A program made the translations under genes and the position numbers. The notes under the pieces are model-generated. The model was not told the origin of the DNA and made no database searches. It worked only from the letters and a program-made list of their open reading frames with translations. Source: Gemmatimonadota bacterium (GTDB lineage: Bacteria; Gemmatimonadota; Gemmatimonadetes; Longimicrobiales; Gaopeijiaceae). Taken from it: a stretch of DNA of 64,000 bases. The stretch is from contig JAJDYN010000036.1 of the NCBI GenBank assembly GCA_022825135.1, positions 1 through 64,000 on the forward strand, read 5' to 3'. Numbering within the stretch: the stretch's first letter is position 1; each line of letters begins with the position of its first letter. Of this stretch, positions 1-64,000 are shown piece by piece.

Positions 1-158
1 CTTCCGAGCCGGGGTACACGTCCCCCACAGGTGCTCTGTGGCACTGGGTCACTCAGGTTACTCCCGGCCTGGTCGCCTGTCGCTGCTTGAACGTCTATGC
101 GATCTACTGCAAAGCGTTCAAGAATGGTACAGGGTCGCTCCGTGGCGCGGCCAAGGAA

Positions 159-305
159 CGCGGATCGGCATCGGCGCTCCGCCGACCGTGGCACAACCGC
201 AAGCGCGCCAGCGACTTGCGAAACCGGAGGCGTGTACATCGCAGGCGCGATTTCGTTGTACACGCACCCCCAAACCGCCATGTACACTCGCGGATCGGCA
301 TCGGC
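159..305. repeat. 17-bp direct repeat, two copies
   Basis: The 17-mer CGCGGATCGGCATCGGC occurs at 159-175 and again at 289-305, 130 bp apart. The second copy overlaps the left arm of the hairpin at 291-317. Nothing in 1-336 looks like a gene: the open frames there lack family similarity and ribosome sites. The repeats probably belong to the end of the mobile element that carries the recombinase at 897. Confidence 0.6.
233..286. repeat. three TGTACA sites at 24-bp spacing
   Basis: The palindrome TGTACA occurs at 233-238, 257-262 and 281-286, so each copy starts exactly 24 bp after the last. Flanking bases make them GTGTACAT, TTGTACAC and ATGTACAC. The regular spacing of slightly over two helical turns fits binding sites for a protein that sits repeatedly on one face of the DNA. 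The small helix-turn-helix protein at 337-648 or the recombinase at 897 are candidate binders; this is inference. Confidence 0.5.
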
Positions 306-317
306 CATGCCGATCCG
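291..317. terminator. perfect 11-bp hairpin after the HTH gene
   Basis: Arms CGGATCGGCAT (291-301) and ATGCCGATCCG (307-317) are exact reverse complements around a 5-nt loop. It lies 20 bp past the stop of the minus-strand HTH gene, so it may end that transcript, although no T-run follows on either strand. It could instead be a recombination or protein-binding site. Confidence 0.45.
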
Positions 318-336
318 GGTTTGAAGAACGGTACCG

Positions 337-648
337 CTACCGCCGCCTCGGCTTTTGCTTCCGAATGCCACGCGCATGCAGCGTATTGGAGACGGTCTGA
401 TCCGAAAGCGCAAACCGCTTCGCAACCTCCGACATGCTGCCGCTCTGCTCGTAGGCGGCACAGATCGCGTCACGCTGCAACTCGATCAACTCGGCCCTTG
501 TGGGAAAACCGCCCTCGCGCATCGCGATCCTTCCAACTTGGTAGGACGATACGCCGAGATCGCGAGCGATGTGCCCGAACGTCTCGCCGTCCCAGGCGCG
601 TGCGATAATCTCACTGCGCACCGTGTCGGGGATCGTGCGCGATTGCAT
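337..648 (-). CDS. small double helix-turn-helix DNA-binding protein
   Basis: This 103-residue protein has two helix-turn-helix-like segments. The first is at about residues 20-43, with IARDLGVSSYQVGRI typical of resolvase/transposase-type HTH. The second is at about 58-94, with VAKRFALSDQTVSNTL. It ends in a very basic tail (RGIRKQKPRRR). The start at 648 is chosen because GGGGAGG lies a few bases upstream; the open frame continues to 906 but without a ribosome site. It faces away from the recombinase at 897, with 248 bp between them. A regulator or directionality factor of the mobile element is the likeliest role. That role is inferred from position, and no specific family was recognised. 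Confidence 0.7.
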   Translation of the reverse strand: MQSRTIPDTVRSEIIARAWDGETFGHIARDLGVSSYQVGRIAMREGGFPTRAELIELQRDAICAAYEQSGSMSEVAKRFALSDQTVSNTLHARGIRKQKPRRR

Positions 649-896
649 GGGAACCTCCCCGTGTTTCGATGCCATTCGGGATTCCGCCACGATATTGGCG
701 CGCGTTCCGCGACCTGTAAAGCGCGCATTCCGGCCTGCTCGGCCCATTTCATGTCGGCCTCGCTCGCCGACGTCCGCGACCAAGCGCCCGCCAACAGCGA
801 TCCGGCCCGCGCAGGCAGCGACCGGCTGGCGGAGATGGCTTGTCTCCGCGAAGTTTCGTTCGCGCAGATCGTGCGGTCCATCACGCGAGGAATCGA

Positions 897-2060
897 ATGA
901 TGGCACGTACGAAACGAAGTCGGCGCAGCTACAGCGCCGGCGAACGGGGCCGGAACCGGGTCCGGGTGTTTCCCGATCCGAAAACCGGCATGCTCCAGAT
1001 AGAGTGGCGGAAGAACGGGCGCAGGCTGAGTCGGTCGCTGAAGCACCGCGACTGGGCTCGCGCGAAGCGGGAGGCCGACGAGGCCGCCGCGGGCTTCGCG
1101 GGACCAGAACTGAACGGCCAGAAGGAGGCCGAGCCCGAGCCGCTCACGCTGGAGCGGCTTTTTGACATCTACGGCGAAGAGGTGACGCCCTCCAAGGCCA
1201 AGAGGACGAGGAAGCACGACCGGGTCGCGATGCGGATGTTCCTCGATTTCCTCGGACCGCACCGAAGGCCTGAGACACTCTCCCAGCGCGACTGGGACCG
1301 GTTCATCCGGGAACGGCGAATGGGCAAGGTAGGCCCGAGCGGGAAGCCCGTGTCGAACCGGATGGTCGAATGCGACCTGAGGTTTCTGATCGCGGTCCTC
1401 AACTGGGCTGCCAGATCCCGGGACGAGCGGGGCCGCCTGCTTCTCGACAGGAACCCGTTGAAAGGCCTGAAGATGCCCACGGAGAAGAACCCGCTCCGGG
1501 TCGTGCTTTCCGACGAGGAGTACCGGGCGCTTCTGAAGGTGTCCCGCGAGGTGGACTGGCGGTTCCACGTCGCGCTCGTGCTCGCGCACGAAACGGGGCA
1601 CCGCATCGGCGCGATCCGCAAGCTGCGGTGGTCTGACATCGACATCGAGGGCAGAACCATCCGGTGGCGCGCGGAGCACGAGAAGACCGGGTACGAGCAC
1701 ACCACGCCGCTGACCGACGAGGCGATCGCCGTCCTCGACGAGGCGCGGGAGCGGAACCCCGCGAGAGGCAACGCTCCGGTGCTGACCTCAACGCAGGATC
1801 CCTCGGTGTTCGTCAGGCGCTGGGTGCTCGGTTACAGCTGGCAGCAGGCCGAAAGGCTCGCCGGTCTGGAACTCAAGCGCGGCAGAGGCTGGCACTCGCT
1901 GCGCCGCAAGTTCGCCTCCGACCTCATGGACCTTCCCCTCAAGGTCTTGTGCCAGCTTGGCGGCTGGAAGAACGCGAACACGGTCCTCCGCTGCTACCAG
2001 CAGGCCGACGAGGGACAACTCAGGAAGGCTTTGGAAAGCCGCCGGGGGGTTCAGGCCTGA
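897..2060 (+). CDS. tyrosine recombinase / phage-type integrase
   Basis: The 387-residue protein is a site-specific tyrosine recombinase that cuts and rejoins DNA at attachment sites. A basic N-terminal arm and a SAM-like core-binding domain (about 82-190) precede the catalytic domain. The catalytic set is visible: Arg236 in HRIGAI, Lys263, His333 and Arg336 in HSLRR, Trp357 in GGW, and the nucleophile Tyr367 in VLRCYQ. It is therefore probably active. GAGG lies 6 bp before the ATG at 897, and a second ATG follows at 900. The gene ends about 100 bp before a HmuY-like gene without a proper start, suggesting that the element's right attachment site lies between them. No other phage or plasmid genes are seen, so the rest of the element is presumably left of the window. 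Confidence 0.9.
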   Translation: MMARTKRSRRSYSAGERGRNRVRVFPDPKTGMLQIEWRKNGRRLSRSLKHRDWARAKREADEAAAGFAGPELNGQKEAEPEPLTLERLFDIYGEEVTPSKAKRTRKHDRVAMRMFLDFLGPHRRPETLSQRDWDRFIRERRMGKVGPSGKPVSNRMVECDLRFLIAVLNWAARSRDERGRLLLDRNPLKGLKMPTEKNPLRVVLSDEEYRALLKVSREVDWRFHVALVLAHETGHRIGAIRKLRWSDIDIEGRTIRWRAEHEKTGYEHTTPLTDEAIAVLDEARERNPARGNAPVLTSTQDPSVFVRRWVLGYSWQQAERLAGLELKRGRGWHSLRRKFASDLMDLPLKVLCQLGGWKNANTVLRCYQQADEGQLRKALESRRGVQA

Positions 2061-2166
2061 GAATCCCATTAGCGGGAGTCGAACAGCGGGAATCTGGCAT
2101 GGCAAACTTCTAAGCTCATCTGTTACAACGAGATACCAACCTGATGGCGCCCGCCTGAACAGCGGC
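2061..2166. other. probable element/chromosome junction
   Basis: This stretch holds no gene. It runs from the recombinase stop to the first usable GTG of the HmuY-like frame. The HmuY frame is open through the whole stretch but has no ATG, no ribosome site and no signal peptide. This is what an attachment-site crossover inside the 5' part of that gene would leave. Read on the minus strand, GTTCGACTCCCGC resembles a tRNA T-loop, but the flanks do not pair. Confidence 0.4.
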
Positions 2167-2970
2167 GTGTCGGGTCCGGGATCGGTGTCGGGCTACAATC
2201 TCGGCACCAACGCCGGCGCCTCCGGTGACCAGGTCGCGGCGCTGGCTCCCGAGGATGGGGAGACCGTGTTCCAGGCTGTGACGGAGGCCGACATACCGGC
2301 GTCCTCCGCCTTCATCGAGGATGGCCTGGCGCCGGATCCGGGCTCTACCTGGTTCCGCTTCGATCCGCAGGCGGGGACACTGGTGGCGGATCCGCGGGCG
2401 GCATGGAAGGTGCAGGAGAGTTCGGGAAGAGGTCACGCGCTCTTTCGCGTCGTGGAGTTGCGCATGGAGGGGCAGCGGCCCCTGGGGCTGAACATCGAAT
2501 ACCGGCGCCAGGAGCCGGGCGGCACCCTGGGGGAGGCAGGCATCGCGACCGCCGATCTCACGCGCGGTCCGGCGTACGTCGGTTTTGCGGGAGCCGGGCG
2601 GCCGCAGGCGGGAAGCTGCGACTGGGACATCGGGGTCTCGCCCGAGTTCGGCGTGCTGGTGAACGGGGATTGCGGGGCCGGCACCTTTCCCCTCGACGCC
2701 GCGCAGGACTTTACCACGCAGGCACGCGCGGACGACGCCCCCGAGTACGCGGATTTCCTGGCCGTGATCGCGGGCGCCTTTCCGGCCAGCGTCACCGACG
2801 CCGGCGGGATCTTCTGGTACGGCATCCAGAACGGCAACCGCCTCTGGCCGACCTACAACGTCTTCCTGGTGATGGTGGACCAGGACGTCTACAAGGTGCA
2901 GGTCCACGACTACTACAGCGCCACCGGAGCATCGGGCTTTCCGTCCGTGCGGTTCCAGCGCCTCCGGTGA
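2167..2970 (+). CDS. HmuY-family heme-binding protein, apparently missing its 5' end
   Basis: The last 200 residues match the HmuY fold family, outer-surface lipoproteins that pick up heme and pass it to a TonB-dependent receptor. Recognisable parts are DWDIGVSPEFGVLVNGD in the middle and RLWPTYNVFLVMVDQDVYK then VQVHDYY near the end, the usual C-terminal beta-strands. A lipoprotein signal sequence should precede this, but there is none. The frame runs back without a stop into the recombinase gene, with no ATG or ribosome site. The GTG at 2167 is only the first possible start. The gene was probably decapitated by the insertion to its left. Its stop overlaps the start of the receptor gene (GTGA), so the two were one operon. 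Heme as ligand is inferred from the family. Confidence 0.65.
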   Translation: MSGPGSVSGYNLGTNAGASGDQVAALAPEDGETVFQAVTEADIPASSAFIEDGLAPDPGSTWFRFDPQAGTLVADPRAAWKVQESSGRGHALFRVVELRMEGQRPLGLNIEYRRQEPGGTLGEAGIATADLTRGPAYVGFAGAGRPQAGSCDWDIGVSPEFGVLVNGDCGAGTFPLDAAQDFTTQARADDAPEYADFLAVIAGAFPASVTDAGGIFWYGIQNGNRLWPTYNVFLVMVDQDVYKVQVHDYYSATGASGFPSVRFQRLR

Positions 2971-5159
2971 ACCTCGCCGCCCGGACGGGGCTGATCGCCG
3001 CCCTCGGTGTTGCGGGCGCTCTGTCCCCGGTCGCCCTTCGTGCCTTCCCGCCGGCGCCGCAGGAGACGGCGGCTCCGGGGGAGGTGGTCGACCGGGCGTC
3101 GGGCGCCCCCATCGCCGGGGCAAGTCTGCGGTGGACGCCCCCAGGCGCCCTGCGCTCCCCCGCCGAGGAGGGCGAGGGCCGGGCGCCCGTGTCCAGCAAC
3201 TCGCGCGGCGCCTTCGGGTTGCCCGAATCCTGGGGCCCCGGGGGCACGATCGAGGTGGCGGCCCTCGGATACGTCGCCCGCATCCTGACCTGGCGGGAGG
3301 CCGCGGCGGCGGAATGGCGGCTTGAGCTTGCGCGCGACCCGCTCGCGCTGGACGAGGTAGTGGTAACGGCCAGCGTGCGCGCGCGGCGCCGCTCGGAGAT
3401 CGCGCTGCCGGTGGAGAGCATCGAGGCGGCGGAGATCATCGCGGCGGGAGCAGCCTCCGCGGACCGTCTGCTCGAGGAGCTGCCGGGCGTGCAGGTGACC
3501 GGGAACGCGCCCACCGGGTCGAACCTCCTGATCCGCGGCATCGGCGGCGCGCGCGTGCTCGTCCTGCTGGACGGGCAGCCGGTCACCGGAACCCTCATCG
3601 AGAACCGCGACCTGAGCCGCATGTCGCTCGCCGGCAGCGACCGGGTCGAGATCGTGAAGGGTCCCCTCTCCTCGCTGTACGGTTCCGACGCCCTGGGCGG
3701 GGTGGTCAACGTCATCACCCGGCTGCCCGCCTCGGGCTTCCGTCTGGACGCACGCGCGCTTTCGGGCGGCGCGGGCCGGCAGGAGGCGGAGGCGACGGCG
3801 AGCGGAGGCGGCCGGCTTCAGTACAGCATCACCGCGGGATGGCGCCAGGAGAACCAGGTGCCGGGACTCGTCAGCGGCGGCCAGGACGCCTTCGCGCGCA
3901 TTTGGGACGGGCGCTCCCGCCTCCGCTTCGCCGTAACCGACGACTGGGAGCTGCGGGCCGGGTTCACCTTCCTGCGCGAGCGCCAGCGATGGCCGGTCGG
4001 GGGCGGATTCTCGGGCTTCAATGACAACCGCGGCTTCTCGGGCTGGCTCGAGACCCGGCGCCGCGCGGGGTCCGGGGAATGGAGCGCCACCGTCTTCGCG
4101 CAGGACTACGAGCATCTCTACCGGAGCGCCCGCGGGGACGCACCGATCGCTGGAGATCGCTCCAACGCCCAGTGGGAGAGGCTGGCCAAGGCGACCGCGG
4201 GCTACTCCGGCACCCGGGGCGACCACGACTTCGACGTGGGCATCGAGGGGGCGGCGCGCTCCATCGAGTCGCCAGACAAGCTGGTCGAGGAGCGGGCGGC
4301 GGACGACCAGATCGCCTTCTTCGTGCAGGATGCCTGGCGGCTGGGCGCCACGGTGGTGAGCGGCGGGGCACGCCTGACCCGCAACAGCCGCTGGGGATCG
4401 AACCTGGCGCCTTCCCTCGGGCTGACGCGTTCCTTCGCCGAGAACCTCCGACTGCGCACCGCCGTCGCCCAGGGGTTCCGCGCGCCGTCGTTCAAGGAAC
4501 TCGGCTGGAGGTACGTGAACCTGGCCGCGGGGGTCACCGTCCAGGGGCATCCCGACCTGCAGCCCGAGCGCTCCTGGAGCGTGTCGGCCGGCGCGGAGTG
4601 GCGACCGGGGGAGCGCCTGCTCGTCGACGCCGAGGTCTATTCCAACCGCATCCGCAACCTCGTGGAGCTAGGGTTCATCGGCAACGCGCCCAGCGGCCTG
4701 CTCGTCTACTCGCCGCGCAACCTGGCGGACGCGGTCACCCAGGGCTTCGAGCTCACGCTGCACGCGCTGCTCGGGGACGGTGAGTTCTCCGTCGGCTACG
4801 CATACCTCGACGCGCACACCGGAGCGGGCGGGAGGCTGGACCGGCGCGCCAGACACTCCGCGCGCGCTCGCGCCACCTGGACCGTGGCAGAGCTCTCGGG
4901 ACTCCGCCTGGACGGGACCGTCCACTTCACCGGAAGCGCGCCCATGCTCCTGACCCAACCCGACGGAACCACGGTTCCCCTCGGGACCCAGGAACGATTC
5001 ACCGCGGTCGACCTGCAGGCGGCGCTGCCCGTCTCAGGCAACCTCGAGCTGCTCGCCGGCGTCGACAACCTTCTCGACGCCCGTCCCGCGGGATGGCCGG
5101 GCATCATCGAACGCCGGTTCCGGATGAGCATCCGCCTCCGGGAGCTGTTCGCGGGATAG
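2967..5159 (+). CDS. TonB-dependent outer-membrane receptor (HmuR-like)
   Basis: The 730-residue protein has a signal sequence (about 1-22), a carboxypeptidase-regulatory-like domain (about 28-120, VDRASGAPIAGASLRW), a plug domain starting near ALDEVVVTASV and a 22-strand barrel. The plug shows the usual LLIRGIGGARVLVLLDGQ and VEIVKGPLSSLYGSDALGG. The barrel ends in IRLRELF. It imports a bound ligand using energy from TonB. The GTG start at 2967 overlaps the HmuY-like stop by 4 bp, so it depends on translation of that gene. Heme or another iron-porphyrin is the best guess because of that neighbour. If the 5' end of the partner gene is lost, this receptor may have lost its promoter too. Confidence 0.85.
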   Translation: MNLAARTGLIAALGVAGALSPVALRAFPPAPQETAAPGEVVDRASGAPIAGASLRWTPPGALRSPAEEGEGRAPVSSNSRGAFGLPESWGPGGTIEVAALGYVARILTWREAAAAEWRLELARDPLALDEVVVTASVRARRRSEIALPVESIEAAEIIAAGAASADRLLEELPGVQVTGNAPTGSNLLIRGIGGARVLVLLDGQPVTGTLIENRDLSRMSLAGSDRVEIVKGPLSSLYGSDALGGVVNVITRLPASGFRLDARALSGGAGRQEAEATASGGGRLQYSITAGWRQENQVPGLVSGGQDAFARIWDGRSRLRFAVTDDWELRAGFTFLRERQRWPVGGGFSGFNDNRGFSGWLETRRRAGSGEWSATVFAQDYEHLYRSARGDAPIAGDRSNAQWERLAKATAGYSGTRGDHDFDVGIEGAARSIESPDKLVEERAADDQIAFFVQDAWRLGATVVSGGARLTRNSRWGSNLAPSLGLTRSFAENLRLRTAVAQGFRAPSFKELGWRYVNLAAGVTVQGHPDLQPERSWSVSAGAEWRPGERLLVDAEVYSNRIRNLVELGFIGNAPSGLLVYSPRNLADAVTQGFELTLHALLGDGEFSVGYAYLDAHTGAGGRLDRRARHSARARATWTVAELSGLRLDGTVHFTGSAPMLLTQPDGTTVPLGTQERFTAVDLQAALPVSGNLELLAGVDNLLDARPAGWPGIIERRFRMSIRLRELFAG

Positions 5160-5243
5160 GCGCCCGCCGCCGCGCGATCACCGGCGTGCCCGCCCCTCCC
5201 GGGCCAGCCCGGCCGGCTTCGCGCTACGCATCGCGAGCATACT

Positions 5244-5272
5244 TTCCGACTCGGGCGGCCATCCCTTATGTT
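5244..5272 (+). promoter_or_regulatory. possible promoter of the M20 hydrolase
   Basis: TTCCGA (5244-5249) and TATGTT (5267-5272) are separated by 17 bp and lie 43 bp before the ATG at 5315. The match to the sigma-70 consensus is weak, and this is the only candidate in the 155-bp gap. Confidence 0.3.
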
Positions 5273-5314
5273 GCGGGGTCTTTCGTCTTCCGGTCTCCTT
5301 CTCGCGGTGGGTCA

Positions 5315-6937
5315 ATGGTCAAACGAACGATCACAACGACGCTGGTCGCCCTGGTAATCACCCCCACCGTCCTGTCGGCGCAGGGCCTCTCGGACGATGA
5401 ACTCGAGCCTCTCGTGGCGCGTGTGGAAGAGGGCGTACTCGAACGCGCCAAGCTGGCCCAGGTCATGGTCGACAAGATCTTCTCCTTCTCCGAGCTGGGG
5501 CAGCAGGAGATCGAGACCTCGGCCTACGTTACGGGGATCCTCGAGGAGAACGGCTTCACCATCGAGCGCGCACCCTCGGGCATCCCGACCGCCTGGTTCG
5601 CGCGCTGGGGGAGCGGCAGGCCGGTCATCTCCTTCGGGTCCGACATCGACGGCATCCCGAAGGCCAACCAGAAGCCCGGCGTAGCCTATCACGACCCGCT
5701 GATTCCCGGCGCTCCCGGCCACGGCGAGGGCCACAACTCGGGACAGGCCGTGAACGTGGTGGCGGCGCTCGCGCTCAAGGACGTCATGGAGGCCGAGGGC
5801 ATAGAGGGCACGCTCGTGCTCTGGCCCGGCGTTGCCGAGGAGCAGCTGGGCTCCAAGGCCTGGTACGTGCGCGACGGCTATCTCCAGGACATCGACATCA
5901 CCCTCTTCACGCACGTGAGCAGCAACCTGTCGGTGAGCTGGGGCCAGGGGAGCGGCACCGGGCTGGTCTCCGTGGAGTTCACCTTCGCGGGCGAAGCCGC
6001 GCACGGCGCAGGCGCGCCCTGGCGGGGCCGCAGCGCGCTCGACGCGGTCGAGCTGATGAACGTCGCCTGGAACTTCCGGCGCGAGCACCTGCGGCCCGAC
6101 CAGCGCTCCCACTACGTGATCAGCGACGGCGGCGACCAGCCGAACGTCGTGCCGCCGAGCGCCTCGGTATGGTATTTCATCCGCGAGATGGACTACGAGG
6201 ACATCAAGCGCAACTTCGACACCGCCATCCGCATCGCCGAGGGCGCGGCGCTGATGACCGACACCGAGATGTCCTACCGCATCATCGGAGCCGCCTGGCC
6301 GCGGCACTTCAACCGGGTCGTCGCGGAGACCATGTACGAACACATCGAGGATGTCGGGCTTCCGGAGTGGACCGACGACGACCACGATTTCGCGAGCGCG
6401 GTGCAGGAGTCGGTGGGAAGCGTCCCGTCGGGGATGCCGATCACCCTGTCGCCCCTGGGTGAGCCGGGGCCGCGCCGGAGCGGCGGATCCGACGATATCG
6501 GCGATATCTCGTGGAACGTGCCCACGGTGACCCTGCGCTTCCCGTCCAACGTGCCGGGGCTTCCGGGTCACCACTGGTCGAGCGCCATGGCGATGGCCAC
6601 CCCGATCGCGCACAAGGGCGCGGTCGCCGGTGCGCGCGTGATGGCCCGCACGGCGCTCCAGCTCTTCGCCCAGCCGGAGCTGGTCGACGAGGCGTGGACC
6701 TACTTCCGGGAGGAACAGACGGCGGCCGTGGAGTATATTCCCTTCATCGGCCCCGACGACCCGCCGCCCATCGATCTCAACAAGGAGATCATGGACGCGT
6801 ACCGCCCGCTGCTTGAGCAGTTCTACTACGACGAGACCCGCTTCGAGACGTATCTGGAGCAGTTGGGGATCACGTATCCCACGCTCTCGCGGCCGGTTTC
6901 CGACGAAGACCGCCAGGACACCCCGGGATCGAATTGA
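5315..6937 (+). CDS. secreted M20-family amidohydrolase (AbgB-like)
   Basis: This 540-residue protein starts with a signal peptide cut near LSAQG. It resembles the p-aminobenzoyl-glutamate hydrolase subunit B / amidohydrolase branch of the M20 metallopeptidases, which hydrolyse amide bonds of N-acyl or dipeptide substrates with two zinc ions. Visible marks are SFGSDIDGIP, the histidine-rich PGHGEGHNSG, the EEQLGSK glutamate pair and the inserted dimerisation domain around GEAAHGAGAPWRGRSALDAV. GGTGGG sits about 4 bp before the ATG. It follows the TonB receptor by 155 bp and may share its role in scavenging, but nothing shows that directly. The substrate cannot be told from sequence. Confidence 0.85.
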   Translation: MVKRTITTTLVALVITPTVLSAQGLSDDELEPLVARVEEGVLERAKLAQVMVDKIFSFSELGQQEIETSAYVTGILEENGFTIERAPSGIPTAWFARWGSGRPVISFGSDIDGIPKANQKPGVAYHDPLIPGAPGHGEGHNSGQAVNVVAALALKDVMEAEGIEGTLVLWPGVAEEQLGSKAWYVRDGYLQDIDITLFTHVSSNLSVSWGQGSGTGLVSVEFTFAGEAAHGAGAPWRGRSALDAVELMNVAWNFRREHLRPDQRSHYVISDGGDQPNVVPPSASVWYFIREMDYEDIKRNFDTAIRIAEGAALMTDTEMSYRIIGAAWPRHFNRVVAETMYEHIEDVGLPEWTDDDHDFASAVQESVGSVPSGMPITLSPLGEPGPRRSGGSDDIGDISWNVPTVTLRFPSNVPGLPGHHWSSAMAMATPIAHKGAVAGARVMARTALQLFAQPELVDEAWTYFREEQTAAVEYIPFIGPDDPPPIDLNKEIMDAYRPLLEQFYYDETRFETYLEQLGITYPTLSRPVSDEDRQDTPGSN

Positions 6938-6963
6938 GGACCTTCACAACCGGAGCTTTCGCG

Positions 6964-7467
6964 ATGATCAAGGCCAACCGCAGACTCCTTTCCGCAGCCG
7001 CCGCCATGCTGCTGATGGTGCCCCTTACCGGCGCGGGCGGCCTCCCGGAGGCCGTCACGGAGCCCCCGGTCGACCCACCGCCGGTCGCATCCGCCGACGA
7101 TCCCACCGAGGTGGGCTGGCGGCTCCTTGCCAGTCTCAACTACCGCACCGGCGAGGCGGGCGAGGAGCTGGAGGCTCTCGCGGGCAAGCTCGTCAAGATC
7201 CCCGGGTTTACGGTGCCGCTCGAGGACTGGGCGTCCTCGGCGACGGAATTCCTCCTCGTGCCCTACGTCGGCGCCTGCATCCACACGCCTCCGCCCCCGC
7301 CCAACCAGCTCGTCTACATCCAGATGGATGCGGGCAAGCGGGCGACGATGGACGGGTGGAATCCGGTTTGGGTCGAGGGCGTGCTCGAAATCGAAATGAC
7401 CCAGAGCGTGTACGGCTACGTCGGCTTCACCATCACCGGCCAGCGGGTGTATCCGTACGGGTCCTGA
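6964..7467 (+). CDS. DUF3299-family secreted protein
   Basis: The 167-residue product has a signal peptide (about 1-25) and a C-terminal DUF3299 domain. The domain has PYVGACIHTPPPPPNQLVYI, with a single Cys and His like a metal-binding patch, and an upstream KIPGFTVPLE stretch. Members of this family sit beside a LolD-like ATPase and an FtsX-like permease in other Gram-negative bacteria, including the zinc-linked zrg genes of Vibrio; the same pair follows here. GGAG lies 8 bp before the ATG at 6964, and a TTG at 6934 is also in frame. Unusually, a strong intrinsic terminator separates it from the ABC genes. Metal delivery or sensing is an inference. Confidence 0.75.
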   Translation: MIKANRRLLSAAAAMLLMVPLTGAGGLPEAVTEPPVDPPPVASADDPTEVGWRLLASLNYRTGEAGEELEALAGKLVKIPGFTVPLEDWASSATEFLLVPYVGACIHTPPPPPNQLVYIQMDAGKRATMDGWNPVWVEGVLEIEMTQSVYGYVGFTITGQRVYPYGS

Positions 7468-7497
7468 TCCGCGATACAGTCCGCCTGCATGCACGAG

Positions 7498-7531
7498 AAC
7501 GCGCCTTCGCCGAGTCGAGGGCGCGTTTTTT
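7498..7531 (+). terminator. intrinsic terminator after the DUF3299 gene
   Basis: AACGCGCC (7498-7505) pairs perfectly with GGCGCGTT (7520-7527), and a run of six T ends at 7531. It lies 30 bp past the DUF3299 stop and 34 bp before the ABC ATPase start. It either ends the upstream transcript or acts as a partial stop inside the operon, lowering ABC expression relative to the secreted protein. Confidence 0.85.
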
Positions 7532-7564
7532 CGTGAACGACGCTTCGCCGGGAGACGTCACCAG

Positions 7565-8248
7565 ATGAGCCTCGCAATCGAGATCCGACGCCTGCGGTTC
7601 CGATACGGCCGCGGTCCCTGGGTGCTGGATATTCCCGAACTGACCATCGAGCGTGGCGAGCGCGCGTTCCTGTTCGGCCCGAGCGGGAGCGGCAAGACGA
7701 CGCTGCTCGGGGTGCTGGCGGGCGTCCTGGAGGCGGAGGAGGGCGAGGTCAGGGTGCTGGGCGAGAATCTCGCCTCTCTCTCCAGCGCCCGGCGGGACGC
7801 CTTCCGGGCGGAGCATATCGGCTACGTCTTCCAGATGTTCAACCTCATTCCCTACCTGTCGGTACTCGACAACATCACCCTGCCGGCGCGCATGGACACG
7901 GGGCGTCGGGCCCGGCTGGACGGCGCGGGCATCAGGAAGACCGCCGCGCTGCTGGCCGATCATCTCCAGATCGGCGACCTGCTGAAGAAGCCGGTGACGG
8001 AACTCTCGGTGGGCCAGCAGCAGCGGGTGGCCGCCTGCCGCGCCCTGATCGGCGCCCCCGAGCTCATCGTCGCCGATGAGCCCACCTCTTCCCTGGACTT
8101 CGACCGCCGTGAGGCCTTCCTCGAGCTGCTTTTCCGCGAGTGCGAGCGTGCCGGCGCAACGCTGGTGTTCGTGAGCCACGACCGCACCCTGGAGGGCATG
8201 TTCTCGCGCACCATCTCGCTTCCCGACGTCAACAAGGCGGTGCTCTGA
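7565..8248 (+). CDS. ABC transporter ATP-binding protein, LolD/MacB type
   Basis: The 227-residue ATPase has Walker A GPSGSGKTT (38-46), a Q-loop in YVFQMFNLIP, the signature LSVGQQQRV, Walker B LIVADEPTSSLD and the switch histidine in FVSHD. The LSVGQQQR signature and short length place it with the LolD/MacB group, which drive FtsX-like permeases that work on periplasmic or membrane-bound cargo rather than true importers. GGGAG lies about 11 bp before the ATG. Its stop overlaps the permease start (TGATG), so the two are translationally coupled. Cargo is unknown; the DUF3299 protein before it suggests a metal-related task. Confidence 0.9.
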   Translation: MSLAIEIRRLRFRYGRGPWVLDIPELTIERGERAFLFGPSGSGKTTLLGVLAGVLEAEEGEVRVLGENLASLSSARRDAFRAEHIGYVFQMFNLIPYLSVLDNITLPARMDTGRRARLDGAGIRKTAALLADHLQIGDLLKKPVTELSVGQQQRVAACRALIGAPELIVADEPTSSLDFDRREAFLELLFRECERAGATLVFVSHDRTLEGMFSRTISLPDVNKAVL

Positions 8249-9513
8249 TGCTCGTTTTCGATCTCGCGCTCAAGTCGCTCCGCAACCGCGCCTTCAGCAC
8301 CTCGCTCACGGTGGGCTCCATCGCGCTCAGCGTCGCCCTCCTGATCGGCGTCGAGAACGTGCGTGTGGGCATGCGGGAGAGCTTCTCGAACACCATCAGC
8401 CAGACCGACCTGATCGTGGGCACCAAGGGCGGCACGATTCAGCTGCTGCTGTACTCGGTCTTCGGCATGGGATCGCCGACGAACAACCTGTCCTGGGACA
8501 CGTACCGCGAATGGGCCGAGCACCCCGCCATCGAGTGGACCATCCCCTACGGGCTCGGGGACAGCCACAGGGGATTCCGAGTCATCGGCACCAACGAGGA
8601 CTTCTACCGGCACTACCGGTATCGAGGGGGGCAGGAGATCACGCTGGCCGAGGGCCGCGGCGGCTCCGGGGTGTTCGACGTAACCCTGGGCGCGGATGTG
8701 GCGAGCGAGCTGGGCTACGGGCTCGGCGACGAGATCGCGGTGACCCACGGGATCGGCGAGGTGGGCTTCCTGAACCACGACCGGATGCCGTTCACGGTCG
8801 TGGGCATCCTGGACAAGACCTTCACCCCGGTCGACCGCGCGGTCTACGTCACCCTCGAGGGCATCGAGGCCATCCACTTCGGATGGGAGGACGGTGCGCC
8901 GCCCATGCCGGGCGACGAGCAGACGCGCGCGGAAGTGCTGGCGATGGATGAGATCGAGATCACCCAGGTGACGTCGTTCTTCGTGGGCACGACCAATCGC
9001 AGGGACGTGCTCCGGCTGCAGCGCGAGATCAATGACTACGAGGGCGAGCCGATGATGGCGGTGATCCCCGGGCTGGCGCTGAACGAGATGTGGCAGGGGA
9101 TCGGCTACGCCGAGACCGGGCTCCGGCTGGTCACCATCTTCGTCGTCCTGGTGGGACTGCTGGGCATGCTGGTCTCGCTCTACACGTCGCTCAACGAACG
9201 CCGCCGGGAGATGGCCATCCTGCGCGCCGTCGGAGCCGGGCCCAACCGGATCGTCTCGCTGCTGGTGCTGGAGTCGGTGTGCCTGGCCGCGGCGGGAGCC
9301 ATCGGCGGCCTGGCGCTGGTGTACGTGCTGCTCTCAGCCGGACAGCCCGTCGTCGAGGCGCAGGCGGGGCTCTTCATCCCGATCCGGCCGCCCGGATCCA
9401 CCGAGTTGCTCTTCCTGGGCGCCGTGGTGACGGCGGGATTCCTGATGGGCTTCGTGCCCGCGCTCAAGGCGTACCGCACCGCCCTCCACGACGGGCTGGC
9501 GGTGCGGGTGTAG
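8248..9513 (+). CDS. FtsX-like ABC permease
   Basis: This 421-residue inner-membrane protein has one N-terminal transmembrane helix (about 18-38), a large MacB-type periplasmic domain (about 40-280) and three C-terminal helices, including IFVVLVGLLGMLVSLYTSLNERRREMAI shared by FtsX-domain proteins. It forms the membrane part of the ABC machine with the ATPase just upstream, the two overlapping by one base. Mechanotransmission permeases of this kind release lipoproteins or move periplasmic substrates. The gene converges on the MBL lipoprotein gene with a 6-bp gap. Confidence 0.88.
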   Translation: MLVFDLALKSLRNRAFSTSLTVGSIALSVALLIGVENVRVGMRESFSNTISQTDLIVGTKGGTIQLLLYSVFGMGSPTNNLSWDTYREWAEHPAIEWTIPYGLGDSHRGFRVIGTNEDFYRHYRYRGGQEITLAEGRGGSGVFDVTLGADVASELGYGLGDEIAVTHGIGEVGFLNHDRMPFTVVGILDKTFTPVDRAVYVTLEGIEAIHFGWEDGAPPMPGDEQTRAEVLAMDEIEITQVTSFFVGTTNRRDVLRLQREINDYEGEPMMAVIPGLALNEMWQGIGYAETGLRLVTIFVVLVGLLGMLVSLYTSLNERRREMAILRAVGAGPNRIVSLLVLESVCLAAAGAIGGLALVYVLLSAGQPVVEAQAGLFIPIRPPGSTELLFLGAVVTAGFLMGFVPALKAYRTALHDGLAVRV

Positions 9514-9519
9514 GGGGGT

Positions 9520-10398
9520 TCAGCTCTCGGCAAGCCAGCGGTAGACCGCGCCCACGTTCAGCGGGAACCACTCCTCGTACTGGCCCCAGTGGGCGTAGTC
9601 GTCGAGCCGCACCTGGGCCATGGCTTCCTCTTCGGACAATCCCTCGTCGAGTGCCGCCTGCACTGCATCCCGCAGGTCCGCGTAGTAGGCGAGCTGGCGC
9701 TCGATGGTGCCGCGGTCCCCCACGTCTCCGTGCCCGAAGACCATGGTCTCGAAGGGAATCTCCATGAGCAGGTCCAGCGCAACGTAGAACTCGTCGAAAT
9801 ACCAGCCCGGGAGGTCGCGGAACCCTACCCGGTCGTTGCTGACGAAGTCTACCGCGAAGGCGATGCGCTCCTCGGGGAGAAACGTCACGATCAGGTTGTC
9901 GCTGTGGCTCCGGCCCAGATAGTGGAGTTCGATGGCGCGTCCGCCGAAGCGGAGCGTCATCTCGTCGGAGAAGGTCAGGTCCGGAGGCGGCAGGTCGGGG
10001 TCGCCGCGCTCCAGGATGATGGGCAGCGCGTTCTCCTGGGCGATGATCGGGACGCCGTCGCCGAACTCGGCCCGGAGCGCGGGTGCCCCGGTGGCGTGGT
10101 CGGCGTCGCTGTGGCTGTAGACGATGGCCGCGAGCGGCTTGTCCGGGACCGCGCCGCGGATGGCGCCCGCGAGGCCGGCCGCCGCTTCCATCGAGATGGG
10201 GTCAACCGCCACCACACCGTCGTCGGTGTCGACAAAGAACGCGTTGTGCGTGCCGGCATTGTACCAGAAGACGCCGTCGCCGACCTCGCTCGCCGCGGGG
10301 TCCGTTTCCGGAGCCTGTTCGGTGCCTTCGGCGCAGGCGCCGAGGGTCAGGGCGAGGGTGGCCGCAATGGGAATGGGGGTACGAATGGCACGGGTCAT
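9520..10398 (-). CDS. metallo-beta-lactamase-fold lipoprotein
   Basis: The 292-residue product has a lipoprotein signal (LTLGAC) and a metallo-beta-lactamase fold. The first metal motif is HSDADH, followed by a histidine in YLGRSHSDN and another in VFGHGD, consistent with a two-zinc hydrolase. The HSDADHATG and LGRSHSDN pattern is close to subclass B3-like and quorum-quenching-type members; the real substrate is unknown. The start at 10398 follows a GGAGGA site. It may be anchored to the outer membrane facing the periplasm. The neighbouring divergent gene encodes another lipoprotein, so the two may share a control region. Confidence 0.85.
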   Translation of the reverse strand: MTRAIRTPIPIAATLALTLGACAEGTEQAPETDPAASEVGDGVFWYNAGTHNAFFVDTDDGVVAVDPISMEAAAGLAGAIRGAVPDKPLAAIVYSHSDADHATGAPALRAEFGDGVPIIAQENALPIILERGDPDLPPPDLTFSDEMTLRFGGRAIELHYLGRSHSDNLIVTFLPEERIAFAVDFVSNDRVGFRDLPGWYFDEFYVALDLLMEIPFETMVFGHGDVGDRGTIERQLAYYADLRDAVQAALDEGLSEEEAMAQVRLDDYAHWGQYEEWFPLNVGAVYRWLAES

Positions 10399-10652
10399 GC
10401 AGCTATCCTCCTCCGGGGGCGGGATGGGGTCGAGCAGGGCTCCCGCTCGGCAACCACTCTGTAATGCTCCCTTGATACTCCGCTGCTCTTGTCGCGCGTG
10501 CAACAGACCGGACACTCCGCGGCAGCTGCAGGGACCACGCATCGCGAGGCCCGATGCGCGGCTGAATGGGGAATCCCTTTCGACATCCGGAGAACCCCGG
10601 CATCTTTGTCAGTGGAACGTACGCACACCGAACTCACGGCATCGAGTCCATC

Positions 10653-11924
10653 ATGCATCCTGCAGTTCCTGAATCAGAACGGCGGACCAGTTGGCGTCAC
10701 GGGCGCGTTGGACTCGGCTGTCTCATCATTGCCGCGTGCGCAGCTCCTGAATCCCGCGTGACCGAACTCGCTCTGGAGGAGCTGGCCGTGGAGGCGGCGC
10801 CCGGAGCCCGCTTTCCGTCACTCGAGCGCCACGGCGGAGCGGTTGTGCTGAGCTGGCTGGAGCCGCACATGGTGGATGGCGAGGAAGTGTGGGCGCTGAA
10901 GGGAGCCCCGTATGAGGACGGCACCCTGGGCAAGGCCTTCGAGGTGACCCGATCCGGCGGGGGCGCGACCTTCTTCGTGAACTGGGCGGACTTCCCTGTG
11001 GTGTGGCCCGTAGGCGCCGGGCGGCTGGCCGCTCACTGGCTCCAGCGGGGCGGCCCGGCCACCTACGACTATGGCGTGCGGGTCTCCTTCTCCGAGGACG
11101 GCGGGCACTCCTGGAGCGAGCCGTGGACGCCGCACGAGGACGGCACGCCCTCCGAGCACGGGTTCGTGTCGGTGTTCGGGCTGGGACACGGGGAGGCGGG
11201 GATGGTCTGGCTGGACGGCCGGCGCTTCTTCGAGGCCGACGGCTCGCGGGCGGCCAGCCCCCGCATGACGCTGCGGTACCGTACAGCCGGACCGGACGGG
11301 ACGAAGACCGCCGAGGTCGAACTGGACGACCGCATCTGCGACTGCTGCCAGACCGACGCGGCGATGACCTCCGCGGGGCCGGTGGTCGTCTACCGCGACC
11401 GCACCGAGGAAGAGGTGCGGGATATCTCCGTGGGCCGTTTCGTGGAGGGGAAGTGGACGGGCGGCGTCCCCGTGCACGACGACGGCTGGACGATCCCGGG
11501 CTGCCCGGTGAACGGGCCTTCCGTCGCGGCCCTCGGCGATGCGGTGGTGGTGGCGTGGTTCACCGGCGCCGGCAACACGCCCCGGGTGCGGGCAGCCTTC
11601 TCCGATGACGCGGGCGCGACCTTCGGGGCACCGGTCACCATCGACCTGGGCAACCCGGTGGGGCGCGTCGCGACCGTGATGCCCGAGCCGGGAACGGCGC
11701 TGGTTACGTGGCTTGAGGCCGAGCAACTGTTCGTGCGTGCCGTCACTGCGGACGGGAACCCGGGTGTCGCGCGCGAGGTAGCAACCTCCTCCAATGCACG
11801 CGCGAGCGGTTTCCCGGCCATGCTCGTGGACTCGGCGGATCGAGTCGTGTTCGCACAGACGGTCGTGGACCACGGCATCCGTGTGCTGCGGTCGCAACAG
11901 CCGTGGACCGCCTGGCAGGACTGA
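10653..11924 (+). CDS. sialidase-like beta-propeller lipoprotein
   Basis: The 423-residue product begins with a lipoprotein signal (LIIAACA) and folds as a sialidase-type beta-propeller: two Asp-box-like repeats are visible, SEDGGHSWSEP and SDDAGATFGAP. An unusual RICDCCQT motif with three close cysteines sits mid-protein, before a GCPVNGPS segment. The arginine triad of true sialidases was not identified, so the catalytic label is unsafe; many such proteins bind sugars or act as scaffolds. The ATG at 10653 is chosen because the signal peptide follows it directly; an earlier ATG at 10566 lacks one. Confidence 0.75.
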   Translation: MHPAVPESERRTSWRHGRVGLGCLIIAACAAPESRVTELALEELAVEAAPGARFPSLERHGGAVVLSWLEPHMVDGEEVWALKGAPYEDGTLGKAFEVTRSGGGATFFVNWADFPVVWPVGAGRLAAHWLQRGGPATYDYGVRVSFSEDGGHSWSEPWTPHEDGTPSEHGFVSVFGLGHGEAGMVWLDGRRFFEADGSRAASPRMTLRYRTAGPDGTKTAEVELDDRICDCCQTDAAMTSAGPVVVYRDRTEEEVRDISVGRFVEGKWTGGVPVHDDGWTIPGCPVNGPSVAALGDAVVVAWFTGAGNTPRVRAAFSDDAGATFGAPVTIDLGNPVGRVATVMPEPGTALVTWLEAEQLFVRAVTADGNPGVAREVATSSNARASGFPAMLVDSADRVVFAQTVVDHGIRVLRSQQPWTAWQD

Positions 11925-12015
11925 GACCTCACAACCGCGGAAGGCTGCGGGCTCACCCCGAGTCCTCCCGCCGGGGTCGGATGCCGCTCGTGCGCAACCC
12001 TACCGGGAGACCATC

Positions 12016-12405
12016 ATGACCGACCAGCCGTTCGGTTCGACAGGAAAGTTCTGGCTGCTGGCGCTCGCGTGGCTACCCGCGGGGATTGTGGCGGTGTCGC
12101 TCGCCCGCGGCGTGACTCCCCCGCTCACGCCCGAGACGCTGTTCATGCTCCCCGTGGCGCTCCTGTCGCTGGCAGTCACGGCTCCCTGCGGGCTGCCGCT
12201 CGCACTGGCTTTCCGGGGGATCTGGCGGACAGGATCCACGCGCGCGGCCTGGACGTCGTTTGCGATCCTCGCGCCCATCACCTCGTTCGCGGCGCTCCTG
12301 GGCGGTCTGCTCGGGCCCGTGGCGATCGCGATTTACGCCGTCGTACTCAGCGTCCCGGCGTGGATCGTGTACGCGGTCGTGCGCAGGCGTGGGGTCCCAC
12401 GCTAA
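12016..12405 (+). CDS. small membrane protein, function unknown
   Basis: The 129-residue product has four hydrophobic segments (about 11-30, 42-62, 75-98 and 100-121), so it is an integral inner-membrane protein, with a basic C-terminal tail RRRGVPR. GGGAGA lies 6 bp before the ATG. No family was recognised. It follows the sialidase-like gene by 91 bp on the same strand and may be read from it. Confidence 0.65.
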   Translation: MTDQPFGSTGKFWLLALAWLPAGIVAVSLARGVTPPLTPETLFMLPVALLSLAVTAPCGLPLALAFRGIWRTGSTRAAWTSFAILAPITSFAALLGGLLGPVAIAIYAVVLSVPAWIVYAVVRRRGVPR

Positions 12406-12419
12406 CCCGCGACTCCATC

Positions 12420-12668
12420 CTACGCCGTACGGGTTCGCGAGGTCGTCGGAGACTCCCCGGACATCATGATCAGATTCGTCCGGCAGAGCCTGTAGAACAT
12501 CGGGAGTCCCCTGCAGACTGTAACCTCCACCCGATCCTGGCCCTCGACATAGTCTGGAGGGTAGTCCGTGATGGTGCGGGTCAAAGGTGCCGGGAACCGG
12601 AACAAGCCACTGAGACCCACCAAGAAGTAAAGCACCAGTGCGCACGCGACCATGGCCTTGTTCTTCAT
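12420..12668 (-). CDS. small exported or membrane protein, function unknown
   Basis: The 82-residue product starts with a charged tip and one hydrophobic helix (about 6-22), then a short soluble part with two cysteines (VCRGLPMFYRLC). GGGAG lies 7 bp before the ATG. It follows threonine synthase by 45 bp on the same strand. No family was recognised, and the ribosome site plus signal-like helix are the only evidence. Confidence 0.5.
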   Translation of the reverse strand: MKNKAMVACALVLYFLVGLSGLFRFPAPLTRTITDYPPDYVEGQDRVEVTVCRGLPMFYRLCRTNLIMMSGESPTTSRTRTA

Positions 12669-12713
12669 CGTGATCTCCCGCGGCGAAAGGGCAGTATGGA
12701 CGGTCCTCGTGGC

Positions 12714-14015
12714 CTATGCACCCGCCCAACCCATGACCACGCGCTTCAGTTCCTCCAACTTGGGAGGCACGCGGGTGAAGCGCGAGTGCCTCGTCGCCCC
12801 CGCCGCCAGCTCCTCGGGCACCGGCACCGACCGCCCGATCGCCTCCTCCACGATGTCCTCGAACTTGGCCGGATGCGCCGTGGCCAGCACCACGCCGTGG
12901 GCGTCGGGCCTCCCGGCAAGCGCGCGCTCCAGGGCCAGCCATCCAACGGCCGTGTGCGGGTCCAGGATGTAGCCGTGCTCGTCGAAAACCCGTCTCATCG
13001 CTTTCTTCGTATCGGCATCGCTCCACGCGGAGCCCGACAGACACTCCCGCAGACGCGCCAGGTCGCCCTCGAAGAGCGCCAGGATGCGCGCCAGGTTCGA
13101 CGGCGACCCGACATCCATCGCGCTGGATAGCGTGCGCACCGACGCCCGCGGCTCGTAGCAGCCCGTCCGCAGGTACTCCGGGACGACGTCGTTGGCATTG
13201 GTGGCGGTGACGAACGCTGCCGCGGGCAGACCCAGCTCGCGGGCCATGAGGCCGGCCGCCAGGTTGCCGAAGTTGCCGGACGGCACCGAGAAGACCGGCG
13301 GTTCGGGCCGGTTCAGCCGGGCCCACGCGTGGAAGTAATAGAAGATCTGCGGCAGCAGGCGTCCGATATTGATCGAATTCGCGGACGTCAGCGCGAGAGT
13401 CTCGCGCGCATCCGGATCGCGGAACATCGCCTTGACGAGCCGCTGGCAGTCATCGAACGCGCCCGCCACCGCCACCGCGAGCACCTGGTCGCCCAGCGTC
13501 GTGAACTGCCGCTGCTGGCGCTCGCTCACCTGTCCTTCCGGGAACAGCACCACCACGCGCGTCCGCGGCAGACCCAGAAAGGCGTGCGCGACCGCCCCGC
13601 CCGTGTCGCCCGAGGTCGCCACCATGACCGTCAGGGGAGGCCCGGAGCGCTGCAATCTCGACATCAGACAGCCCATGAAGCGCGCGCCCACATCCTTGAA
13701 AGCCAGCGTCGGGCCGTGGAACAGCTCCAGCACATGCGTGCGCGCGCCCAGCGGAACCAGCGGCAACGGAAACCCGAGCGCCTCGCGCACCGCGGACTCC
13801 AGCACTTCATCCTCCAGTTCATCGCCGAGAAGATGACGCGCCACGGCGAGCCCGCAACGGATCGCGCCGGCGCCCCTCAGCCCATCGATCTCGCCCGCGG
13901 AGAGGGGCGAGAGCCTCTCCGGCATGAAGAGTCCGCCGTCGGGGGCGAGTCCCCGGAACAGCGCTTCGCCGAAGGAGACGGGCGCGGCCTGGCCCGACGT
14001 GCTGACGAGCTTCAA
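12714..14015 (-). CDS. thrC: threonine synthase
   Basis: The enzyme converts O-phosphohomoserine to threonine with pyridoxal phosphate. The 433-residue protein starts LKLVSTSG like other threonine synthases; the PLP lysine is in LAFKDVGARF, with the ATSGDTGGAVAHA phosphate-binding segment and SVPSGNFGN further on. The start is a TTG at 14015 whose last bases overlap the thrB stop (TTGA), with GGAGGG a few bases before it, so the two genes are coupled. It sits at the end of a minus-strand run with thrB, an FAD oxidoreductase and a TVP38 protein. Confidence 0.93.
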   Translation of the reverse strand: MKLVSTSGQAAPVSFGEALFRGLAPDGGLFMPERLSPLSAGEIDGLRGAGAIRCGLAVARHLLGDELEDEVLESAVREALGFPLPLVPLGARTHVLELFHGPTLAFKDVGARFMGCLMSRLQRSGPPLTVMVATSGDTGGAVAHAFLGLPRTRVVVLFPEGQVSERQQRQFTTLGDQVLAVAVAGAFDDCQRLVKAMFRDPDARETLALTSANSINIGRLLPQIFYYFHAWARLNRPEPPVFSVPSGNFGNLAAGLMARELGLPAAAFVTATNANDVVPEYLRTGCYEPRASVRTLSSAMDVGSPSNLARILALFEGDLARLRECLSGSAWSDADTKKAMRRVFDEHGYILDPHTAVGWLALERALAGRPDAHGVVLATAHPAKFEDIVEEAIGRSVPVPEELAAGATRHSRFTRVPPKLEELKRVVMGWAGA

Positions 14016-15031
14016 TCTCCCTCCGCTTCGAGGTCCTCGACGCACACCCCATGCCGGTTGACGGGAGAGGCCCAGGCTTCGCAATCAAGCGCCGCGGTCT
14101 CGCCAAAGGCCCGGCGGATGCCCTCGGCGACGCGTTCGGCCGCCTCGCCGCCCCGACACAGCGCGAAGACCGAGGGACCGGACCCGGACAGGGAGAAGCC
14201 GAGGGCGCCGCGAGCCAGCGCCACTTCCCTGGCCCGGGCGAAACCCGGGACGCGTCCGGCGCGCAGCGGCTCCGCCACGACATCCCTGATCGAGCGAGAG
14301 AGAAGGTCCCAGTCGGAGGCGTAGAGCCCGGCGGTGAAGGCCGCCGTGTTGGCCCACTGCGTGACCGCGGCCTTGAGCGGCACGTGTTCGCCCAGCACGC
14401 GGCGCGCGTCCCGGGTGCGGATTTCCAGGTGGGGGCGGACCAGGACCGCCCAGAGCTCCGCAGGCACGGGAAGCTCCACGACCTGCAGCGACCTTCCGGG
14501 CAGGACCAGCACGATCCCGCCATGGAGGGCGGGCGCGACGTTGTCGGCGGCAGGCGATCCGGAACCCGCCAGCTCGCCGGCGAGCGCACACTGGAGCAGC
14601 TGTGTGCGGGAAAGGCCGGCCCCGATTGCCCGGTCCGCCGCCACCGCTCCGGCCACCGCGCTGGAGGCGCTGCCGCCCATGCCTCCGGCGAGCGGAATGC
14701 CCTTGTGAAGCTCGATGGCGACTCCGGCTGCGGCATTCCCGGAGTCCGAGGCCATGGCCTCGGCCGTTGCGCCGGCTCGTGCCAACCCCAGCACCGCGCG
14801 GGCGGCCGCCCCGGCACTGTTGCGGGCCGGGTCCACCGGAATGCGTCCCTCGTCGCCCGTGATGCGCTCGATGATGACTCCCGGCTCCCGCGTTGCGCGC
14901 GCCACCACGACATCGGAGGGGCTCTTGACGGCCATGCCGAAGACATCGAACCCGCACGCGATGTTGCCGATGGTGGCGGGGGCGGAAACGCGCACGGAGG
15001 CCGCGCCGCCGGGAGAGTGCGTCCTGGTCAT
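14012..15031 (-). CDS. thrB: homoserine kinase
   Basis: Homoserine kinase phosphorylates homoserine, the step before threonine synthase, and belongs to the GHMP kinases. The ATP-binding motif PLAGGMGGSAS is at residues 113-123 of 339, and the C-terminal GFSLSGSGPSVFAL is typical. The ATG at 15031 gives the usual family length; the longer open frame before it is noise. It overlaps thrC by 4 bp and follows the oxidoreductase stop by 7 bp, so all three are likely one transcript. Confidence 0.93.
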   Translation of the reverse strand: MTRTHSPGGAASVRVSAPATIGNIACGFDVFGMAVKSPSDVVVARATREPGVIIERITGDEGRIPVDPARNSAGAAARAVLGLARAGATAEAMASDSGNAAAGVAIELHKGIPLAGGMGGSASSAVAGAVAADRAIGAGLSRTQLLQCALAGELAGSGSPAADNVAPALHGGIVLVLPGRSLQVVELPVPAELWAVLVRPHLEIRTRDARRVLGEHVPLKAAVTQWANTAAFTAGLYASDWDLLSRSIRDVVAEPLRAGRVPGFARAREVALARGALGFSLSGSGPSVFALCRGGEAAERVAEGIRRAFGETAALDCEAWASPVNRHGVCVEDLEAEGD

Positions 15032-15038
15032 GGTCGCC

Positions 15039-16580
15039 CTACTTGAACACCCGGAAGAAGGCCCGGAACACCTTCTGGGCGGTGGGCGTGAGCTTCTGCT
15101 TGCGCCAGGCATTCGCCGCGCGCGCAAAGACATCGCTGCGCGTGGGATAGGGGTGGATGGTGCTCCCGAGCTTGCTCAGGCCGAGGCCCGCCGTCATCGC
15201 CAGCGTGACCTCGCCGATCATGTCTCCCGCCTGCGCGCACACCAGCGTCGCACCCAGGATGCGGTCGCTGCCCTTCTTCAGATGGACGCGGAAGAAGCCA
15301 TCTTCCTCGCCTTCGAGGATGGCGCGGTCGATGTCGTCGAAGTGGATGGTGATGGTCTCGACGTCGTGGCGCGCCGCGATGGCCTCGTCTCGATGGAGGC
15401 CGACGTGGGCGACCTCCGGGTCCGTGTAGGTCGCCCAGGGGATCACCAGGCGGCTCGCCCGGCCGCGGCCGAAGAAGAGCGCGTTCTGCACGGCGATGCG
15501 TGCCTGGTGGTCGGCGGCATGGGTGAACTGGTGCTTCGACGCCACATCGCCCACCGCGTAGATGCCCTTCGCCGTCGTGCGCAACTGGTCGTCGACCTGG
15601 ATGCCGGTGCGGTCGCAGGCCACCCCCGCGGCCTTGAGGCCCATCCCGTCGACGTTGGGCGCGCGGCCGGCGGCCACCAGCACCGCCTCGGCTGCGAGTT
15701 CCTCCTGCTGGCCGCCGTGCTCCACCTCCAGCACCGTGGCGCCGCCCTCGCGGCGTGCCCTGAGCACGGCCGCCGAATTCAGAACACGCACGCCGTCGGC
15801 CTCGATGGCGCGGGTCACGATGGCGGCCGCGTCCCGGTCGTCGCGCGGCAGAGGATGCGGGTCCGCGTGCACGACGGTGACCTCGCTGCCGAAGCGCGCG
15901 AAGGTCTGCGAGAGTTCCACCCCGATGGGGCCGGCGCCGATCACGATCACGCGCGGCGGCAGCTCGGTGAGCGAGAAGATGGTCTCGTTGGTGTAGACGT
16001 TCGGGCCTTCGAGCCCCGGCACCGGGAGGAGCGCCGCGCGGGCGCCGGTCGCGATGACCGCGCGGCGGAAGTGCAGTTCGTCCCCGTTGACGCGCAGCCG
16101 GTCGGGGCCCACGAACTCGCCGTGGCCGAGGAAGACGTCCACCCCCAGCCCGGCGAACCGCGATGCCCCGTCGATCGGGCTGATGCGGGCGCGCAACCGC
16201 CGCATGCGCTCCATCGCGGCGGTGAACTCGCTCGCCGAACCCTGATCCGTCCCCTCGTCATCCGCTGATCCGGGACGGCCGTTGGCGGAAGCCGCGCTCG
16301 CCGCGTGCACCCGCCGGGCCGAACTGATCACCGCCTTTGAGGGAACGCAGCCGAAGTTGAGGCAGTCGCCGCCCATGAGGTGGCGCTCCACCATGGCGAC
16401 CTTCGCGCCCAGCCCTGCGCCGATGGCGGCGCTCACCAGCCCCCCCGTCCCCGCCCCGACCACCACCAGGTGGTAGCGGTCGCGGGGTTCGGGGTTGCGC
16501 CAGTCGGACGGGTGCACATGGCTCACCAGTTCGCGGTTGTGCACGTCGTCGGGAAGGATCACGACTCTGTCTGCCGACAC
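15039..16580 (-). CDS. FAD-dependent disulfide oxidoreductase, mercuric-reductase-like
   Basis: The 513-residue flavoprotein is of the pyridine nucleotide-disulfide reductase class. It has an FAD site (VVVGAGTGGL, about 39-48), redox-active Cys73 and Cys78 in GGDCLNFGCVPSKA, an NAD(P)H site (VIVIGAGPIGVELS) and a dimerisation domain with TIHPYPT near the end. Compared with dihydrolipoamide dehydrogenase it carries about 35 extra N-terminal residues. The C-terminal cysteine pair and N-terminal metal domain of true mercuric reductases are absent. This enzyme type often lies next to, or is fused with, a TVP38/TMEM64 protein, which is the upstream gene here (31-bp gap). The electron acceptor is unknown. 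The start is a GTG preceded by CGGAG. Confidence 0.88.
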   Translation of the reverse strand: MSADRVVILPDDVHNRELVSHVHPSDWRNPEPRDRYHLVVVGAGTGGLVSAAIGAGLGAKVAMVERHLMGGDCLNFGCVPSKAVISSARRVHAASAASANGRPGSADDEGTDQGSASEFTAAMERMRRLRARISPIDGASRFAGLGVDVFLGHGEFVGPDRLRVNGDELHFRRAVIATGARAALLPVPGLEGPNVYTNETIFSLTELPPRVIVIGAGPIGVELSQTFARFGSEVTVVHADPHPLPRDDRDAAAIVTRAIEADGVRVLNSAAVLRARREGGATVLEVEHGGQQEELAAEAVLVAAGRAPNVDGMGLKAAGVACDRTGIQVDDQLRTTAKGIYAVGDVASKHQFTHAADHQARIAVQNALFFGRGRASRLVIPWATYTDPEVAHVGLHRDEAIAARHDVETITIHFDDIDRAILEGEEDGFFRVHLKKGSDRILGATLVCAQAGDMIGEVTLAMTAGLGLSKLGSTIHPYPTRSDVFARAANAWRKQKLTPTAQKVFRAFFRVFK

Positions 16581-16611
16581 GATCTATCGCTCCGTTTCTG
16601 GTCCCGTGGGG

Positions 16612-17334
16612 TTAGTCCCCCGTGATATCCTTCAGCGCGCGTCGGGCGATGCGCGTGACCACGGTGGTGACCACGATGGTCGCCGCCAGCCCCACCCCGA
16701 GCACCGTGTAGTAGCCCGCGCCCCGCGCCACCTCCACCCCGCTCGCCAGCGCCGCCACGTCGCCGATGACCTGGCCGTAGTACACGTAGAGGAGCGTGCC
16801 GGGAATCATCCCCAGCGATGCGATCAGGTAGTCCACGAAGCGCACCCTGGTCAGGCCCAGGGCATAGTTGAGCAGGTTGAAGGGAAAGACCGGCGAAAGC
16901 CTCAGGAGGAAGACGATCTTGCGCCCCTGTTCGCCGATGGCGCGGTCGATGGCGGCGAAACGCGGATAGTCGGCCACCTTGCTCTCGATGGCGGACCGGG
17001 CGAGGTAACGCGACACCAGAAAGGCGAGCGCGGCGCCCGTCGTCGCCCCCACGAAGACGATCACGGTTCCGCGGGCGATGCCGAAGACGGCCCCCGCGGC
17101 CAAGGTCAGAATCGAGCCCGGCGCGAAGGCCACGGTCGCAGCCGCGTAGGCGCACACGAAGACCACAGGACCCCACACCCCCATCTCCTCGATGCGCGCC
17201 GCGAGCGCGGGGATGACCCCGGCCAGCTGCCTTCCCGCAAACACCAGCAGCACAACCACCGCCACCGCCACGAGCGCCAGCAGCCACGGTCGCCGCCGCC
17301 GCGACTCGCGGGCCTCCGAATTCGCGTCGGTCAC
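16612..17334 (-). CDS. TVP38/TMEM64 (SNARE-associated) membrane protein
   Basis: The 240-residue protein has a short basic N-terminus, then about six hydrophobic stretches and the family mark FAPGSILTLAAGAVFG, with LRLSPVFPFNLLNYALGLT later on. The family includes DedA relatives thought to move lipids across the membrane. A GTG at 17334 is chosen because GGGGAGGAGG stands 4 bp before it; the 12 residues read upstream have no ribosome site. Pairing with the downstream disulfide oxidoreductase is recurrent, which points to a joint membrane redox or metal role, still undefined. Confidence 0.88.
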   Translation of the reverse strand: MTDANSEARESRRRRPWLLALVAVAVVVLLVFAGRQLAGVIPALAARIEEMGVWGPVVFVCAYAAATVAFAPGSILTLAAGAVFGIARGTVIVFVGATTGAALAFLVSRYLARSAIESKVADYPRFAAIDRAIGEQGRKIVFLLRLSPVFPFNLLNYALGLTRVRFVDYLIASLGMIPGTLLYVYYGQVIGDVAALASGVEVARGAGYYTVLGVGLAATIVVTTVVTRIARRALKDITGD

Positions 17335-17370
17335 TTTGCCTCCTCCCCGCATCGGGGCAGTGCGCGCCAC

Positions 17371-17399
17371 TTGCCGGATGCGGCCGGCTGCGGTATTGA
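17371..17399 (+). promoter_or_regulatory. promoter of first cupin gene
   Basis: TTGCCG (17371-17376) and TATTGA (17394-17399) are 17 bp apart and 53 bp before the start codon. The same two hexamers with the same spacer occur before the second cupin gene at 17888, so the element was copied with the gene. It points away from the TVP38 gene. Confidence 0.7.
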
Positions 17400-17452
17400 G
17401 GTGGTTCGTCCGGAGAATCGCCGACAGTCCCGAGCCATCACCAGGAGAACCA

Positions 17453-17824
17453 ATGAGCCCCGAACGGCGCGCCCGTCATTTCCGGTGGGACGATATGCCA
17501 ATGGAAGAGGTGAAGGAAGGTCTGGGAAGGCGCGTGGTGACCGGCGAGCGCATGATGCTGGCGCACTGGTACATGGTCAGCGGCACCGTCGTCCCGCTGC
17601 ACGAGCACGACAACGAGCAGATCGCCCATGTGCTGGATGGCGCGCTCAGGCTCCGGCTCGGCGATGACGAGGGCGAGGAGGTGATCGTTCGCACCGGCGA
17701 AGTGCTCTACATCCCGTCCGGACTGCCGCACAGCGCGCTCGCACTCGAGGACACGCTTGTGACGGATGTCTTCTGCCCACCGCGCCAGGACTGGCTGGAC
17801 GGCACCGACACCTACCTGCGGTGA
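17453..17824 (+). CDS. cupin-domain protein, first of a tandem pair
   Basis: The 123-residue protein is one cupin barrel. The metal-binding motif 1 reads PLHEHDNEQIAHVLDG (His, His, Gln/Glu), and motif 2 reads IPSGLPHSA. It closely matches the protein at 17995 from end to end: both have RHFRWDDMP at the start and CPPRQDWLDGTD at the end. AGGAGA lies about 5 bp before the ATG. Proteins of this form are usually small-molecule isomerases, dioxygenases or sensors; the substrate is not evident. Confidence 0.85.
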   Translation: MSPERRARHFRWDDMPMEEVKEGLGRRVVTGERMMLAHWYMVSGTVVPLHEHDNEQIAHVLDGALRLRLGDDEGEEVIVRTGEVLYIPSGLPHSALALEDTLVTDVFCPPRQDWLDGTDTYLR

Positions 17825-17887
17825 GGGCGCTGAGGCCCTCCGGGGCGACGGACCGTGCACTACCCTCGGAACCATCGACCTCCGCTA

Positions 17888-17916
17888 CTTGCCGAAGTCC
17901 CGCGGTTACGGTATTG
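17888..17916 (+). promoter_or_regulatory. promoter of second cupin gene
   Basis: TTGCCG (17888-17893) and TATTGA (17911-17916) again sit 17 bp apart, matching the upstream copy. Shared flanks (ACTTGCCG, GGTATTGAG and GGTTCG) show that promoter and gene were duplicated together. Here the distance to the ATG is longer, 78 bp, because of an added leader. Confidence 0.7.
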
Positions 17917-17994
17917 AGAGGGTTCGCCCGGCCCATCTGCCGGTCGTGATCCGGTCCACTACAGCGTCCATTCAACCCACTGCCGAGGAACCCA

Positions 17995-18366
17995 ATGAGC
18001 TCCAGACAGAGCGTACGCCACTTCCGCTGGGACGACATGCCGATCGAACCGGTCAAGAAAGGACTTGGGCGGCGCCTGGTGACGGGCGAGCGCATGATGC
18101 TCGCGCACATCTATCTCGACAAGGGCTCCGTTGTGCCGCTGCACTCGCACGACAACGAGCAGCTCACCTACGTGCTCGAGGGCGCGCTGCACTTCTGGAT
18201 CGGGGAGGATGAGAGCGAGGAGGTGATCGTGCGCGCCGGAGAGGTGCTGCACATTCCCTCGTGGGTGCCGCACAAGGCGGTCGCGCTCGAGGACACCCTG
18301 GACGTGGATGTCTTCTGCCCGCCCCGGCAGGACTGGCTGGACGGGACCGACGCGTACCTGCGATGA
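17995..18366 (+). CDS. cupin-domain protein, second of a tandem pair
   Basis: This 123-residue protein has the same length and layout as its neighbour at 17453. Motif 1 is PLHSHDNEQLTYVLEG and motif 2 is IPSWVPHKA. The metal ligands are kept, while the pocket residues around them differ (HSH versus HEH, WVPHKA versus GLPHSA), which suggests a changed ligand after duplication. GAGGA lies before the ATG. The SDR gene starts 64 bp after it on the same strand and may be in the same transcript. Confidence 0.85.
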   Translation: MSSRQSVRHFRWDDMPIEPVKKGLGRRLVTGERMMLAHIYLDKGSVVPLHSHDNEQLTYVLEGALHFWIGEDESEEVIVRAGEVLHIPSWVPHKAVALEDTLDVDVFCPPRQDWLDGTDAYLR

Positions 18367-18430
18367 GCCCTTCCGACCGCCCATCCACGGCAGGACACAC
18401 CGCGCGGGTTACGACGCCGCGTGAGGTGAC

Positions 18431-19222
18431 GTGGACCTCGGGCTGACCGGAAAGGTCGCGCTGGTGGCCGCCTCCAGCCGCGGGCTGGGACGCGCGGTGG
18501 CCGAGGAGCTCGCGCGCGAGGGGGCCCGGCTGGTGATGTGCGCCCGGGGCGAAGACGACCTGAACCGCACGCGCAACCGCATCGCACGCGACACCGGCTC
18601 CCAGCCCGTCGCCGTCGCCGCCGACCTCACCGACCCGGAGGGCGTGCGGCGCGTCACCGACACCGCCGCCGAGGCCTTCGGACAGGTCGATATCCTGGTC
18701 ACCAACACCGGCGGCCCTCCCTCCGGCCCCTTCGAGGCGCACAGCCCGGAGGCGTGGCGTACCGCCGTCGCCCAGAACCTCGAGAGCGTCCTCAACCTGA
18801 CCCGCGCCGTCCTTCCGGGCATGCGCGAGCGAGGCTGGGGCCGGATCGTCAACGTCACCTCGATCGCGGTGAAACAGCCCGTCGACGGCCTCATCCTCTC
18901 CAACAGCGTGCGCGCCGCGGTGACCGGCTTCGCCCGCACCCTGGCCAACGAGGTGGCGCGCGACGGCGTCACCGTGAACAACGTGATGCCCGGTTACACC
19001 CGCACCGCCCGCCTGGACTGGCTGGCCGGCCAGATCGCCGCGCGCGAGGGCATCGACCGCGAAGCCGCGTTCGACCGCTGGGCCAGCGAGATCCCCGCCG
19101 GACGCGTGGGCGATCCTGCGGAATTTGCCGCCTTGGTTACCTTTCTCGCTTCCGAGCGCGCGAGTTACATCACCGGCACCTCCATCCCCGTGGACGGGGG
19201 ATGGATCCGCGCCCTGGTATGA
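18431..19222 (+). CDS. atypical short-chain dehydrogenase/reductase
   Basis: The 263-residue protein has the SDR fold with the cofactor loop ASSRGLG (14-20), VTNTGG and C-terminal ITGTSIPVDGGW. The catalytic Ser144 is kept, but the positions of the YxxxK pair hold Ser157 and Arg161 in ILSNSVRAA. The normal proton donor is therefore missing; either another residue serves or the protein binds without reducing. A second SDR in the window (60752-61465) has the same change. GTG start with GAGGTGA before it. Product names such as 3-oxoacyl-ACP reductase would be unsafe here. Confidence 0.8.
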   Translation: MDLGLTGKVALVAASSRGLGRAVAEELAREGARLVMCARGEDDLNRTRNRIARDTGSQPVAVAADLTDPEGVRRVTDTAAEAFGQVDILVTNTGGPPSGPFEAHSPEAWRTAVAQNLESVLNLTRAVLPGMRERGWGRIVNVTSIAVKQPVDGLILSNSVRAAVTGFARTLANEVARDGVTVNNVMPGYTRTARLDWLAGQIAAREGIDREAAFDRWASEIPAGRVGDPAEFAALVTFLASERASYITGTSIPVDGGWIRALV

Positions 19223-19263
19223 CGACACCGACCCCGACCTGATCCCCGAGACCGAGAACCCCG

Positions 19264-20190
19264 ATGGCCCTTGAGCTAAAGGAAACCGAATTCGTCTGGA
19301 AGGACGGAGAGTTCATCCGCTGGCAGGACGCCCAGGTGCACCTGCTTTCGCTGGCCGTGCAGTTCGGCGTCTCCCTCTTCGAGGGCATCCGCTGCTACGA
19401 GTCGGAGGGTCGGCGGGCCATCTTCCGCCTCGGCGCGCACATCCGCAGGCTCTACAACTCCTGCATCGTCTATCGCATGGCGCCGGAATACTCGCAGGCG
19501 GAGTACGGACAGGCGTGCGTCGACGTGGTGGCGAAGAACGGCCTGGGCAGCTGCTACATCCGCCCCATGGTGATACGCGGATACGGCGCCGCGGCGCTCG
19601 ATCCCCGCGCGAGCCCCATCGAGTCGTACGTGGCCTGCTGGCCGCTGGACACCTACCTGGGCGCGGGAGCTCTCGAGAAGGGCGTCGGGGTGAAGGTCTC
19701 GTCCTGGCAGCGCGCCGAACCCAACACCTTCCCGATGCGAGCCAAGGCGGCCGGCCACTACAACGCGGCCATGCTCATGAAGATGGAAGCGCACGCCGAC
19801 GGCTACGCGGACGCCATCGCGCTCGGCCCCAACGGGCTGGTGAGCGAGGGAAGCGGACAGAACCTCTTCCTGGTGGTGGACGGCCAGCTCATCACGCCCA
19901 TTCTCGACGGTACCTCCCTCCAGGGCATCACCCGCGACACGGTGCTCAAGCTCGCGGGCGACATGGGCATCCCGGCGAGCGAGCAGCTGGTCGCGCGGGA
20001 AACGCTCTACACCTGCGACGAACTCTTCTTCTCGGGCACCGCGACCGAGGTGACCCCCATTACGAGCGTCGACCGCATCCCGGTCGGGTCCGGCAAGGCG
20101 GGCGAGGTTACGCTGCAGATCCAGCGGCGCTTCATGGACATCGTCAAGCAGCGGGCGGAAGATCCCTACGGCTGGCTGACGCACGTGTAG
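19264..20190 (+). CDS. ilvE: branched-chain amino acid aminotransferase
   Basis: The enzyme transfers the amino group between glutamate and the 2-oxo acids of leucine, isoleucine and valine. This is a fold-type IV PLP enzyme of 308 residues: the N-terminal VWKDGEFIRWQDAQVHLLS, the PLP lysine in RAKAAGHYNAA, and SEGSGQNLFLV with LQGITRDTVLKLA are all in place. It is the usual length. The gene starts 41 bp after the SDR stop and is followed by an S9-type gene 37 bp on. No leader peptide or attenuator was seen. Confidence 0.92.
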   Translation: MALELKETEFVWKDGEFIRWQDAQVHLLSLAVQFGVSLFEGIRCYESEGRRAIFRLGAHIRRLYNSCIVYRMAPEYSQAEYGQACVDVVAKNGLGSCYIRPMVIRGYGAAALDPRASPIESYVACWPLDTYLGAGALEKGVGVKVSSWQRAEPNTFPMRAKAAGHYNAAMLMKMEAHADGYADAIALGPNGLVSEGSGQNLFLVVDGQLITPILDGTSLQGITRDTVLKLAGDMGIPASEQLVARETLYTCDELFFSGTATEVTPITSVDRIPVGSGKAGEVTLQIQRRFMDIVKQRAEDPYGWLTHV

Positions 20191-20227
20191 GGCGCATGGG
20201 CGGGGCAGCCGACACAAGGAGCAGGCC

Positions 20228-22198
20228 ATGACCCGTTATCGGAACGCGGAGGCGGCCCTCCGCCGGCGATCCGCCACGAACCTGACTTCGGTCCTCGTCC
20301 TCGCGGCCGCGGCCGCCGCGGGCGCCCCGGCTCAGGCTGGCGCCCAGGAGGCCGACGTCCTCACCATCGACCAACTGCTTTCCATCGAGTCGGTCGTCTC
20401 CGGCTCGCCCGCCTGGTCGCCCGGCGGCACGTCGATCCTCTTCCGGTCTTCGCTCTCCGGCGGACTGGTGACGCTCTCGCCCGACGGCGGATTCCCGACC
20501 CGCGTCCCCATCGAGATGGGCAGCTCGGGCCACTTCCTGGCCTCCCAGATGCCCGGCTGGTCACCGCAGGGCAACTGGATCTCGTACGTGTCGGACAAGG
20601 GCGGCTCGCCGGAGATCTGGATCTGGTCCACCCGCGACGGCACCGAAGTTCAGCTGACCAACCTGGGCGGACGCATCAACTCGATGACCTGGTCGCCCGA
20701 CGAGCGCTCGATCGCCTTCGCCGGCGACCGCTACGGCAATTACGACATCTGGACGGTCGAGGTCGCCACCCGCCGGGTCCGGCGCATCAGCAGCGAGAAG
20801 AACTACGAGGTCTTCCCCACCTGGACCCCGGACTCCCGGCGCACCCTCTACGTGCGCCTCGACGAAGCCTGGGAGGATCATGACGTCATCGAGGTCGCTC
20901 CGGACGGATCGGGCGCGCGCACCGTGCTTCAGGACCGCGACTTCTTCGACTATGGCGCCGGCAGCACCTTCGGCTATCCGCAGGTCTCGCCCGATGGCGG
21001 CCAGGTCCTGTTCCGCTCGCACCGCAGCGGCTGGATCAACTACTGGCTCGCCCCCGTCGAGGGCGGCGAGCCCCGTCCGGTCGCGGCGGCCGAGGCCGAC
21101 CAGAGCAGCGCGGCCTGGTCGCCCGACGGGCGCTCGATCGCCTACATCGAGAACCACAACGGTCACCACGACCTGCGCGTGGTCTCGGCCGACGGCGGCA
21201 AGCCCCGCGTGCTGGTGTCCCCCGAAGGCGGGGTGGCGTCAAGCCCCTCGTGGTCGCCCGACAGCCGCTCAATCGCCTACCTGAAGGCCGGCCTGGTCAC
21301 TCCGCAGGATCTGCATGTCGTGGCTGTGGAGAGCGGCGAGAGCCGCCAGCTCACCTTCTCCATGCCCGCCGGCAACCTTGCGAACCGGCTGGTCCTGCCG
21401 GAGAAGGTCCACTACCCCAGCACCGACGGGTACTCGATCCCGGCCTACCTGTACCGTCCGGTGGGCGTCCCCGCCGGCGAACGCGCACCCGGCATCCTGT
21501 GGATTCACGGCGGCCCCACCTCGCAATTCAACGACACCTTCCAGCAGCACGTGCAGTTCTTCGCTCAGCGCGGATACGCGGTACTGCTGCCCAACATCCG
21601 CGGCAGCTCGGGCTACGGGAAGGACTTCGCCGACGCGAACAACGGCTGCTGGGGCCACTGCGACCTCGAAGACGTGCTCGCGGGCGCCGACTTCCTGAAG
21701 GCGCAGCCCGGGATCGACCCCGACCGGATCGGCCTGACCGGAACCAGCTACGGCGGCATAATGGGCATGTACGCCGCGGCCTTCGCTCCGGACGCCTTTC
21801 GCGCGATTATCCCGGGCTCGGGCTACTCGGACTGGGTACACTTCTATCGCAGCGAGAACGAGCTGCGGCACGTCAAGCTCCTCGAGCACGAACTCGGGCC
21901 CTTCGAGACGAACCAGGACGTGTGGCGCAACAGCTCGGCGATCTACGAAGTCGACAAGGTCTCCACGCCGATCTTCCTGGTGCACGGCGAGGGACGCTAT
22001 CCCGGGTCGGACCAGTCCGAGATCTTCGCGCGCGCGCTCGAAAACCACTACAAACCCTTCGAATACACGACCTATCCGAACGAGAACTACTACGTGCGCG
22101 GCAAGGCCAACCGGCGGCAGATGCTGCTGGACATGCTGGACTTCTTCGAGCGGTTCCTGAAGGACGAGATGGTCGACGCGGGTGATCGGATGAAGTGA
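20228..22198 (+). CDS. S9-type peptidase fold, catalytic Asp and His replaced
   Basis: The 656-residue secreted protein has a signal peptide ending near AQAGAQE, a TolB-like WD40/propeller domain (repeated WSPDGRSIAY segments) and a C-terminal alpha/beta-hydrolase domain. The nucleophile Ser507 stands in GTSYGGIMG and the oxyanion region in WIHGGPTSQ. Where S9 peptidases have HGxxD and the YPGEGHG histidine, this protein has HGEGR (Arg590) and YPNENYY (Tyr621). Two thirds of the triad are lost, so it is probably not a peptidase. Other S9 proteins in the window (26471 and 39797) keep all three. It may bind peptides, or use a different mechanism. Confidence 0.8.
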   Translation: MTRYRNAEAALRRRSATNLTSVLVLAAAAAAGAPAQAGAQEADVLTIDQLLSIESVVSGSPAWSPGGTSILFRSSLSGGLVTLSPDGGFPTRVPIEMGSSGHFLASQMPGWSPQGNWISYVSDKGGSPEIWIWSTRDGTEVQLTNLGGRINSMTWSPDERSIAFAGDRYGNYDIWTVEVATRRVRRISSEKNYEVFPTWTPDSRRTLYVRLDEAWEDHDVIEVAPDGSGARTVLQDRDFFDYGAGSTFGYPQVSPDGGQVLFRSHRSGWINYWLAPVEGGEPRPVAAAEADQSSAAWSPDGRSIAYIENHNGHHDLRVVSADGGKPRVLVSPEGGVASSPSWSPDSRSIAYLKAGLVTPQDLHVVAVESGESRQLTFSMPAGNLANRLVLPEKVHYPSTDGYSIPAYLYRPVGVPAGERAPGILWIHGGPTSQFNDTFQQHVQFFAQRGYAVLLPNIRGSSGYGKDFADANNGCWGHCDLEDVLAGADFLKAQPGIDPDRIGLTGTSYGGIMGMYAAAFAPDAFRAIIPGSGYSDWVHFYRSENELRHVKLLEHELGPFETNQDVWRNSSAIYEVDKVSTPIFLVHGEGRYPGSDQSEIFARALENHYKPFEYTTYPNENYYVRGKANRRQMLLDMLDFFERFLKDEMVDAGDRMK

Positions 22199-23511
22199 AG
22201 GCAAGGGCACCAGGAATGAGTCGAGAGCGATTGACCTGCCTCAGAGGACCCCGCCACAAGGCCGTCGCGTGGTCATGCGGTGTACTGGTACTCCTGGCCG
22301 CTTGCGGCAACGACACGCAGTCCCCGCCCTCCGAAGCCCAGGTCACCGATTCGGCGGGCGTCGCCATCGTCACCAACCCCTCCGGCGATGCCGTCTACGC
22401 TACCATCGCCCCTGAACCGGTCCTCTCCATCGGTGCGATCGACGGCCCCGCGGAAGTGCTCTTCGGGCGCATTTCCTCGGTCGCGGTCGACGGCGCGGGC
22501 AATCTGATCGTCGCCGACGGCCAGATGGATGAGATCCGCATCTTCGACGCGGGCGGTGTCCACCTCCAAACCATTGGGGGCCCCGGAGAGGGGCCGGGCG
22601 AATTCCGGGCGCTCGCGGGAGCCTGGCCCACGGCGGGGGGCGCCATCGTCGCGGCGGACCAGCGGCTCGACCGCATCACCCGCTTCGGTCCGGACGGCGA
22701 GCTGGTGGGCACCGCCACCTTCCGGGGCCCGGGCGAGCAGCCCGTGATCCGCCCGATCCGCGTCGTGGGGCCGGACCTTTTCCTCAGCCGGGTGGAATCC
22801 CTGAACCTCCCCTCGCTGGAGGGACCCTTCAGCCTGGAAGAGGCCCTCGAATCGATCTCGGACCCTTCCGGAAGCAGATCCGAGTACCTGGTCCGGCACG
22901 ACCTGGAGGGCACCCTGGTCGACACGGTCACGTCAGTGCCTGGTCAGGCTACCCAGACTTCGGCACAGGGCAGCGGAACCAATCTGTCGATCCAGATCCT
23001 GCGGTTGCCCTTCTCGTCGGCTGCCGCCGCCACCGTCTCGCCGGAAGGGCGCATGGCCGTGACCACGGGCCGATCCTACGAATTCTCCACCTACGACCCC
23101 ACGGGCACGCTCGAGCGCATCGTGCGCCTCACCGAAGAGCCGCCCCTGCGAACCGACGCGCACCTCGAAGCATGGGTTCGGGGCTCCACAGGTGGGCGCG
23201 AGCCCATGGACGACACCCAGGTGGAGGCAGCCCTGCGCCGCTACCGGGAGATGCCCCTTCCCGACCGTCTCCCCGCTTGGAACTCGGTGGTGATCGCCGA
23301 CGGCGGCGAGATCTGGGCGCGCCGCTTCGCGATCAGGGGTGCCGAGACGGTGGCTCGCGATGTGTTCGCCGCCGACGGCCGCTTCCTGGGCCAGGTGGTG
23401 GCACCCGCCAGCCTTCGCATCCGGCACATCGGCGACGGAAGGGTGACTGTCATATCCACCGACGATCTCGGCGTGGAGCGCGTGGAGGTGTACGAGCTGC
23501 AGATGCCCTGA
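22195..23511 (+). CDS. 6-bladed beta-propeller lipoprotein
   Basis: The 438-residue product carries a lipoprotein signal (VLVLLAACG) and then VTDSAGVAIVTN, the start of the propeller. NHL-type repeats follow, for example IGGPGEGPGEFR and the DQRLDRITRFGPDGEL segment. Such proteins are cell-surface scaffolds, and no catalytic residues are seen. The GTG at 22195 overlaps the previous stop (GTGA); an ATG at 22216 is the other option. The lipoprotein at 36063 on the minus strand is a relative. The gene ends facing sixA, with a hairpin pair between them. Confidence 0.8.
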   Translation: MKARAPGMSRERLTCLRGPRHKAVAWSCGVLVLLAACGNDTQSPPSEAQVTDSAGVAIVTNPSGDAVYATIAPEPVLSIGAIDGPAEVLFGRISSVAVDGAGNLIVADGQMDEIRIFDAGGVHLQTIGGPGEGPGEFRALAGAWPTAGGAIVAADQRLDRITRFGPDGELVGTATFRGPGEQPVIRPIRVVGPDLFLSRVESLNLPSLEGPFSLEEALESISDPSGSRSEYLVRHDLEGTLVDTVTSVPGQATQTSAQGSGTNLSIQILRLPFSSAAAATVSPEGRMAVTTGRSYEFSTYDPTGTLERIVRLTEEPPLRTDAHLEAWVRGSTGGREPMDDTQVEAALRRYREMPLPDRLPAWNSVVIADGGEIWARRFAIRGAETVARDVFAADGRFLGQVVAPASLRIRHIGDGRVTVISTDDLGVERVEVYELQMP

Positions 23512-23575
23512 GGTTGGCGGCAGCCGCCACCATATCGGAGATACGCGAGCGCGGTCGGGCAGCTTGTCGGCTGCC
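23512..23575. terminator. two hairpins between convergent genes
   Basis: Stem TGGCGG/CCGCCA lies within 23515-23530, with flanking GG/CC that can extend it. A second stem, GGCAGC (23558-23563) with GCTGCC (23570-23575), follows. They fill the 69-bp gap between the convergent propeller and sixA genes. No T-run follows either, so these may stop transcription weakly or through other means. Confidence 0.5.
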
Positions 23576-23580
23576 AGCCG

Positions 23581-24093
23581 CTACTTGAGCTGCTTGGGTC
23601 GAACGTAGTGCTCGAGGGTTCCGCTGGCTCCCGGGAGATCGGCCCACCTGTCGATCCTGAACGAGAGCACGGCCAGCGCGCCGGTGGGATACTTGCGCCG
23701 CATGCGCGCGATCTTCTTCTCGTTGCCGAAAACGGAATAGCGCCAGGCGAACTCGGCGATGCCCGGGTTGTGCCCAACCACCGCCACCGTGTTCGCCGCG
23801 TCGTCCTGTTTGACGAGCTGCTTCAGGATCGCCTGCATCGACGCGTGGTAGAGGGCCCGCCGATGCACGACCGGCACCTCGCCCAGCTCCGGAACCATGC
23901 GCTCCCAGGTCTCCGCGGTGCGGCGGGCGGCCGAGCACAGCACCCGATCGGGCACGAGATCGTGGTCACGGATCCAGGCCGCGACGCGGGGTGCGGCCGC
24001 GCGTCCGCGTGGCGCCAGCGGCCGGTCGTAATCCGCAAGAGTGTAGTCCTTCCAGTCGGACTTGGCGTGGCGGAGCAGAAGGATCCTCTTCAA
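23581..24093 (-). CDS. SixA-type histidine phosphatase
   Basis: The 170-residue protein is a histidine phosphatase. The RHG motif is LLRHAKS near the start and the second catalytic histidine is in VVGHNPG. SixA of Escherichia coli removes phosphate from phosphohistidine in signalling proteins, and length and layout agree. The gene is preceded at 6 bp by a tiny basic protein gene, making a two-gene unit. Phosphohistidine as target is inferred from the family. Confidence 0.88.
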   Translation of the reverse strand: MKRILLLRHAKSDWKDYTLADYDRPLAPRGRAAAPRVAAWIRDHDLVPDRVLCSAARRTAETWERMVPELGEVPVVHRRALYHASMQAILKQLVKQDDAANTVAVVGHNPGIAEFAWRYSVFGNEKKIARMRRKYPTGALAVLSFRIDRWADLPGASGTLEHYVRPKQLK

Positions 24094-24099
24094 GAGCGC

Positions 24100-24267
24100 T
24101 CAGCGGTTCTTCCTTCGTCGCCACTCGTACCCCGGCGGGGCGGGCGGCTTCGGAAGACGGAATGGGTTGTCGGGTTTCTCGGCGGTGGGCGGCTTCGGCT
24201 TTTTCGGACGCTGGACGCGCGGCTTGTCGAAGACGCCTCCCTTCTTCGTGATCAGCTTCCAGATCAT
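24100..24267 (-). CDS. 55-residue Pro/Lys-rich protein
   Basis: The reading frame encodes 55 residues, too short for many gene finders. AAGGAG lies 8 bp before the ATG, and its stop is 6 bp before sixA, which supports expression. The sequence is rich in proline, lysine and arginine, with PKKPKPP and PPAPPGYEWRRRKNR. The first part, MIWKLITKKGG, could form a short amphipathic helix. It is strongly basic, so it might bind nucleic acid or an acidic partner. No family was recognised. Confidence 0.6.
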   Translation of the reverse strand: MIWKLITKKGGVFDKPRVQRPKKPKPPTAEKPDNPFRLPKPPAPPGYEWRRRKNR

Positions 24268-24385
24268 GACGCGGGCTCCTTGGGAATGCGAGGGGATGCT
24301 ACACGAATACGCCTCGTTACGACAGGGGCCGGCCGGCCGTTTCGGCCTCCGCCGCCCCGAAGAGCCCCATTATCCCTGCCGGGAA

Positions 24386-25687
24386 TCACCCCGGCGGGAG
24401 TTCGCCGGCCGCCTCCGGGGTCGTCGCCCCCGCCGCTCGGCGCAACACCTGCTGGATGTCGAGACCGAGCACCGAGGCCAGCCCCTCGAGCGTCCCGTAG
24501 GCGCCCCGGACGCGCTGGTTGAGCGCGTTGGAAACACCCTCGCCCTGACCCCCGTCCATGACCACGACGCGGTCGATGTCGACCCCTTCCACGGCCCCCA
24601 CCGCGATCTCCAGCAGCTCCGGCAGCTTCTCGGCCATGAACACCGCGAACGCCGCATCCCCTCCGGTCTGGACCTCCGCGTAGAGCCGCTTGAGCACCTC
24701 CACCTGGGCCTTTCCGCGCTCCAGAATCGGCGCCGCTTCCGCCTGGGCGCGGGCGAAGGCGGCCATCTTCTCGGCCTTGGCGGGCTCCACCACGTCGGCG
24801 CGCAGCCGCTGCTCCTCGCGCTCGACGCGCTTCATCTCCAGGATCTTCTCCGCCTCTACCTCGGCCTCCTGCGCCTTGACGCGCGCGATCTTCTCGGCGG
24901 TCTCGCCCTCGCGGTCGAGCTCGGCCTTGCGCACGCGCAGTTCGTTCTGCGCCTCCGCCACCTTGATGGAGGCCGCCGCCTCGCGCACCTGGGCGCGGCG
25001 GCGGGCCTCGGCGCGTGCCTCACGGGTGTCCGCTTCGGCCTGAGCCTCGGCGATTTCGGCCGCCCGAATGGCCTCGGCCGACTTTTCGCGCCCGATGGCC
25101 TCAAGATAGCCGCGCTCGTCGCTGACGTTCTGGATCTTCAGGACGTCGAGGTGGAAGCCGAGCGAAGCCAGGTCCTCGCCGGCGTCATCGGCCAGCGCCT
25201 TGGCGAACCCGAGCCGGTCCTCGTTGACGGCCTCGGGGGTGAGGGTGGCGAGCACGCCGCGCAGGTTGCCGGTGAGGGTGTCCTGGGCCAGCTCGCGCAC
25301 CTCCTCCTCCGTCTTCCCCAGAAGACGCTCGACGGCGTTGTTGAAGACCCATTCCGGCTCCGAGGCGATCTTCACGTTGGCGATCGCCTCCACGCTGAGG
25401 GGAATGTTCCCCTTGGAAAAGGCGTTGTTGACCGAGACCTCGATGGGGATGGTCTCGAGGTTCATGTGCTGCACCGTCTCGATGATGGGGACCCGCAGCG
25501 TGCGGCCGCCGGAGATGGAGCGATAGCCCACCCGCTGACCGTCGGAGGACGTGCGGTTGCGGCCCGTGAGCACGGCGGCACGGTTGGGAGGAACGATCAC
25601 GATCAGGCTCTTGATGGTGATGACGAAGATCACCACAGCCACCAGGATCACAATGGCCATCGTCAGGGGTGCGGCGAGAAACTCCAC
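24386..25687 (-). CDS. flotillin-like SPFH protein
   Basis: The 433-residue protein has one N-terminal membrane segment (about 9-25), an SPFH domain (about 30-190) and a long coiled coil rich in Ala, Glu and Arg (about 210-330, with EAQAEADTREARAEARRRAQ). It ends in a flotillin-type tail with LPELLEIAVG. Flotillins form large assemblies that organise membrane zones. GAGGAGG lies before the ATG. An NfeD-like gene lies upstream on the same strand (130-bp gap), its usual partner. Confidence 0.9.
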   Translation of the reverse strand: MEFLAAPLTMAIVILVAVVIFVITIKSLIVIVPPNRAAVLTGRNRTSSDGQRVGYRSISGGRTLRVPIIETVQHMNLETIPIEVSVNNAFSKGNIPLSVEAIANVKIASEPEWVFNNAVERLLGKTEEEVRELAQDTLTGNLRGVLATLTPEAVNEDRLGFAKALADDAGEDLASLGFHLDVLKIQNVSDERGYLEAIGREKSAEAIRAAEIAEAQAEADTREARAEARRRAQVREAAASIKVAEAQNELRVRKAELDREGETAEKIARVKAQEAEVEAEKILEMKRVEREEQRLRADVVEPAKAEKMAAFARAQAEAAPILERGKAQVEVLKRLYAEVQTGGDAAFAVFMAEKLPELLEIAVGAVEGVDIDRVVVMDGGQGEGVSNALNQRVRGAYGTLEGLASVLGLDIQQVLRRAAGATTPEAAGELPPG

Positions 25688-25700
25688 AGTGTGCCTCCTC

Positions 25701-25746
25701 TTGTATTATTCCTGTATGTTCAGCTTGTATTATCCTGTATGTCAGC
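25701..25746 (-). repeat. tandem repeat in flotillin promoter region
   Basis: Two adjacent near-copies, 25701-25724 (24 bp) and 25725-25746 (22 bp), both begin TTGTATTAT and contain CCTGTATG. They differ only by two single-base gaps. Read on the gene strand, each contains a TAATAC hexamer, like a -10 box, only a few bases before the ribosome site. They stand out as AT-rich in a GC-rich window. They may form two -10 boxes or a paired binding site. Confidence 0.6.
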
Positions 25747-25817
25747 TGAATCTCGCCGGGGGAGCGTGACGCGTGACGCTTCCCGGACAGCGGATCGGGA
25801 TGCGCGGCCCTGCGCCG

Positions 25818-26384
25818 TCACTCATCGACCAGCTTCATCTCCACTGGAACCACGGCTGCGATCCCCGACTCCATGCCGACGACCACTACGGACTGGCCGG
25901 GGCCCAGTGTCCGGTCCGGCGGGCAGCTCGAATCGAGCCGGGCGCGGATTCCGTGGCGCCGGTCGCCGCGCAGCACCCGGATCGAACCCGGACTCGCGGC
26001 CGTGATCTCGAGCGACACCTCCCCGGTCAGCCCTACGAAGGACTGCTCCCCCAGCAGAGCTCCGGCGCTGCTACGCTTGAGGAACCCGAACGCCGCCCCG
26101 ATCAGCGCGCCCGTGGCCAGTCCGGTGATGCCGGCGACCAGCGCCGTCAACCCGGGACGGGCACCTCCCCACACCAGGTGCAGAAGGGAGCCCGCGGCGC
26201 CGAATCCGAAGAGCGCGTAGACGATCGCGCGCAGCGAGAAGAGCTTCGCGACATCGCCGGCGTCCCCCAGACCGAGATCCGCGTCCGTGTCGATGTCCGC
26301 GTCAGCTTCCAGAAAGTCGCCGAAGAGCGACAGGAGCAGGAAGCCGCCGCCCACGACGAGGCAGAAGATGTACGCTGCGAGCAT
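25818..26384 (-). CDS. NfeD-like / YqiJ-type membrane protein
   Basis: The 188-residue protein has an N-terminal transmembrane helix, an acidic stretch (EADADIDTDADLGLGD), two more helices (about 49-70 and 78-100) and a C-terminal OB-fold-like part with LTGEVSLEI and GQSVVVVGM. The OB domain with preceding helices is the NfeD pattern. NfeD proteins are encoded with flotillins and are thought to help their assembly. It lies 130 bp before the flotillin gene, so they probably share a role. Confidence 0.82.
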   Translation of the reverse strand: MLAAYIFCLVVGGGFLLLSLFGDFLEADADIDTDADLGLGDAGDVAKLFSLRAIVYALFGFGAAGSLLHLVWGGARPGLTALVAGITGLATGALIGAAFGFLKRSSAGALLGEQSFVGLTGEVSLEITAASPGSIRVLRGDRRHGIRARLDSSCPPDRTLGPGQSVVVVGMESGIAAVVPVEMKLVDE

Positions 26385-26470
26385 GGAAGGTCCCTGTTGC
26401 GCAGACTCGGGAGCGGGAATCTACCCTGCTTCGGGCGAGCCGCAAAACCCCGGCCCGGCCCCGCCGAGGG

Positions 26471-28603
26471 CTACATCGCCGGCCGCGCCTTCAGCCACTG
26501 TTCCCACCATTCGAGCTGGACCCAGGTGCGGTGCACCATGCGCCAGGGGGTCCAGCCGCCGTGGTAGGAATCGGGATAGCGCACGAACTTCGCCGGAACC
26601 CCCTGCTTGTGCAGGGCGACGTACATCTGTTCGGCCTCTTCGATGGGAACCCGGTGGTCGGATTCGCCGTGCACGAAGAGGGTCGGGGTGGTCACCCCGT
26701 CGGCGTGGATGATGGGCGAGGAGCGCAGCAGGTTCTCGAGCCCGCGCTCTTCCCAGGGCGGCCCGTAGAACTCGCTCTCCTTGGTGCGGGGGATGTCCGC
26801 GACGCCGTAGTCGCTCACCCAGTTGGAGATGGAGGCTCCGGCGATGGCGGCCGCGAACCGGTCGGTCTGCGTGATGACCCAGTTGGTCAGGTAGCCGCCG
26901 TAGGAGTACCCGGTCACGCCCATGCGTCCGGTGTCGATGCGGTAGTTGTCGATGGCGTGGTCGACGCCCGCCATGAGGTCGTCGTAGTCGTTGAAGCCCC
27001 ATCCGCCCCAGGTGCCCCAGCGGAAGTCCTCCCCGTAGCCGGTCGAGGCGCGCGGGTTCGTGTAGAGGACCATGTAGCCCTGGCCGGCGAGCAGCTGGCG
27101 GTCGAATGAGAAATCGTTGCCGTACATGCCGTGCGGCCCGCCGTGCATCTGGAGAATCATGGGGAAGTCGCCGCTCCCCGCCTCGTAGCCGCGCGCGGGC
27201 AGCATCCAGCCCTCGACCTGGGTGCCGTCGGGACTGTGGAAGATGAGGTTTTCGGGTTCGAAGAGCTCGAGTTGGGCCACCAGCGCCCCGTTCACCTCGC
27301 TCAGGCGGGTCTCGGTCGCGGCGGAGATGGGCGCCGCGTAGATGTCGCCGGGCTCGGTGGGGGCGGTGGCGCGGTAGGCCATGCGGGAAAAGTCCGCCGA
27401 GAACGAGAAGCCGGCGAGCCGGCGGTCGCCCTCGGTGACCTGTTCGACCGCGCCGCCGTCCACGGCCACACGGAAGAGGTGGGTGTTGCCGCTGATGCCG
27501 GCGGAGAAATAGACATGCCCGTCGGGGGACGTGACGGGCCCTCCGGGGATCAGGTCCCAGTCGGCGGTGAGGTTGCTTCGGCCACCGCCGTCGGGGTCGA
27601 AGGCGAACAGGTCGTTGGCCGCCCCGCGGTCCCTTCCCTCCCGGATGATCACGTCCAACCCCTCGTTGCCGCGGACCACGATGCGGTCGCCCTCTGCCGA
27701 CCAGGCGGGCCCGGAGTAGTTGTATTCGTCGTCGGTGAGGCGGATGACGGCGCCCTCCAGATCGACGGTCCAGAGGTCCGAGCGCTCGTAGCTGAGTTCG
27801 TCGCGCTGGTGCGCGTCGGCGGTGAAGGCGAGGCGGCTGCCGTCGGGACTCCAGGCCAGCCCGGAGGCGTCCACGCCCAGGTCGGTCAGGCGGCGGGGTT
27901 CACCTCCGGCGGCCGGCAGCACGTACACCTCGCGCGGGGGGGTGGCGGCGGGGTCGCGGGGATCTGCCAGGTAGCCGCGGCGGTCGAAGCGGTAGTTCAT
28001 CCAGTCGTAGGTGCGCCCGTCGAAGCGTTGGACCGTGCGGCGCTCGAAGTCGGAGGCGTATACCGGCTCGGGGCCCGGGTCGGGCGGCGTCGGCCGGGTG
28101 AACGCGATCCACGCACCGTCCGGGCTGAACACGGGCGACCCGCCCAACCCCTCGATCTGGAAAGCCTCTCCCGCGGGCTGGTCCATGCGCAGGAACCAGG
28201 TGCTGCTCCCGCTCTCGCCATCCGGACCCGGGCGGTCCGATGTGAAGACGAGCAGGCGGCCGTCGGGAGACCAGCCGGGCCCGGAGGCGCTGAAGCTCGG
28301 GCTGGTGAGCCGCACCGGCTCACCGCCTCCCGCGGCGTCCGCGAGCCAGATCCCGCTGTGGCTCCGGTTCTCGTCTTCGAGGACCGACGTGATGACGAAC
28401 GCGACCCGCGATCCGTCCGGCGAGATGGCCGGGCTGTTCGCGTTCTTCAGCCGGTAGTAGTCCTCGAGTTCGACGGGCCTCCGCTCCTGGGCGGCCAGCC
28501 CGGTGGCCAGCGGTTGCACGCCCGTGAGACCGAACGCGAGGAGCGACAGGGACGCTGCGACGAAAGCGAGGCGACGCAGGACGGACGAGGAACGCGGAAT
28601 CAT
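26471..28603 (-). CDS. S9 prolyl-oligopeptidase-type peptidase
   Basis: The 710-residue secreted enzyme has a signal peptide, a TolB-like propeller domain (WSPDGSRLAFTAD repeats) and an alpha/beta-hydrolase domain. The catalytic triad is visible: Ser in GYSYGGYLT, Asp in HGESDHRVP, His in DSYHGGW. It is likely an exported acylaminoacyl- or dipeptidyl-peptidase. The ATG at 28603 follows GGAGGATC; the frame to 28681 lacks a signal peptide. The gene has its own upstream gap of about 100 bp. Confidence 0.9.
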   Translation of the reverse strand: MIPRSSSVLRRLAFVAASLSLLAFGLTGVQPLATGLAAQERRPVELEDYYRLKNANSPAISPDGSRVAFVITSVLEDENRSHSGIWLADAAGGGEPVRLTSPSFSASGPGWSPDGRLLVFTSDRPGPDGESGSSTWFLRMDQPAGEAFQIEGLGGSPVFSPDGAWIAFTRPTPPDPGPEPVYASDFERRTVQRFDGRTYDWMNYRFDRRGYLADPRDPAATPPREVYVLPAAGGEPRRLTDLGVDASGLAWSPDGSRLAFTADAHQRDELSYERSDLWTVDLEGAVIRLTDDEYNYSGPAWSAEGDRIVVRGNEGLDVIIREGRDRGAANDLFAFDPDGGGRSNLTADWDLIPGGPVTSPDGHVYFSAGISGNTHLFRVAVDGGAVEQVTEGDRRLAGFSFSADFSRMAYRATAPTEPGDIYAAPISAATETRLSEVNGALVAQLELFEPENLIFHSPDGTQVEGWMLPARGYEAGSGDFPMILQMHGGPHGMYGNDFSFDRQLLAGQGYMVLYTNPRASTGYGEDFRWGTWGGWGFNDYDDLMAGVDHAIDNYRIDTGRMGVTGYSYGGYLTNWVITQTDRFAAAIAGASISNWVSDYGVADIPRTKESEFYGPPWEERGLENLLRSSPIIHADGVTTPTLFVHGESDHRVPIEEAEQMYVALHKQGVPAKFVRYPDSYHGGWTPWRMVHRTWVQLEWWEQWLKARPAM

Positions 28604-28707
28604 GAGATCCTCCGGGTGCGATGGACTTCCGTGCAATGTGAACGACGTGCGCTCGGCAGTCCACCAGACGAACGGGTCCAAGGGGCGGGCGCGCGGGCGT
28701 TCACCGG

Positions 28708-29133
28708 CTACGATGGCCCGGCAAGACGCTCCTTCAGGGCATTCGGGGTCACGATCGGAACCGCAAAGTCGGGCGCCAGCGCCAGCAGATCCGCGTCACC
28801 GGTAACGAGTGCATCGGCCTGGCCCGCGACCGACAGCGCGAGAAACGGCCGGTCGAAGGGATCCCGGCAATCGGGAAGCGGCAGAGGTTCTTCCACCACC
28901 ACTGGCTCACAAAAGGGAAGGTAGTCCGCGAGAAGATCATCTCGTTCATGTCGCGTCAGGCTGAACTTCGGGTAGCCGAGTACCCTGACCAGTTCCGATG
29001 CCGTTTCGCGGCTGACCAGAGGCAGGATGGTCCTCGACCGCCACGTGCGGCGCAGCCAGCTCGTGCTTCCCTCGGGGAAGAGCAACGCCGAAACCAGAAC
29101 ATTGGTGTCGAGAACCGTCCGTAGCGGCCTCAT
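28708..29133 (-). CDS. PIN-domain toxin
   Basis: The 141-residue protein is a PIN-domain nuclease of the COG1569-like kind. It has LDTNVLVSALL at the N-terminus and CRDPFDRPFLALSVAG then ALVTGDADLLAL, giving the acidic cluster that binds Mg2+ (Asp in LDTN, Asp in CRDP, Asp in VTGD). It overlaps the antitoxin stop by 4 bp (ATGA), the usual toxin-antitoxin arrangement. RNA cleavage by the free toxin is expected from the family. Confidence 0.88.
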   Translation of the reverse strand: MRPLRTVLDTNVLVSALLFPEGSTSWLRRTWRSRTILPLVSRETASELVRVLGYPKFSLTRHERDDLLADYLPFCEPVVVEEPLPLPDCRDPFDRPFLALSVAGQADALVTGDADLLALAPDFAVPIVTPNALKERLAGPS

Positions 29134-29354
29134 TCACCTCGGCGCGCCCAGGCAACGGCGCGGTCCACATCCGCCTCAGAAAGACCGAGTTCCGCAAGTT
29201 TGGCGCGAACCGCATGGGCCCTCGTAAGCCGCACGGGCGTCAGGATGATGCGACCGCGCTCCCGGGTAACATCGAAGTACTCGGTGTCCGGGAACGTGGA
29301 GATGACGGCCTTTGGGAGGGTAAGCTGGTTCTTGGACGTGAGCTTTGCGAGCAT
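29130..29354 (-). CDS. AbrB/SpoVT-type antitoxin
   Basis: The 74-residue protein begins MLAKLTSKNQLTLPK, the swapped-hairpin AbrB/MazE-type DNA-binding motif, and ends with a helical tail that should wrap the toxin. The start at 29354 follows GGAGGAGG. The stop overlaps the PIN toxin start. A GATAC pair spaced 8 bp apart (GATACcggGATAC, around 29380) just upstream may be its operator. Confidence 0.85.
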   Translation of the reverse strand: MLAKLTSKNQLTLPKAVISTFPDTEYFDVTRERGRIILTPVRLTRAHAVRAKLAELGLSEADVDRAVAWARRGE

Positions 29355-29598
29355 GCCTCCTCCTTCCATTGGTCCCATGATACCGGGATACAAGGATTCC
29401 TTACCATGCAGACACGAGACTGCCCATGTCAAGATCCGGGCAGGAGGGCGGAACGGCCAACTTGACCGCGTCCAACGGGTCCTGAATGCTAACCGTATGG
29501 AATGCATCGACGGCTGAGGCGGGCGGCAGCATCCGGAGACACGCTCGGCGCCCCGTTCCACGCCCGGTCGCAGGCACACCTGTCAGGACAATGCATCG

Positions 29599-30879
29599 AT
29601 GAGCGACACACAGAACGACGCGGGCTCCCCCCGCCCTTCCCTCCGGTTCCACCGCGCACGGTGGTGCGCTCTCGCTCCCGCTGCGGCCGTCCTTGTCGCC
29701 GCGTGTGCGACCGATGCTCCGGACCAGCCTCAGGAAGAGGCCGGTGCAGCGGCCGCGGCGTCGGCCCCGAGCCTCACCGGCCCCGACTCCGGTCCGATGC
29801 TCGACCTGGAGACCGCGTTGTCCCTCGCCGCAATGCCCCTGTCCTGTGTGGACCGCCCCCACGCGCTGCGTCCGGACCGGGCCGGCTACCTGGACGACAT
29901 CAGCTACGTCCGGCGCCGCGACTTCGACCAGAACCGCGCCTTCTACGGCTGCTGGGACTGGCACTCGGCCGTGAACTCGACGTGGGCCATGGTGCGGCTG
30001 GTGAAGGAAGTTCCGGAGCTGCCGGTGGCGCCCCTCATCCGTGAGAAGCTGAGAGACCATCTCTCCGAGGAAGCCCTCGCCGGCGAACTCGAGTATCTCT
30101 CGGACAACCCGTCCTTCGAGCGGCCCTACGGCTGGGTGTGGCTTGTCCTCCTGCACGGGGAACTGGCGTCCTGGGACGATCCCTTCGCTGCCCGCTGGGC
30201 GGAGCGTCTCGAACCCGTGGTGAGCCACCTGAGCGACCGCCTCATCGACTATCTCGAGGACCTGGAACGACCGGTGCGCACCGGCGTCCACCCCAACACC
30301 GCCTTCGCCATCGCCACAGCCCTGCAGGCGGAAGGGATGGCGGAGCGTCCCGGACTGGCGGAGGCGCTGCGTGCGTCCGCCGAGCGTTTCTTCGGTGCGG
30401 ACCGCAACTGCCCGGTCGCCTACGAGCCCGGCCGGTCCGACTTCCTCTCGCCCTGCCTGGAGGAGGCTGCGCTCATGGGGATGGTGCTGGCCCCCGAGTC
30501 CTACGCCGCGTGGCTCGACGGCTTTCTCCCGGCGCTCGACTCCGACGAGTTCGAGCCGCTCCGCGAGACCAATCCGGCGGGCGCGGGGGAGGATGAGCCC
30601 CCCGAGGGCGACGTGGTCACCAACGACTCGCTGAGGTCCGCGTACGGCACCTACTCTCACCTCATCGGCCTGGCGTTCACCCGCGCGGACGCCATGCTGC
30701 GCATCGCGGCGGCGCTTCCCGCCGAAGATCCCAGGGTTCCCGAGCTGCGCGCGCTGGCGACCCGGCACGCCCGCACCGGCTACGACACGATGTTCGACGC
30801 CGACTACGCCGGATCCCACTGGATCGGCTCGTTTGCGCTGAAATACCTGGTTCTGACGACAGGAGGCTCCTCGCCATGA
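29599..30879 (+). CDS. DUF2891-family lipoprotein
   Basis: The 426-residue product has a lipoprotein signal (VLVAACA) and then a DUF2891 domain, an all-helical fold of unknown activity. Conserved parts are FYGCWDWHSAVNS, a Trp/His-rich patch that looks catalytic or ligand-binding, the RPYGWVWL stretch and YEPGRSDFLSPC. The end of the gene overlaps the next gene (serine hydrolase) by 4 bp, so they are coupled. The presence of both suggests a joint periplasmic process. No substrate can be read from this. Confidence 0.82.
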   Translation: MSDTQNDAGSPRPSLRFHRARWCALAPAAAVLVAACATDAPDQPQEEAGAAAAASAPSLTGPDSGPMLDLETALSLAAMPLSCVDRPHALRPDRAGYLDDISYVRRRDFDQNRAFYGCWDWHSAVNSTWAMVRLVKEVPELPVAPLIREKLRDHLSEEALAGELEYLSDNPSFERPYGWVWLVLLHGELASWDDPFAARWAERLEPVVSHLSDRLIDYLEDLERPVRTGVHPNTAFAIATALQAEGMAERPGLAEALRASAERFFGADRNCPVAYEPGRSDFLSPCLEEAALMGMVLAPESYAAWLDGFLPALDSDEFEPLRETNPAGAGEDEPPEGDVVTNDSLRSAYGTYSHLIGLAFTRADAMLRIAAALPAEDPRVPELRALATRHARTGYDTMFDADYAGSHWIGSFALKYLVLTTGGSSP

Positions 30880-32108
30880 CGCATTCTTCCCTGTATCCGC
30901 CCCGGCGACCCTCCGGGGTCCGCTTGACGATGGCCCGTGTCCTCGCCGTGCTGACGTCCATTCTCGTCCTCGCTCCAGCCATCCCGCTCGCCGCCCAGGG
31001 AACCGTCGTCACCCGCGCAGCGCCGGCGGACGCGGGCATGTCCGAGGGCGTTCTCGCCGGTGGCGTGGCGCTCTATGAAGAGGCCATCGAGCGGGGCGAC
31101 CTCGTGGGAGCGGTGTTGCTCGTGGCAAAGGACGGCAAGGTCGTCCTGCACGAGGCTCTGGGATGGCGAGACAAGGCGCGCGGCATCCCCATGGAGCGCA
31201 ATACCATGTTCCGCATGGCGTCCAATACCAAGCCCCCGGTGGCGACCGCCATCGCGCAACTGGTGGAGGACGGGAGGCTGGCCTACGACGACCTGGTGCG
31301 CGAACACCTGCCGTCCTGGGACAACTATCGTGCCGGCTTCATCAACATCGGCCATCTGCTGTCGCACGCGAGCGGGCTCCGCATCCCGACGCTCTTCCTG
31401 CAGCCCTACATGGAGCCGTCCGCCGAGCACCCGGACGCTCCCACCCTGCAGCTGGAAGCGGCGCGCTTCGGCGGCGTGGGCGCGGAGGCCATCCCCGGCA
31501 CCACCTACAGCTACAACAACCCCGGCTACAACACCCTGGGCGCCGTGGTGGAGATCGCGTCGGGGATGCCGCTGGAGGAGTACCTCGACCAGGAGATCTA
31601 CACGCCCCTCGGCATGCACGACAGCTACCATCACGAGGTCGCGGAGAAGATGGACGGCAAGCTGGACCGGATGGGGGTCGTCTACTACGAACGCGATGGC
31701 GAGGGCGGCTGGATGCCCGGATGGACCCCCGGGGATCCGCCCCAGGTCCCGTTTGTGCGCGCCTCGGGCGGCATGATCTCGACCGCCGACGACTATGTGA
31801 TCTTCTGTCAGATGTTCCTGAACGGAGGAGTCTACGACGGGCAGCGGATCATCTCCGAAGAGACCGTGGAGCTGATGACGTCGCCCAAGATCCGGACCAA
31901 CCCCGGTGCAGACGGGCCGGCCCGCTACTACGGGTACGGCTGGTCGGTGTCCGAGGACGGGGTGTATTCGCACACCGGATCCGACGGGACGGGCGCCTGG
32001 GTGGATCCCTCGACGAACCTGATCGTGCTGGTGTTCACGCAGACGCCGCGGGGCCGGGATCCGGTCGCGCGCTTCCGCGAAATCGTGAACCTGGCCATCG
32101 AGGGGTAG
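30876..32108 (+). CDS. secreted beta-lactamase-fold serine hydrolase
   Basis: The 410-residue enzyme has a signal peptide ending near AIPLAAQ and a class C-type fold. The nucleophile Ser and Lys are in SNTK (FRMASNTKPP), the YxN motif is YSYNN, and the third motif is HTGSDGTG. It resembles esterases or D-aminopeptidases at least as much as beta-lactamases. It overlaps the DUF2891 gene by 4 bp. A distant relative lies at 59303-60751. Confidence 0.88.
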   Translation: MTHSSLYPPRRPSGVRLTMARVLAVLTSILVLAPAIPLAAQGTVVTRAAPADAGMSEGVLAGGVALYEEAIERGDLVGAVLLVAKDGKVVLHEALGWRDKARGIPMERNTMFRMASNTKPPVATAIAQLVEDGRLAYDDLVREHLPSWDNYRAGFINIGHLLSHASGLRIPTLFLQPYMEPSAEHPDAPTLQLEAARFGGVGAEAIPGTTYSYNNPGYNTLGAVVEIASGMPLEEYLDQEIYTPLGMHDSYHHEVAEKMDGKLDRMGVVYYERDGEGGWMPGWTPGDPPQVPFVRASGGMISTADDYVIFCQMFLNGGVYDGQRIISEETVELMTSPKIRTNPGADGPARYYGYGWSVSEDGVYSHTGSDGTGAWVDPSTNLIVLVFTQTPRGRDPVARFREIVNLAIEG

Positions 32109-32160
32109 ATGCCTGCCGCGCTGGACCGGCAGAGCATCGGGTGCTGACCGGTTGAGGCGG

Positions 32161-32189
32161 TTGACCCGTAGGGGCATCGGAATTAGAGT
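32161..32189 (+). promoter_or_regulatory. candidate promoter of RHH/RelE pair
   Basis: TTGACC (32161-32166) and TAGAGT (32184-32189) are 17 bp apart, 70 bp before the antitoxin start. Between promoter and gene the sequence has TTGACAT and ATGACAT, a close direct repeat that may be an operator for the RHH protein. Confidence 0.45.
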
Positions 32190-32259
32190 AGATCGGTTGG
32201 GATCGCTTGACATTGGATGACATTACACGGCATGGCAGAAAAGCAGGACGGAGAGCTTG

Positions 32260-32481
32260 ATGACCCAGATCACAGCGCGGGTTTCCGATACGCTTGTCAC
32301 CGCACTCGACGCAGCCGCGAGAGGGCTGAAGCGAAGCCGAGCCGAGATTGTGCGGCAGGCACTGGAGAGATACCTGGAAGATTTTGACGATCTCACCGTA
32401 ACTCTGGAGCGGCTCCGCGATCCGACGGATCCCGTGTTGGACTGGGAACAGGTCCGGGATGACCTTCTCAGTTCAGATTAG
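32260..32481 (+). CDS. ribbon-helix-helix antitoxin
   Basis: The 73-residue protein starts MTQITARVSDTLVTALDAAA, a ribbon strand followed by two helices with KRSRAEIVRQALERYL, the RHH/CopG signature. The acidic C-terminal tail (DWEQVRDDLLSSD) should bind the toxin. GGAGAG lies 6-7 bp before the ATG at 32260. The toxin gene starts within its last 23 bp. It probably represses its own promoter. Confidence 0.85.
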   Translation: MTQITARVSDTLVTALDAAARGLKRSRAEIVRQALERYLEDFDDLTVTLERLRDPTDPVLDWEQVRDDLLSSD

Positions 32482-32716
32482 GCGCAGCGCGGCCAAGGAA
32501 CTGGCACGCGTGCCCCAGCAGGACAGGGTTCGGATCGTGGAGGCCATCGACCGCCTGACCCAATGGCCTCATACCGGTTCCCCCCTCAAGGGTCAACATC
32601 GCGGACTCCGGCGAGTTCGCGTCGGCACCTACCGCGTGATCTACGAAGTACAGGACGAAGTGCTTATCGTACTTGTAGTGCGAGTGGCTCATCGGCGGGA
32701 TGCGTACCGCAACTGA
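32459..32716 (+). CDS. RelE/ParE-type toxin
   Basis: The 85-residue protein has the RelE fold: SVQIRRSAAKELARVP at the start, RVRVGTYRVIYEVQ in the middle and VRVAHRRDAYRN at the end. RelE toxins cleave mRNA at the ribosome, while ParE relatives hit gyrase; the basic residues here favour RelE. Overlap with the antitoxin supports the pair. Confidence 0.88.
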   Translation: MTFSVQIRRSAAKELARVPQQDRVRIVEAIDRLTQWPHTGSPLKGQHRGLRRVRVGTYRVIYEVQDEVLIVLVVRVAHRRDAYRN

Positions 32717-32765
32717 TTCAAGTGCCTGTCTCATCAAGATCTGCGAATCACAACAAGAGGCTTCC

Positions 32766-33368
32766 ATGACTCAGCTTCGTTCCAGCACCATCTTCCTCCT
32801 CCTGATCCTCCTCGCGGCATGTGGGACCGGGGAGGCGCGAGACCCGGATGGCGCCCGAGCATCGGATGGCGCGCCCGCGTCGCATGAAGCCCATGCGCTG
32901 GATGCATCCGGGGAAGTGGCGGCAGGTGGCGTCAGCGAGGCGGCCACAACACTGGCGACTTCGCCCACACGGGCCGACGCCGATGCCCTGCCCAGGGCGC
33001 TGGTCTACAAGACGCCCACCTGCGGGTGCTGCAGCCTGTGGGTCGATCACATGCGGGAGGCCGGCTTCGAGGTGGACGCGCGCGACCTGAACGACATCAT
33101 CCCGGTCAAAATCGACGCAGGCGTGCCGCCGCGGATGTCGTCCTGCCATACCACGTTGATCGATGGCTACGTCGTCGAGGGCCATATCCCGGCCGAGCAC
33201 GTCAAGCGACTGCTGGAGGAACGGCCGGACGTCGTCGGCATCGCGGTTCCGGGCATGCCGATCGGGTCTCCGGGGATGGAAGGGATCGGCGCGCGACCCT
33301 ACCCGGTCATCTCCTGGGACCGCCAGGGCAACGTGGAGGTCTACGCGGAGGTGGATCCGCGCCGCTGA
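32766..33368 (+). CDS. DUF411 metal-related lipoprotein
   Basis: The 200-residue product has a lipoprotein signal (LILLAACG) and a low-complexity linker (about 25-75). A DUF411 domain follows with YKTPTCGCCSLWVDHM, where the CGCC cluster and nearby MSSCHT histidine/cysteine likely bind copper or a similar ion. DUF411 proteins occur in copper-handling loci, but no other copper gene is nearby. It also carries VEGHIPAEHVKRLL, typical of the family. AGAGG lies about 6 bp before the ATG. Confidence 0.82.
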   Translation: MTQLRSSTIFLLLILLAACGTGEARDPDGARASDGAPASHEAHALDASGEVAAGGVSEAATTLATSPTRADADALPRALVYKTPTCGCCSLWVDHMREAGFEVDARDLNDIIPVKIDAGVPPRMSSCHTTLIDGYVVEGHIPAEHVKRLLEERPDVVGIAVPGMPIGSPGMEGIGARPYPVISWDRQGNVEVYAEVDPRR

Positions 33369-33378
33369 GCGATAACCC

Positions 33379-33405
33379 TTGACAGGCCCGCAGGGGCCTT
33401 ACATT
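33379..33405 (+). promoter_or_regulatory. promoter of the SAM-controlled met genes
   Basis: TTGACA (33379-33384) and TACATT (33400-33405) lie 15 bp apart, shorter than the usual 17. The spacer contains the exact inverted repeat AGGCCC-GCAG-GGGCCT, which may bind a regulator or form a hairpin. The riboswitch begins 9 bp later, so transcription starts at or just before its first stem. Confidence 0.5.
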
Positions 33406-33413
33406 CTCACCCA

Positions 33414-33535
33414 ACTCATCGAGACCGGCTGAGGGACTGGCCCTTTGACGCCGGGGCAACCGGATCGTTTTCTCTGGAGAACGATCAGCGGTGCCAACTC
33501 CCGCGGGTTCCCGTGATGGAATCCGAGAGATGAGT
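33414..33535 (+). promoter_or_regulatory. SAM-I (S-box) riboswitch
   Basis: The 122-nt leader has the S-box core: TGAGGGACTGGCCC at 33430-33443, then GGGGCAACCGG, and GGTGCCAACTCC. It is closed by a perfect 7-bp P1 stem, ACTCATC (33414-33420) with GATGAGT (33529-33535). When S-adenosylmethionine is bound, expression of methionine genes drops. No T-run terminator follows. A 7-bp stem GGGTTGG (33568-33574) with CCCAACC (33582-33588) ends 3 bp before the ribosome site GGAGAG, so control is probably at translation. Confidence 0.92.
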
Positions 33536-33602
33536 GCCTCGGTCGGTTCGCCGGCTGGCGCTTCCAGGGGTTGGCATCGCGCCCAACCTGTGGAGAGCCA
33601 GG

Positions 33603-34712
33603 ATGCAACCGACAACCCGCCCTTCCCGAGCGTTTCCGCTTCCGTACCCTCCCGCCCGCAACGGGAGTGTGCCGGACCTCAGGCAGCCCCCGCGTACCCG
33701 CGCGTTGCCGCCCGCCCGCCGCGGAGCGGTCTACATGCGCCCGGGATGGAAGCCGGAGCTCGAACCCGGGCTGGCGGCGCGCTTCCGGGTTCCCTTCGAG
33801 GTCTCGGGGCCGGAGGACGCCCCCCTGCTCCTGGCCCTGGGCGGGATTTCGGCGAGCCGGCACGTGTCGCCCAACGCCGAGGATCGCTCCGAGGGATGGT
33901 GGCGGAGGATCGTCGGACCCGGGCTCGCCATCGACTCGCGCGAGTGGCGCGTCCTCGGCATCGACTTCATCGGCGCGCCGGACACCATCGAGCCGGCCGG
34001 GCGCGATGCGTCCCGCACGCAGTTCCACATCACGCCGGGGGACCAGGCGGACGCGGTGGTGGCCGTGCTGGACCACCTCGGCGAACAGCGCGTGCATCGA
34101 GCCGTGGGAGCCTCCTACGGGGGGAACGCCGCGCTGGCCCTGGGGATCCGGTATCCGCGGCGTGCGGAGGGCGTGGTCGTCATTGCGGCCGCCCACCGCC
34201 CCCATCCCCTCGCGACCGGGGTGCGCAGCGTACAGCGCGCAATCCTCGAGTTCGCACGCGACCAGGGCCGCGAGGCTGACGGCGTAGCCATCGCGAGGGC
34301 GCTGGCCTTCACCACCTACAAGACGGACGCGGGGCTGGACGCGCGCTTCTCCTTCGAGGCCGACCTGTCGAGCGGCAAGCCGGTCCACCCGGTGGACCGC
34401 TACCTGTGGAAGCGCGGACGGGCGTTCGCGGGGCGGTTCGATGCGAGAACCTACCTGACGCTGTGCGCCTCGATCGACCTGTGCGACCTCCGGCCCGAGG
34501 CGCTGACGATCCCCTCCTGGCTGATCGCCTGGGAAGAGGACAGGTCGGTGCCGCTCTGGCTGGTCGAGGAGATGCACCGGCGGACCGGTGCCCGGTCGCG
34601 CCTTCGGATACTCCATTCGGATGGCGGACACGACGCCTTTCTGCTTCACGCACCGGAATACCAAACCGTCCTGCGGCAGAGCCTCGGGCTTTCCGTCGGA
34701 CAGGAGGCATAG
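33603..34712 (+). CDS. MetX-like homoserine O-acyltransferase
   Basis: The 369-residue protein is an alpha/beta-hydrolase of the MetX group, which acetylates or succinylates homoserine for methionine synthesis. The triad is Ser171 in GASYGG, Asp313 in EEDRSVP and His343 in GGHDAF. The nucleophile motif GASYGG differs from the more common GGSMGG, so the acyl donor (acetyl- or succinyl-CoA) is unsure. The riboswitch just upstream and metB-type gene just downstream (4-bp gap) fix its place in methionine synthesis. The ATG at 33603 follows GGAGAG; a later ATG at residue 45 is possible. Confidence 0.82.
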   Translation: MQPTTRPSRAFPLPYPPARNGSVPDLRQPPRTRALPPARRGAVYMRPGWKPELEPGLAARFRVPFEVSGPEDAPLLLALGGISASRHVSPNAEDRSEGWWRRIVGPGLAIDSREWRVLGIDFIGAPDTIEPAGRDASRTQFHITPGDQADAVVAVLDHLGEQRVHRAVGASYGGNAALALGIRYPRRAEGVVVIAAAHRPHPLATGVRSVQRAILEFARDQGREADGVAIARALAFTTYKTDAGLDARFSFEADLSSGKPVHPVDRYLWKRGRAFAGRFDARTYLTLCASIDLCDLRPEALTIPSWLIAWEEDRSVPLWLVEEMHRRTGARSRLRILHSDGGHDAFLLHAPEYQTVLRQSLGLSVGQEA

Positions 34713-34716
34713 GACC

Positions 34717-36048
34717 ATGAAAGAGCACTGTACCCCAGATCGGAACCTCGCCGGGAATTGCCTCGGCGTGCCGACACCCGGTCCCGATGGCAAGGGGCGC
34801 ATCTCGGCGCGGGCAACTGACGTCGTCCGGGCCGGGCTCGCCTCCGACACCGCCTACGGGGCCGTCATGCCCCCCCTCTACCTGTCAAGCAACTTCCGCT
34901 TCGCCGGGCTCGAGGACCCGCCGCCATTCGACTACACCCGATCCGGCAATCCCACCCGCGAACATCTTACCGGCGCGCTGGCCCAACTGGAGAGTGGCGC
35001 GGGGGCCGTGGCGACCTCCTCGGGAATGTCCGCGGTGGGCGTCGTCCTCAACCTGGTGCACGCCAGTGACCTGGTGCTGGCGCCGCACGACTGCTACGGA
35101 GGGACGCACCGCCTGCTGGTCGGTCTCGAGCGCCAGGGTCGGCTGCGCGTGCGCTTCGTGGACTTCACGGACCCGGCCTCGCTCGCGGCCGGCCTGGAGC
35201 AGGAGCCGCGCATGATCTGGGTCGAGACGCCCAGCAACCCGCTGCTGCGCATCACCGACCTGGCCGCGGTGGCGCGCGAGGCCCGGCGCGTCGGAGCGAC
35301 CGCGGTCGCCGACAACACCTTCCTCTCCCCCGCGCTCCAGCGACCCATCGAGTTCGGCTTCGATCTGGTCGTGCACTCGACCACCAAGTTCATCAACGGC
35401 CACAGCGATGTCGTGGGCGGCGCGGTGATCGCGGCGGGCGACGAACTCTTCGAGGAGATCGCGTGGTGGACCAACGCCACCGGCGCGGCCCAGAGTCCCT
35501 TCGACAGCTACCTGGCGCTGCGCGGCGTGCGCACGCTCTTCGCCCGCACCCGCATCCACGAGGAGAACACGCGCGCGGTCGTCGACCTGCTCGCGTCGCA
35601 TCCCGCGGTTGCCCGGGTCTACTACCCGGGACTCACGGCGCACCCCGGCCACGACCTCGCCCGCCGCCAGCAGTCCGGATACGGCAGCCTGTTCAGCTTC
35701 GAGTTGAAGGGCGGGCGGGCGGCAGCCGAAGAACTCCTTGCCCGGCTTCGCCTGTTCACGCTGGCGGAGTCGCTGGGCGGCGTCGAGAGCCTCATCTGCC
35801 ACCCGGCCACGATGACCCACGCGGCCATGGACGAGGCCGCTCAGGCCGTCGCGGGGATCGGCAAGGGCCTGCTCCGGGTCTCCGTCGGCATCGAGTCGGC
35901 GGACGATCTGGTCGCCGATCTGGAGCAGGCGCTGGCGGCGTGCCGGGCGGCGGCGGCGGGTGGTTCCCATGCCGCCGATGTCGTTCCCATCGGTTCGGCC
36001 GCGGGGGAGCCCCCCCTCCCGCGGGCGGGCATCGAGGCGATCGGCTGA
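34717..36048 (+). CDS. metB: cystathionine gamma-synthase / O-acylhomoserine sulfhydrylase
   Basis: The 443-residue PLP enzyme is of the Cys/Met-metabolism class. It has SGNPTRE (76-82), an ETPSNPLLRITD segment and the PLP lysine Lys224 in HSTTKFINGHSD. It joins acylhomoserine to cysteine (or to sulfide). The C-terminal tail of about 30 residues after the usual end looks unstructured. It follows the MetX-like gene by 4 bp and is under the same SAM riboswitch. MetB and MetZ/MetY are hard to tell apart by sequence alone. Confidence 0.88.
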   Translation: MKEHCTPDRNLAGNCLGVPTPGPDGKGRISARATDVVRAGLASDTAYGAVMPPLYLSSNFRFAGLEDPPPFDYTRSGNPTREHLTGALAQLESGAGAVATSSGMSAVGVVLNLVHASDLVLAPHDCYGGTHRLLVGLERQGRLRVRFVDFTDPASLAAGLEQEPRMIWVETPSNPLLRITDLAAVAREARRVGATAVADNTFLSPALQRPIEFGFDLVVHSTTKFINGHSDVVGGAVIAAGDELFEEIAWWTNATGAAQSPFDSYLALRGVRTLFARTRIHEENTRAVVDLLASHPAVARVYYPGLTAHPGHDLARRQQSGYGSLFSFELKGGRAAAEELLARLRLFTLAESLGGVESLICHPATMTHAAMDEAAQAVAGIGKGLLRVSVGIESADDLVADLEQALAACRAAAAGGSHAADVVPIGSAAGEPPLPRAGIEAIG

Positions 36049-36062
36049 CTGGCCGGCGTCGG

Positions 36063-37283
36063 CTACATTCCGGTCGGCGTTCGCGCGAGGGTCAGCACCT
36101 GGGGGTGCTCCACGCCCAGTTCGTCCGTCCAGACGCCGAGGACGGCATCCATGGTGACATCCATCACCGCGAAGCCGTTCGGCGCGTTCACGGTGCCCAG
36201 CCAGGTGCCGTCCGCATCCAGCACCAGCCACGCCTGGGGCCGGTCCTGCTCGCTCCGTCCCCGGTACAACTCCAGCCACACCGCTCCCGCGGGGTCCACA
36301 AGGATGTCCGCGTAGGCGGGACGAGCCGCCGGAGCCGGCAGTTCTTCGATGAACTGCCGCAGGAAGGGAGGGAGGGTCGCCCCGGGAGGCAGCTCCATAT
36401 CGAACTGAGCCTCGCGCTCGGCGGCGACCTCTTCGTCGGTGAGGCTCAGCGGATAGTCCGGAATGCGCAGGATGCGAACGACATCGCCGGTGACGGATCG
36501 TTCCCGCACCTCCATCACGTCCGCGGACCCTTCCAGAATCACGTCGTCGTTCGCGGCTACATGTCCCTCCCTGGGGAACAGCGGAGGCCCCGAGATGGGC
36601 CGATCATCGATGACCCGGGCTACCTCCTCTCCGCCAGCGGTCTCGCCCAGACTGTCGATGCGTTCGCCGGCCCGGTCGTAGCGCACCAACGCATGCGGAC
36701 TTCGGATGACCTGAGTTCCGGGCGGGGGTTCCGTGAACGAGAAGACTTCCACCAGGACGGTGCCGTCGCCCAGGCCGTGAAGGTCGAAAGCGCGTGCTGA
36801 GAGGTCGAAGGTGTGTGTTGGCCCGAGGTCGGGTGCGAACACCGTGATCCGACCTCGCTGGTCAAGAGCGAGAATGTCGTCCGCCGATGGCTCCACTTTC
36901 CAGAGATTGCGAAACTCGCCGGGTCCGTCTCCAGCACCTCCCACCGATCCCAGGAATTCGCCCTGCGACGAATAGAGGCGCACCTCCTGCGAGCCCCGGT
37001 CGGCAACCACCACCGATCCATCCGGACGCTGCCGGACGTCGCGGACGCGGAAGAACTCGTGGGCCGGGCCGCTCGCGGAGCGCACAAGATCGACGCGCGG
37101 CTGCGGGTCGATGCTCCAGAGGCTTGAATCGCCCCACAGCGGTCTCAGCGCCTCGATGATCCGGATACCGGCGCTGTCTCGCTGAACGACCAGGGACGGA
37201 ACCGGCTCCGGGGCGGTGCACGAGACGAGACCGGACAGGACGAGGACCGCTACGGATTGGACAACCCATCTGGGTCGAGGCAC
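36063..37283 (-). CDS. 6-bladed beta-propeller lipoprotein
   Basis: The 406-residue product has a lipoprotein signal (LVLSGLVSC) followed by QRDSAGIRII, the same opening as the propeller lipoprotein at 22195. NHL-like repeats such as VGGAGDGPGEFRNL follow. The start is set at a GTG (37283) because a promoter candidate at 37379-37407 would begin transcription downstream of the ATG at 37424; the ribosome site is weak. It lies divergent from the BlaI-type gene, so the shared region may regulate both. Confidence 0.75.
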   Translation of the reverse strand: MPRPRWVVQSVAVLVLSGLVSCTAPEPVPSLVVQRDSAGIRIIEALRPLWGDSSLWSIDPQPRVDLVRSASGPAHEFFRVRDVRQRPDGSVVVADRGSQEVRLYSSQGEFLGSVGGAGDGPGEFRNLWKVEPSADDILALDQRGRITVFAPDLGPTHTFDLSARAFDLHGLGDGTVLVEVFSFTEPPPGTQVIRSPHALVRYDRAGERIDSLGETAGGEEVARVIDDRPISGPPLFPREGHVAANDDVILEGSADVMEVRERSVTGDVVRILRIPDYPLSLTDEEVAAEREAQFDMELPPGATLPPFLRQFIEELPAPAARPAYADILVDPAGAVWLELYRGRSEQDRPQAWLVLDADGTWLGTVNAPNGFAVMDVTMDAVLGVWTDELGVEHPQVLTLARTPTGM

Positions 37284-37378
37284 TGGCGTCTCACGATTGC
37301 GGGTGTCGGGTGGGTTGCGCCTGCTGCGCGGCCAGCGCCCGACGGGGTACGCGGACTGACGTTCATCATCCCGGCTCG

Positions 37379-37407
37379 ATCGTAGCGGTCTCAACGGGTC
37401 TCGGCAA
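37379..37407 (-). promoter_or_regulatory. promoter of propeller lipoprotein
   Basis: On the minus strand TTGCCG (37407-37402) and TACGAT (37384-37379) are 17 bp apart. The left BlaI-type operator (37428) lies 21 bp upstream of its -35 box, so the repressor might also affect this promoter. Confidence 0.5.
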
Positions 37408-37427
37408 AAGACTCCCGGAATCATCCT

Positions 37428-37490
37428 ACGAAGACCCTCGTTGACATCCGGGAAACCATCGGCTACACTCCTGACTACGAAGACCTTCGT
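37428..37490 (+). promoter_or_regulatory. blaI-like promoter flanked by two operator dyads
   Basis: TTGACA (37441-37446) and TACACT (37464-37469) are 17 bp apart, a strong sigma-70-type promoter. Two copies of a 14-bp dyad flank it: ACGAAGACCCTCGT at 37428-37441 and the perfect ACGAAGACCTTCGT at 37477-37490, 49 bp apart. The first touches the -35 box, and the second covers the expected transcription start. A BlaI dimer on each would block RNA polymerase. The motif does not resemble the TACA/TGTA operators of known BlaI systems. Confidence 0.75.
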
Positions 37491-37514
37491 GAACAGAAGT
37501 ACGGGAAGCGCAAT

Positions 37515-37922
37515 ATGACGGATGAATCAGCCGGACGACGGCAGGAACCGAATCGATTCACCCACCGCGAGCTGGACATCATGAGCGTCCTCTGGCGCCA
37601 GGGCTCGGGGACGGTGGCGGAGGTCCGGGACGCGCTCGGCGAGGATGTCGGCTACACCACCGTCCTCAAGATGCTTCAGATCCTCAGGAGCAAGAACGCG
37701 GTTCGCCATGAGAAGGAAGGGCGGGCCCACCGCTACTACCCACTGGTTGAATCGGCGGATGCGGGCGGCAGCGCCCTCAGGCGGGTCATGAACAAGATCT
37801 TCCACGGTTCCGCGGAGCTGCTGCTCGCGACGCTGGTCGAGAACCGTGAATTCACCGACGAGGAGATCGAGCGCATGCGCTCGATTCTGGATCGAGCCCG
37901 GGAGAAGGAGGAAGACCGATGA
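37515..37922 (+). CDS. BlaI/MecI-family repressor
   Basis: The 135-residue protein has the family's N-terminal winged helix: RELDIMSVLWRQGSGTVAEV with VGYTTVLKMLQIL and the wing EGRAHRYYPLV. A C-terminal dimerisation tail with ILDRAREKEEDR follows. The repressor is normally cut by its partner protease when a signal arrives. It overlaps the M56 gene by 4 bp (ATGA). Self-regulation through the dyads in its promoter is likely. Confidence 0.88.
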   Translation: MTDESAGRRQEPNRFTHRELDIMSVLWRQGSGTVAEVRDALGEDVGYTTVLKMLQILRSKNAVRHEKEGRAHRYYPLVESADAGGSALRRVMNKIFHGSAELLLATLVENREFTDEEIERMRSILDRAREKEEDR

Positions 37923-39202
37923 TCATGTGGATGGCATATGCCGCGGTGATCGGCGGTCTGTTGGCGGCCGGAGGATGGGCCTCCGAACGCCTGTGCGAGG
38001 CCATGGGATGGCCGCGGCGCTTCCCCTGGCTGATCGCCCTCACGCTGGCGGTGGTGATCCCGCTCTCCGCGAGGCCGCCGGCGCCCACGCTGGAGGCTCC
38101 CGTGAACGCCTCGCCGGCCGTCGAGCAAGCCGTCGCAGGGGCGCAACGCACGGTGGAGGTGATCCCCGGCCCGACACTCGACCGCATGGCGGCGATGTCA
38201 TGGGGCGCCGCCTCTCTGGCGACGCTCCTGGTCTTCGGCGCAATCCTGGCCCTCATGGCCCGCTCGCGTCGCCGCTGGCCCCGGCGGTCCGTGGACGGCG
38301 AGGACGTTTACGTCTCGGAGGGCTTCGGACCGGCGCTGATCGGCGTGGCGCGTCCCTCGGTGGTGATCCCCGACTGGCTCTTCTGCGCGAGTGACCGGGC
38401 CGGCCGCGTCGCGATCCAGCACGAGCGCGAGCATGCGCGCGCTCGCGACCACCTGACCCTCCTCTACGGCGCAGTGATCGCCGCTCTCTTCCCCTGGAGC
38501 CCGGCGGTCTGGTGGATGGTCCGCAACCTGCGCGGCGCCGTCGAGATCGACTGCGACCGGCGCGTCATCGCCTCCGGAATCCCGGCGGACGACTACGGAA
38601 AGATGCTGCTCGCCATCGGGGTGGGACGGCACCGCCGCTGGGTGTTGACGCCCGCCCTCGTCGAATCTCGACATTCCCTCGAACGGAGACTGAAGGTTAT
38701 GGCTGCGAAGAAGACGAAGTGGACCCCGCTGCGCACGGTGACGCTGGCGGGTCTGACCCTGGCGGCGGTGGTGATCGCCTGTGACGCCAACGCCCCCACC
38801 GCTCTCGACGATGCGCTCCTCGACGTGTTTGCGGACCCGGAGGCGGAGGCCAGCGCGGACGGGTCCCTCACCCCGCAAGCCCGGGCCGAGCAGGTCGAGG
38901 CGATGCGGTTGAGGAGCAGCGAACTTGGAATCGAGCCTCGACCCCTGATCTTCATCGATGGCGTCGAGGTGTCGAATTCGGACCTCTCGCTTGAGGCCGG
39001 CAAATACACGGTCAGGACCGGCAGCGACCCCTATTCGCCACTGAGTTCGCTGAACCCCGACGACATCGAGAGGATCGAGGTGATCAAGGGATCGGCTGCA
39101 ACCGGCTTGTTCGGCGACGGGGCCGAGAACGGCGTCATTCAGATCTTCACAAAGGAACCCGAGACGTCCGAACCGGCGGCCGGGATCCCGCGCTCCCGGT
39201 AG
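37919..39202 (+). CDS. M56 sensor metalloprotease fused to a TonB-receptor plug-like domain
   Basis: The 427-residue protein has helices at about 5-20, 34-50 and 93-112, then the M56 zinc motif HEREH (168-172) with the third ligand Glu209 in AVEIDCD. A further helix (about 273-288) ends in AACD-like IACD. The C-terminus (about 340-412) is not a penicillin-binding sensor as in BlaR1. It carries RPLIFIDGVE and LNPDDIERIEVIKG then GDGAENGVIQIF, the pattern of a TonB-dependent receptor plug. The protease part should cleave the BlaI-type repressor upstream. A protein with this plug-like end might sense receptors or be cut and released. The role of the fused part is not known. Confidence 0.85.
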   Translation: MIMWMAYAAVIGGLLAAGGWASERLCEAMGWPRRFPWLIALTLAVVIPLSARPPAPTLEAPVNASPAVEQAVAGAQRTVEVIPGPTLDRMAAMSWGAASLATLLVFGAILALMARSRRRWPRRSVDGEDVYVSEGFGPALIGVARPSVVIPDWLFCASDRAGRVAIQHEREHARARDHLTLLYGAVIAALFPWSPAVWWMVRNLRGAVEIDCDRRVIASGIPADDYGKMLLAIGVGRHRRWVLTPALVESRHSLERRLKVMAAKKTKWTPLRTVTLAGLTLAAVVIACDANAPTALDDALLDVFADPEAEASADGSLTPQARAEQVEAMRLRSSELGIEPRPLIFIDGVEVSNSDLSLEAGKYTVRTGSDPYSPLSSLNPDDIERIEVIKGSAATGLFGDGAENGVIQIFTKEPETSEPAAGIPRSR

Positions 39203-39241
39203 CGCGGCATCGACTGCGGAGTCAAGGAGGGCTATCGTATG

Positions 39242-39339
39242 GCCATCGGCTCGCCACCCGCGTCGGATCGCGTAAGCCTTGGGCGTCGACGGATGCCCTC
39301 ATCGAATCAGCACACGCTCTCGAACGGAGATTCAAAGTC
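39242..39339 (+). pseudogene. degraded copy of M56 coding sequence
   Basis: This stretch matches the M56 gene from 38612 to 38698: it starts GCCATCGG and ends with CTCGAACGGAGA just before an ATG, as in the original. It is 11 bp longer and changes frame midway, so the protease sequence can no longer be read through. It is the left end of a tandem partial duplication whose right part is the intact gene at 39340. Confidence 0.65.
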
Positions 39340-39738
39340 ATGCGCGGCAGGAAGATGAAACGGAGCCCGCTTCGCGGGGTAACGCTGGCCGGTCTGACCC
39401 TGGCGGCGGTGGTCACCGCATGCGACACCGAGGCCCCCACCGCTCTCGAAGATGCGCTGCTCGACGCCCTGGCGGATCCCGAGGCGGCAGTCAACGCGGA
39501 CGGGTCCGACAGTCCGGGAGCAATTCAACTCGGGGGCGCGCTCGGAGACGGAGCCGCACCGCTGATCTTCGTCGACGGCGTCGAGCTCGAAGCGGGCAGC
39601 GCGGGGCTCAGCGCCCTGAACCCGGACGACATCGAGAGCATCGAGGTCATCAAGGGAGAGGCGGCCGCGGAACTGTACGGTGAGCGCGCCGAGAACGGCG
39701 TCATCCGGATCCTGACGATCGAGTCCCCGGGCGGCTGA
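39340..39738 (+). CDS. stand-alone plug-domain protein, partial paralogue of the M56 C-terminus
   Basis: The 132-residue protein repeats the end of the M56 protein. The hydrophobic GVTLAGLTLAAVVTACD matches TVTLAGLTLAAVVIACD, and PTALEDALLDALADPEA matches PTALDDALLDVFADPEA. The plug segment is LNPDDIESIEVIKGEAA with ERAENGVIRIL. Detached from the protease, its first 25 residues look like a lipoprotein signal with cysteine in VVTACD, so it could sit in the periplasm. GGAG lies about 9 bp before the ATG. It may act as a decoy or partner of the sensor. Function is inferred from the duplication. Confidence 0.7.
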   Translation: MRGRKMKRSPLRGVTLAGLTLAAVVTACDTEAPTALEDALLDALADPEAAVNADGSDSPGAIQLGGALGDGAAPLIFVDGVELEAGSAGLSALNPDDIESIEVIKGEAAAELYGERAENGVIRILTIESPGG

Positions 39739-39792
39739 ACCCGGGGACTGTCCCTGAACGATGCGCCGGCGTCACGCGACGCCAGTTCTTTT
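39722..39792 (+). terminator. two terminator-like hairpins
   Basis: The first, AGTCCCCGG (39722-39730) with CCGGGGACT (39741-39749), is a perfect 9-bp stem that spans the stop codon. The second, GGCGTC (39768-39773) with GACGCC (39778-39783), is followed by TTCTTTT (39786-39792), a good intrinsic terminator. It separates this operon from the convergent S9 gene. Confidence 0.75.
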
Positions 39793-39796
39793 CGCC

Positions 39797-41839
39797 CTAT
39801 CCGTCCTGTGTAACCGGCGTCTTGTGGGTCCCCCACTTCTCGAACCACTTGCGCAGGTATAGCTGTGTGCGCAGGAAGTTGGAGGGCCGCGAGCTGGTTC
39901 CGTGCCACTCCTCCTGGAAGCGGATCATGACGGTGGGCACGCCCACGTACTGCAGCGCCTGGTAGAACTCCTCGGTCTGGCCCATGGGGGTGCGCAGGTC
40001 CATCTCCCCGGTCAGAAGCATGGTCGGCGTGGTCACGTTGCCGACGTAGAAGATGGACGAGCGGTCGATCCACTCCGCCGGATCCTCCCAGAAGGGCTTC
40101 TCGAAGGTGCGCGTGTAGCTGATGGCGTCCGAGGTGCCCATCGCAGACATCCAGTTGACGATGGGGCAGTTGGCCGACGCCGCCGTGAAGCGGTCGGTGT
40201 TGCCCACGATGTAGCTGGTGAGGATGCCGCCGCCCGAGCAGCCGTAGACGAAGAGGTTGTCCTCGTCCACGTAGCCGCGCCCGAGCATCTCGTCGACGCC
40301 GGCCATCAGGTCAGGGAAGTCGGCCCCGGGATAGTCGTGGTTGATGGCGTTGGCGAACCGGGTTCCGTAGCCGGTGCTGCCGCGCGGGTTGGTGTAGAGC
40401 ACCACGTAGTCGTTGGCGGCGTGCTCCTGGAAGGCGAAGTTGAAGCCGCCGTTGTACATGGCGTGCGGGCCGCCGTGGATGACGAGCATCATGGGATAGA
40501 CGCGGGACGGGTCGAAGTCGGGGGGCTTCACGATCCATCCCTGGATGCGGAAATCGTCCTCCGAGTCGTACCAGATCTCCTCGACTTCGCCCAGTTCGAC
40601 GAACGCCAGCACGTCGGCGTTCACGTCGGTGAGGCGCTGGACTTCGTCCGGGTTGCCGAGATCGAAGCGGTAGACGTCTCCCGGCTCATGCGCGCTGGAG
40701 ATGACCCCCACGCCGACGCCCTCATCCGAAAACGACGACAGGCCGAAGAGGTGTTCTCCGGAGGTGAGCTGCGTCACTCCGCCATCGACCGAGACGAAGT
40801 GAAGCTGGGCGTAGCCGTCGCGGCGCACGTTGAAGTAGAGGCCGCTGCCGTCGCGCGCCCACATCATGCCTCCGACCTGCCGGTCGTAGTCCCCGGAGAT
40901 GACGCGCGAGCCGGAGCCGTCCCGGTTCATCAGGTGGATCCTCTGGTTGCGATATGTGTCGCGGTGGGCGTCGATCCCGGTGTAGGCGATGAGCGAGCCG
41001 TCGGGGGACGGAACGGGGCCGCCGTCGGGGCCCCGCCGGTCGGTCAGCCGGCGGATGTCGCCGCTCGTCACCGAAACCGCGTAGATCTCCGACTCCTGCC
41101 AGTGCTCCGGACGGTCCCAGTCCTCCTCCCGGTATGAGGTGAAGTAGATCTCGCTGCCGTCGGGGCTCCACTGGATGGCGGAGTGGTTCCAGTCGCCGTC
41201 GGTCAGTTGGCGCGCGGTGCCCCCCTCGGCGGGGACCACGAAGACGTGGGTCCAGCCGGTGTCGACGTATCCCTGCCGGTCGCGCTTGTAGCCGGCCCGC
41301 TCCACCACCTTGGGCTCGCGCACCCACTGGGCGCCCTCCGGGCGGCGCGGAAGCTCGACGCCGGCGAAGTCGGCCCGGTCGGGCACCCGGCTGGTGAAGG
41401 CGATCCACTCGCCGTCGGGGGACCACCGCGGCCCCGACGGCCCGTTCTCCAGCCGCGTGATCTGGCTGACCGCGCCCTCGTCGTCCATCCAGCGGACGAA
41501 GAGCTGGGAACCGGCAGGCTCGCCGCGCGCCGTGAAGAGGATGCGCGTGCCGTCCGGCGACCAGCGGGCGCCGCTGCCGTCGATGAGGTGCCGGGCCCGC
41601 GAGCCGTCGGCGTTCATGATCCAGAGCGACGATTCGCGCCGGTCGGCCTGCTTGTCGACCCAGCCGCGGGTATGGACGATGCGCTCCCCATCCGGGGAGA
41701 TGCGCGGATCGGACACGCTCTCCATGTCCAGGTAGTGCGTGAGCGAGAGCCGCTCCTGGGCGGCGGCGGGCGCGGTGGCTGCCAGGAGCCCGGCCAGGGC
41801 GAGGACGGCGATCGGGAGAATGGCACGTGAACGGGACAT
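39797..41839 (-). CDS. S9 prolyl-oligopeptidase-type peptidase
   Basis: The 680-residue secreted enzyme has a signal peptide (APAAAQE), a TolB-like propeller domain (RISPDGERIVHTRG and more) and a catalytic domain. Ser is in YGCSGGGI, Asp in GEMDLRTP and His in EEWHGTSS, so the triad is complete. It is probably an exported aminopeptidase or dipeptidyl peptidase. The nucleophile motif GCSGGG is seen in a subset of S9 enzymes. Confidence 0.9.
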   Translation of the reverse strand: MSRSRAILPIAVLALAGLLAATAPAAAQERLSLTHYLDMESVSDPRISPDGERIVHTRGWVDKQADRRESSLWIMNADGSRARHLIDGSGARWSPDGTRILFTARGEPAGSQLFVRWMDDEGAVSQITRLENGPSGPRWSPDGEWIAFTSRVPDRADFAGVELPRRPEGAQWVREPKVVERAGYKRDRQGYVDTGWTHVFVVPAEGGTARQLTDGDWNHSAIQWSPDGSEIYFTSYREEDWDRPEHWQESEIYAVSVTSGDIRRLTDRRGPDGGPVPSPDGSLIAYTGIDAHRDTYRNQRIHLMNRDGSGSRVISGDYDRQVGGMMWARDGSGLYFNVRRDGYAQLHFVSVDGGVTQLTSGEHLFGLSSFSDEGVGVGVISSAHEPGDVYRFDLGNPDEVQRLTDVNADVLAFVELGEVEEIWYDSEDDFRIQGWIVKPPDFDPSRVYPMMLVIHGGPHAMYNGGFNFAFQEHAANDYVVLYTNPRGSTGYGTRFANAINHDYPGADFPDLMAGVDEMLGRGYVDEDNLFVYGCSGGGILTSYIVGNTDRFTAASANCPIVNWMSAMGTSDAISYTRTFEKPFWEDPAEWIDRSSIFYVGNVTTPTMLLTGEMDLRTPMGQTEEFYQALQYVGVPTVMIRFQEEWHGTSSRPSNFLRTQLYLRKWFEKWGTHKTPVTQDG

Positions 41840-41941
41840 CAGCTGCTCCTCTGCTTCCGTTTACTCACTTCGTTGCACCGGAATACTCACCATACCGAGC
41901 GATCATCGTGGGTAATTCATCGCGGTAAAGTACTCTCTCAG

Positions 41942-43096
41942 TTACATCCGCCCTGCCCCAGGCGGCCCGGGAGGCGCCTGAGCCGACTCGCCATGGATGA
42001 TCAGCTCCCGTTTCGGATACGGAATCTCCACCCCTGCGTCGGCGAAGGCGGCGACCGCTTTTCCGGTGATCTCGTCGGCGATGCGGCGGCGGTTGCGGGC
42101 CTCGAAGATCCACACGCGCAACTGGATCTGGACGTCCGAGGGTCCGAAGCCGCGCACGATCACGATGGGCGCGGGCTCCAGTTTTACCCCTTCCACCTGC
42201 CTGGCCGCCTCGATCAGCAGAGCCTTGGCGCGGTCGAGGTCCGACTCCTGGGCCACCGAGAAGGGAATGCGCAGCCGAATGTCCTGTCCGGACATGGTGT
42301 AGTTGATGATGTCGCGCACCATGATCAGGCTGTTGGGCACGATGACCACGAGGTTGTCCGGGTTGCGGATCTTGGTGGCGCGCAGGCCGATCTCGATCAC
42401 GTCGCCCCAGGTTCCGGTCTCGTTGGGCGCGCTCCACAGCTCGATGCGGTCCCCGACCTTGAAGGGCCGGTCCATGATGAGAAGGACGCCGGCGATCAGG
42501 TTGGAGAGCGTGTCCTTGGCGGCCAGCGAAAGGGCGAGGCCCATGACGCCGGCGCCGGCCAGCAGCGGGGCGATGTTGAGGCCCAGCAGGTCCAGAGCCA
42601 GCACGACTCCGAGCGCCAGGACGATGAAGCGGACGGTTCGGTTGATGAGGGGAAACGCCGTTTCGTCGAGCGTCGTTTCCCCGGTTGCGAGGACCCGGCC
42701 CTCGACGAGGTCGAGCACATCCCCGATGAAGCGGCTGAGCGGAAGGAAGAGGAGCCCGACCCAGATGGCCAGGACCCAGCTGGCTGCCAGCGGCGGCGTT
42801 TGGGCCGGGTTCGGCGGCGACCAGACGATGACGATCCGCCAAACGGCCCAGGCGACGATCGAGAACAGCCCCGCGCGGAGCAGGAACTCGACCAGGTAGT
42901 CGTCGAGCCGGGTGTCGGTGCGCTTCACCCAGCGTTTCTTGGCGCGGCCCAGGACCCACCGAACCGTGAAATAGCCCACCGTCGCGAGCACGACGGTGAG
43001 CACACTGGGAGCCCAGCGCGGAGCCGCGTAGTCGAGCGCGCTCCGCCACAGCCCCCCGATGTCGATGAACTCGAAGCTGAAACCAAGGAACTCCAA
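41942..43096 (-). CDS. MscS-family mechanosensitive channel
   Basis: The 384-residue protein has several N-terminal helices and the MscS pore region: GLALSLAAKDTLSNLIAGVLLI followed by the beta domain with RPFKVGDRI and GDVIEIGLRATKIRNPDN. The C-terminal part is short. It opens upon membrane stretch to release solutes. The only start in a good position is a TTG at 43096. It lies divergent from the amidohydrolase gene. Confidence 0.9.
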   Translation of the reverse strand: MEFLGFSFEFIDIGGLWRSALDYAAPRWAPSVLTVVLATVGYFTVRWVLGRAKKRWVKRTDTRLDDYLVEFLLRAGLFSIVAWAVWRIVIVWSPPNPAQTPPLAASWVLAIWVGLLFLPLSRFIGDVLDLVEGRVLATGETTLDETAFPLINRTVRFIVLALGVVLALDLLGLNIAPLLAGAGVMGLALSLAAKDTLSNLIAGVLLIMDRPFKVGDRIELWSAPNETGTWGDVIEIGLRATKIRNPDNLVVIVPNSLIMVRDIINYTMSGQDIRLRIPFSVAQESDLDRAKALLIEAARQVEGVKLEPAPIVIVRGFGPSDVQIQLRVWIFEARNRRRIADEITGKAVAAFADAGVEIPYPKRELIIHGESAQAPPGPPGAGRM

Positions 43097-43229
43097 GCGC
43101 GCCTCGCTGTCGTAGGGTTGCGCGATGGCCCAGGGGCTGCCCGCGCGGATGGTCCACCGCGGTTCGCTCGGCTGGCCAGCTGGTGGATGGGCCGACGGCC
43201 GACTGTCCGAGGGCCTAGCCTAATCGTTT

Positions 43230-43256
43230 GGCGGTTCGTATATCAACCGAACCGCC
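43230..43256. promoter_or_regulatory. 9-bp inverted repeat between divergent genes
   Basis: GGCGGTTCG (43230-43238) and CGAACCGCC (43248-43256) are exact reverse complements around TATATCAAC. The repeat lies between the MscS start and the amidohydrolase start. Its shape and the AT-rich middle fit an operator or an overlapping promoter; a transcription stop is unlikely here, since no gene ends nearby. Confidence 0.55.
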
Positions 43257-43362
43257 GAATTCCGGTCCCGGCGGGCCGCCCCGCGTGTCGTTCGAACGTG
43301 CGGAACATAACCGACGTCCCGGGGCGCGACATCGCCGGAATGGGAACCCCTGCTGTGAGACC

Positions 43363-45039
43363 ATGCCGATGAAGGTGCGCGCTGACCGGTCCGGCCACTC
43401 GCTCGGCGTCATCCGACGCGTCTTCCGAATCCGCCCAATCCGGTTCGTACCCCTCGTCGCCCTCCCGCTCGCCGCCTGCACGGCGGCTGAGGAACCGGAC
43501 GACATCCTCATCCTCGGAGGCTCGGTCCTGGACGGTTCGGGGGGCGAGGCGGTTTTTGCGGACATCGCGGTCTCGGGCGGCCGCATCCGGTTCGTGGGGG
43601 ATGCCGCGGGCGCGGGCATTGCGGCGCGGGACACGGTCGACGCACGGGGGCTGGTTGTCGCCCCCGGCTTCATCGACATGCATTCGCACGCCGAACTCGA
43701 CACCGACCACGGGCGGGATGCGCGCGCGTTCCTCTTCCAGGGCATCACGACCGTCGCGCTCGGGCTCGACGGGGGCGGCTCGGCTCACGTGGCGGACCGG
43801 CTGGCCCGGTGGACGGAGGACGGCATCGGAGTGAACGCCTTCCTGTCCGTGGGCCACAACTGGGTGCGTCGGCAGGTGCTGGGGATGGCCGACCGCGCGC
43901 CCACCGAGGCCGAGCTGGACGAGATGCGCGCCCTGGTGCGCAAGGGCATGGAGGAGGGCGCATACGGCCTCTCCTCCGGGCTCTTCTACCTGCCCGGCAA
44001 CTATGCCGAGACCGAAGAGGTGATCGAGCTGAACCGGGTGGCCGCCGAGTACCCGGGGGCGATCTACGACACCCACGACCGCGATCTCGGCGCCGCCTAT
44101 CCGTCCTTCGGCTACCTGAAATCGATCGAGGAGGGCATCCGCATCGGCGAGGAGGCGGGGACCAAGGTCATTTTCAGCCATTTCAACGCCCAGGGAGCCC
44201 ACAACTACGGCCGGGCGCCGGAGGGAGCGGCGCTGATCGAGGCGGCGCGGGCGCGGGGGGTCGAGGTCGCCGGCGCGCATCACTCCTACACCGCGACCCA
44301 GTCCAACCTGCGCTCGTATACGATCCCGAGCTGGTTCGTGGCCGGGGGCGACACGGCGATGCTGCGGCGCTTCGACGACCCCGACACGGTCCAGGTGATC
44401 GACCGCCAGACGCTCGAGATGCTCACCATCCGGGGCGGCGCCGATCGCCTTCTGTTCGCCGACCGGCGGCCCCAACTGAACGGGAGAACGCTCCAGGAGG
44501 TCGCCAACGAGCTGGGGATCGAGCCCTCCGCCGCGGCCCGGCGCATCCTTCGGGAGGGGAACGCCGCGGTGATGAATCTCGGCCTCTACGACGTGGAGAA
44601 CGTGCGCTACCTCGCGCAGCTCGACTGGATGATGACCTGCACCGACGGGCGCGATCCGGGACCGACCCGGCCCATCACCCACCCCCGCGCGTTCGGGTCG
44701 TTCTCGAAGAAGATCCGCGACCTGGTGCTGGACGAAGAGCTCATCACCCTGCCCCACGCGGTGCGCTCCATGACCGGGCTGGCCGCCGACTTCCTTGAAT
44801 GGCCCGAACGGGGCTACCTGCGCGAGGGATACTTCGCCGACATAGCCGTGCTGCGGCTGGACGCGGTGCGGGACATGGCCACGTACGAGAATCCGCACCA
44901 GTACTCCGCGGGGACCGTGCACGTGCTGGTCAACGGGGTCTTCGCCATCCGGGACGGCGAGGCGACGATGGCGCTGGCGGGGCAGGCCCTGGTGCGCGGC
45001 GGGGCGGCTTTCGTGGCCCGGACGACCGTTGACCGCTGA
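43363..45039 (+). CDS. amidohydrolase, N-acyl-D-amino-acid deacylase-like
   Basis: The 558-residue product has a lipoprotein signal (PLAACTA) and the amidohydrolase core: ILGGSVLDGSGG at the start, the first metal motif HSHAE in GFIDMHSHAE, and later ASSGLFYLPGNYAETEEV and IFSHFNAQG. The segment GAHHSYTATQSNLRSY and the later TRPITHPRAFGSF are typical of the D-aminoacylase group. It would remove acyl groups from N-acyl D-amino acids. The TTG start of the next gene overlaps its end by 11 bp. Confidence 0.82.
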   Translation: MPMKVRADRSGHSLGVIRRVFRIRPIRFVPLVALPLAACTAAEEPDDILILGGSVLDGSGGEAVFADIAVSGGRIRFVGDAAGAGIAARDTVDARGLVVAPGFIDMHSHAELDTDHGRDARAFLFQGITTVALGLDGGGSAHVADRLARWTEDGIGVNAFLSVGHNWVRRQVLGMADRAPTEAELDEMRALVRKGMEEGAYGLSSGLFYLPGNYAETEEVIELNRVAAEYPGAIYDTHDRDLGAAYPSFGYLKSIEEGIRIGEEAGTKVIFSHFNAQGAHNYGRAPEGAALIEAARARGVEVAGAHHSYTATQSNLRSYTIPSWFVAGGDTAMLRRFDDPDTVQVIDRQTLEMLTIRGGADRLLFADRRPQLNGRTLQEVANELGIEPSAAARRILREGNAAVMNLGLYDVENVRYLAQLDWMMTCTDGRDPGPTRPITHPRAFGSFSKKIRDLVLDEELITLPHAVRSMTGLAADFLEWPERGYLREGYFADIAVLRLDAVRDMATYENPHQYSAGTVHVLVNGVFAIRDGEATMALAGQALVRGGAAFVARTTVDR

Positions 45040-45826
45040 GCGGAAGGGGCCCGAGGTCCTCGCGGCGCGCGATGGGGCGCTGCTGACGCTCACCCTCAAT
45101 CGTCCGCATCGGCTCAACGCGGTCAATCTGCCGCTCTACGAGAAGCTGGTCGCGGAACTGGAAGCTGCGGAAGCGGACGGCGGCATCCGCTGCGTCATCG
45201 TGACCGGCAGCGGGCGGGCGTTCTGCGCCGGCGCGGACCTGAAGGCGCACGCCGAAACACCGATGACGGAGGAGGAGCGGGACCGCTATGTGCGAACCGC
45301 CCAGCGCGCCAACCACATGATTCAGACGATGGGTACGCCGGTGGTAGCGGCGGTCAACGGGCACGCCGTCGGGGCGGGGCTGGAATTGGCCCTGTCCGCG
45401 GACTTCGCCATCGTGGCCGAGGAGGCGAAACTCCGGCTGCCGGAGATCGCGCTCGGCACGTTCCTGGGAGGCGGTGTCGTCTACACGCTGGCGGAGCGGG
45501 TCGGGGTCTTGAAGGCCCGCGAACTCGTGTACCTGGGCGACTTCTTCCCGGGAGCGGAGGCGGCCCGCATGGGGTTGGTCAACCGGGCCCTGCCCGCGGA
45601 CGAGGTGCTCCCTGCGGCGCGAGAGCTGGCGGCGCGCCTGGCGCGCCGTGCGCCGATTCCGCTCGCGGAGGCGAAGCGGCTCATCGGGCCGGCCGGCAAC
45701 CTGTCGCGCGAGCAGGCGCTGGAGCGGGAGCGCGCCGCGCTGGAGGAGATATTCCGAACGGATGACTGGGCCGAGGGAGTGGCGGCGTTCCGGGAAGGGC
45801 GGGCTCCGGACTATCGGGGCCGGTAG
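45029..45826 (+). CDS. enoyl-CoA hydratase/isomerase family protein
   Basis: The 265-residue crotonase-fold enzyme has the oxyanion-hole segments RAFCAGADLKAH and GHAVGAGLELALSAD. The Glu in GLELA and the Glu in LPEIALG correspond to the two catalytic glutamates of enoyl-CoA hydratase. It probably hydrates trans-2-enoyl-CoA in beta-oxidation or in the breakdown of branched acids. The TTG start overlaps the previous gene, and the ADP-forming CoA ligase follows at 63 bp. Confidence 0.85.
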   Translation: MTAERKGPEVLAARDGALLTLTLNRPHRLNAVNLPLYEKLVAELEAAEADGGIRCVIVTGSGRAFCAGADLKAHAETPMTEEERDRYVRTAQRANHMIQTMGTPVVAAVNGHAVGAGLELALSADFAIVAEEAKLRLPEIALGTFLGGGVVYTLAERVGVLKARELVYLGDFFPGAEAARMGLVNRALPADEVLPAARELAARLARRAPIPLAEAKRLIGPAGNLSREQALERERAALEEIFRTDDWAEGVAAFREGRAPDYRGR

Positions 45827-45889
45827 TGGCGCGGCAACCAGTCCGGCGCCGACCAGCATTGTGCGGATCATCCCTCCAGGGGTCGTGAA

Positions 45890-48154
45890 GTGACCCTTCG
45901 GCGCATCTTCGAGCCCGCTTCGATCGCGGTGGTGGGCGCCAGCGCCAACCCGGCCAAGAGGGGCTACCAGATACTGCGCGGGCTGGCCAGGTCGGGCTTT
46001 CCGGGACCGGTCTACGCCGTCAATCCGCGCGGCGGACGCCTGTTGGGGCACGTCCTGCTCACATCCGTTGAGGCGCTGCCGCCCGGTGTGGATCTGGCCG
46101 TCCTGTGCACCCCCGCGGAGATGGCGCCCGACCTGGTGCGCGCCTGTGGGGAGCGGGGCGTGGGCGGGGTGGTGGTGCTCGCTGTGGGATTCGGCGAGTC
46201 GGGCAGCCGGGGGACCAAGCTGGAGGCCCGTCTGGGCGAGGCGGCGCGGGCGCACGGGGTTCGCGTGATCGGCCCGAATACCTCCGGAATGATGAACCTG
46301 CACAAGGGAGTGAACCTCATCGGCGTGCGCGGCGTGCGCCCCGGGGGCATCGCGCTGCTGGTGCAGTCGGGCAATATCGCGCTCGGGCTCATGAACGAGA
46401 TCGGCGCGCGCACGCGGGAAGGGATTTCCGTTTGCTGCGGGCTCGGCAACCAGGTGGACGTCGGGTTCGGCGAGGTGCTCGAGTACCTCGGTGAAGACGC
46501 GCATACCAAGGCGGTGATCGCGCATGTGGAGGGCTTCACGCACGCGCGCGCGTTCCTGCGGGCGGCCGCCCGGGTCACGCCCCGCAAGCCCGTGGTGCTG
46601 ATCAAGTCGGGGCGGACCGCGGTGGGCGCGCGGGCGGCGCTGTCGCACACTGGGGCGGTCGCGGGTCCGTATGACCGCCTGCGGGCGGGACTGGCGCAGA
46701 CAGGGGTGACCGAGGTGCGCCGGACCGACCAGCTGGTCGCGGTCGCGCATGCGCTGGCGTCGCAGCCCGCCGCGCCTTCCGGCAGCGGGATCGCCATCCT
46801 CTCGGACGGCGGCGGGCAGAACACCCTGGCCGTGGACGCGATCGTCGAGTCGGGGGCGCGGCTGGCCACCCTTGCGCGCGAAACCCGGGACCGGCTGAGG
46901 GAGGTGCTGGGCCCGGCCGCCGCGGTCGCCAACCCGGTGGACGTGGCGGGGGCGGCGGACGCCGACCCGGGTGCGTTCGCAAGCGCCCTGGACGTGCTCG
47001 CCCCCGACCCGGCGGTCGGGATCGTCCTGGTGGTGGGGCTCTTCGGCGGCTACGGCATCCGCTTCTCCGACACCCTCACCGCCCCCGAGACCGCGGCCGC
47101 CCGCGCCATGGCGGCCAGAATGCGCGCCCTCGGAAAGGCCATGGTCGTACACTCCATGTACGCGACCCACGACAGCCCGCCGGTAGAAGCATTCCTCGAC
47201 GCCGGCATTCCCGTGATCGAGTCGCTCGAGGCGGCCTGCCGCGCCGCGGTCGAGCTCGAGCGAAGGTCGCGACAGGGGCGCGCGTCCCGCTGGAATCCCG
47301 ACGGCCATCCCGGGGAGATCGGCGCGGTCGGGCCGGCGCGGACTGCCTCCCGGGCGGACCCGATCCCGCCCGACCCGCAGGCCGCCCCGCCGCCAGCCAC
47401 CTCCGGGATCCGCGCCCGGCCGCCAGAACCGGCTCCCACCCCTTCACCCCACCCCGCGATCCGCACGGCCCGCGCGGAAGGACGGATCACCCTGACCGAG
47501 GTGGAATCGCGCGCCCTGCTGGAGGCGGCCGGACTGGTCTTCCCGGCCGCCGAGGTCGCCGACTCGGGAGACGCCGCGGCCCGGGCGGCCGAGCGCCTCG
47601 GGTATCCGGTGGCGGTCAAGCTGCTCTCCCGCCGGATCACTCACAAGTCGGACGCCGGCGGGGTGGTGCTCGACGTGGCGGGTGGGCCCGCCGCCGCCCG
47701 CGCCTTCGAGGCCATCGTCTCAAATGCCCATGCCTACGCCCGCGCCGAAGGCCTTCCCCCCGAACCCTGGTCCGTGCTGGTCACTCCGATGCTCCCTGCA
47801 CCCACGGCCGAACTGCTCATCGGCGCGTACCGCGACCCCCAGCTCGGCCCCATGCTGACCCTGGGCCGCGGCGGCACCAATGTGGAGGTGCTGCGCGACG
47901 TCACGCACCGGGTGCTTCCCGCACGGCAAAGGGACATCGAGATGATGATCGGGGAACTGCGCGCCGGTTCCCTGCTCGCCGGAAGCCGGGGCCGACCTCC
48001 CGTCTCCGTGGCCGGAATCATCCAGGCAGCCGAGGCCGTGGCCGGCTGCGTCATGACCTGGAGCGATGTCGCCGAAGTCGAGGTCAATCCCCTGTTCGCG
48101 TACGGCGACCGCGCCGTTCCGGCCGACGCGCGCGTGGTTCTGTCCCCTCCGTAG
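45890..48154 (+). CDS. acyl-CoA synthetase (ADP-forming), fused alpha-beta chains
   Basis: The 754-residue protein has a CoA-binding domain (GASANPAKRGYQ), a succinyl-CoA-ligase-like domain with the phospho-histidine in LSHTGAVAG, a proline-rich linker (about 460-525) and an ATP-grasp domain (VAVKLLSRRITHKSDAGGV). It makes acyl-CoA from an acid, ATP and CoA, or runs backwards to form ATP. In other species the two halves are separate genes. Together with the enoyl-CoA hydratase it suggests fatty or branched acid use. The GTG start has a weak AGGGG site. Confidence 0.88.
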   Translation: MTLRRIFEPASIAVVGASANPAKRGYQILRGLARSGFPGPVYAVNPRGGRLLGHVLLTSVEALPPGVDLAVLCTPAEMAPDLVRACGERGVGGVVVLAVGFGESGSRGTKLEARLGEAARAHGVRVIGPNTSGMMNLHKGVNLIGVRGVRPGGIALLVQSGNIALGLMNEIGARTREGISVCCGLGNQVDVGFGEVLEYLGEDAHTKAVIAHVEGFTHARAFLRAAARVTPRKPVVLIKSGRTAVGARAALSHTGAVAGPYDRLRAGLAQTGVTEVRRTDQLVAVAHALASQPAAPSGSGIAILSDGGGQNTLAVDAIVESGARLATLARETRDRLREVLGPAAAVANPVDVAGAADADPGAFASALDVLAPDPAVGIVLVVGLFGGYGIRFSDTLTAPETAAARAMAARMRALGKAMVVHSMYATHDSPPVEAFLDAGIPVIESLEAACRAAVELERRSRQGRASRWNPDGHPGEIGAVGPARTASRADPIPPDPQAAPPPATSGIRARPPEPAPTPSPHPAIRTARAEGRITLTEVESRALLEAAGLVFPAAEVADSGDAAARAAERLGYPVAVKLLSRRITHKSDAGGVVLDVAGGPAAARAFEAIVSNAHAYARAEGLPPEPWSVLVTPMLPAPTAELLIGAYRDPQLGPMLTLGRGGTNVEVLRDVTHRVLPARQRDIEMMIGELRAGSLLAGSRGRPPVSVAGIIQAAEAVAGCVMTWSDVAEVEVNPLFAYGDRAVPADARVVLSPP

Positions 48155-48279
48155 CGACGCGCATCCGTCGAGCCCGGAGACGTCCCGCAGCTCCGAGGCC
48201 GACATTGCACGCGCGCGTGCAGAACCCGCATCTTGCCATCCCTGGAAGCGCACCAGCCACCCTTATCCCGGAGGCATCC

Positions 48280-48681
48280 GTGAACAAGAACTTCCTCATG
48301 GCCACGATCGCGGGCGGCATCACCCTGTGGGTGCTGGGCTTCCTCATCTACGGCGTACTGCTGGCGGACTTCTTCGCCAACGACGCGATCAACCCCGAGC
48401 CCGTCATGTGGGCGGTGACGCTGGGTCAGCTCCTTTCCGCGGCGTTCCTGACCATCATCCTCGGCTGGAAGGGCGTCGCGAATGCGAAGGAGGGCTTTCA
48501 CGCCGGAGCGATCGTCGGGGCCGTGATGGGCCTTGCCTACGGCCTGATGATGTACGGGACGATGGTGGGCATGCACACGATCGCCACTCTCCTCGGCGAC
48601 GCCGTGGTCTCGCTGGTCGTCTACGGGGTCGGCGGCGCGGTGATCGCCATGGTGTTCAACCGGGGAGCCGCCGAAGCCTGA
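48280..48681 (+). CDS. four-helix membrane protein, paralogue of 58737
   Basis: The 133-residue protein has four hydrophobic stretches (about 10-28, 44-62, 73-95 and 108-126). It shares its start (VNKNF versus VDKNF) and the middle ILGWKGVANAKEGFHAGAIVGAVM with the protein at 58737 (VLGWRGVGNAQDGFKGGAVLGAVM). The start is a GTG 6 bp after GGAGG. Function unknown. Confidence 0.75.
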   Translation: MNKNFLMATIAGGITLWVLGFLIYGVLLADFFANDAINPEPVMWAVTLGQLLSAAFLTIILGWKGVANAKEGFHAGAIVGAVMGLAYGLMMYGTMVGMHTIATLLGDAVVSLVVYGVGGAVIAMVFNRGAAEA

Positions 48682-48738
48682 GTTCGGCCCTTGGAAGCAT
48701 GGCCGCCCGAAGCTCCACGCGGGTGCGGATGGACGGCT

Positions 48739-49194
48739 CTATCGGCCAAACACCACCGTCAGGCGCCTCCGCAGCACGTCCCGCACCTCGCGGAAGGCAT
48801 CCAGTTGCTCTTCCGGTGTCCCGACAGCGGCAGCCGGGTCGGGAAGCCCCCAGTGCACCCGGCGCGCGTCCCCGAGCCAGACCGGGCAGACTTCCTCGGC
48901 GCACAGCGTGACCACGGCATCCACCGGACGCGCCACGTCGTCCACGCCCTTCGAGTAGTGACCCGAGATGTCGATTCCGATCTCGGCCAGGGCCGCCACC
49001 GCCGGCGGCCGCACCGTCGCCGGCTCCGAACCTGCGGAAGAGACCCGGACGCCGACCGGCGCGAGAGCGCGCGCGATCCCCTCGGCCATCTGACTGCGCG
49101 CCGAGTTGGCCACGCAGAGGAAGAGGATGTGCCGGAATCCCGACTCGCGCAGCGCGTCCGCCTCCGAGCGCCAGCTCTCGCCGAACCCCGTCAT
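48739..49194 (-). CDS. arsenate reductase-like low-molecular-weight phosphatase
   Basis: The 151-residue protein has the phosphate-binding loop LCVANSARSQMAEG (C-V-A-N-S-A-R), the arsenate-reductase form of the LMW tyrosine-phosphatase loop, and CAEEVCPVW with two cysteines usable for the redox relay. These ArsC enzymes reduce arsenate with thioredoxin. GGAG lies before the ATG at 49194. No other ars gene is beside it. Confidence 0.88.
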   Translation of the reverse strand: MTGFGESWRSEADALRESGFRHILFLCVANSARSQMAEGIARALAPVGVRVSSAGSEPATVRPPAVAALAEIGIDISGHYSKGVDDVARPVDAVVTLCAEEVCPVWLGDARRVHWGLPDPAAAVGTPEEQLDAFREVRDVLRRRLTVVFGR

Positions 49195-49360
49195 CAGCTC
49201 CGTTTCCTCCTGTCCCAACCGGGATCGTGGAAGTAGGATTGAACGCGCGCCCGGCCAACCTCGCAAGAGCCCAATCCCGGCGCGAGTCGGAGATCCCGCT
49301 AGTCGCACGCAGGGACATCGCTCATCCCGCGCGGCGTTCATCCCGCCGATCGTTCATCCC

Positions 49361-50629
49361 ATGAAAACCGATTCCGCCCGGCGGGTTCGTCCCGCCAAGT
49401 CCTTCATCCACCTGGCGGCCCACGGACTCCCGGGCCTGCTGGCCGCCTGCGCTCCCTCCTCCGAAGCGCCGTCCAGCGCCGACCCGGCCATCGTGCAGAC
49501 CGCCCTCCACGACTTCCGGGTCGAGGACGTCGCCGACGGCCTGGTCCGCCCCTTTGCCATGGCCTTCACGCCGGAGGGCGATCTGCTGGTGACGGAGCGT
49601 CCGGGCCGGCTGCGCATCATTCGAAACGGAGAGCTGCTGCCCGATTCCGTGGACGGTTTGCCCGGGATACGCGCCCTCGGACGCGGCGCGCGATCCATGG
49701 ACGGATTCGAGCAGGCCGGCCTGCGCGACGTCGTCCTGCATCCGGACTTCGCCGCAAACCGCCTTCTCTACCTCAGCTACACCAGACCCGGCCCCGATTC
49801 GCTGGGCAACATCGCGATCGCGCGCGGCCGGTTCGCCGACGACAGGCTGACCGAGGTCGAGGAGCTGTTTCACGCGGATGCGCCGGGGAACGGCACCGAC
49901 CGCAGCTCGATGTGGGGAGGGCGGCTCGCCTTCGACGACGAAGGTTACCTCTTCATGACGCTGGGAGACCGGCAATGGCCTTCCGTGGGCGACCTGACGG
50001 CGCACCCCGCCCAGGATCTCTCGAATCACAACGGAACCACGATCCGGATTCATGACGACGGCCGGATCCCCGCCGACAACCCGTTCGTGGACGTGGTGGG
50101 TGCGCGTCCGGAGATCTGGAGCTACGGCCACCGCAACGCCCAGGGGATGGCCGTCGACCCCGCGACCGGCGACCTGTGGCAGAACGAGCACGGGCCGCAG
50201 GGCGGAGACGAGCTCAACCTGATCGAGCCCGGCCGCAACTACGGCTGGCCCGTCGTCGGCTACGGGGTCCACTACCGAACCGGTCTCCGGATCCACGCGG
50301 GCACGCAGCACGAGAGCATGCTGGCGCCCGCGCACGTCTGGGTTCCCTCGATCGGCGTATCGGGGATGCTCTTCTACACGGGCGATGCGTTCCCCGAATG
50401 GCACGGCGATGTGCTCGTCGGGGGTCTGCGCGGCCAGCGCCTGATCCGGCTGCGCCTCGACCAGCGTCGGGTCGTCCGCGAGGAAACGCTGCTTCAGGAC
50501 ATCGGCCGCATCCGCGACGTTCGCCAGGGCCCCGACGGACTGATCTACCTGGCCATCGACGGCACCACCCGCGACATCGACGGCCCGCCCACCAGGATCG
50601 TCCGGATGGTGCCGGCGGGCCGGCGGTAG
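49361..50629 (+). CDS. PQQ-dependent sugar dehydrogenase (GSDH-type)
   Basis: The 422-residue product has a lipoprotein signal (GLPGLLAACA) and a six-bladed propeller of the soluble glucose dehydrogenase group. It has VEDVADGLVRPFAMAF at the start, SMWGGRLAFDDEGYLFMTLGDR (where Arg and His contact PQQ) and NEHGPQGGDELNLI in the middle, then GVHYRTG and APAHVWVPSIGVSG. It would oxidise sugars in the periplasm. Before the start, three TTCATCCC-like copies are seen. There are no PQQ synthesis genes in the window. Confidence 0.87.
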   Translation: MKTDSARRVRPAKSFIHLAAHGLPGLLAACAPSSEAPSSADPAIVQTALHDFRVEDVADGLVRPFAMAFTPEGDLLVTERPGRLRIIRNGELLPDSVDGLPGIRALGRGARSMDGFEQAGLRDVVLHPDFAANRLLYLSYTRPGPDSLGNIAIARGRFADDRLTEVEELFHADAPGNGTDRSSMWGGRLAFDDEGYLFMTLGDRQWPSVGDLTAHPAQDLSNHNGTTIRIHDDGRIPADNPFVDVVGARPEIWSYGHRNAQGMAVDPATGDLWQNEHGPQGGDELNLIEPGRNYGWPVVGYGVHYRTGLRIHAGTQHESMLAPAHVWVPSIGVSGMLFYTGDAFPEWHGDVLVGGLRGQRLIRLRLDQRRVVREETLLQDIGRIRDVRQGPDGLIYLAIDGTTRDIDGPPTRIVRMVPAGRR

Positions 50630-50665
50630 GGAGCGCGTCGCGCGGCAGTCTTCAGCCGATCAGCC

Positions 50666-53335
50666 TCACGGCCTCGCGGGATACGGAATCCGCGCCACGA
50701 TCACGCGAACCTCGAAGTCCTCCGCCCCCACCTCGACGAGGAACGTCGCGCTCGCGCCTGCGTCCGCCGCGCGAAAGTCGTGAAAACGCACGCCGCTCCC
50801 GGTGAGCTCGCCGCGGTACGGCCGGCTCACCGCGAGATCCGCCCACAGCACGGCCGTATCGTCGGACGATCCGGTTCGGGTCACCGGCCAGGGATAGTGC
50901 CCGGGCGCGTTCAGCGAAGGAGCGAACTCCCCGACTTCCGGAAAGTCATACGACGAGAAACGGGGTACGCCGTCCAGCAGGCTGTCCTCGGCCCCCGCCA
51001 CGGACATGGCCACCGCGTGCTGGGTCAGCAGATCGTCGAATGCCAGACCGCTGACGCTCTCGATGCCCGAGAGGCCGGGGGCGGTGAGGGAGTCGTTCAG
51101 CACGGTGACGAACGCCTCGTCCCCGGCGGGCGAGGCGCCGGCCGCCCCGAACCAGTCGCGCAGGAAGCGATGATAGTGCCAGCCGCTCCCGTACACGTTG
51201 CCCCGGTCCCTGGGCTGGAACGTGACCGCGTTGGGACGATCCGTGAACCAGGCGAAGGCGGATGCGGTGCGGCCGATCAGGTTGACGATCCCGTACACTT
51301 CCGGATACGACCCGCTGATCCCCGCCTCGAGCATCGCGCCGGTCACCCGGTCGTGGACCGCCGGTCCCCCCGCAGCCTGCCACGCGAGCCGCGAACTCAT
51401 TTCCTTGGCGATCTCGGCCGTGCCCTCCTCGATCCAGGTCGGATGGAAGTCGGGACGCTCCTCACCCGCTACGCCCAGGGAATGCCGCACCCGCTTGTAG
51501 AGCGAGCTGACGTGCTTGACTTCGTGTACGAGCCCGCCGAAGGCCCAGTAGCGCTCGCTGTCGAGTTGCGCGAACGCGCCGGCGCTCATGCGCACCAGCT
51601 CCATTTCGTTTGAGGAGGCGCACTCCTCGCGGGGGAGGGTATGGTCGCCGCTCCATACGAAAGCCCGGATGCCGTTGAGCGCCGGGTCCACGACCACGAC
51701 GACCCGGCCATCGCCGTTGACGTCGCTCGTGCCGCCGAAGTAGCGCTCGATGACAGGGGCTCCGTAGTCCGCGTAGTAGGCGATGATCCGGTCGGCGTTG
51801 GCCCTGGAGATGCCCGTCGCTTCGCGCGCGTCCTCGTAGACGGCAATGTGGCGGTTCTCCGTGACCAGGCGGGCGTCAAGGGTGGTGTAGGTGTCGCAGC
51901 GGTCCCATGGTTCGGCCGTCGGATTATACAGGCGGAACACGCCCGTCGGCGGACTCGGCCCCACATCCGCGGCCAGCGCTCCCCCGGCCTCGGTTGAGCG
52001 GTCGGGCAGGATTTCCAGCCGTCCCTCCCTCGCCAGGCGCGAGAACAACTCGTCTTCCTGCCGTCGTATCTCTCGATGGAGGGCCTCGTTGGCGCGCTCG
52101 ATCTCCTGAATCTCCTGCAGCTCACGGGCGGAGATGGCCTGGCGGAACGCGCGCGAGGCTTCGGCTCGGTGCGCGACCGGCCGCGGCGCCGCGGCCGCCG
52201 CCGCCCGATCGTCCGCGGCATCCGCCTCGACGTGCAGCGCCACCGGCGTGATGGCGTCGTTCCTGCCATCGGTTCCCGCCAGCGTAACCCGGTAATAGGC
52301 GCCCGCCCCGGGGGCTCGCACATGGAAGCCGCATCCGCGGATCGCATCCTCCTCCAGAATGCGGACCTCCCCCAGTGCCAGGCCCAGCGGAGCATCGCAC
52401 GCGCGCAACGTGAACTCGCGAACCGCTTCCCCGCCTTCCGAATCGGCGAGCCGCACCTCCAGGACTGCGGTGGCCGTCTCCTCCGGAACGCCGTGGATGG
52501 TCCCGCGGGAATCGAACCGGAGGCCCGCGGGCAGGCTGCTCGCCGCCCCGAGGCTCCACGCATATCCCTCGGTGGAGCCACCCCTTGCGCGCAGGCGAAC
52601 GAGGTAGGGGAGCGTGAGCCGCGCGCGCTCGAGTGAGTCGGTCTCTATGGTCAGCGGCAGCCGCTCTCCAGTGGCCTGGAACCTCGCGGTGACGCTCCCC
52701 GCGGTGGCGGCCAGCGTGTGTCCGGCGGCCGTTCCCAGCGTCCAGGTGGTCTGGGCGAGACCCGCGGGGTTGGTGACGGCCGACGCGGGCGTCACGGAAC
52801 CGCCTCCCGACGTCACCGCGAACCGCACCCGGACCAGCCCCGCGGGATGCCCGTTGGCATCGGTCACACGCACCACGGCCGCGACCGGCAGCGCTTCGCC
52901 GATGAAGCCCGTCTGGAGGTCGCCGGCCACCTTTTCGACGGCATGCGGCTCCTGGGCCACCGTCACCTGGATCCTCGAGCTGAGCGTTCCGGAGGTAGCG
53001 GTCACCGTGGCCGTCCCCGCCGCAACCGCCCTGGCCACCCCGGTGCCGAAATCGACCATGACCGTCCCGGGCCGGTCGCTCGTCCACGCCACCCTCTGGC
53101 CGGACACCGCATCGCCATAGTGGTCGAGCACCTCGGCCTGCAGCTGCTCGGTCTGGCCGATGGCGGTCAGCGTCAGGTCGGCGGGGGATATCGTCAGGAC
53201 GGCGGGGATCCCCGGGGGCGGGCCCGCCGGACCGTCGCCGCAAGCGAGCAGTACGGCGACGCAGAGGCACGCGCGGATCTGGGGGGGCAATGCGCGAGGC
53301 AGTGGCGTAAGGACTCGATGCGGCATGGTGCTCAT
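50666..53335 (-). CDS. large Ig-domain lipoprotein with a zinc metallopeptidase domain
   Basis: The 889-residue product has a signal ending in VLLACGD, then a bacterial Ig-like domain (about 45-125, with DLTLTAIGQTEQLQAEV), a second one (about 130-215) and a putative Ig domain near 220-305. The C-terminal half (about 490-790) carries HEVKH (604-608) and a following WIEEGTAE (Glu637), a gluzincin zinc site close to the M30 hyicolysin group. DVNGDGRVVVVVD may bind calcium. It is likely a secreted or surface-bound peptidase using the Ig repeats as a stalk. Substrate is unknown. Confidence 0.78.
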   Translation of the reverse strand: MSTMPHRVLTPLPRALPPQIRACLCVAVLLACGDGPAGPPPGIPAVLTISPADLTLTAIGQTEQLQAEVLDHYGDAVSGQRVAWTSDRPGTVMVDFGTGVARAVAAGTATVTATSGTLSSRIQVTVAQEPHAVEKVAGDLQTGFIGEALPVAAVVRVTDANGHPAGLVRVRFAVTSGGGSVTPASAVTNPAGLAQTTWTLGTAAGHTLAATAGSVTARFQATGERLPLTIETDSLERARLTLPYLVRLRARGGSTEGYAWSLGAASSLPAGLRFDSRGTIHGVPEETATAVLEVRLADSEGGEAVREFTLRACDAPLGLALGEVRILEEDAIRGCGFHVRAPGAGAYYRVTLAGTDGRNDAITPVALHVEADAADDRAAAAAAPRPVAHRAEASRAFRQAISARELQEIQEIERANEALHREIRRQEDELFSRLAREGRLEILPDRSTEAGGALAADVGPSPPTGVFRLYNPTAEPWDRCDTYTTLDARLVTENRHIAVYEDAREATGISRANADRIIAYYADYGAPVIERYFGGTSDVNGDGRVVVVVDPALNGIRAFVWSGDHTLPREECASSNEMELVRMSAGAFAQLDSERYWAFGGLVHEVKHVSSLYKRVRHSLGVAGEERPDFHPTWIEEGTAEIAKEMSSRLAWQAAGGPAVHDRVTGAMLEAGISGSYPEVYGIVNLIGRTASAFAWFTDRPNAVTFQPRDRGNVYGSGWHYHRFLRDWFGAAGASPAGDEAFVTVLNDSLTAPGLSGIESVSGLAFDDLLTQHAVAMSVAGAEDSLLDGVPRFSSYDFPEVGEFAPSLNAPGHYPWPVTRTGSSDDTAVLWADLAVSRPYRGELTGSGVRFHDFRAADAGASATFLVEVGAEDFEVRVIVARIPYPARP

Positions 53336-53534
53336 GTCCCTGCCCTACGCGCGCGGAATATGCCGTCAAACGAGAGGACCCGGTCATCGAAGGCGTCGCT
53401 CAGCATCGCCTCGATCTTGAAGAAAGCGTGTCGCAACTCCGGCCCGGCGGGAGGATAGTGACGTGCTGACGTTGCTGGCAAGCTCGCATGTGAAGAGGTC
53501 CGGTCAAGCGCGCGTCGGCCCCGCAGGCCCCGTA

Positions 53535-54569
53535 TCAGTCTCCCGCCCACCGGGGCTTGCGGGCCAGAAAGAAGTACATCGGAGTAAAGATCCCCGTGCT
53601 GCCACCCGCGACCAGCGCGTCCGCCGTCCTGTTCAACAACGAGCTGACCGCAGCGGCGCCATCGGGAAAGACCCGCAACCTCTCGCCAACCCTCAGCACC
53701 AGATTCGTCAGGGCGCGGCCAACGGGTGTGCGCGGGATACCCCTGAGGCTGAGGTCGCGACCTTGCAAGGCACGGTACCAGGGCGTCGTCGGGTCCGATG
53801 CGGAGGCGCGGTCGTGTGAGTCGACGAGTTCGAAACCCGCCGCGCACAGTGCGCCGTCGATCTCATGCGTGCGCGCAATATCCGGGAGCGCATCTCCCAC
53901 CACGATGTCCTCCCTGATCCGCCGGTGTTCCGCGTTACCCGGATCGAATTCCTCGGTGAGACACCACTCGTAGCCCGCAAAGCGGGCCCCCGGACGCAGG
54001 ACGCGGAAGATCTCCCGGAACGCCGCCGTCTTGTCCGGCGCGTGCGGCGTGGATTCGATGGCGATGGCGGCGTCGTAGCGGTCGTCCCTCTCGGGGATCT
54101 GCATGAAGTTGCCGTGGATGAAGCGGCACAACGAGCGAACATCCCGCGTGTGCACTTTCGCCCGCTTGATCTGGTAGGCGCTGTTGTTGATGCCGACGAA
54201 ACTGGCCCCGGTATGACGGGCCAGATTGCCCATCGGCCCGCCTACCCCGCATCCCACGTCGAGCACTTGCATCCCTGGCCTCAGGGACAACCGGTCGCCG
54301 AGGAAAAGCTGGTGCCTGAGCAGCTGCGCCCTGAAGCTCTCGCCAGACCGCCCGGGCGCGAAGTGAAAGGACTGACCCCAGCCGAACTCGTAGAAATCGG
54401 TCACCAGGTCGTAGTAGTGATTTACGTACGACTCGTATCGCTCCCTTCTACGCTCCAGGCCGGCGTCGTGGATCCCGGTGTACTGATCGAATACGGACTT
54501 CACTTCATCCGAGGCCAGATCCCCGAGGGAACGGGAATTCGCGTGTTTGCCAGCGGGCACACGAGTCAT
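53535..54569 (-). CDS. sterol C-24 methyltransferase (Erg6-like)
   Basis: The 344-residue protein has all regions of sterol methyltransferases in order. The aromatic sterol-binding region is YDLVTDFYEFGWGQSFHFAP (53-72), the SAM-binding loop LDVGCGVGGPM (103-113), then IAIESTPHAPDK (169-180) and YEWCLTEEFDP (200-210). The SMT C-terminal domain ends TPMYFFLARKP. Both domains match plant and fungal SMT1/Erg6 more than typical bacterial methyltransferases. These enzymes add methyl to C-24 of the sterol side chain. An SDR gene lies 62 bp upstream on the same strand. No squalene or sterol cyclase gene is present, so the sterol would be made elsewhere or taken up. Confidence 0.9.
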   Translation of the reverse strand: MTRVPAGKHANSRSLGDLASDEVKSVFDQYTGIHDAGLERRRERYESYVNHYYDLVTDFYEFGWGQSFHFAPGRSGESFRAQLLRHQLFLGDRLSLRPGMQVLDVGCGVGGPMGNLARHTGASFVGINNSAYQIKRAKVHTRDVRSLCRFIHGNFMQIPERDDRYDAAIAIESTPHAPDKTAAFREIFRVLRPGARFAGYEWCLTEEFDPGNAEHRRIREDIVVGDALPDIARTHEIDGALCAAGFELVDSHDRASASDPTTPWYRALQGRDLSLRGIPRTPVGRALTNLVLRVGERLRVFPDGAAAVSSLLNRTADALVAGGSTGIFTPMYFFLARKPRWAGD

Positions 54570-54631
54570 CTGATCATTCTGTCGCGCTCGAGGGAATCCA
54601 TTGGATCGCGGGACAATCCTGTTTCACCCCG

Positions 54632-55396
54632 CTACCCCGCCAGCACCGCCCCGCCGTTGACGTTCAGGATCTCGCCGGTGACGTGCCGGCCCAGCTCGGA
54701 GCAGAGGAAGACCACCGGGCCCGCCACGTCGTCGGTGGTCGCGATGCGCCCGATCGGGATGGAGGCGGCGATGCGTTCCCGGCCTCCGTTCTGGAACGCG
54801 GTGGCCGACATCTCGGTGTCCACCCAGCCGGGCGCGACGCAGTTGACCGTGATGCCGCGGGGCGCGAGCTCGACGCAGAAGCTCTTGACGAACGAGCCCA
54901 GCGCGCCCTTGGCCGCCGCGTAGTCGGCGTGATACGCCTCCCCCCGCTGCCCGGCCGTGCTGCCGATCAGCACGAGCCGGCCGTCGGTCCGCAGGATGCG
55001 CGCGGCGCTCCGGCAGGTGTAGAACACCGAGTGCAGGTCGGCCGCCATGGTCTCGTGCCAGCGCTCGTCGCTGATGTCGGACACGGGCGTGTCGGCGGTC
55101 GGCCAGATCCCGTGGTTGCCGACAAAGATGTCGAGACCGTCGAACTCGCGCTCGGCGCGGGCGAACAGCGCGTCGACCATCTCCCGCCGGGACAGATCGC
55201 CGCCCGCCGTCCAGGCCCCCACGCCGTGACCCCGCACCTCCCCCGCAACCGCCTCCGCCTGGTCGAGCCGGCTGCGGTACGCGATGCCCACGGACGCTCC
55301 GGCTCGCGCCAGCTGCAGCGCGACCGCCCTTCCGACTCCGCGGGATGCCCCGGTGACCAGGGCGTTCCTTCCGCGCAGGTCGATCAGATCGTTCAT
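54632..55396 (-). CDS. SDR oxidoreductase with a canonical active site
   Basis: The 254-residue protein has the cofactor loop TGASRGVG (15-22), VGNHG, Ser in IGSTAG, YAAAKGA (Tyr and Lys of the YxxxK pair) and VAPGWVDTEM. It is the normal FabG-like SDR of the three in this window. Sharing a strand and a 62-bp gap with the sterol methyltransferase suggests a possible role in sterol or steroid redox, but nothing in the sequence shows that. Confidence 0.88.
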   Translation of the reverse strand: MNDLIDLRGRNALVTGASRGVGRAVALQLARAGASVGIAYRSRLDQAEAVAGEVRGHGVGAWTAGGDLSRREMVDALFARAEREFDGLDIFVGNHGIWPTADTPVSDISDERWHETMAADLHSVFYTCRSAARILRTDGRLVLIGSTAGQRGEAYHADYAAAKGALGSFVKSFCVELAPRGITVNCVAPGWVDTEMSATAFQNGGRERIAASIPIGRIATTDDVAGPVVFLCSELGRHVTGEILNVNGGAVLAG

Positions 55397-55590
55397 CAGA
55401 CTTCACCCTTCCGTCCAGGTTTCGAAACCCGCCCCGGAGCGCGATCTGGACACACGCGTGCATCGCGAGACCGGTAATGTCGACAAGCCGGACCCGGATA
55501 CCAGGCCAGACCCCGGGACCAGGGCGGACGAATTATCGTGGCATTGCGCCGTCCTTGGTAGTCTCGCGCCGAATGACGTCGCGGCGTGCG

Positions 55591-58341
55591 CTATTCCCAC
55601 CTGTAGCCGAATCGCAGGTAGTAGAACCCCCCGTTCGACCCGAACGGCGAATTGGGACCGTATCGATTGCCCGAGAACACGGCGTTGGGGTTCTCCTGCG
55701 GATAGTGGTTGAGCGCGTTCTGCCCTCCAACCGTCACGGTCGCCGCCTGACTCAACGAATACGACGCCTCGAGGTCGACAAGATGGTTGCCGCCGTAGGA
55801 CGCATCATCCCGGGCATCGAACCAGCCGTCGTAGTAGCTGAGCCGCGCCAGCAGGCGCACGCCGCCGAGCGCATGTTTCCCGGTCACCAGCCAGCGGTAC
55901 CTCGGGAGCCCTTCCTCGAGCTGCCGAATGCGGGTGTCGTTCACCACGTCGGGATCGTACCGGGTGACGCGCGTATCGGTGTGATTGAAGGCCAGGCTGA
56001 GCTCCGTCTCGCCGGACGAGGCGGGTGCCCACGTGGCGACGATGTCGATGCCGTGCGTGCGGGTCCGGAAGTCGTTGGTGAAGAAGCGGAAGTTCTGCAG
56101 GTTGGTCGCGCTCGAGATGCCCTCCGCGACCAGCTGGGCCTTCTCCGCCTCTCTCAGCTCGAACGTCTGCGTGAGCGCCAGGCGGTCGGACACGCGCACG
56201 TGGAAGTAGTCGGCCGTGAGCTGAAATCGACCCGTACCGATCACGGCGCCCAGCGCCAGATTGCGCGATTTCTCCGCGTCCAGGGGCTCGCCGCCGCGCA
56301 ACTGGGCCACCCTCGAAGTCGAGGGGATGGTGCCGTTGTTGACCAGGTCGCGCAGCTGGCGGTTGAACTGGGTCGAAACGTTGAAGGCGTTCTGCTGGCC
56401 CGGTGTGGGCGCGCGGAAGCCGGTGCTCAGGCTGCCGCGCAACGCCAGTCCCTCCACCAGCGCGTAGCGGGCGGCGAGCTTCCCGTTGAGGGTGGCCCCG
56501 AAATCCTCGAAGTTCTCGAAGCGGAGCGCTCCCCCCAGGTTCCAGCGCCCGTCACCGGGCTCCAGCACCTCCGCGTCGCCGTAGACCGCGTAGTTGGCGC
56601 GGTGCCAGTCTCCCGCGGCGATCGGGCTGAAGCCGGGGAAGCCGTTGGACCCCGCGCTGAACCCCTGCGCCGCGTACGGCCCGATGAGCCAGGACTCCTC
56701 CTGGCCCAGGCCGATGGTAAAGTGCTCGTCGCGCCACTCGGCGCCGCCGGCGAGGTTGACCATTTCGTTCACGGCGTAGCCGAGATCGAGGTTGACGCTG
56801 ACTTCCTCCTGCCGGTAGAGGCCGGGGTCGAACTCGTCGGGGGTCGCGGGGCCCAGCGAGGCGTTGACGGTGTTGAAGATGAAGAAATCCACCTCGTTGG
56901 CGCCGTAGCTGGCGCTGGCGTCCCACAGCAGTCCGGACGCGGTCTGGCCCTTCACGCCGGCGACCAGGGAGGCATCGGTCACGTCGGCTCCGAACTGGGG
57001 CGTGAACCCGCCGGGGAACATCTTCTGGAAGGTGAAGCAGTTGGGGTCGGCCATGACCCGGGCGAGCGCGCTCTGGTCGGGCAAGCCGTTGTTCACCCGG
57101 ACGGTGGGACATCCCGCGGATCCGTCGATCACGCCGTCCTGCGCGTCAAGCGCATCTCCGATGAGAAGGGTTTCGCCCCCGTCGATGCTGAAGACGGCCG
57201 CGCGCGTGTTGGGATTGCGGAAGAAGAAGCCGCCGGTCACCCGTTCGCCGGCGTAGTTGGCGTGGGCGTACAGCTGGGTGCCGCCGGGCAGCAGGTGGCC
57301 GAAGTTGCCCCACAGCTTCAAATCGTCCTCGATCTTCGGGGAACCCCAGATCTGGGCGGGATCGCGCACGTGGGTGTTCCCGACCGACGTGAGGAGGGCG
57401 GCGTCGGAGCGCTGTACGCTGCGGCTGGTCGCGTCCGCGCTCCCGTACTCCGCGCTCAGGTTCGCGAATCCGAACGCGCCCAGCGGCAAGCCGACATTGC
57501 CGGACACGGTGTACGACTCGCCTCCGCCGTCCGCGAACCCTCCGCCGCGCACCTCGAGAGCGCCGCCGGAACGATCGTTCCTGAGCTGGAAGTTCATGAC
57601 TCCGGCGATGGCGTCCGAGCCGTACTGCGCCGAAGCCCCGTCGCGCAGCACCTCGACCTGGCGCAGCGCGATGGCCGGGATGCTCGACAGGTCCGGGCCC
57701 TGGGCCCCGTCGGACACCCCGTTGCCGATCCACAGGATGGCCGCCGCGCGGTGCCGCCGCTTTCCGTTGACCAGCACCAGCGTGTGGTCGGGCGCCAGCC
57801 CGCGCAGGTTGGCCGGGCGGATGATCCTGGCCGCGTCGCCGGTGGCCTGCGGGTTGATGTTGTAGGAAGGCACCACGGTCCTCAGCAGGTCGGCCACGTC
57901 GGTGTCGCCCTGATCGACGAAATCCGAGGGAGGGATGGCGTCGATGGGCACCATGGACTCGGTGACGGTGCGCGGCCGGGCCCGGGTGCCGATGGCGACC
58001 ACCCCCTCCAGGGCGATGGCTTCCTGTGCCAGCACCATGTCCAGATAGGTCGTCGCGGCGTCGGTGATCACCACCTCGCGACGCTCGGTATGGTAGCCGA
58101 TGAGCCGGATCTCCACGGTCCGGGTGCCGGCCGGGATGCCTGCGATCCGGTAGTTGCCTTCCGCGTCGGTGATGCCCCCTGTCCCGAGTTCCGGCAGTGA
58201 GATCTGGACGCCGGCAAGGGACCGCGCCGTCGCCACGTCGCGCACCTGTCCCTCCAGCGCGCCCTGGGCCGACAGCGCCCCCGCGGGCCCGAGGACGAGG
58301 GCCGGCACATGCAGAATGTGCTTCAAGATTCGCCTGATCAT
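55591..58341 (-). CDS. TonB-dependent receptor
   Basis: The 916-residue receptor has a signal peptide (AGALSAQG), a carboxypeptidase-regulatory-like domain (GTGGITDAEGNYRIAGIPAG) and a plug (VADLLRTVVPSYNINPQATG, LRGLAPDHTLVLVNGKRRH, YGSDAIAGVMNF). A long barrel ends in FYYLRFGYRWE. This is the type with the plug pattern of copper/siderophore-like receptors rather than SusC. No HmuY-like partner is nearby. GGGAGC lies before the ATG at 58341. Confidence 0.88.
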   Translation of the reverse strand: MIRRILKHILHVPALVLGPAGALSAQGALEGQVRDVATARSLAGVQISLPELGTGGITDAEGNYRIAGIPAGTRTVEIRLIGYHTERREVVITDAATTYLDMVLAQEAIALEGVVAIGTRARPRTVTESMVPIDAIPPSDFVDQGDTDVADLLRTVVPSYNINPQATGDAARIIRPANLRGLAPDHTLVLVNGKRRHRAAAILWIGNGVSDGAQGPDLSSIPAIALRQVEVLRDGASAQYGSDAIAGVMNFQLRNDRSGGALEVRGGGFADGGGESYTVSGNVGLPLGAFGFANLSAEYGSADATSRSVQRSDAALLTSVGNTHVRDPAQIWGSPKIEDDLKLWGNFGHLLPGGTQLYAHANYAGERVTGGFFFRNPNTRAAVFSIDGGETLLIGDALDAQDGVIDGSAGCPTVRVNNGLPDQSALARVMADPNCFTFQKMFPGGFTPQFGADVTDASLVAGVKGQTASGLLWDASASYGANEVDFFIFNTVNASLGPATPDEFDPGLYRQEEVSVNLDLGYAVNEMVNLAGGAEWRDEHFTIGLGQEESWLIGPYAAQGFSAGSNGFPGFSPIAAGDWHRANYAVYGDAEVLEPGDGRWNLGGALRFENFEDFGATLNGKLAARYALVEGLALRGSLSTGFRAPTPGQQNAFNVSTQFNRQLRDLVNNGTIPSTSRVAQLRGGEPLDAEKSRNLALGAVIGTGRFQLTADYFHVRVSDRLALTQTFELREAEKAQLVAEGISSATNLQNFRFFTNDFRTRTHGIDIVATWAPASSGETELSLAFNHTDTRVTRYDPDVVNDTRIRQLEEGLPRYRWLVTGKHALGGVRLLARLSYYDGWFDARDDASYGGNHLVDLEASYSLSQAATVTVGGQNALNHYPQENPNAVFSGNRYGPNSPFGSNGGFYYLRFGYRWE

Positions 58342-58736
58342 GGGGCGAAGCTCCCGTTTTTCCGATGAGGGTGCCGGACGGGCTGTCGCCGACGCGGACA
58401 CGGGTGCGGGCATCGTTGCCGTCTCAGGCTCATGTCCAGCCCCGCGGAGTGGTTACTTGCGCGAACCCCGGCAGGATCCCATTGTGACGGATTGCTCCTC
58501 CATTTTGTCCTAGCCGTTCAGCGGCGCGGGGCCTCCTTCCCGCCATGGCGGGAGAGCCTTCCCCGACCGCCCGGTCCGTTGTTGTCAGTTGCCGTATCCC
58601 CTCCCGAGGAGCCGCCATCGCCTGATCCGATACCGAACCAACCAGCGGCCCCTCCGGGGACGCACGGCATGCTCCGCGTGCACGGCGAGCCCGGTTGAGC
58701 GTTCTTCCAGCAGGTTCACTCCAGGAAGGAGGCAAT
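58342..58736. other. 395-bp gap between divergent genes
   Basis: The stretch between the receptor start and the small membrane gene holds no convincing gene: open frames on either strand lack ribosome sites and family similarity. It should contain the two divergent promoters. A clear -35/-10 pair was not found. Confidence 0.5.
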
Positions 58737-59084
58737 GTGGACAAGAATTTTGCAATTGGAACCGTCGCGGTTGCCGTCGCGCTGCTGGTTCTCGGCTACG
58801 TCGAGGGCGCGGTAGGTGTCGGAGAAGCGGCCACACTTGACCTCAACGGAATCCTTGGCCTCCTCTTCGCCGGAGCATTCTACACACTTGTCCTTGGCTG
58901 GAGGGGCGTGGGCAACGCCCAGGATGGCTTCAAGGGAGGAGCTGTGCTCGGCGCTGTGATGAGCTTGATGAGCAATGGCATCATGAGCGGCGACGCAGTG
59001 ATGGCACTCGTGGTTGCGGCGGTTGTGACGGGTATAGTCGGTGCCGTGCTGGGTGTTCTCGCGGCCAGAGGAGACTCCGGCTGA
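58737..59084 (+). CDS. small membrane protein, paralogue of 48280
   Basis: The 115-residue protein begins VDKNF (GTG start, 3 bp after AAGGAGGC) and has three to four hydrophobic segments. It shares VLGWRGVGNAQDGFKGGAVLGAVM with the 133-residue protein at 48280 (ILGWKGVANAKEGFHAGAIVGAVM). The GWxGVxNAxxGF loop is likely the functional part. Not recognised as a known family. Confidence 0.72.
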   Translation: MDKNFAIGTVAVAVALLVLGYVEGAVGVGEAATLDLNGILGLLFAGAFYTLVLGWRGVGNAQDGFKGGAVLGAVMSLMSNGIMSGDAVMALVVAAVVTGIVGAVLGVLAARGDSG

Positions 59085-59302
59085 TCTCGATCCCTTAGGA
59101 CGACGGCGGCCGCGGCCCGCAGGGGCCGCAGATACGCTTCGGGGCGCGGCCGCCGATCCAAACTTCACCACCGTACCTCGGTCCCGGACCGCCTCTCCTT
59201 CCCGGTCGTCCGGTCCATCGGCTTGCTTCGTCGACTGTCCCCGGATAGCGTGCGCCCTCTGTCCGGGTCCCGCGCTGCTCCTTCGAAGACTGGAGTCCCA
59301 GG

Positions 59303-60751
59303 ATGTACCGCTTTCCCCGCGTGTTGTTCGTTGCCCTGGCCGCGTCTTCCGCCTTGGCTGTCGCGGGCTGCGGCCCGGCCTCCCAGGCATCACCGGCAGC
59401 CGTCAACGACGGACCTTCCCATCCCGGGGTCGACGCCGTGTTCTCGGATCTGGACCGGGACGGGCCGGGCGCGGCGGTCGGGGTTCTGCTCGAGGGCGAA
59501 ATCGTCCATCGCGCGGGCTACGGCATCGCCCACCTCGACCACGGCGCCCCCATCACGCCCGGGACGGTGTTCGACATCGCCTCCATCTCCAAGCAGTTCG
59601 GGGCAATGGCGGCCCTCCTCCTCGAAGCCGACGGCAGATTGGACCTGGACGAGGACGTGCGCGCCTACGTTCCCGAACTCCCCGACTTCGGGGTCCGGAT
59701 CACGGCGCGGCATCTCATCCACCACACCAGCGGAATCCGCGACTGGGTGCACGTCATGTCGCTGGCCGGGCTGGAACGGAGCGACGTCATCTCCTTCGAC
59801 CGGATCCTGCGCATGCTCTTCGAGCAGCAGGCCGTCAACTTCGATCCCGGGGCCGAGTACGCCTATTCCAACACGGGGTACAACCTGCTCGCACGGGTGA
59901 TCGAGGCGCAGTCGGGGATGAGTTTCCGCGAGTTCACACAGCGGCGGATCTTCGAGCCCCTGGGGATGAGCCGAACGCATTTCTCGGACGATCATCTGGA
60001 GGTGGTGCCGGGACGTGCCGAGTCCTACTCGCCGGACGGGGACGCGGGCTTCGTGCGCCAGCCCAACCAGTTGACCGCGCTGGCCTCGAGTTCGCTCAAC
60101 ACCACCATCGACGACTACATCCTCTGGATGCGCAACTACGAGACGGGCGAGGTCGGGGGCGGGGAGGTGGTGAGGAGAATGCGCGAGCGGGGCGTGCTGA
60201 ACGGCGGGGAGACGCTGGCGTACGCGCACGGCCTCACCGTCGGCGAGTATCGCGGGCTGCCCAACTTCGGCCACGGCGGGTCCTGGGCCGGATACCGAAC
60301 CAACTTCGTGCGCTTCCCGGAGCAGGACCTGTCGATCGCAGTGTTCTGCAACGTGTCGGACTGCGATCCCGCGGGGCGCGCGCTCCGGGTCGCGGAGGTG
60401 TTCGCCGGAGAGGCTATGGGCCCGGAACCCGAGCCGGTTGGCGCCGCCGAGATCACCGATGCGCCTCCGCCCATGCCCACGGAGGCCCAACTGCGCGAGT
60501 ACGCCGGACGCTACCGGAGCCCCGAACTCGACATGACCTACGAAGTCGTGGTCGATCGCGGGAGGCTTGTCGCCCGACACTGGCGCACCGGCCCATCGGC
60601 GCTGGCGCCCGCAGGGGAGGACACCTTCACCGGCAACCCGCGCCTCTTCCCGGAGCTGCGCTTCCGGCGGGACGGGGCGGGCAGCGTGGTGGCGTTCACG
60701 GTCACCGGCGGCCGCGTGCGCGACCTGATCTTCGAGCGGGTGGAGGGTTAG
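59303..60751 (+). CDS. beta-lactamase-fold serine hydrolase lipoprotein
   Basis: The 482-residue product has a lipoprotein signal (LAVAGC) and a class C-type fold: SISK (Ser, Lys), the YSNTGYN region with YxN and HGGSWAG. A separate C-terminal domain (about 385-480) with LREYAGRYRSPELDMTYEV resembles the lipocalin-like tail of esterase/D-aminopeptidase members. The gene ends with no gap against the convergent SDR. Confidence 0.87.
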   Translation: MYRFPRVLFVALAASSALAVAGCGPASQASPAAVNDGPSHPGVDAVFSDLDRDGPGAAVGVLLEGEIVHRAGYGIAHLDHGAPITPGTVFDIASISKQFGAMAALLLEADGRLDLDEDVRAYVPELPDFGVRITARHLIHHTSGIRDWVHVMSLAGLERSDVISFDRILRMLFEQQAVNFDPGAEYAYSNTGYNLLARVIEAQSGMSFREFTQRRIFEPLGMSRTHFSDDHLEVVPGRAESYSPDGDAGFVRQPNQLTALASSSLNTTIDDYILWMRNYETGEVGGGEVVRRMRERGVLNGGETLAYAHGLTVGEYRGLPNFGHGGSWAGYRTNFVRFPEQDLSIAVFCNVSDCDPAGRALRVAEVFAGEAMGPEPEPVGAAEITDAPPPMPTEAQLREYAGRYRSPELDMTYEVVVDRGRLVARHWRTGPSALAPAGEDTFTGNPRLFPELRFRRDGAGSVVAFTVTGGRVRDLIFERVEG

Positions 60752-61465
60752 CTACGACAGCCCGCCGTCCACCAGCAGGCCCTCGCCCGTGACGTAGGAC
60801 GACGCGTCCGAGACCAGGAAGGCCACGGCCTCGGCCACCTCGCGGGTGCGCGCGGGCCGGCCGGCGGGGATGGTGGCGAGCGCGTCCTCGCCGACGGGAT
60901 AGCTGTCGACGTAACCGGGCAGGACGTCGTTCATGCGAATGCCGTCGGCGGCGTAGCGCGCGGCGTACATGCGTGTGAAGGCCCCCAGCCCCGCCCGGAT
61001 GGCCGACGAGATGGGAAAGGCGGCGGCCGGCTGCCTGGCCCCGAAGGTGGAGATGTTCACGATGGAACCCCCGCCCCCGGCCTTCAGGATGGGCGTCACC
61101 AGGCGGCTCATGCGCACCACGTTGAGGAGCAGCAGTTCCAGGCCGTCGTGCCACGCCGCGTCGTCGAGGTCGAGCAGGCCGCCGCGCGCGGCATGCCCGG
61201 TGTTGTTCACTACCCCGTCCAGGCGGCCGAAGCGGTCGAGCGCGCCTTCCACCAGGCGGGCCAGGTCGTCCGGCTCGGTGACCGAGCCCCGGATGCCCCA
61301 CCCCCCCAGCCGCCCCGCCAGTTCGCGCGCCTCCGCCGAGCGCGACATTAGCGCCACCCGGTAGCCCCGCTCGGCGAGCAGTTCGGCGCACGCAGCCCCC
61401 ATCCCCCGCCCGGCCGCCGTGACGATCGCGACGGGCGCGTTGGCAGGCCCCTCGGAGGCGCTCAC
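60752..61465 (-). CDS. atypical SDR lacking the YxxxK pair
   Basis: The 237-residue protein has TAAGRGMG (16-23), VNNTG, NIST and ITG-like VTGEGLLVDGG. Where the YxxxK pair belongs there is PISSAIRAG (Ser153 and Arg157), as in the SDR at 18431. The two share the arrangement xSxxxR and thus form a distinct pair in this genome. The GTG at 61465 with GAGGG before it is chosen over a longer frame. The activity is uncertain. Confidence 0.78.
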   Translation of the reverse strand: MSASEGPANAPVAIVTAAGRGMGAACAELLAERGYRVALMSRSAEARELAGRLGGWGIRGSVTEPDDLARLVEGALDRFGRLDGVVNNTGHAARGGLLDLDDAAWHDGLELLLLNVVRMSRLVTPILKAGGGGSIVNISTFGARQPAAAFPISSAIRAGLGAFTRMYAARYAADGIRMNDVLPGYVDSYPVGEDALATIPAGRPARTREVAEAVAFLVSDASSYVTGEGLLVDGGLS

Positions 61466-61741
61466 GGGACCCTCACCCGCACCCGGGCGGATCTGGCCCG
61501 GGCCCCGCGGCGAAGATGAGGGCGACGGGCCGGCTCGGTGACACTGCGGCCGGGGCAACGGGTGCGATCGGCCGCCCCGGGACCCGCCCGGCGCAGCGGG
61601 GACGGCAGACCGGCAGCACCCGAGCGGCATGCTTCCGCCGCGCGCGCCGCCGCAGACCCGTGTGAACGCGCGAATCTTCCCCCGGGTAGGAGCGTATCGG
61701 GAGTCGGACGCCCACCCCGCCACCTGCAACCGGACGGAACC

Positions 61742-62104
61742 CTGCGCAAGCTTCTCCTCTCACTCGGCATCAACGCGGCCGCTCTCTGGGCGGCGGCGGA
61801 ACTGGTCTCGGGCATCCAGCTCGGGGACCGGTTCGAAGAGGTCGTGGTGGTCGCGGCGATCTTCGCCCTGGTCAACGCCTTCATCAGGCCGGTGGTGAGG
61901 TTCTTCGCCTTTCCCGTCATCCTGCTCACCCTCGGGCTCTTCACCCTCGTCATCAACGCCGGCATGCTCATGCTCGCCGACTGGCTGGCGGACGGGCTGG
62001 TCGTCGCCGGCTTCCCGTCCGCTCTCCTGGGCAGCGTGATCATCTCGTTCGTGAGCATGGTCCTGGGGTCCATGCTGGACGTCAAGGGCAAACGGAAGGA
62101 ATAG
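61742..62104 (+). CDS. phage-holin-superfamily-IV-like membrane protein
   Basis: The product is about 120 residues with four hydrophobic segments, starting LRKLLLSLGINAAAL and ending MLDVKGKRKE, as in holin-family-IV proteins of bacterial chromosomes. ALVNAFIRPVVRFFAFPVILLT is typical. Its start is unclear: the family begins just at the first leucine, whose codon here is CTG (61742). The only upstream start is a GTG at 61538, which would add an unlikely basic tail. The function in bacteria is unknown. Confidence 0.65.
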   Translation: MRKLLLSLGINAAALWAAAELVSGIQLGDRFEEVVVVAAIFALVNAFIRPVVRFFAFPVILLTLGLFTLVINAGMLMLADWLADGLVVAGFPSALLGSVIISFVSMVLGSMLDVKGKRKE

Positions 62105-62119
62105 CGGGCAGGGAGCATC

Positions 62120-62578
62120 TCACGGCACGACCGGATAGTACCACACCCGCTGGATCAGCCCGTCGCGCACGTGGTAGACGGCGAGCGAGGCCTGGGACCG
62201 ATCCTCCCCGTCCGGCGCCGTCCAGGACGCCCGTTCGCGCACCGCCACGAAGTCCCCGGTGACGACCGCCTCCTCGATCTCGGACCGCACCGTGGGCTGC
62301 GCCTCGAAATAGGTCGCCATGTAGTCGCGCAGCATCTCCCGGCCCCGTACCTCGACCGAGGTGATGCTCCCCTGCACGTTCACCCACTCCACGGCGGGCG
62401 ACACCCACGACAGCAGATCCTCGGCGTCGTGCCGGTTGAAGGCGTCCACTTGCCCCTGCACCACCGCCAGCGGCCCGACCAAATCCGCCTCGCTCTCCGC
62501 CTCCGGCGGTCCGAAGCATGAGGCGCCCGCCCATCCCACCCCGAGAGTCGCACCGACGGCCAGCCACATCCTGCCCAT
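62120..62578 (-). CDS. NTF2/SnoaL-like lipoprotein
   Basis: The 152-residue product has a signal ending in GASCFG and an NTF2-like fold (VQGQVDAFNRHDAEDLLSWV, then RGREMLRDYMATYFEAQP, VAVRERASW and VYHVRDGLIQRVWYY). Members of this family bind small molecules or act as isomerases; the DUF4440-like part suggests ligand binding. It converges on the holin-like gene with a 15-bp gap. Confidence 0.78.
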   Translation of the reverse strand: MGRMWLAVGATLGVGWAGASCFGPPEAESEADLVGPLAVVQGQVDAFNRHDAEDLLSWVSPAVEWVNVQGSITSVEVRGREMLRDYMATYFEAQPTVRSEIEEAVVTGDFVAVRERASWTAPDGEDRSQASLAVYHVRDGLIQRVWYYPVVP

Positions 62579-62581
62579 CCT

Positions 62582-63280
62582 CTACTCCTTCGCCAGCACC
62601 ATTTCCGCCAGCGTCCCCAGATCCGGCACTTCCAGGTCGGGTCGGGCGTTCACCGGCATCGTAGCCCCCGAACCGCCATGCGGGGAGACCCGGTTCACAT
62701 GCACGGTGGCGAATCCGAGGCGCCGTGCCGGGGCGATGTCGTGGAAGAGGCTCTGAGCGACGTGCAGAATGGCGTCGATGGGCACGCCCAGGCGCTCGCG
62801 CGCCAGCTCGAAGTTTCGCGCGTCGGGTTTGTAGCTGCCGACCTGCTGGGCCGTTACGACTTCGTGGAACTCGACCCCCAGGCGGCGCGCCGAGAGGGCG
62901 AACAGGTCGTCGTCCACGTTGGAGATCACCGCCAGCCGATAGCGCGATGCGAGGATGCGCAGCGCCTCGACGGTGTCGTCGAAGGGTGCCCAGCGCGCGA
63001 TCGACTCGGGAAGCGAGGCCCGCTCGCGGGGGCCGGGCGAGAAGCCGAGTTCGCGCCCGAACTCGTCCACTACGCGGGACAGGACCTCGCGGTAGGTGAG
63101 GTAGGCGCCCGCCTGGATGGTCGACTCGAAACGTGCGAAGTGCTCCAGGATCTCCGCGGGAGGCAGTCGGCGGCCGTGCGCGTCCAGCACCTGCGCGATG
63201 GCCTGCAGAATTCCGCTCTCCCAGTCGATGAGCGTGCCGTAGCAGTCGAAGGTGAGGACCTCGAAGGAGGAGAGCTTCAT
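62582..63280 (-). CDS. HAD-superfamily haloacid dehalogenase, type II
   Basis: The 232-residue HAD protein has the nucleophile Asp in TFDCYGTLIDWESG, Ser/Thr in VISNVDDD, Lys in SYKPDARNF and an acidic VAQSLFHDIAPA region. It is closest to L-2-haloacid dehalogenases in layout, with FDCYGT. The substrate may be a phosphate ester instead. An in-frame GTG at 63289 is an alternative start. Confidence 0.85.
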   Translation of the reverse strand: MKLSSFEVLTFDCYGTLIDWESGILQAIAQVLDAHGRRLPPAEILEHFARFESTIQAGAYLTYREVLSRVVDEFGRELGFSPGPRERASLPESIARWAPFDDTVEALRILASRYRLAVISNVDDDLFALSARRLGVEFHEVVTAQQVGSYKPDARNFELARERLGVPIDAILHVAQSLFHDIAPARRLGFATVHVNRVSPHGGSGATMPVNARPDLEVPDLGTLAEMVLAKE

Positions 63281-63293
63281 CTCTTGCACAACC

Positions 63294-63521
63294 TCATCTC
63301 TTTCTCTGCGCGCGCCGCTGCCGCGAGCGCGCCACCGCCTCTCCCACCAGCGGCCCGGCCAGCCCGCCGATGGTGCCGCCCAGAATCATCATGAACCCCA
63401 GCGGACCGAGGGTCGGGACCAGCCCCACCCCCGAGCTGATCGCCTGGTAGGCGCTCGCCACCCCGAAGGCGAGCGCGCCCACCACGAATCCGGTCAGGGT
63501 GCGTCGCACGATTCGGTTCAT
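63294..63521 (-). CDS. small two-helix membrane protein
   Basis: The 75-residue protein has two hydrophobic segments (about 8-27 and 32-58), with glycine-rich GGTIGGLAGPLVGEA and a basic tail. It overlaps the cytochrome gene (stop of that at 63518) by 4 bp and is thus part of the same unit. No family recognised. Confidence 0.65.
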   Translation of the reverse strand: MNRIVRRTLTGFVVGALAFGVASAYQAISSGVGLVPTLGPLGFMMILGGTIGGLAGPLVGEAVARSRQRRAQRKR

Positions 63522-63883
63522 CGGCCCTCTCCCGTTGGGGGCTCGCCGGCTGCGCCGTCCTCGCTCGACTCGCCGGCCAGCCCGCGCGTTTCAAGCAGAT
63601 AGCGCGCGGTCGCCCGGTACTCCGCATCGGTCATGGTTCCCGGAGCCTCGTAGGGCATCGCCAGGCGCAGGTATCGAGTCAGAGTCTCCTCGTCTCCGCG
63701 GGACGCCAGCGCCGCCGCCGTGATCTCGGCCCCGACCTGGCCCTCCACATCGTGGCAGAAGGCGCACCGCTGGGCGTAGACGAGCGCGCCGTCGACCTCA
63801 GGGCCATCGCTGCAGCCGACCGACAGCACGGCGGTGGAGAGGACGGCGACGGCCAGACCCGCGCAGGTGCCGCCACCTGCCAC
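63518..63883 (-). CDS. c-type cytochrome lipoprotein
   Basis: The 121-residue product has a lipoprotein signal (VLSVGC, Cys24), one heme-binding CAFCH (40-44) and a distal Met in LRLAMPYEAPGTM, typical of a single-heme class I cytochrome. Its GTG start follows directly after the stop of the sulfite-oxidase-family gene on the same strand, so it is the likely electron acceptor of that enzyme. Confidence 0.82.
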   Translation of the reverse strand: MAGGGTCAGLAVAVLSTAVLSVGCSDGPEVDGALVYAQRCAFCHDVEGQVGAEITAAALASRGDEETLTRYLRLAMPYEAPGTMTDAEYRATARYLLETRGLAGESSEDGAAGEPPTGEGR

Positions 63884-64000
63884 TCAGGCCACCTCCACCG
63901 GGTGCGGCAGCGCCAGGTTGAGCAGGTATCCCTTCTGGTTCCAGACGTCTTCCATGGGCTGGGTGTTGCCCGCGGCGTCGGTGGCGCGGGTGCGCAGTGT
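63884..64000 (-). CDS. sulfite-oxidase-family molybdoenzyme, C-terminal part
   Basis: Only the last 38 residues lie in the window: TLRTRATDAAGNTQP, then DVWNQKGYLLN and a stop. RATDAAGNTQ and WNxxGY are the end of the Mo-cofactor oxidoreductase dimerisation domain of sulfite oxidases and SoxC/SorA enzymes. With the cytochrome gene beside it the pair matches sulfite dehydrogenase (SorAB-like). The rest of the gene lies right of the window. Confidence 0.75.
   Translation of the reverse strand, partial: TLRTRATDAAGNTQPMEDVWNQKGYLLNLALPHPVEVA

Follow-up and report, generated by a model that had tools for sequence, protein, structure and literature searches.

Why does the HmuY-type reading frame at the left end of this DNA lack its beginning, and what became of the TonB-dependent receptor gene that follows it? 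The window, i.e., the whole stretch of 64,000 nucleotides that was analyzed, starts at base 1 of contig C20 in the genome of an uncultured bacterium (G000; 3.54 Mb in 41 contigs, completeness 93%). A sequence-only reading had proposed that a mobile element was inserted within the gene and left its 5' end on the far side of the element. The features on which the argument depends are as follows.

1 to 2151, plus strand: right part of the inserted element, running off the contig start; its left part is read as C21:1-4109
337 to 648, minus strand: gene for a small helix-turn-helix protein (Sigma70_r4, 30.5 bits; HTH_23, 26.7 bits; both above cut-off)
900 to 2060, plus strand: tyrosine recombinase (integrase) gene, an uninterrupted frame of 386 amino acids (PF00589, 65.8 bits against a cut-off of 27.1, scanned from an upstream TTG at 840)
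2061 to 2151, plus strand: right end of the element, aligning by eye with the right ends of sister elements (L066-L069)
2152 to 2164, plus strand: attR core CGCCTGAACAGCG, 13 bp, identical at C21:4111-4123 on the minus strand
2152 to 2970, plus strand: 3' remnant of an HmuY-type lipoprotein gene (PF14064), about 272 of 363 codons, the whole gene being present in relatives
2967 to 5159, plus strand: TonB-dependent receptor gene with Plug (PF07715) and barrel (PF00593) domains, scanned as frame 2403-5156

We compared the HmuY-type frame with the genes of relatives. Homology to congeners starts at 2152, 91 bp beyond the end of the recombinase gene (2060). The sequence-only reading had placed the HmuY-like frame at 2061-2970; its recognition of an HmuY-type gene fragment was correct, whereas 2061-2151 proved to be the right end of the element. 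The frame has no start of its own, as had also been stated: no ATG, GTG or TTG lies in frame between the recombinase stop and the homology, and the first in-frame starts past the homology start are GTGs at 2167 and 2185, within the conserved domain. Upstream, too, the frame is open, and it includes a TTG at 1957 that falls within the recombinase gene. PF14064 scored 24.1 bits on the window fragment alone, below the cut-off of 27, and 53.7 bits, above it, on an uninterrupted relative (L059). The family profile matched the solved P. gingivalis HmuY (3h8t; E 2.3e-12) at profile positions 34-100, which lie mostly in the portion severed from the window fragment. HmuY structures were the top structural matches (E 8e-7) of a protein model of L061, a low-confidence model (mean pLDDT 60.8; TM-score by query length 0.30) that was used as support only.

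The search of 98 genomes found an HmuY-type protein in 20, including G000 and some genomes with short partial matches only. All 17 copies in relatives that matched the whole or nearly the whole fragment have an in-frame N-terminal extension (7 short partial matches were left out), and the proteins of genus members are approximately 90 residues longer than the window fragment; i.e., the same short gene without an insertion was found in none of the copies read. The signal peptide described as missing is indeed absent from the window fragment, and a lipoprotein-type signal, identified by eye, is present in relatives and on C21 (...APLSACES), where the cysteine presumably belongs to a lipid-attachment motif. 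Two hmuY-type copies occur in genome G006 (L009 and L022); they are 75 and 63% identical to the fragment in the window.

The missing N-terminus was sought in the assembly and was found in the same genome at C21:4110-4860, on the minus strand, with 95% identity to the upstream DNA of the nearest relative, G004 (L003). The C21 match to L003 ends at the junction, and the other 39 matches listed are of 50 bases or fewer. C21 runs, in order, through the upstream neighbour genes, the first 92 hmuY codons, and the core; element DNA fills the remaining 4.1 kb of the contig. When the halves were joined in a script, they formed an open frame of 364 positions with one stop at the end; this frame has the same length as the G004 gene and is identical to it at 350 positions. 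The insertion point falls in the codons for R-L-N-S. A repeat at the far junction had been predicted for 2061-2160; it is present, but it spans only 13-14 bp at 2152-2164/5. Base 2165 (G) is a 14th base that also matches at attL and lies outside the core of the sister elements considered below; judged by the G003 sister, which shows a 13-bp rather than a 14-bp core, this base is common to hmuY and the element end by chance.

We searched 2040-2400 against the genome and found no second copy, although the 13-14-bp repeat itself is too short for that search. When another hmuY gene was sought in G000, the 3' part was matched once, and the 5' part had a single strong match. Positions 1-840 of the window gave two weak partial matches elsewhere in the genome and nothing more, and C21:1-141 is an exact repeat that also stands at the start of C24. 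C20 and C21 are unjoined in the assembly, the middle of the element being unassembled; we infer that they carry the two ends of one element.

An empty site in related genomes had been suggested as a check, and six congeners were found to be uninterrupted. In five of them (L059-L063), the end of the C21 homology overlaps the start of the window homology by 14 bp at the same place, which is the overlap expected of an insertion; the overlap is 18 bp in the congener L065 and 15 bp in L064, from the same family. The joined flanks cross the junction in one alignment in all six congeners, with a longest gap of 5 columns, and gap columns within 100 bp of the junction number 0 in five congeners and 7 in L065. 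On both sides the flanks are collinear with those of relatives, for up to 8 kb each. The core at the empty site is identical to CGCCTGAACAGCG in G004 only; compared with the core of the DUF222 genes introduced below, it has 2 mismatches in L060-L063 and 4 in L065. An integrative element is recognized by att cores repeated directly at its two ends and by relatives in which the site is empty; both features were found.

Four congeners (G002, G003, G005 and G010) have the collinear flanks but lack the hmuY-receptor block between them, and the 98-genome search gave no hmuY match elsewhere in these genomes. Therefore, the hmuY-receptor pair seems dispensable, its loss being tolerated in the genus. 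At L086, L087, L088 and L089, the block is absent with nearly identical break points.

The recombinase gene had been called intact, which its uninterrupted frame bears out. Its translation contains, as read by eye, R (GHRIG), K, HSLR, W and Y, which we take to be the active-site pattern; the best NCBIfam match, NF040815, scored 44.6 bits, far short of the 220 required. Positions 329-2164 are 88% identical to a sister element on contig C41 of G001, and the helix-turn-helix gene lies inside this common stretch. Two direct AGCGGGARTC repeats within 2061-2151 may bind the recombinase. Apart from the recombinase, no phage genes were recognized by Pfam in the few element proteins scanned. Stretches of the recombinase family occur at 15 further places in G000, with 69-82% identity over the aligned part; 8 of these sit at the end of a contig, some could be fragments of a single gene, and the shortest does not reach significance by itself (E 0.034); three more distant matches (32-41%) were not counted. 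The C21-type left end has 13 matches in G000, C21 included, several of them partial. Each of 11 genomes of the genus has 3 to 50 recombinase matches when fragments and distant recombinases are included.

Two side observations concern this family. C21 and C13 (L043:1-970, L091:1-979) have in common an inner block (88-89% identical) and the left end, with no match between the two, which suggests modular cargo in these elements. Recombinase genes of the family also stand in tandem or facing pairs and in triplets (G010:C118:12487-15849, G001:C42:240421-242776, G002:C390:627-3139).

The closest relatives of the window recombinase show where such elements are found. The three closest recombinases have 90, 88 and 88% identity, the last two being identical to each other, and the right ends of their elements run into DUF222 genes at CG[C/T]CGGAACAGCG; the one DUF222 gene tested scored 60.9 bits with PF02720. 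The sisters in G003, G010 and G001 split DUF222 genes at CGCCGGAACAGCG, with the G001 right junction reading CGTCGGAACAGCG; those in G003 and G010 are identical over the junction and were counted once. The core of the G003 sister, CGCCGGAACAGCG, equals the hmuY core CGCCTGAACAGCG at 12 of 13 bases. The remaining DUF222 halves, joined to a C21-like left end, were found in all three genomes, and a check of L104 showed a DUF222 frame that crosses the site without interruption. In a recombinase tree, the window recombinase fell inside the sister clade (99/95 for its four rows).

The G003 sister is complete on one contig (C37), with its ends 18.4 kb apart (L135:641-19102). The C21 left end is 85% identical to this element over 151 bp, and the right end with the recombinase is 89% identical over 1.3 kb; the rest of the assembled element sequence gave no match to it. 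Pfam matches were obtained for 6 of its 9 scanned proteins (LPD38, DnaJ, Hsp70, kinase-AAA, TerB and relaxase), the relaxase-like gene adjoining the recombinase (PF03432, 26.5 bits; cut-off 24.6). A defence system was considered for this sister, but only one of the 9 proteins was hit, via its kinase and AAA parts, and the element was not so read.

These junctions allow other origins of the split to be weighed. Recombinase repeats may have caused unrelated pieces to be joined in the assembly, hmuY really being whole; the 8 family stretches at contig ends and the 141-bp repeat common to C21 and C24 would be in keeping with such an artefact. However, the break falls on precisely the same 13-14 bp in two separate contigs, each of these bears an element end known from other genomes, a chimera is unlikely to recreate a core that differs from the sister core at one base, and no second hmuY copy was found in G000; we consider an artefact highly improbable. 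Because related recombinases are many in each genome and C20 and C21 are unjoined, an inversion or translocation between two element copies, instead of one insertion alone, might have parted the halves. This is quite unlikely: both halves stop where an element terminus with the same core begins, which simple insertion predicts, both flanks are collinear with relatives, and in G003 a single contig holds a complete element bounded in this way. The short direct repeat flanking the insert could also be taken for a 14-bp target duplication made by a cut-and-paste (DDE) transposon. With a tyrosine recombinase gene ending 91 bp from the junction, both ends common to sisters, and a target core far from random, we regard a transposon of this kind as extremely improbable.

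We estimate a probability of about 0.9 that an integrative element with its own tyrosine recombinase was inserted site-specifically into the HmuY-type gene, presumably as a secondary site, and split it; the proposal of an insertion within the gene is upheld by the 5' half on C21, the repeat at both junctions and the empty site. We infer that the element's own recombinase performed the insertion. The element would have entered hmuY by site-specific recombination at the R-L-N-S codons, leaving the 5' 92 codons and the signal peptide on the C21 side and the 3' ~270 codons and the TonB receptor on the window side (C20).

We then considered why hmuY served as the target. Both strands of G000 (3.54 Mb) contain 39 sites within one mismatch of the DUF222 core, including the two hmuY junctions, and a control pattern gave 21 sites; by arithmetic from the 39 sites, the chance that a random insertion point fits the core is approximately 5 in a million. 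The element probably took hmuY as a secondary attachment site, because the sister recombinases sit in DUF222 genes at a nearly identical core. The sole exact DUF222-type core in G000 lies on C25 in an rseP-type protease gene (identified by eye), which is read as uninterrupted. G000 has 10 DUF222 matches, none of them on C25, and 7 of the 10 span the site; two of these 7 have one mismatch (C6 and C11), and the other five are outside the list of sites with at most one mismatch. The pattern fits an element that turns to a secondary site for want of its usual one, although the genome is 93% complete and the usual target is that of the nearest sisters only.

Target choice varies within the family: two copies in G000 abut tRNA-Leu(CAA) and tRNA-Val(TAC) genes (L048:7376-7460 and L050:7981-8055), and the fourth-closest recombinase among the matches listed by score (84%) is not at this site, its element running into another recombinase gene. 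A second recurrent break point in DUF222 genes, CTTCTTCCACATGCGC (query 201-216), was observed at L091:2868-2883, L053:874-889 and other places; it adjoins other recombinases and left ends of the family.

Whether the remnant is still in use was assessed from codon changes. Relative to G004, dN/dS was 0.106 for the remnant, 0.205 for the part of the receptor compared, and 0.484 for the 5' part, the last value resting on 5 synonymous and 7 nonsynonymous changes only; it would fit some relaxation too. In the remnant, 8 synonymous and 2 nonsynonymous codon changes were placed on this branch and 7 and 4 on the G004 branch, with 11 unplaced; in the 5' part, the counts were 2 and 2 on this branch and 2 and 1 on the G004 branch, with 4 unplaced. 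Polarization of the receptor changes was not relied on, as 48 of the 54 differing codons were unplaced and the outgroups unaligned. Selection figures for the 5' part against L063, and for copies whose N-terminal starts had been placed at a fixed distance, were likewise set aside. By these comparisons, there is no clear sign of decay in either half. The insertion looks recent, because both halves are still open frames, and we favour this over a frame still in use.

The short frame may alternatively be a functional gene whose transcription continues from the recombinase gene and whose translation begins at an internal GTG. The remnant is open, its dN/dS against G004 is low, synonymous changes outnumber nonsynonymous ones on this branch, and no terminator pattern was found in between. 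A recent insertion gives the same conserved pattern, however, and the frame has lost its signal peptide and most of the HmuY-like part (profile positions 34-100); none of the 17 copies read in relatives has the short form. We therefore find a functional short gene very unlikely.

With site-specific insertion as the preferred reading, we considered its effect on expression. The likely start of the receptor gene overlaps the hmuY stop by 4 bases, and because all 7 relatives examined retain this ATGA/GTGA stop/start overlap, translation of hmuY and the receptor is probably coupled. The sequence-only reading had also proposed that the receptor gene was severed from its promoter. No promoter or terminator patterns were found in 1500-3400, a scan of little weight given the GC-rich genome, so transcription from the recombinase gene may still reach the receptor. 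The lipoprotein was very likely lost, since its signal peptide was lost. Receptor output was probably reduced, because the receptor gene overlaps hmuY by 4 bases and the hmuY promoter would now be far away. Both halves are open and both cores identical, so that exact excision might restore hmuY and cells might switch heme uptake on and off in turn, in the manner of the prophages excised from hlb or comK; such a reversible switch is unlikely here.

Several known systems resemble this one in part. phiSa3 in hlb (PMC6597384) is a gene-splitting prophage with reversible excision. As in that case, a coding gene is split and exact excision would restore it, whereas the hmuY case is known from sequence alone. 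Salmonella genomic island 1 (SGI1; PMC2297512) is a mobilizable element that has a site-specific integrase and turns to a second chromosomal site if its usual one is absent, much as is proposed for hmuY; however, the second site of SGI1 is intergenic and was found in laboratory transfers, whereas the hmuY site is intragenic and deduced from genome comparison. DUF222/HNH proteins are encoded by REP13E12 repeats. phiRv1 is located in such a repeat of Mycobacterium tuberculosis (PMC9317374). phiRv1 uses a serine recombinase, whereas the hmuY element has a tyrosine recombinase. Our literature search found nothing on DUF222 genes as attB of integrases or tyrosine recombinases or on integrases of BD2-11 sponge bacteria, and nothing evidently relevant on HmuY in Gemmatimonad bacteria.

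The event is ordinary in kind and unusually completely documented: it is a natural off-target landing of a site-specific element in a working gene, for which the sisters elsewhere, the core, the junctions and the empty site are all visible. Because every one of the 11 genus genomes has several to many recombinase matches, insertions of this type may contribute to gene loss in these bacteria and to breaks in their assemblies.

Follow-up and report, generated by a model that had tools for sequence, protein, structure and literature searches.

The 64,000-nucleotide stretch of Gemmatimonadota DNA analyzed here (the window) carries a blaI-like gene whose promoter is bracketed by two matched inverted repeats. 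This raises the question of whether these dyads are operators of the repressor encoded downstream and which genes such a repressor would control. The initial annotation had located both dyads around a near-consensus promoter (TTGACA-17-TACACT) upstream of the gene, which was confirmed (Table 1). Its distance of 49 bp applies from start to start, whereas the gap between the dyads is 35 bp. The 14-mer cores (ACGAAGACCCTCGT, 37428-37441; ACGAAGACCTTCGT, 37477-37490) are extended by one base per side to dyads of 16 bp. Dyad 2 is perfectly symmetric, while dyad 1 is imperfect, with five of six arm pairs matching. Dyad 2 starts 7 bp from the last base of the −10 box, and it ends 24 bp upstream of the blaI-like gene.

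Table 1. Features of the blaI-like locus and of a related lipoprotein locus in the window
Feature	Position	Strand	Remarks
Beta-propeller lipoprotein gene	22216..23508	+	Orthologues have TTGAC-17-TAnnnT and one dyad at +1
Divergent propeller-type lipoprotein gene	36063..37283	−	Likely start GTG 37283; longest ORF to 37424
Putative divergent promoter TTGCCG-17-TACGAT	37379..37407	−	Flank common to only 5/9 genus loci
Predicted operator dyad 1 (distal)	37427..37442	+	TACGAAGACCCTCGTT; final two T's shared with the start of the −35 box
−35 box TTGACA of the blaI promoter	37441..37446	+	Invariant across nine genus loci
−10 box TACACT	37464..37469	+	17 bp from the −35 box; TACA(C/A/G)T among genus members
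Predicted operator dyad 2 (proximal)	37476..37491	+	TACGAAGACCTTCGTG; at the expected transcription start
blaI-like repressor gene, 135 aa	37515..37922	+	Recognition helix GYTTVLKMLQI, residues 46-56
BlaR1-like membrane protease gene, M56 domain	37919..39202	+	4-bp overlap with blaI; Peptidase_M56 8.5e-17
Small lipoprotein-like protein	39340..39738	+	Second, free-standing plug-like domain, Plug 1.5e-11

A dyad pair of this kind is neither rare in shuffled 64-kb sequence nor strong evidence by itself. When two almost identical imperfect dyads were required to lie no more than 120 bp apart, with 5 of 6 arm pairs matching, the window contained one such pair and shuffled 64-kb windows 0.43 on average. 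Because the pair is frequent enough by chance, conservation and position carry the weight. A stricter test, which required at least six of seven symmetric positions, retrieved no pair from the window, dyad 1 being imperfect. Elsewhere in the 3.54 Mb genome, the 14-base pattern ACGAAGNNCNTCGT does not recur, and its reversed control has one forward and one reverse match. Dyads with two mismatches were near background throughout this genome (16 versus 13 for the control); only one of these sites, located on contig C19, was retained, as it has a promoter and is conserved. The alignment of blaI upstream regions proposed in the initial annotation revealed the dyad pair in all nine loci of the genus that were compared (this genome's own included), with 97% conservation for dyad 1, 96% for dyad 2, and 100% for the −35 box, against 68-69% for the flanks. 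Thirteen of the 16 columns of dyad 2 (37475-37490) are invariant, and the spacing is 49-50 bp in all nine aligned loci.

The same alignment bears on the suggested effect of the dyads on the divergent lipoprotein promoter. The divergent gene resembles the propeller lipoproteins, which are predicted targets elsewhere, and its product shares 41% identity with residues 12-160 of a propeller lipoprotein. However, the promoter region on the lipoprotein side is missing in four of the nine genus loci while the dyads persist, which removes the main support for this idea, and dyad 1 is situated some 20 bp upstream of the divergent −35 box, off the promoter elements. The divergent gene is probably not a target, and its control by the dyads appears improbable.

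The protein encoded downstream belongs to a known repressor family. Pfam Penicillinase_R (PF03965, 1.8e-28) covers residues 16-126 and hence most of the protein, and the sequence matches the MecI structures 1sd6 and 1okr (E about 1e-10). BlaI structures were matched too, among them 2g9w, which we take to be Mycobacterium tuberculosis BlaI (Rv1846c) and which has a similar recognition helix (AYTTVMAVLQRL versus GYTTVLKMLQIL here). The locus shares with the BlaI/MecI and BlaR1/MecR1 systems of Staphylococcus and B. licheniformis the Penicillinase_R repressor, the M56 partner, and autoregulation through dyads, the latter being a prediction here. The M56 protease, whose HExxH motif reads HEREH at residue 168, differs from BlaR1 and MecR1 in its C-terminus, where a TonB plug-like domain (Pfam Plug, 8.4e-9) replaces the penicillin-binding sensor; the Pfam search for such a sensor gave M56 and TonB plug only, and the blaR1_generic profile reached 33.9 bits (cut-off 400), confined to the M56 part. 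The plug-like domain also resembles a SusC signature. A further difference is the absence of the N-F cleavage dipeptide; the position aligned with staphylococcal N101-F102 is occupied by T-L in this repressor. No beta-lactamase is found among the predicted targets. The small plug-domain protein may belong to the blaI operon, and together with the M56-plug protein it could possibly form an envelope sensor. For the copper repressor branch, the CopY_TcrY profile yielded a score of 53.5, under its cut-off of 121.95, and the C-terminal Cys-X-Cys (CXC) metal motif of CopY is absent from the 135-aa protein, which has no cysteine.

The dyads had been regarded as unlike the TACA/TGTA operator of known BlaI proteins, and indeed TACANNTGTA does not occur anywhere in the 64-kb window. 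B. licheniformis BlaI has three operators, OP1-OP3 (PMC3305447). In the BlaI/MecI operator TACANNTGTA (e.g., OP1 ...TTACATATGTAA..., PMC3305447), TAC and GTA are 4 bp apart, whereas they are 10 bp apart here, with GAA/TTC inside. The description of the dyads as a new operator type is borne out in that they represent a distinct 16-bp class, TACGAA-N4-TTCGTA, which tracks the recognition helix, but the class is widespread and not peculiar to this locus. In loci gathered by protein similarity, such dyads were found upstream of blaI in other Gemmatimonadota families. In addition, they occur in entries classified as Acidobacteriota (Geothrix and other Holophagaceae among them), Verrucomicrobiota, Armatimonadota, Hydrogenedentota, Myxococcota, and Pseudomonadota, many of which are metagenome bins, so that the phylum label of single records may be wrong. 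The protein identity at the cross-phylum loci with TACGAA-class dyads is 32-40%.

Two layouts were distinguished. Inside Gemmatimonadota, the second dyad is located 42-59 bp downstream, at the start site; outside this phylum, it is located 21-24 bp downstream, between the −35 and −10 boxes, in 24 of 28 loci. The element that remains constant over both layouts is dyad 1 on the −35 box. Its register is fixed in 59 GAA-class cases, 31 of them with an exact TTGACA, and TACGAnnnnnnTCGT(T/A)GA is seen in most of the 59 distinct blaI upstream regions. For this count, the 16 bases ending at the −35 box were read, anchored on GT(T/A)GA, a selection that fixes positions 1-5 and 14-16; the unselected positions follow the dyad nonetheless (A at position 6, T at position 12, and C at position 13, each in 55/59).

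At the corresponding positions, related Gemmatimonadota families carry TACGGR-N4-CCCGTA, which allowed for a comparison of operators and repressors. TACGA and TACGG repressors are fully told apart by columns 52, 53, and 56 of the recognition helix and nearly so by column 46; the C-terminal columns 128-129 also distinguish them completely. The combination K52/Q55 goes with TACGAA, and all 11 cases in which Q55 is combined with W or S52 have TACGG (TACGGR class). Repressors with R55 (paralogue 2 and some Pseudomonadota) have TACGA or TACGG in none of 16 cases; some of them have TACTA-like sites. MecI contacts bases through its recognition helix, and columns 46, 52, 53, and 56 align with MecI S41, T47, L48, and R51. 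As judged from these alignments, the operator class tracks the BlaI recognition helix. The classes are grouped on the tree, with perhaps two or three operator-helix switches, and the covariation therefore rests on two or three events rather than on many independent ones.

These results also bear on the possibility that the dyads bind another, unlinked regulator, which controls blaI together with envelope genes. Some sites do lie at genes away from blaI, as such a regulator would have it. Yet the dyads accompany blaI genes in different phyla and belong to a sequence class that agrees with the BlaI recognition helix, and TACGA, TACGG, and one TACTA variant are placed alike with respect to the −35 box of blaI. 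Moreover, G006 (67% complete), the genus member in which no close BlaI orthologue was found, has no dyad at its propeller gene either. We regard an unlinked regulator as very unlikely.

The sites away from blaI point to the remaining members of the predicted regulon. In the genus of the window, nine of ten relatives have a single dyad at +1 of a propeller lipoprotein gene, G006 being the exception. The corresponding gene of this genome (22216-23508) lacks the 84 bp with promoter and dyad, cleanly lost between two GC dinucleotides; the junction is at 22201-22202, and the protein is 98% identical to that of G009, whose locus is intact. The loss could be a real deletion or an effect of the assembly. 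A different propeller-type lipoprotein gene, located on contig C19 of the same genome, is preceded by TTGACA-17-TACTCG with TACGACATCCTTCGTG at +1, an arrangement common to G001, G004, and G009 and absent in other relatives. The propeller-type lipoprotein family of this genome is large, with a dyad at +1 found for one among the 38 matches listed. In a sister genus (g25), the same dyads are found upstream of M56 genes that stand alone, of an amidohydrolase-blaI operon, and of genes for propeller lipoproteins or plug-domain proteins. The amidohydrolase was assigned by Pfam at locus L187 and by eye on in-frame ORFs at L179, L188, L189, and L191. In this genus, several M56 sensor genes that share the operator can lie close to a single blaI within one genome (L175-L191). 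The gene arrangement suggests that many M56 sensors may feed one repressor in g25. Promoter and operator together seem to behave as a cassette that is acquired or lost as a whole.

Dyads, promoter, conservation, linkage to BlaI, recurrence at other operons, and co-inheritance of operator and helix are all read from the sequence. We consider it highly probable that the dyads are the operators of the BlaI-type repressor encoded downstream, which would repress its own blaI-M56 operon and be relieved by the protease. We infer the binding of BlaI, the action of two dimers, the proteolytic release, and the nature of the signal as follows. With one dimer on dyad 1 covering the upstream end of the −35 box and another on dyad 2 covering the transcription start, BlaI would shut off the operon that encodes it and the M56 protease. 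Upon an envelope signal, the M56 protease would inactivate BlaI, a step modelled on BlaR1, and the operon would be derepressed together with a few other sites, in this genome a second propeller-lipoprotein promoter. The layout fits steric repression, in which the −35 box would be hidden by dyad 1 and the start by dyad 2, and it is plausible by analogy that the paired dyads block both polymerase binding and escape. The spacings in Gemmatimonadota (44, 46-47, 49, and 57-59 bp) have no single helical phase, which makes strict cooperation between the dimers unlikely in this phylum.

Dyad 2 at the start site might alone be responsible for strong repression, with dyad 1 secondary or weak. The propeller lipoprotein promoters of the genus have only a single dyad, at +1, and across the genus dyad 1 departs further from symmetry than dyad 2, both in line with this possibility; however, dyad 1 is conserved as well as dyad 2 in the genus, and it is dyad 1 that holds a constant position across phyla. 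We therefore judge it unlikely, while giving it some weight. Dyad 2 would fall at the 5′ end of the transcript and was also considered as an RNA hairpin or terminator-like element of the leader. The 40-nt leader folds only weakly (−6.1 kcal/mol) and into a fold different from the dyad hairpin, and the hairpin reading was rejected on this ground. In addition, dyad 1 is not transcribed from the blaI promoter, and in other phyla the inferred start is usually preceded by both dyads, which leaves an RNA element with hardly any probability.

The proposed repression by BlaI from paired operators resembles what has been described for other members of the family. The operator of the CopY/CopR copper repressors is RNYKACANNYGTMRNY, and where two operators exist, most are 24-39 bases apart; the distal site has been proposed to cover the −35 box and the proximal site to occlude the polymerase (PMC7253601). 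The operator letters differ here, and the partner is an M56 protease instead of a copper exporter. In C. thermocellum, BlaI_0696 and BlaI_1845 have the non-TACA sites GTCTAT and GACTAT, two dyads per target accommodate four protomers, and an autoregulated BlaI controls a small regulon including more than one BlaR1 (PMC8457756). Non-TACA sites, paired dyads, a small regulon with more than one BlaR1-type gene, and autoregulation (the last two predicted here) are shared with this system, whereas the operator sequence differs, as do the targets, which are read as a beta-lactam response in C. thermocellum and are predicted to be M56 sensors, propeller lipoproteins, and an amidohydrolase here. The repressor family, autoregulation, paired sites, and operator diversity among BlaI proteins are thus already known. 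A search of mostly open-access papers returned no published description of a TACGA BlaI operator. In the literature covered, neither the TACGAA-N4-TTCGTA class, with its wide distribution and its tie to the recognition helix, nor the predicted propeller/M56/amidohydrolase regulon was found to be described. By its sequence, TACGAA-N4-TTCGTA extends a known repressor family by a new operator variant with a wide distribution.

A wider reading combines two parts. First, TACGAA-N4-TTCGTA would be an old BlaI operator class common to several phyla, and changes in a few helix residues (46, 52, 53, and 56; 48/55 in other paralogues) would have given rise to TACGGR and other classes within Gemmatimonadota. 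Second, the repressor would govern an envelope-surveillance regulon comprising M56-plug sensors, an amidohydrolase, and propeller lipoproteins, each of which would use a promoter-operator cassette gained or lost as a unit. Both parts jointly are put forward tentatively, at slightly below even chances. The predicted operator would make regulons readable from sequence for a large, little-studied BlaI-M56 set in mostly uncultured Gemmatimonadota, Acidobacteriota, and Verrucomicrobiota. The natural series K52/TACGAA, W or S52/TACGGR, and R55/other offers a route to how BlaI proteins choose DNA, and the predicted targets, which are not beta-lactamases, raise the question of which signal is sensed.

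Some further loci were recorded. In the close relative G005 (L006), the divergent lipoprotein gene of the window is apparently deleted upstream of blaI, with the dyads intact. A site in G313 precedes an HlyD-like gene and, being of doubtful origin, was excluded from the target list. A second BlaI paralogue with the helix AYNTVL (L062-L076, paralogue of G000:C24:188) has asymmetric mixed half-sites, e.g., TCCCAA-N4-CTAGTT merging into TTGACA, plus a mirrored copy downstream.
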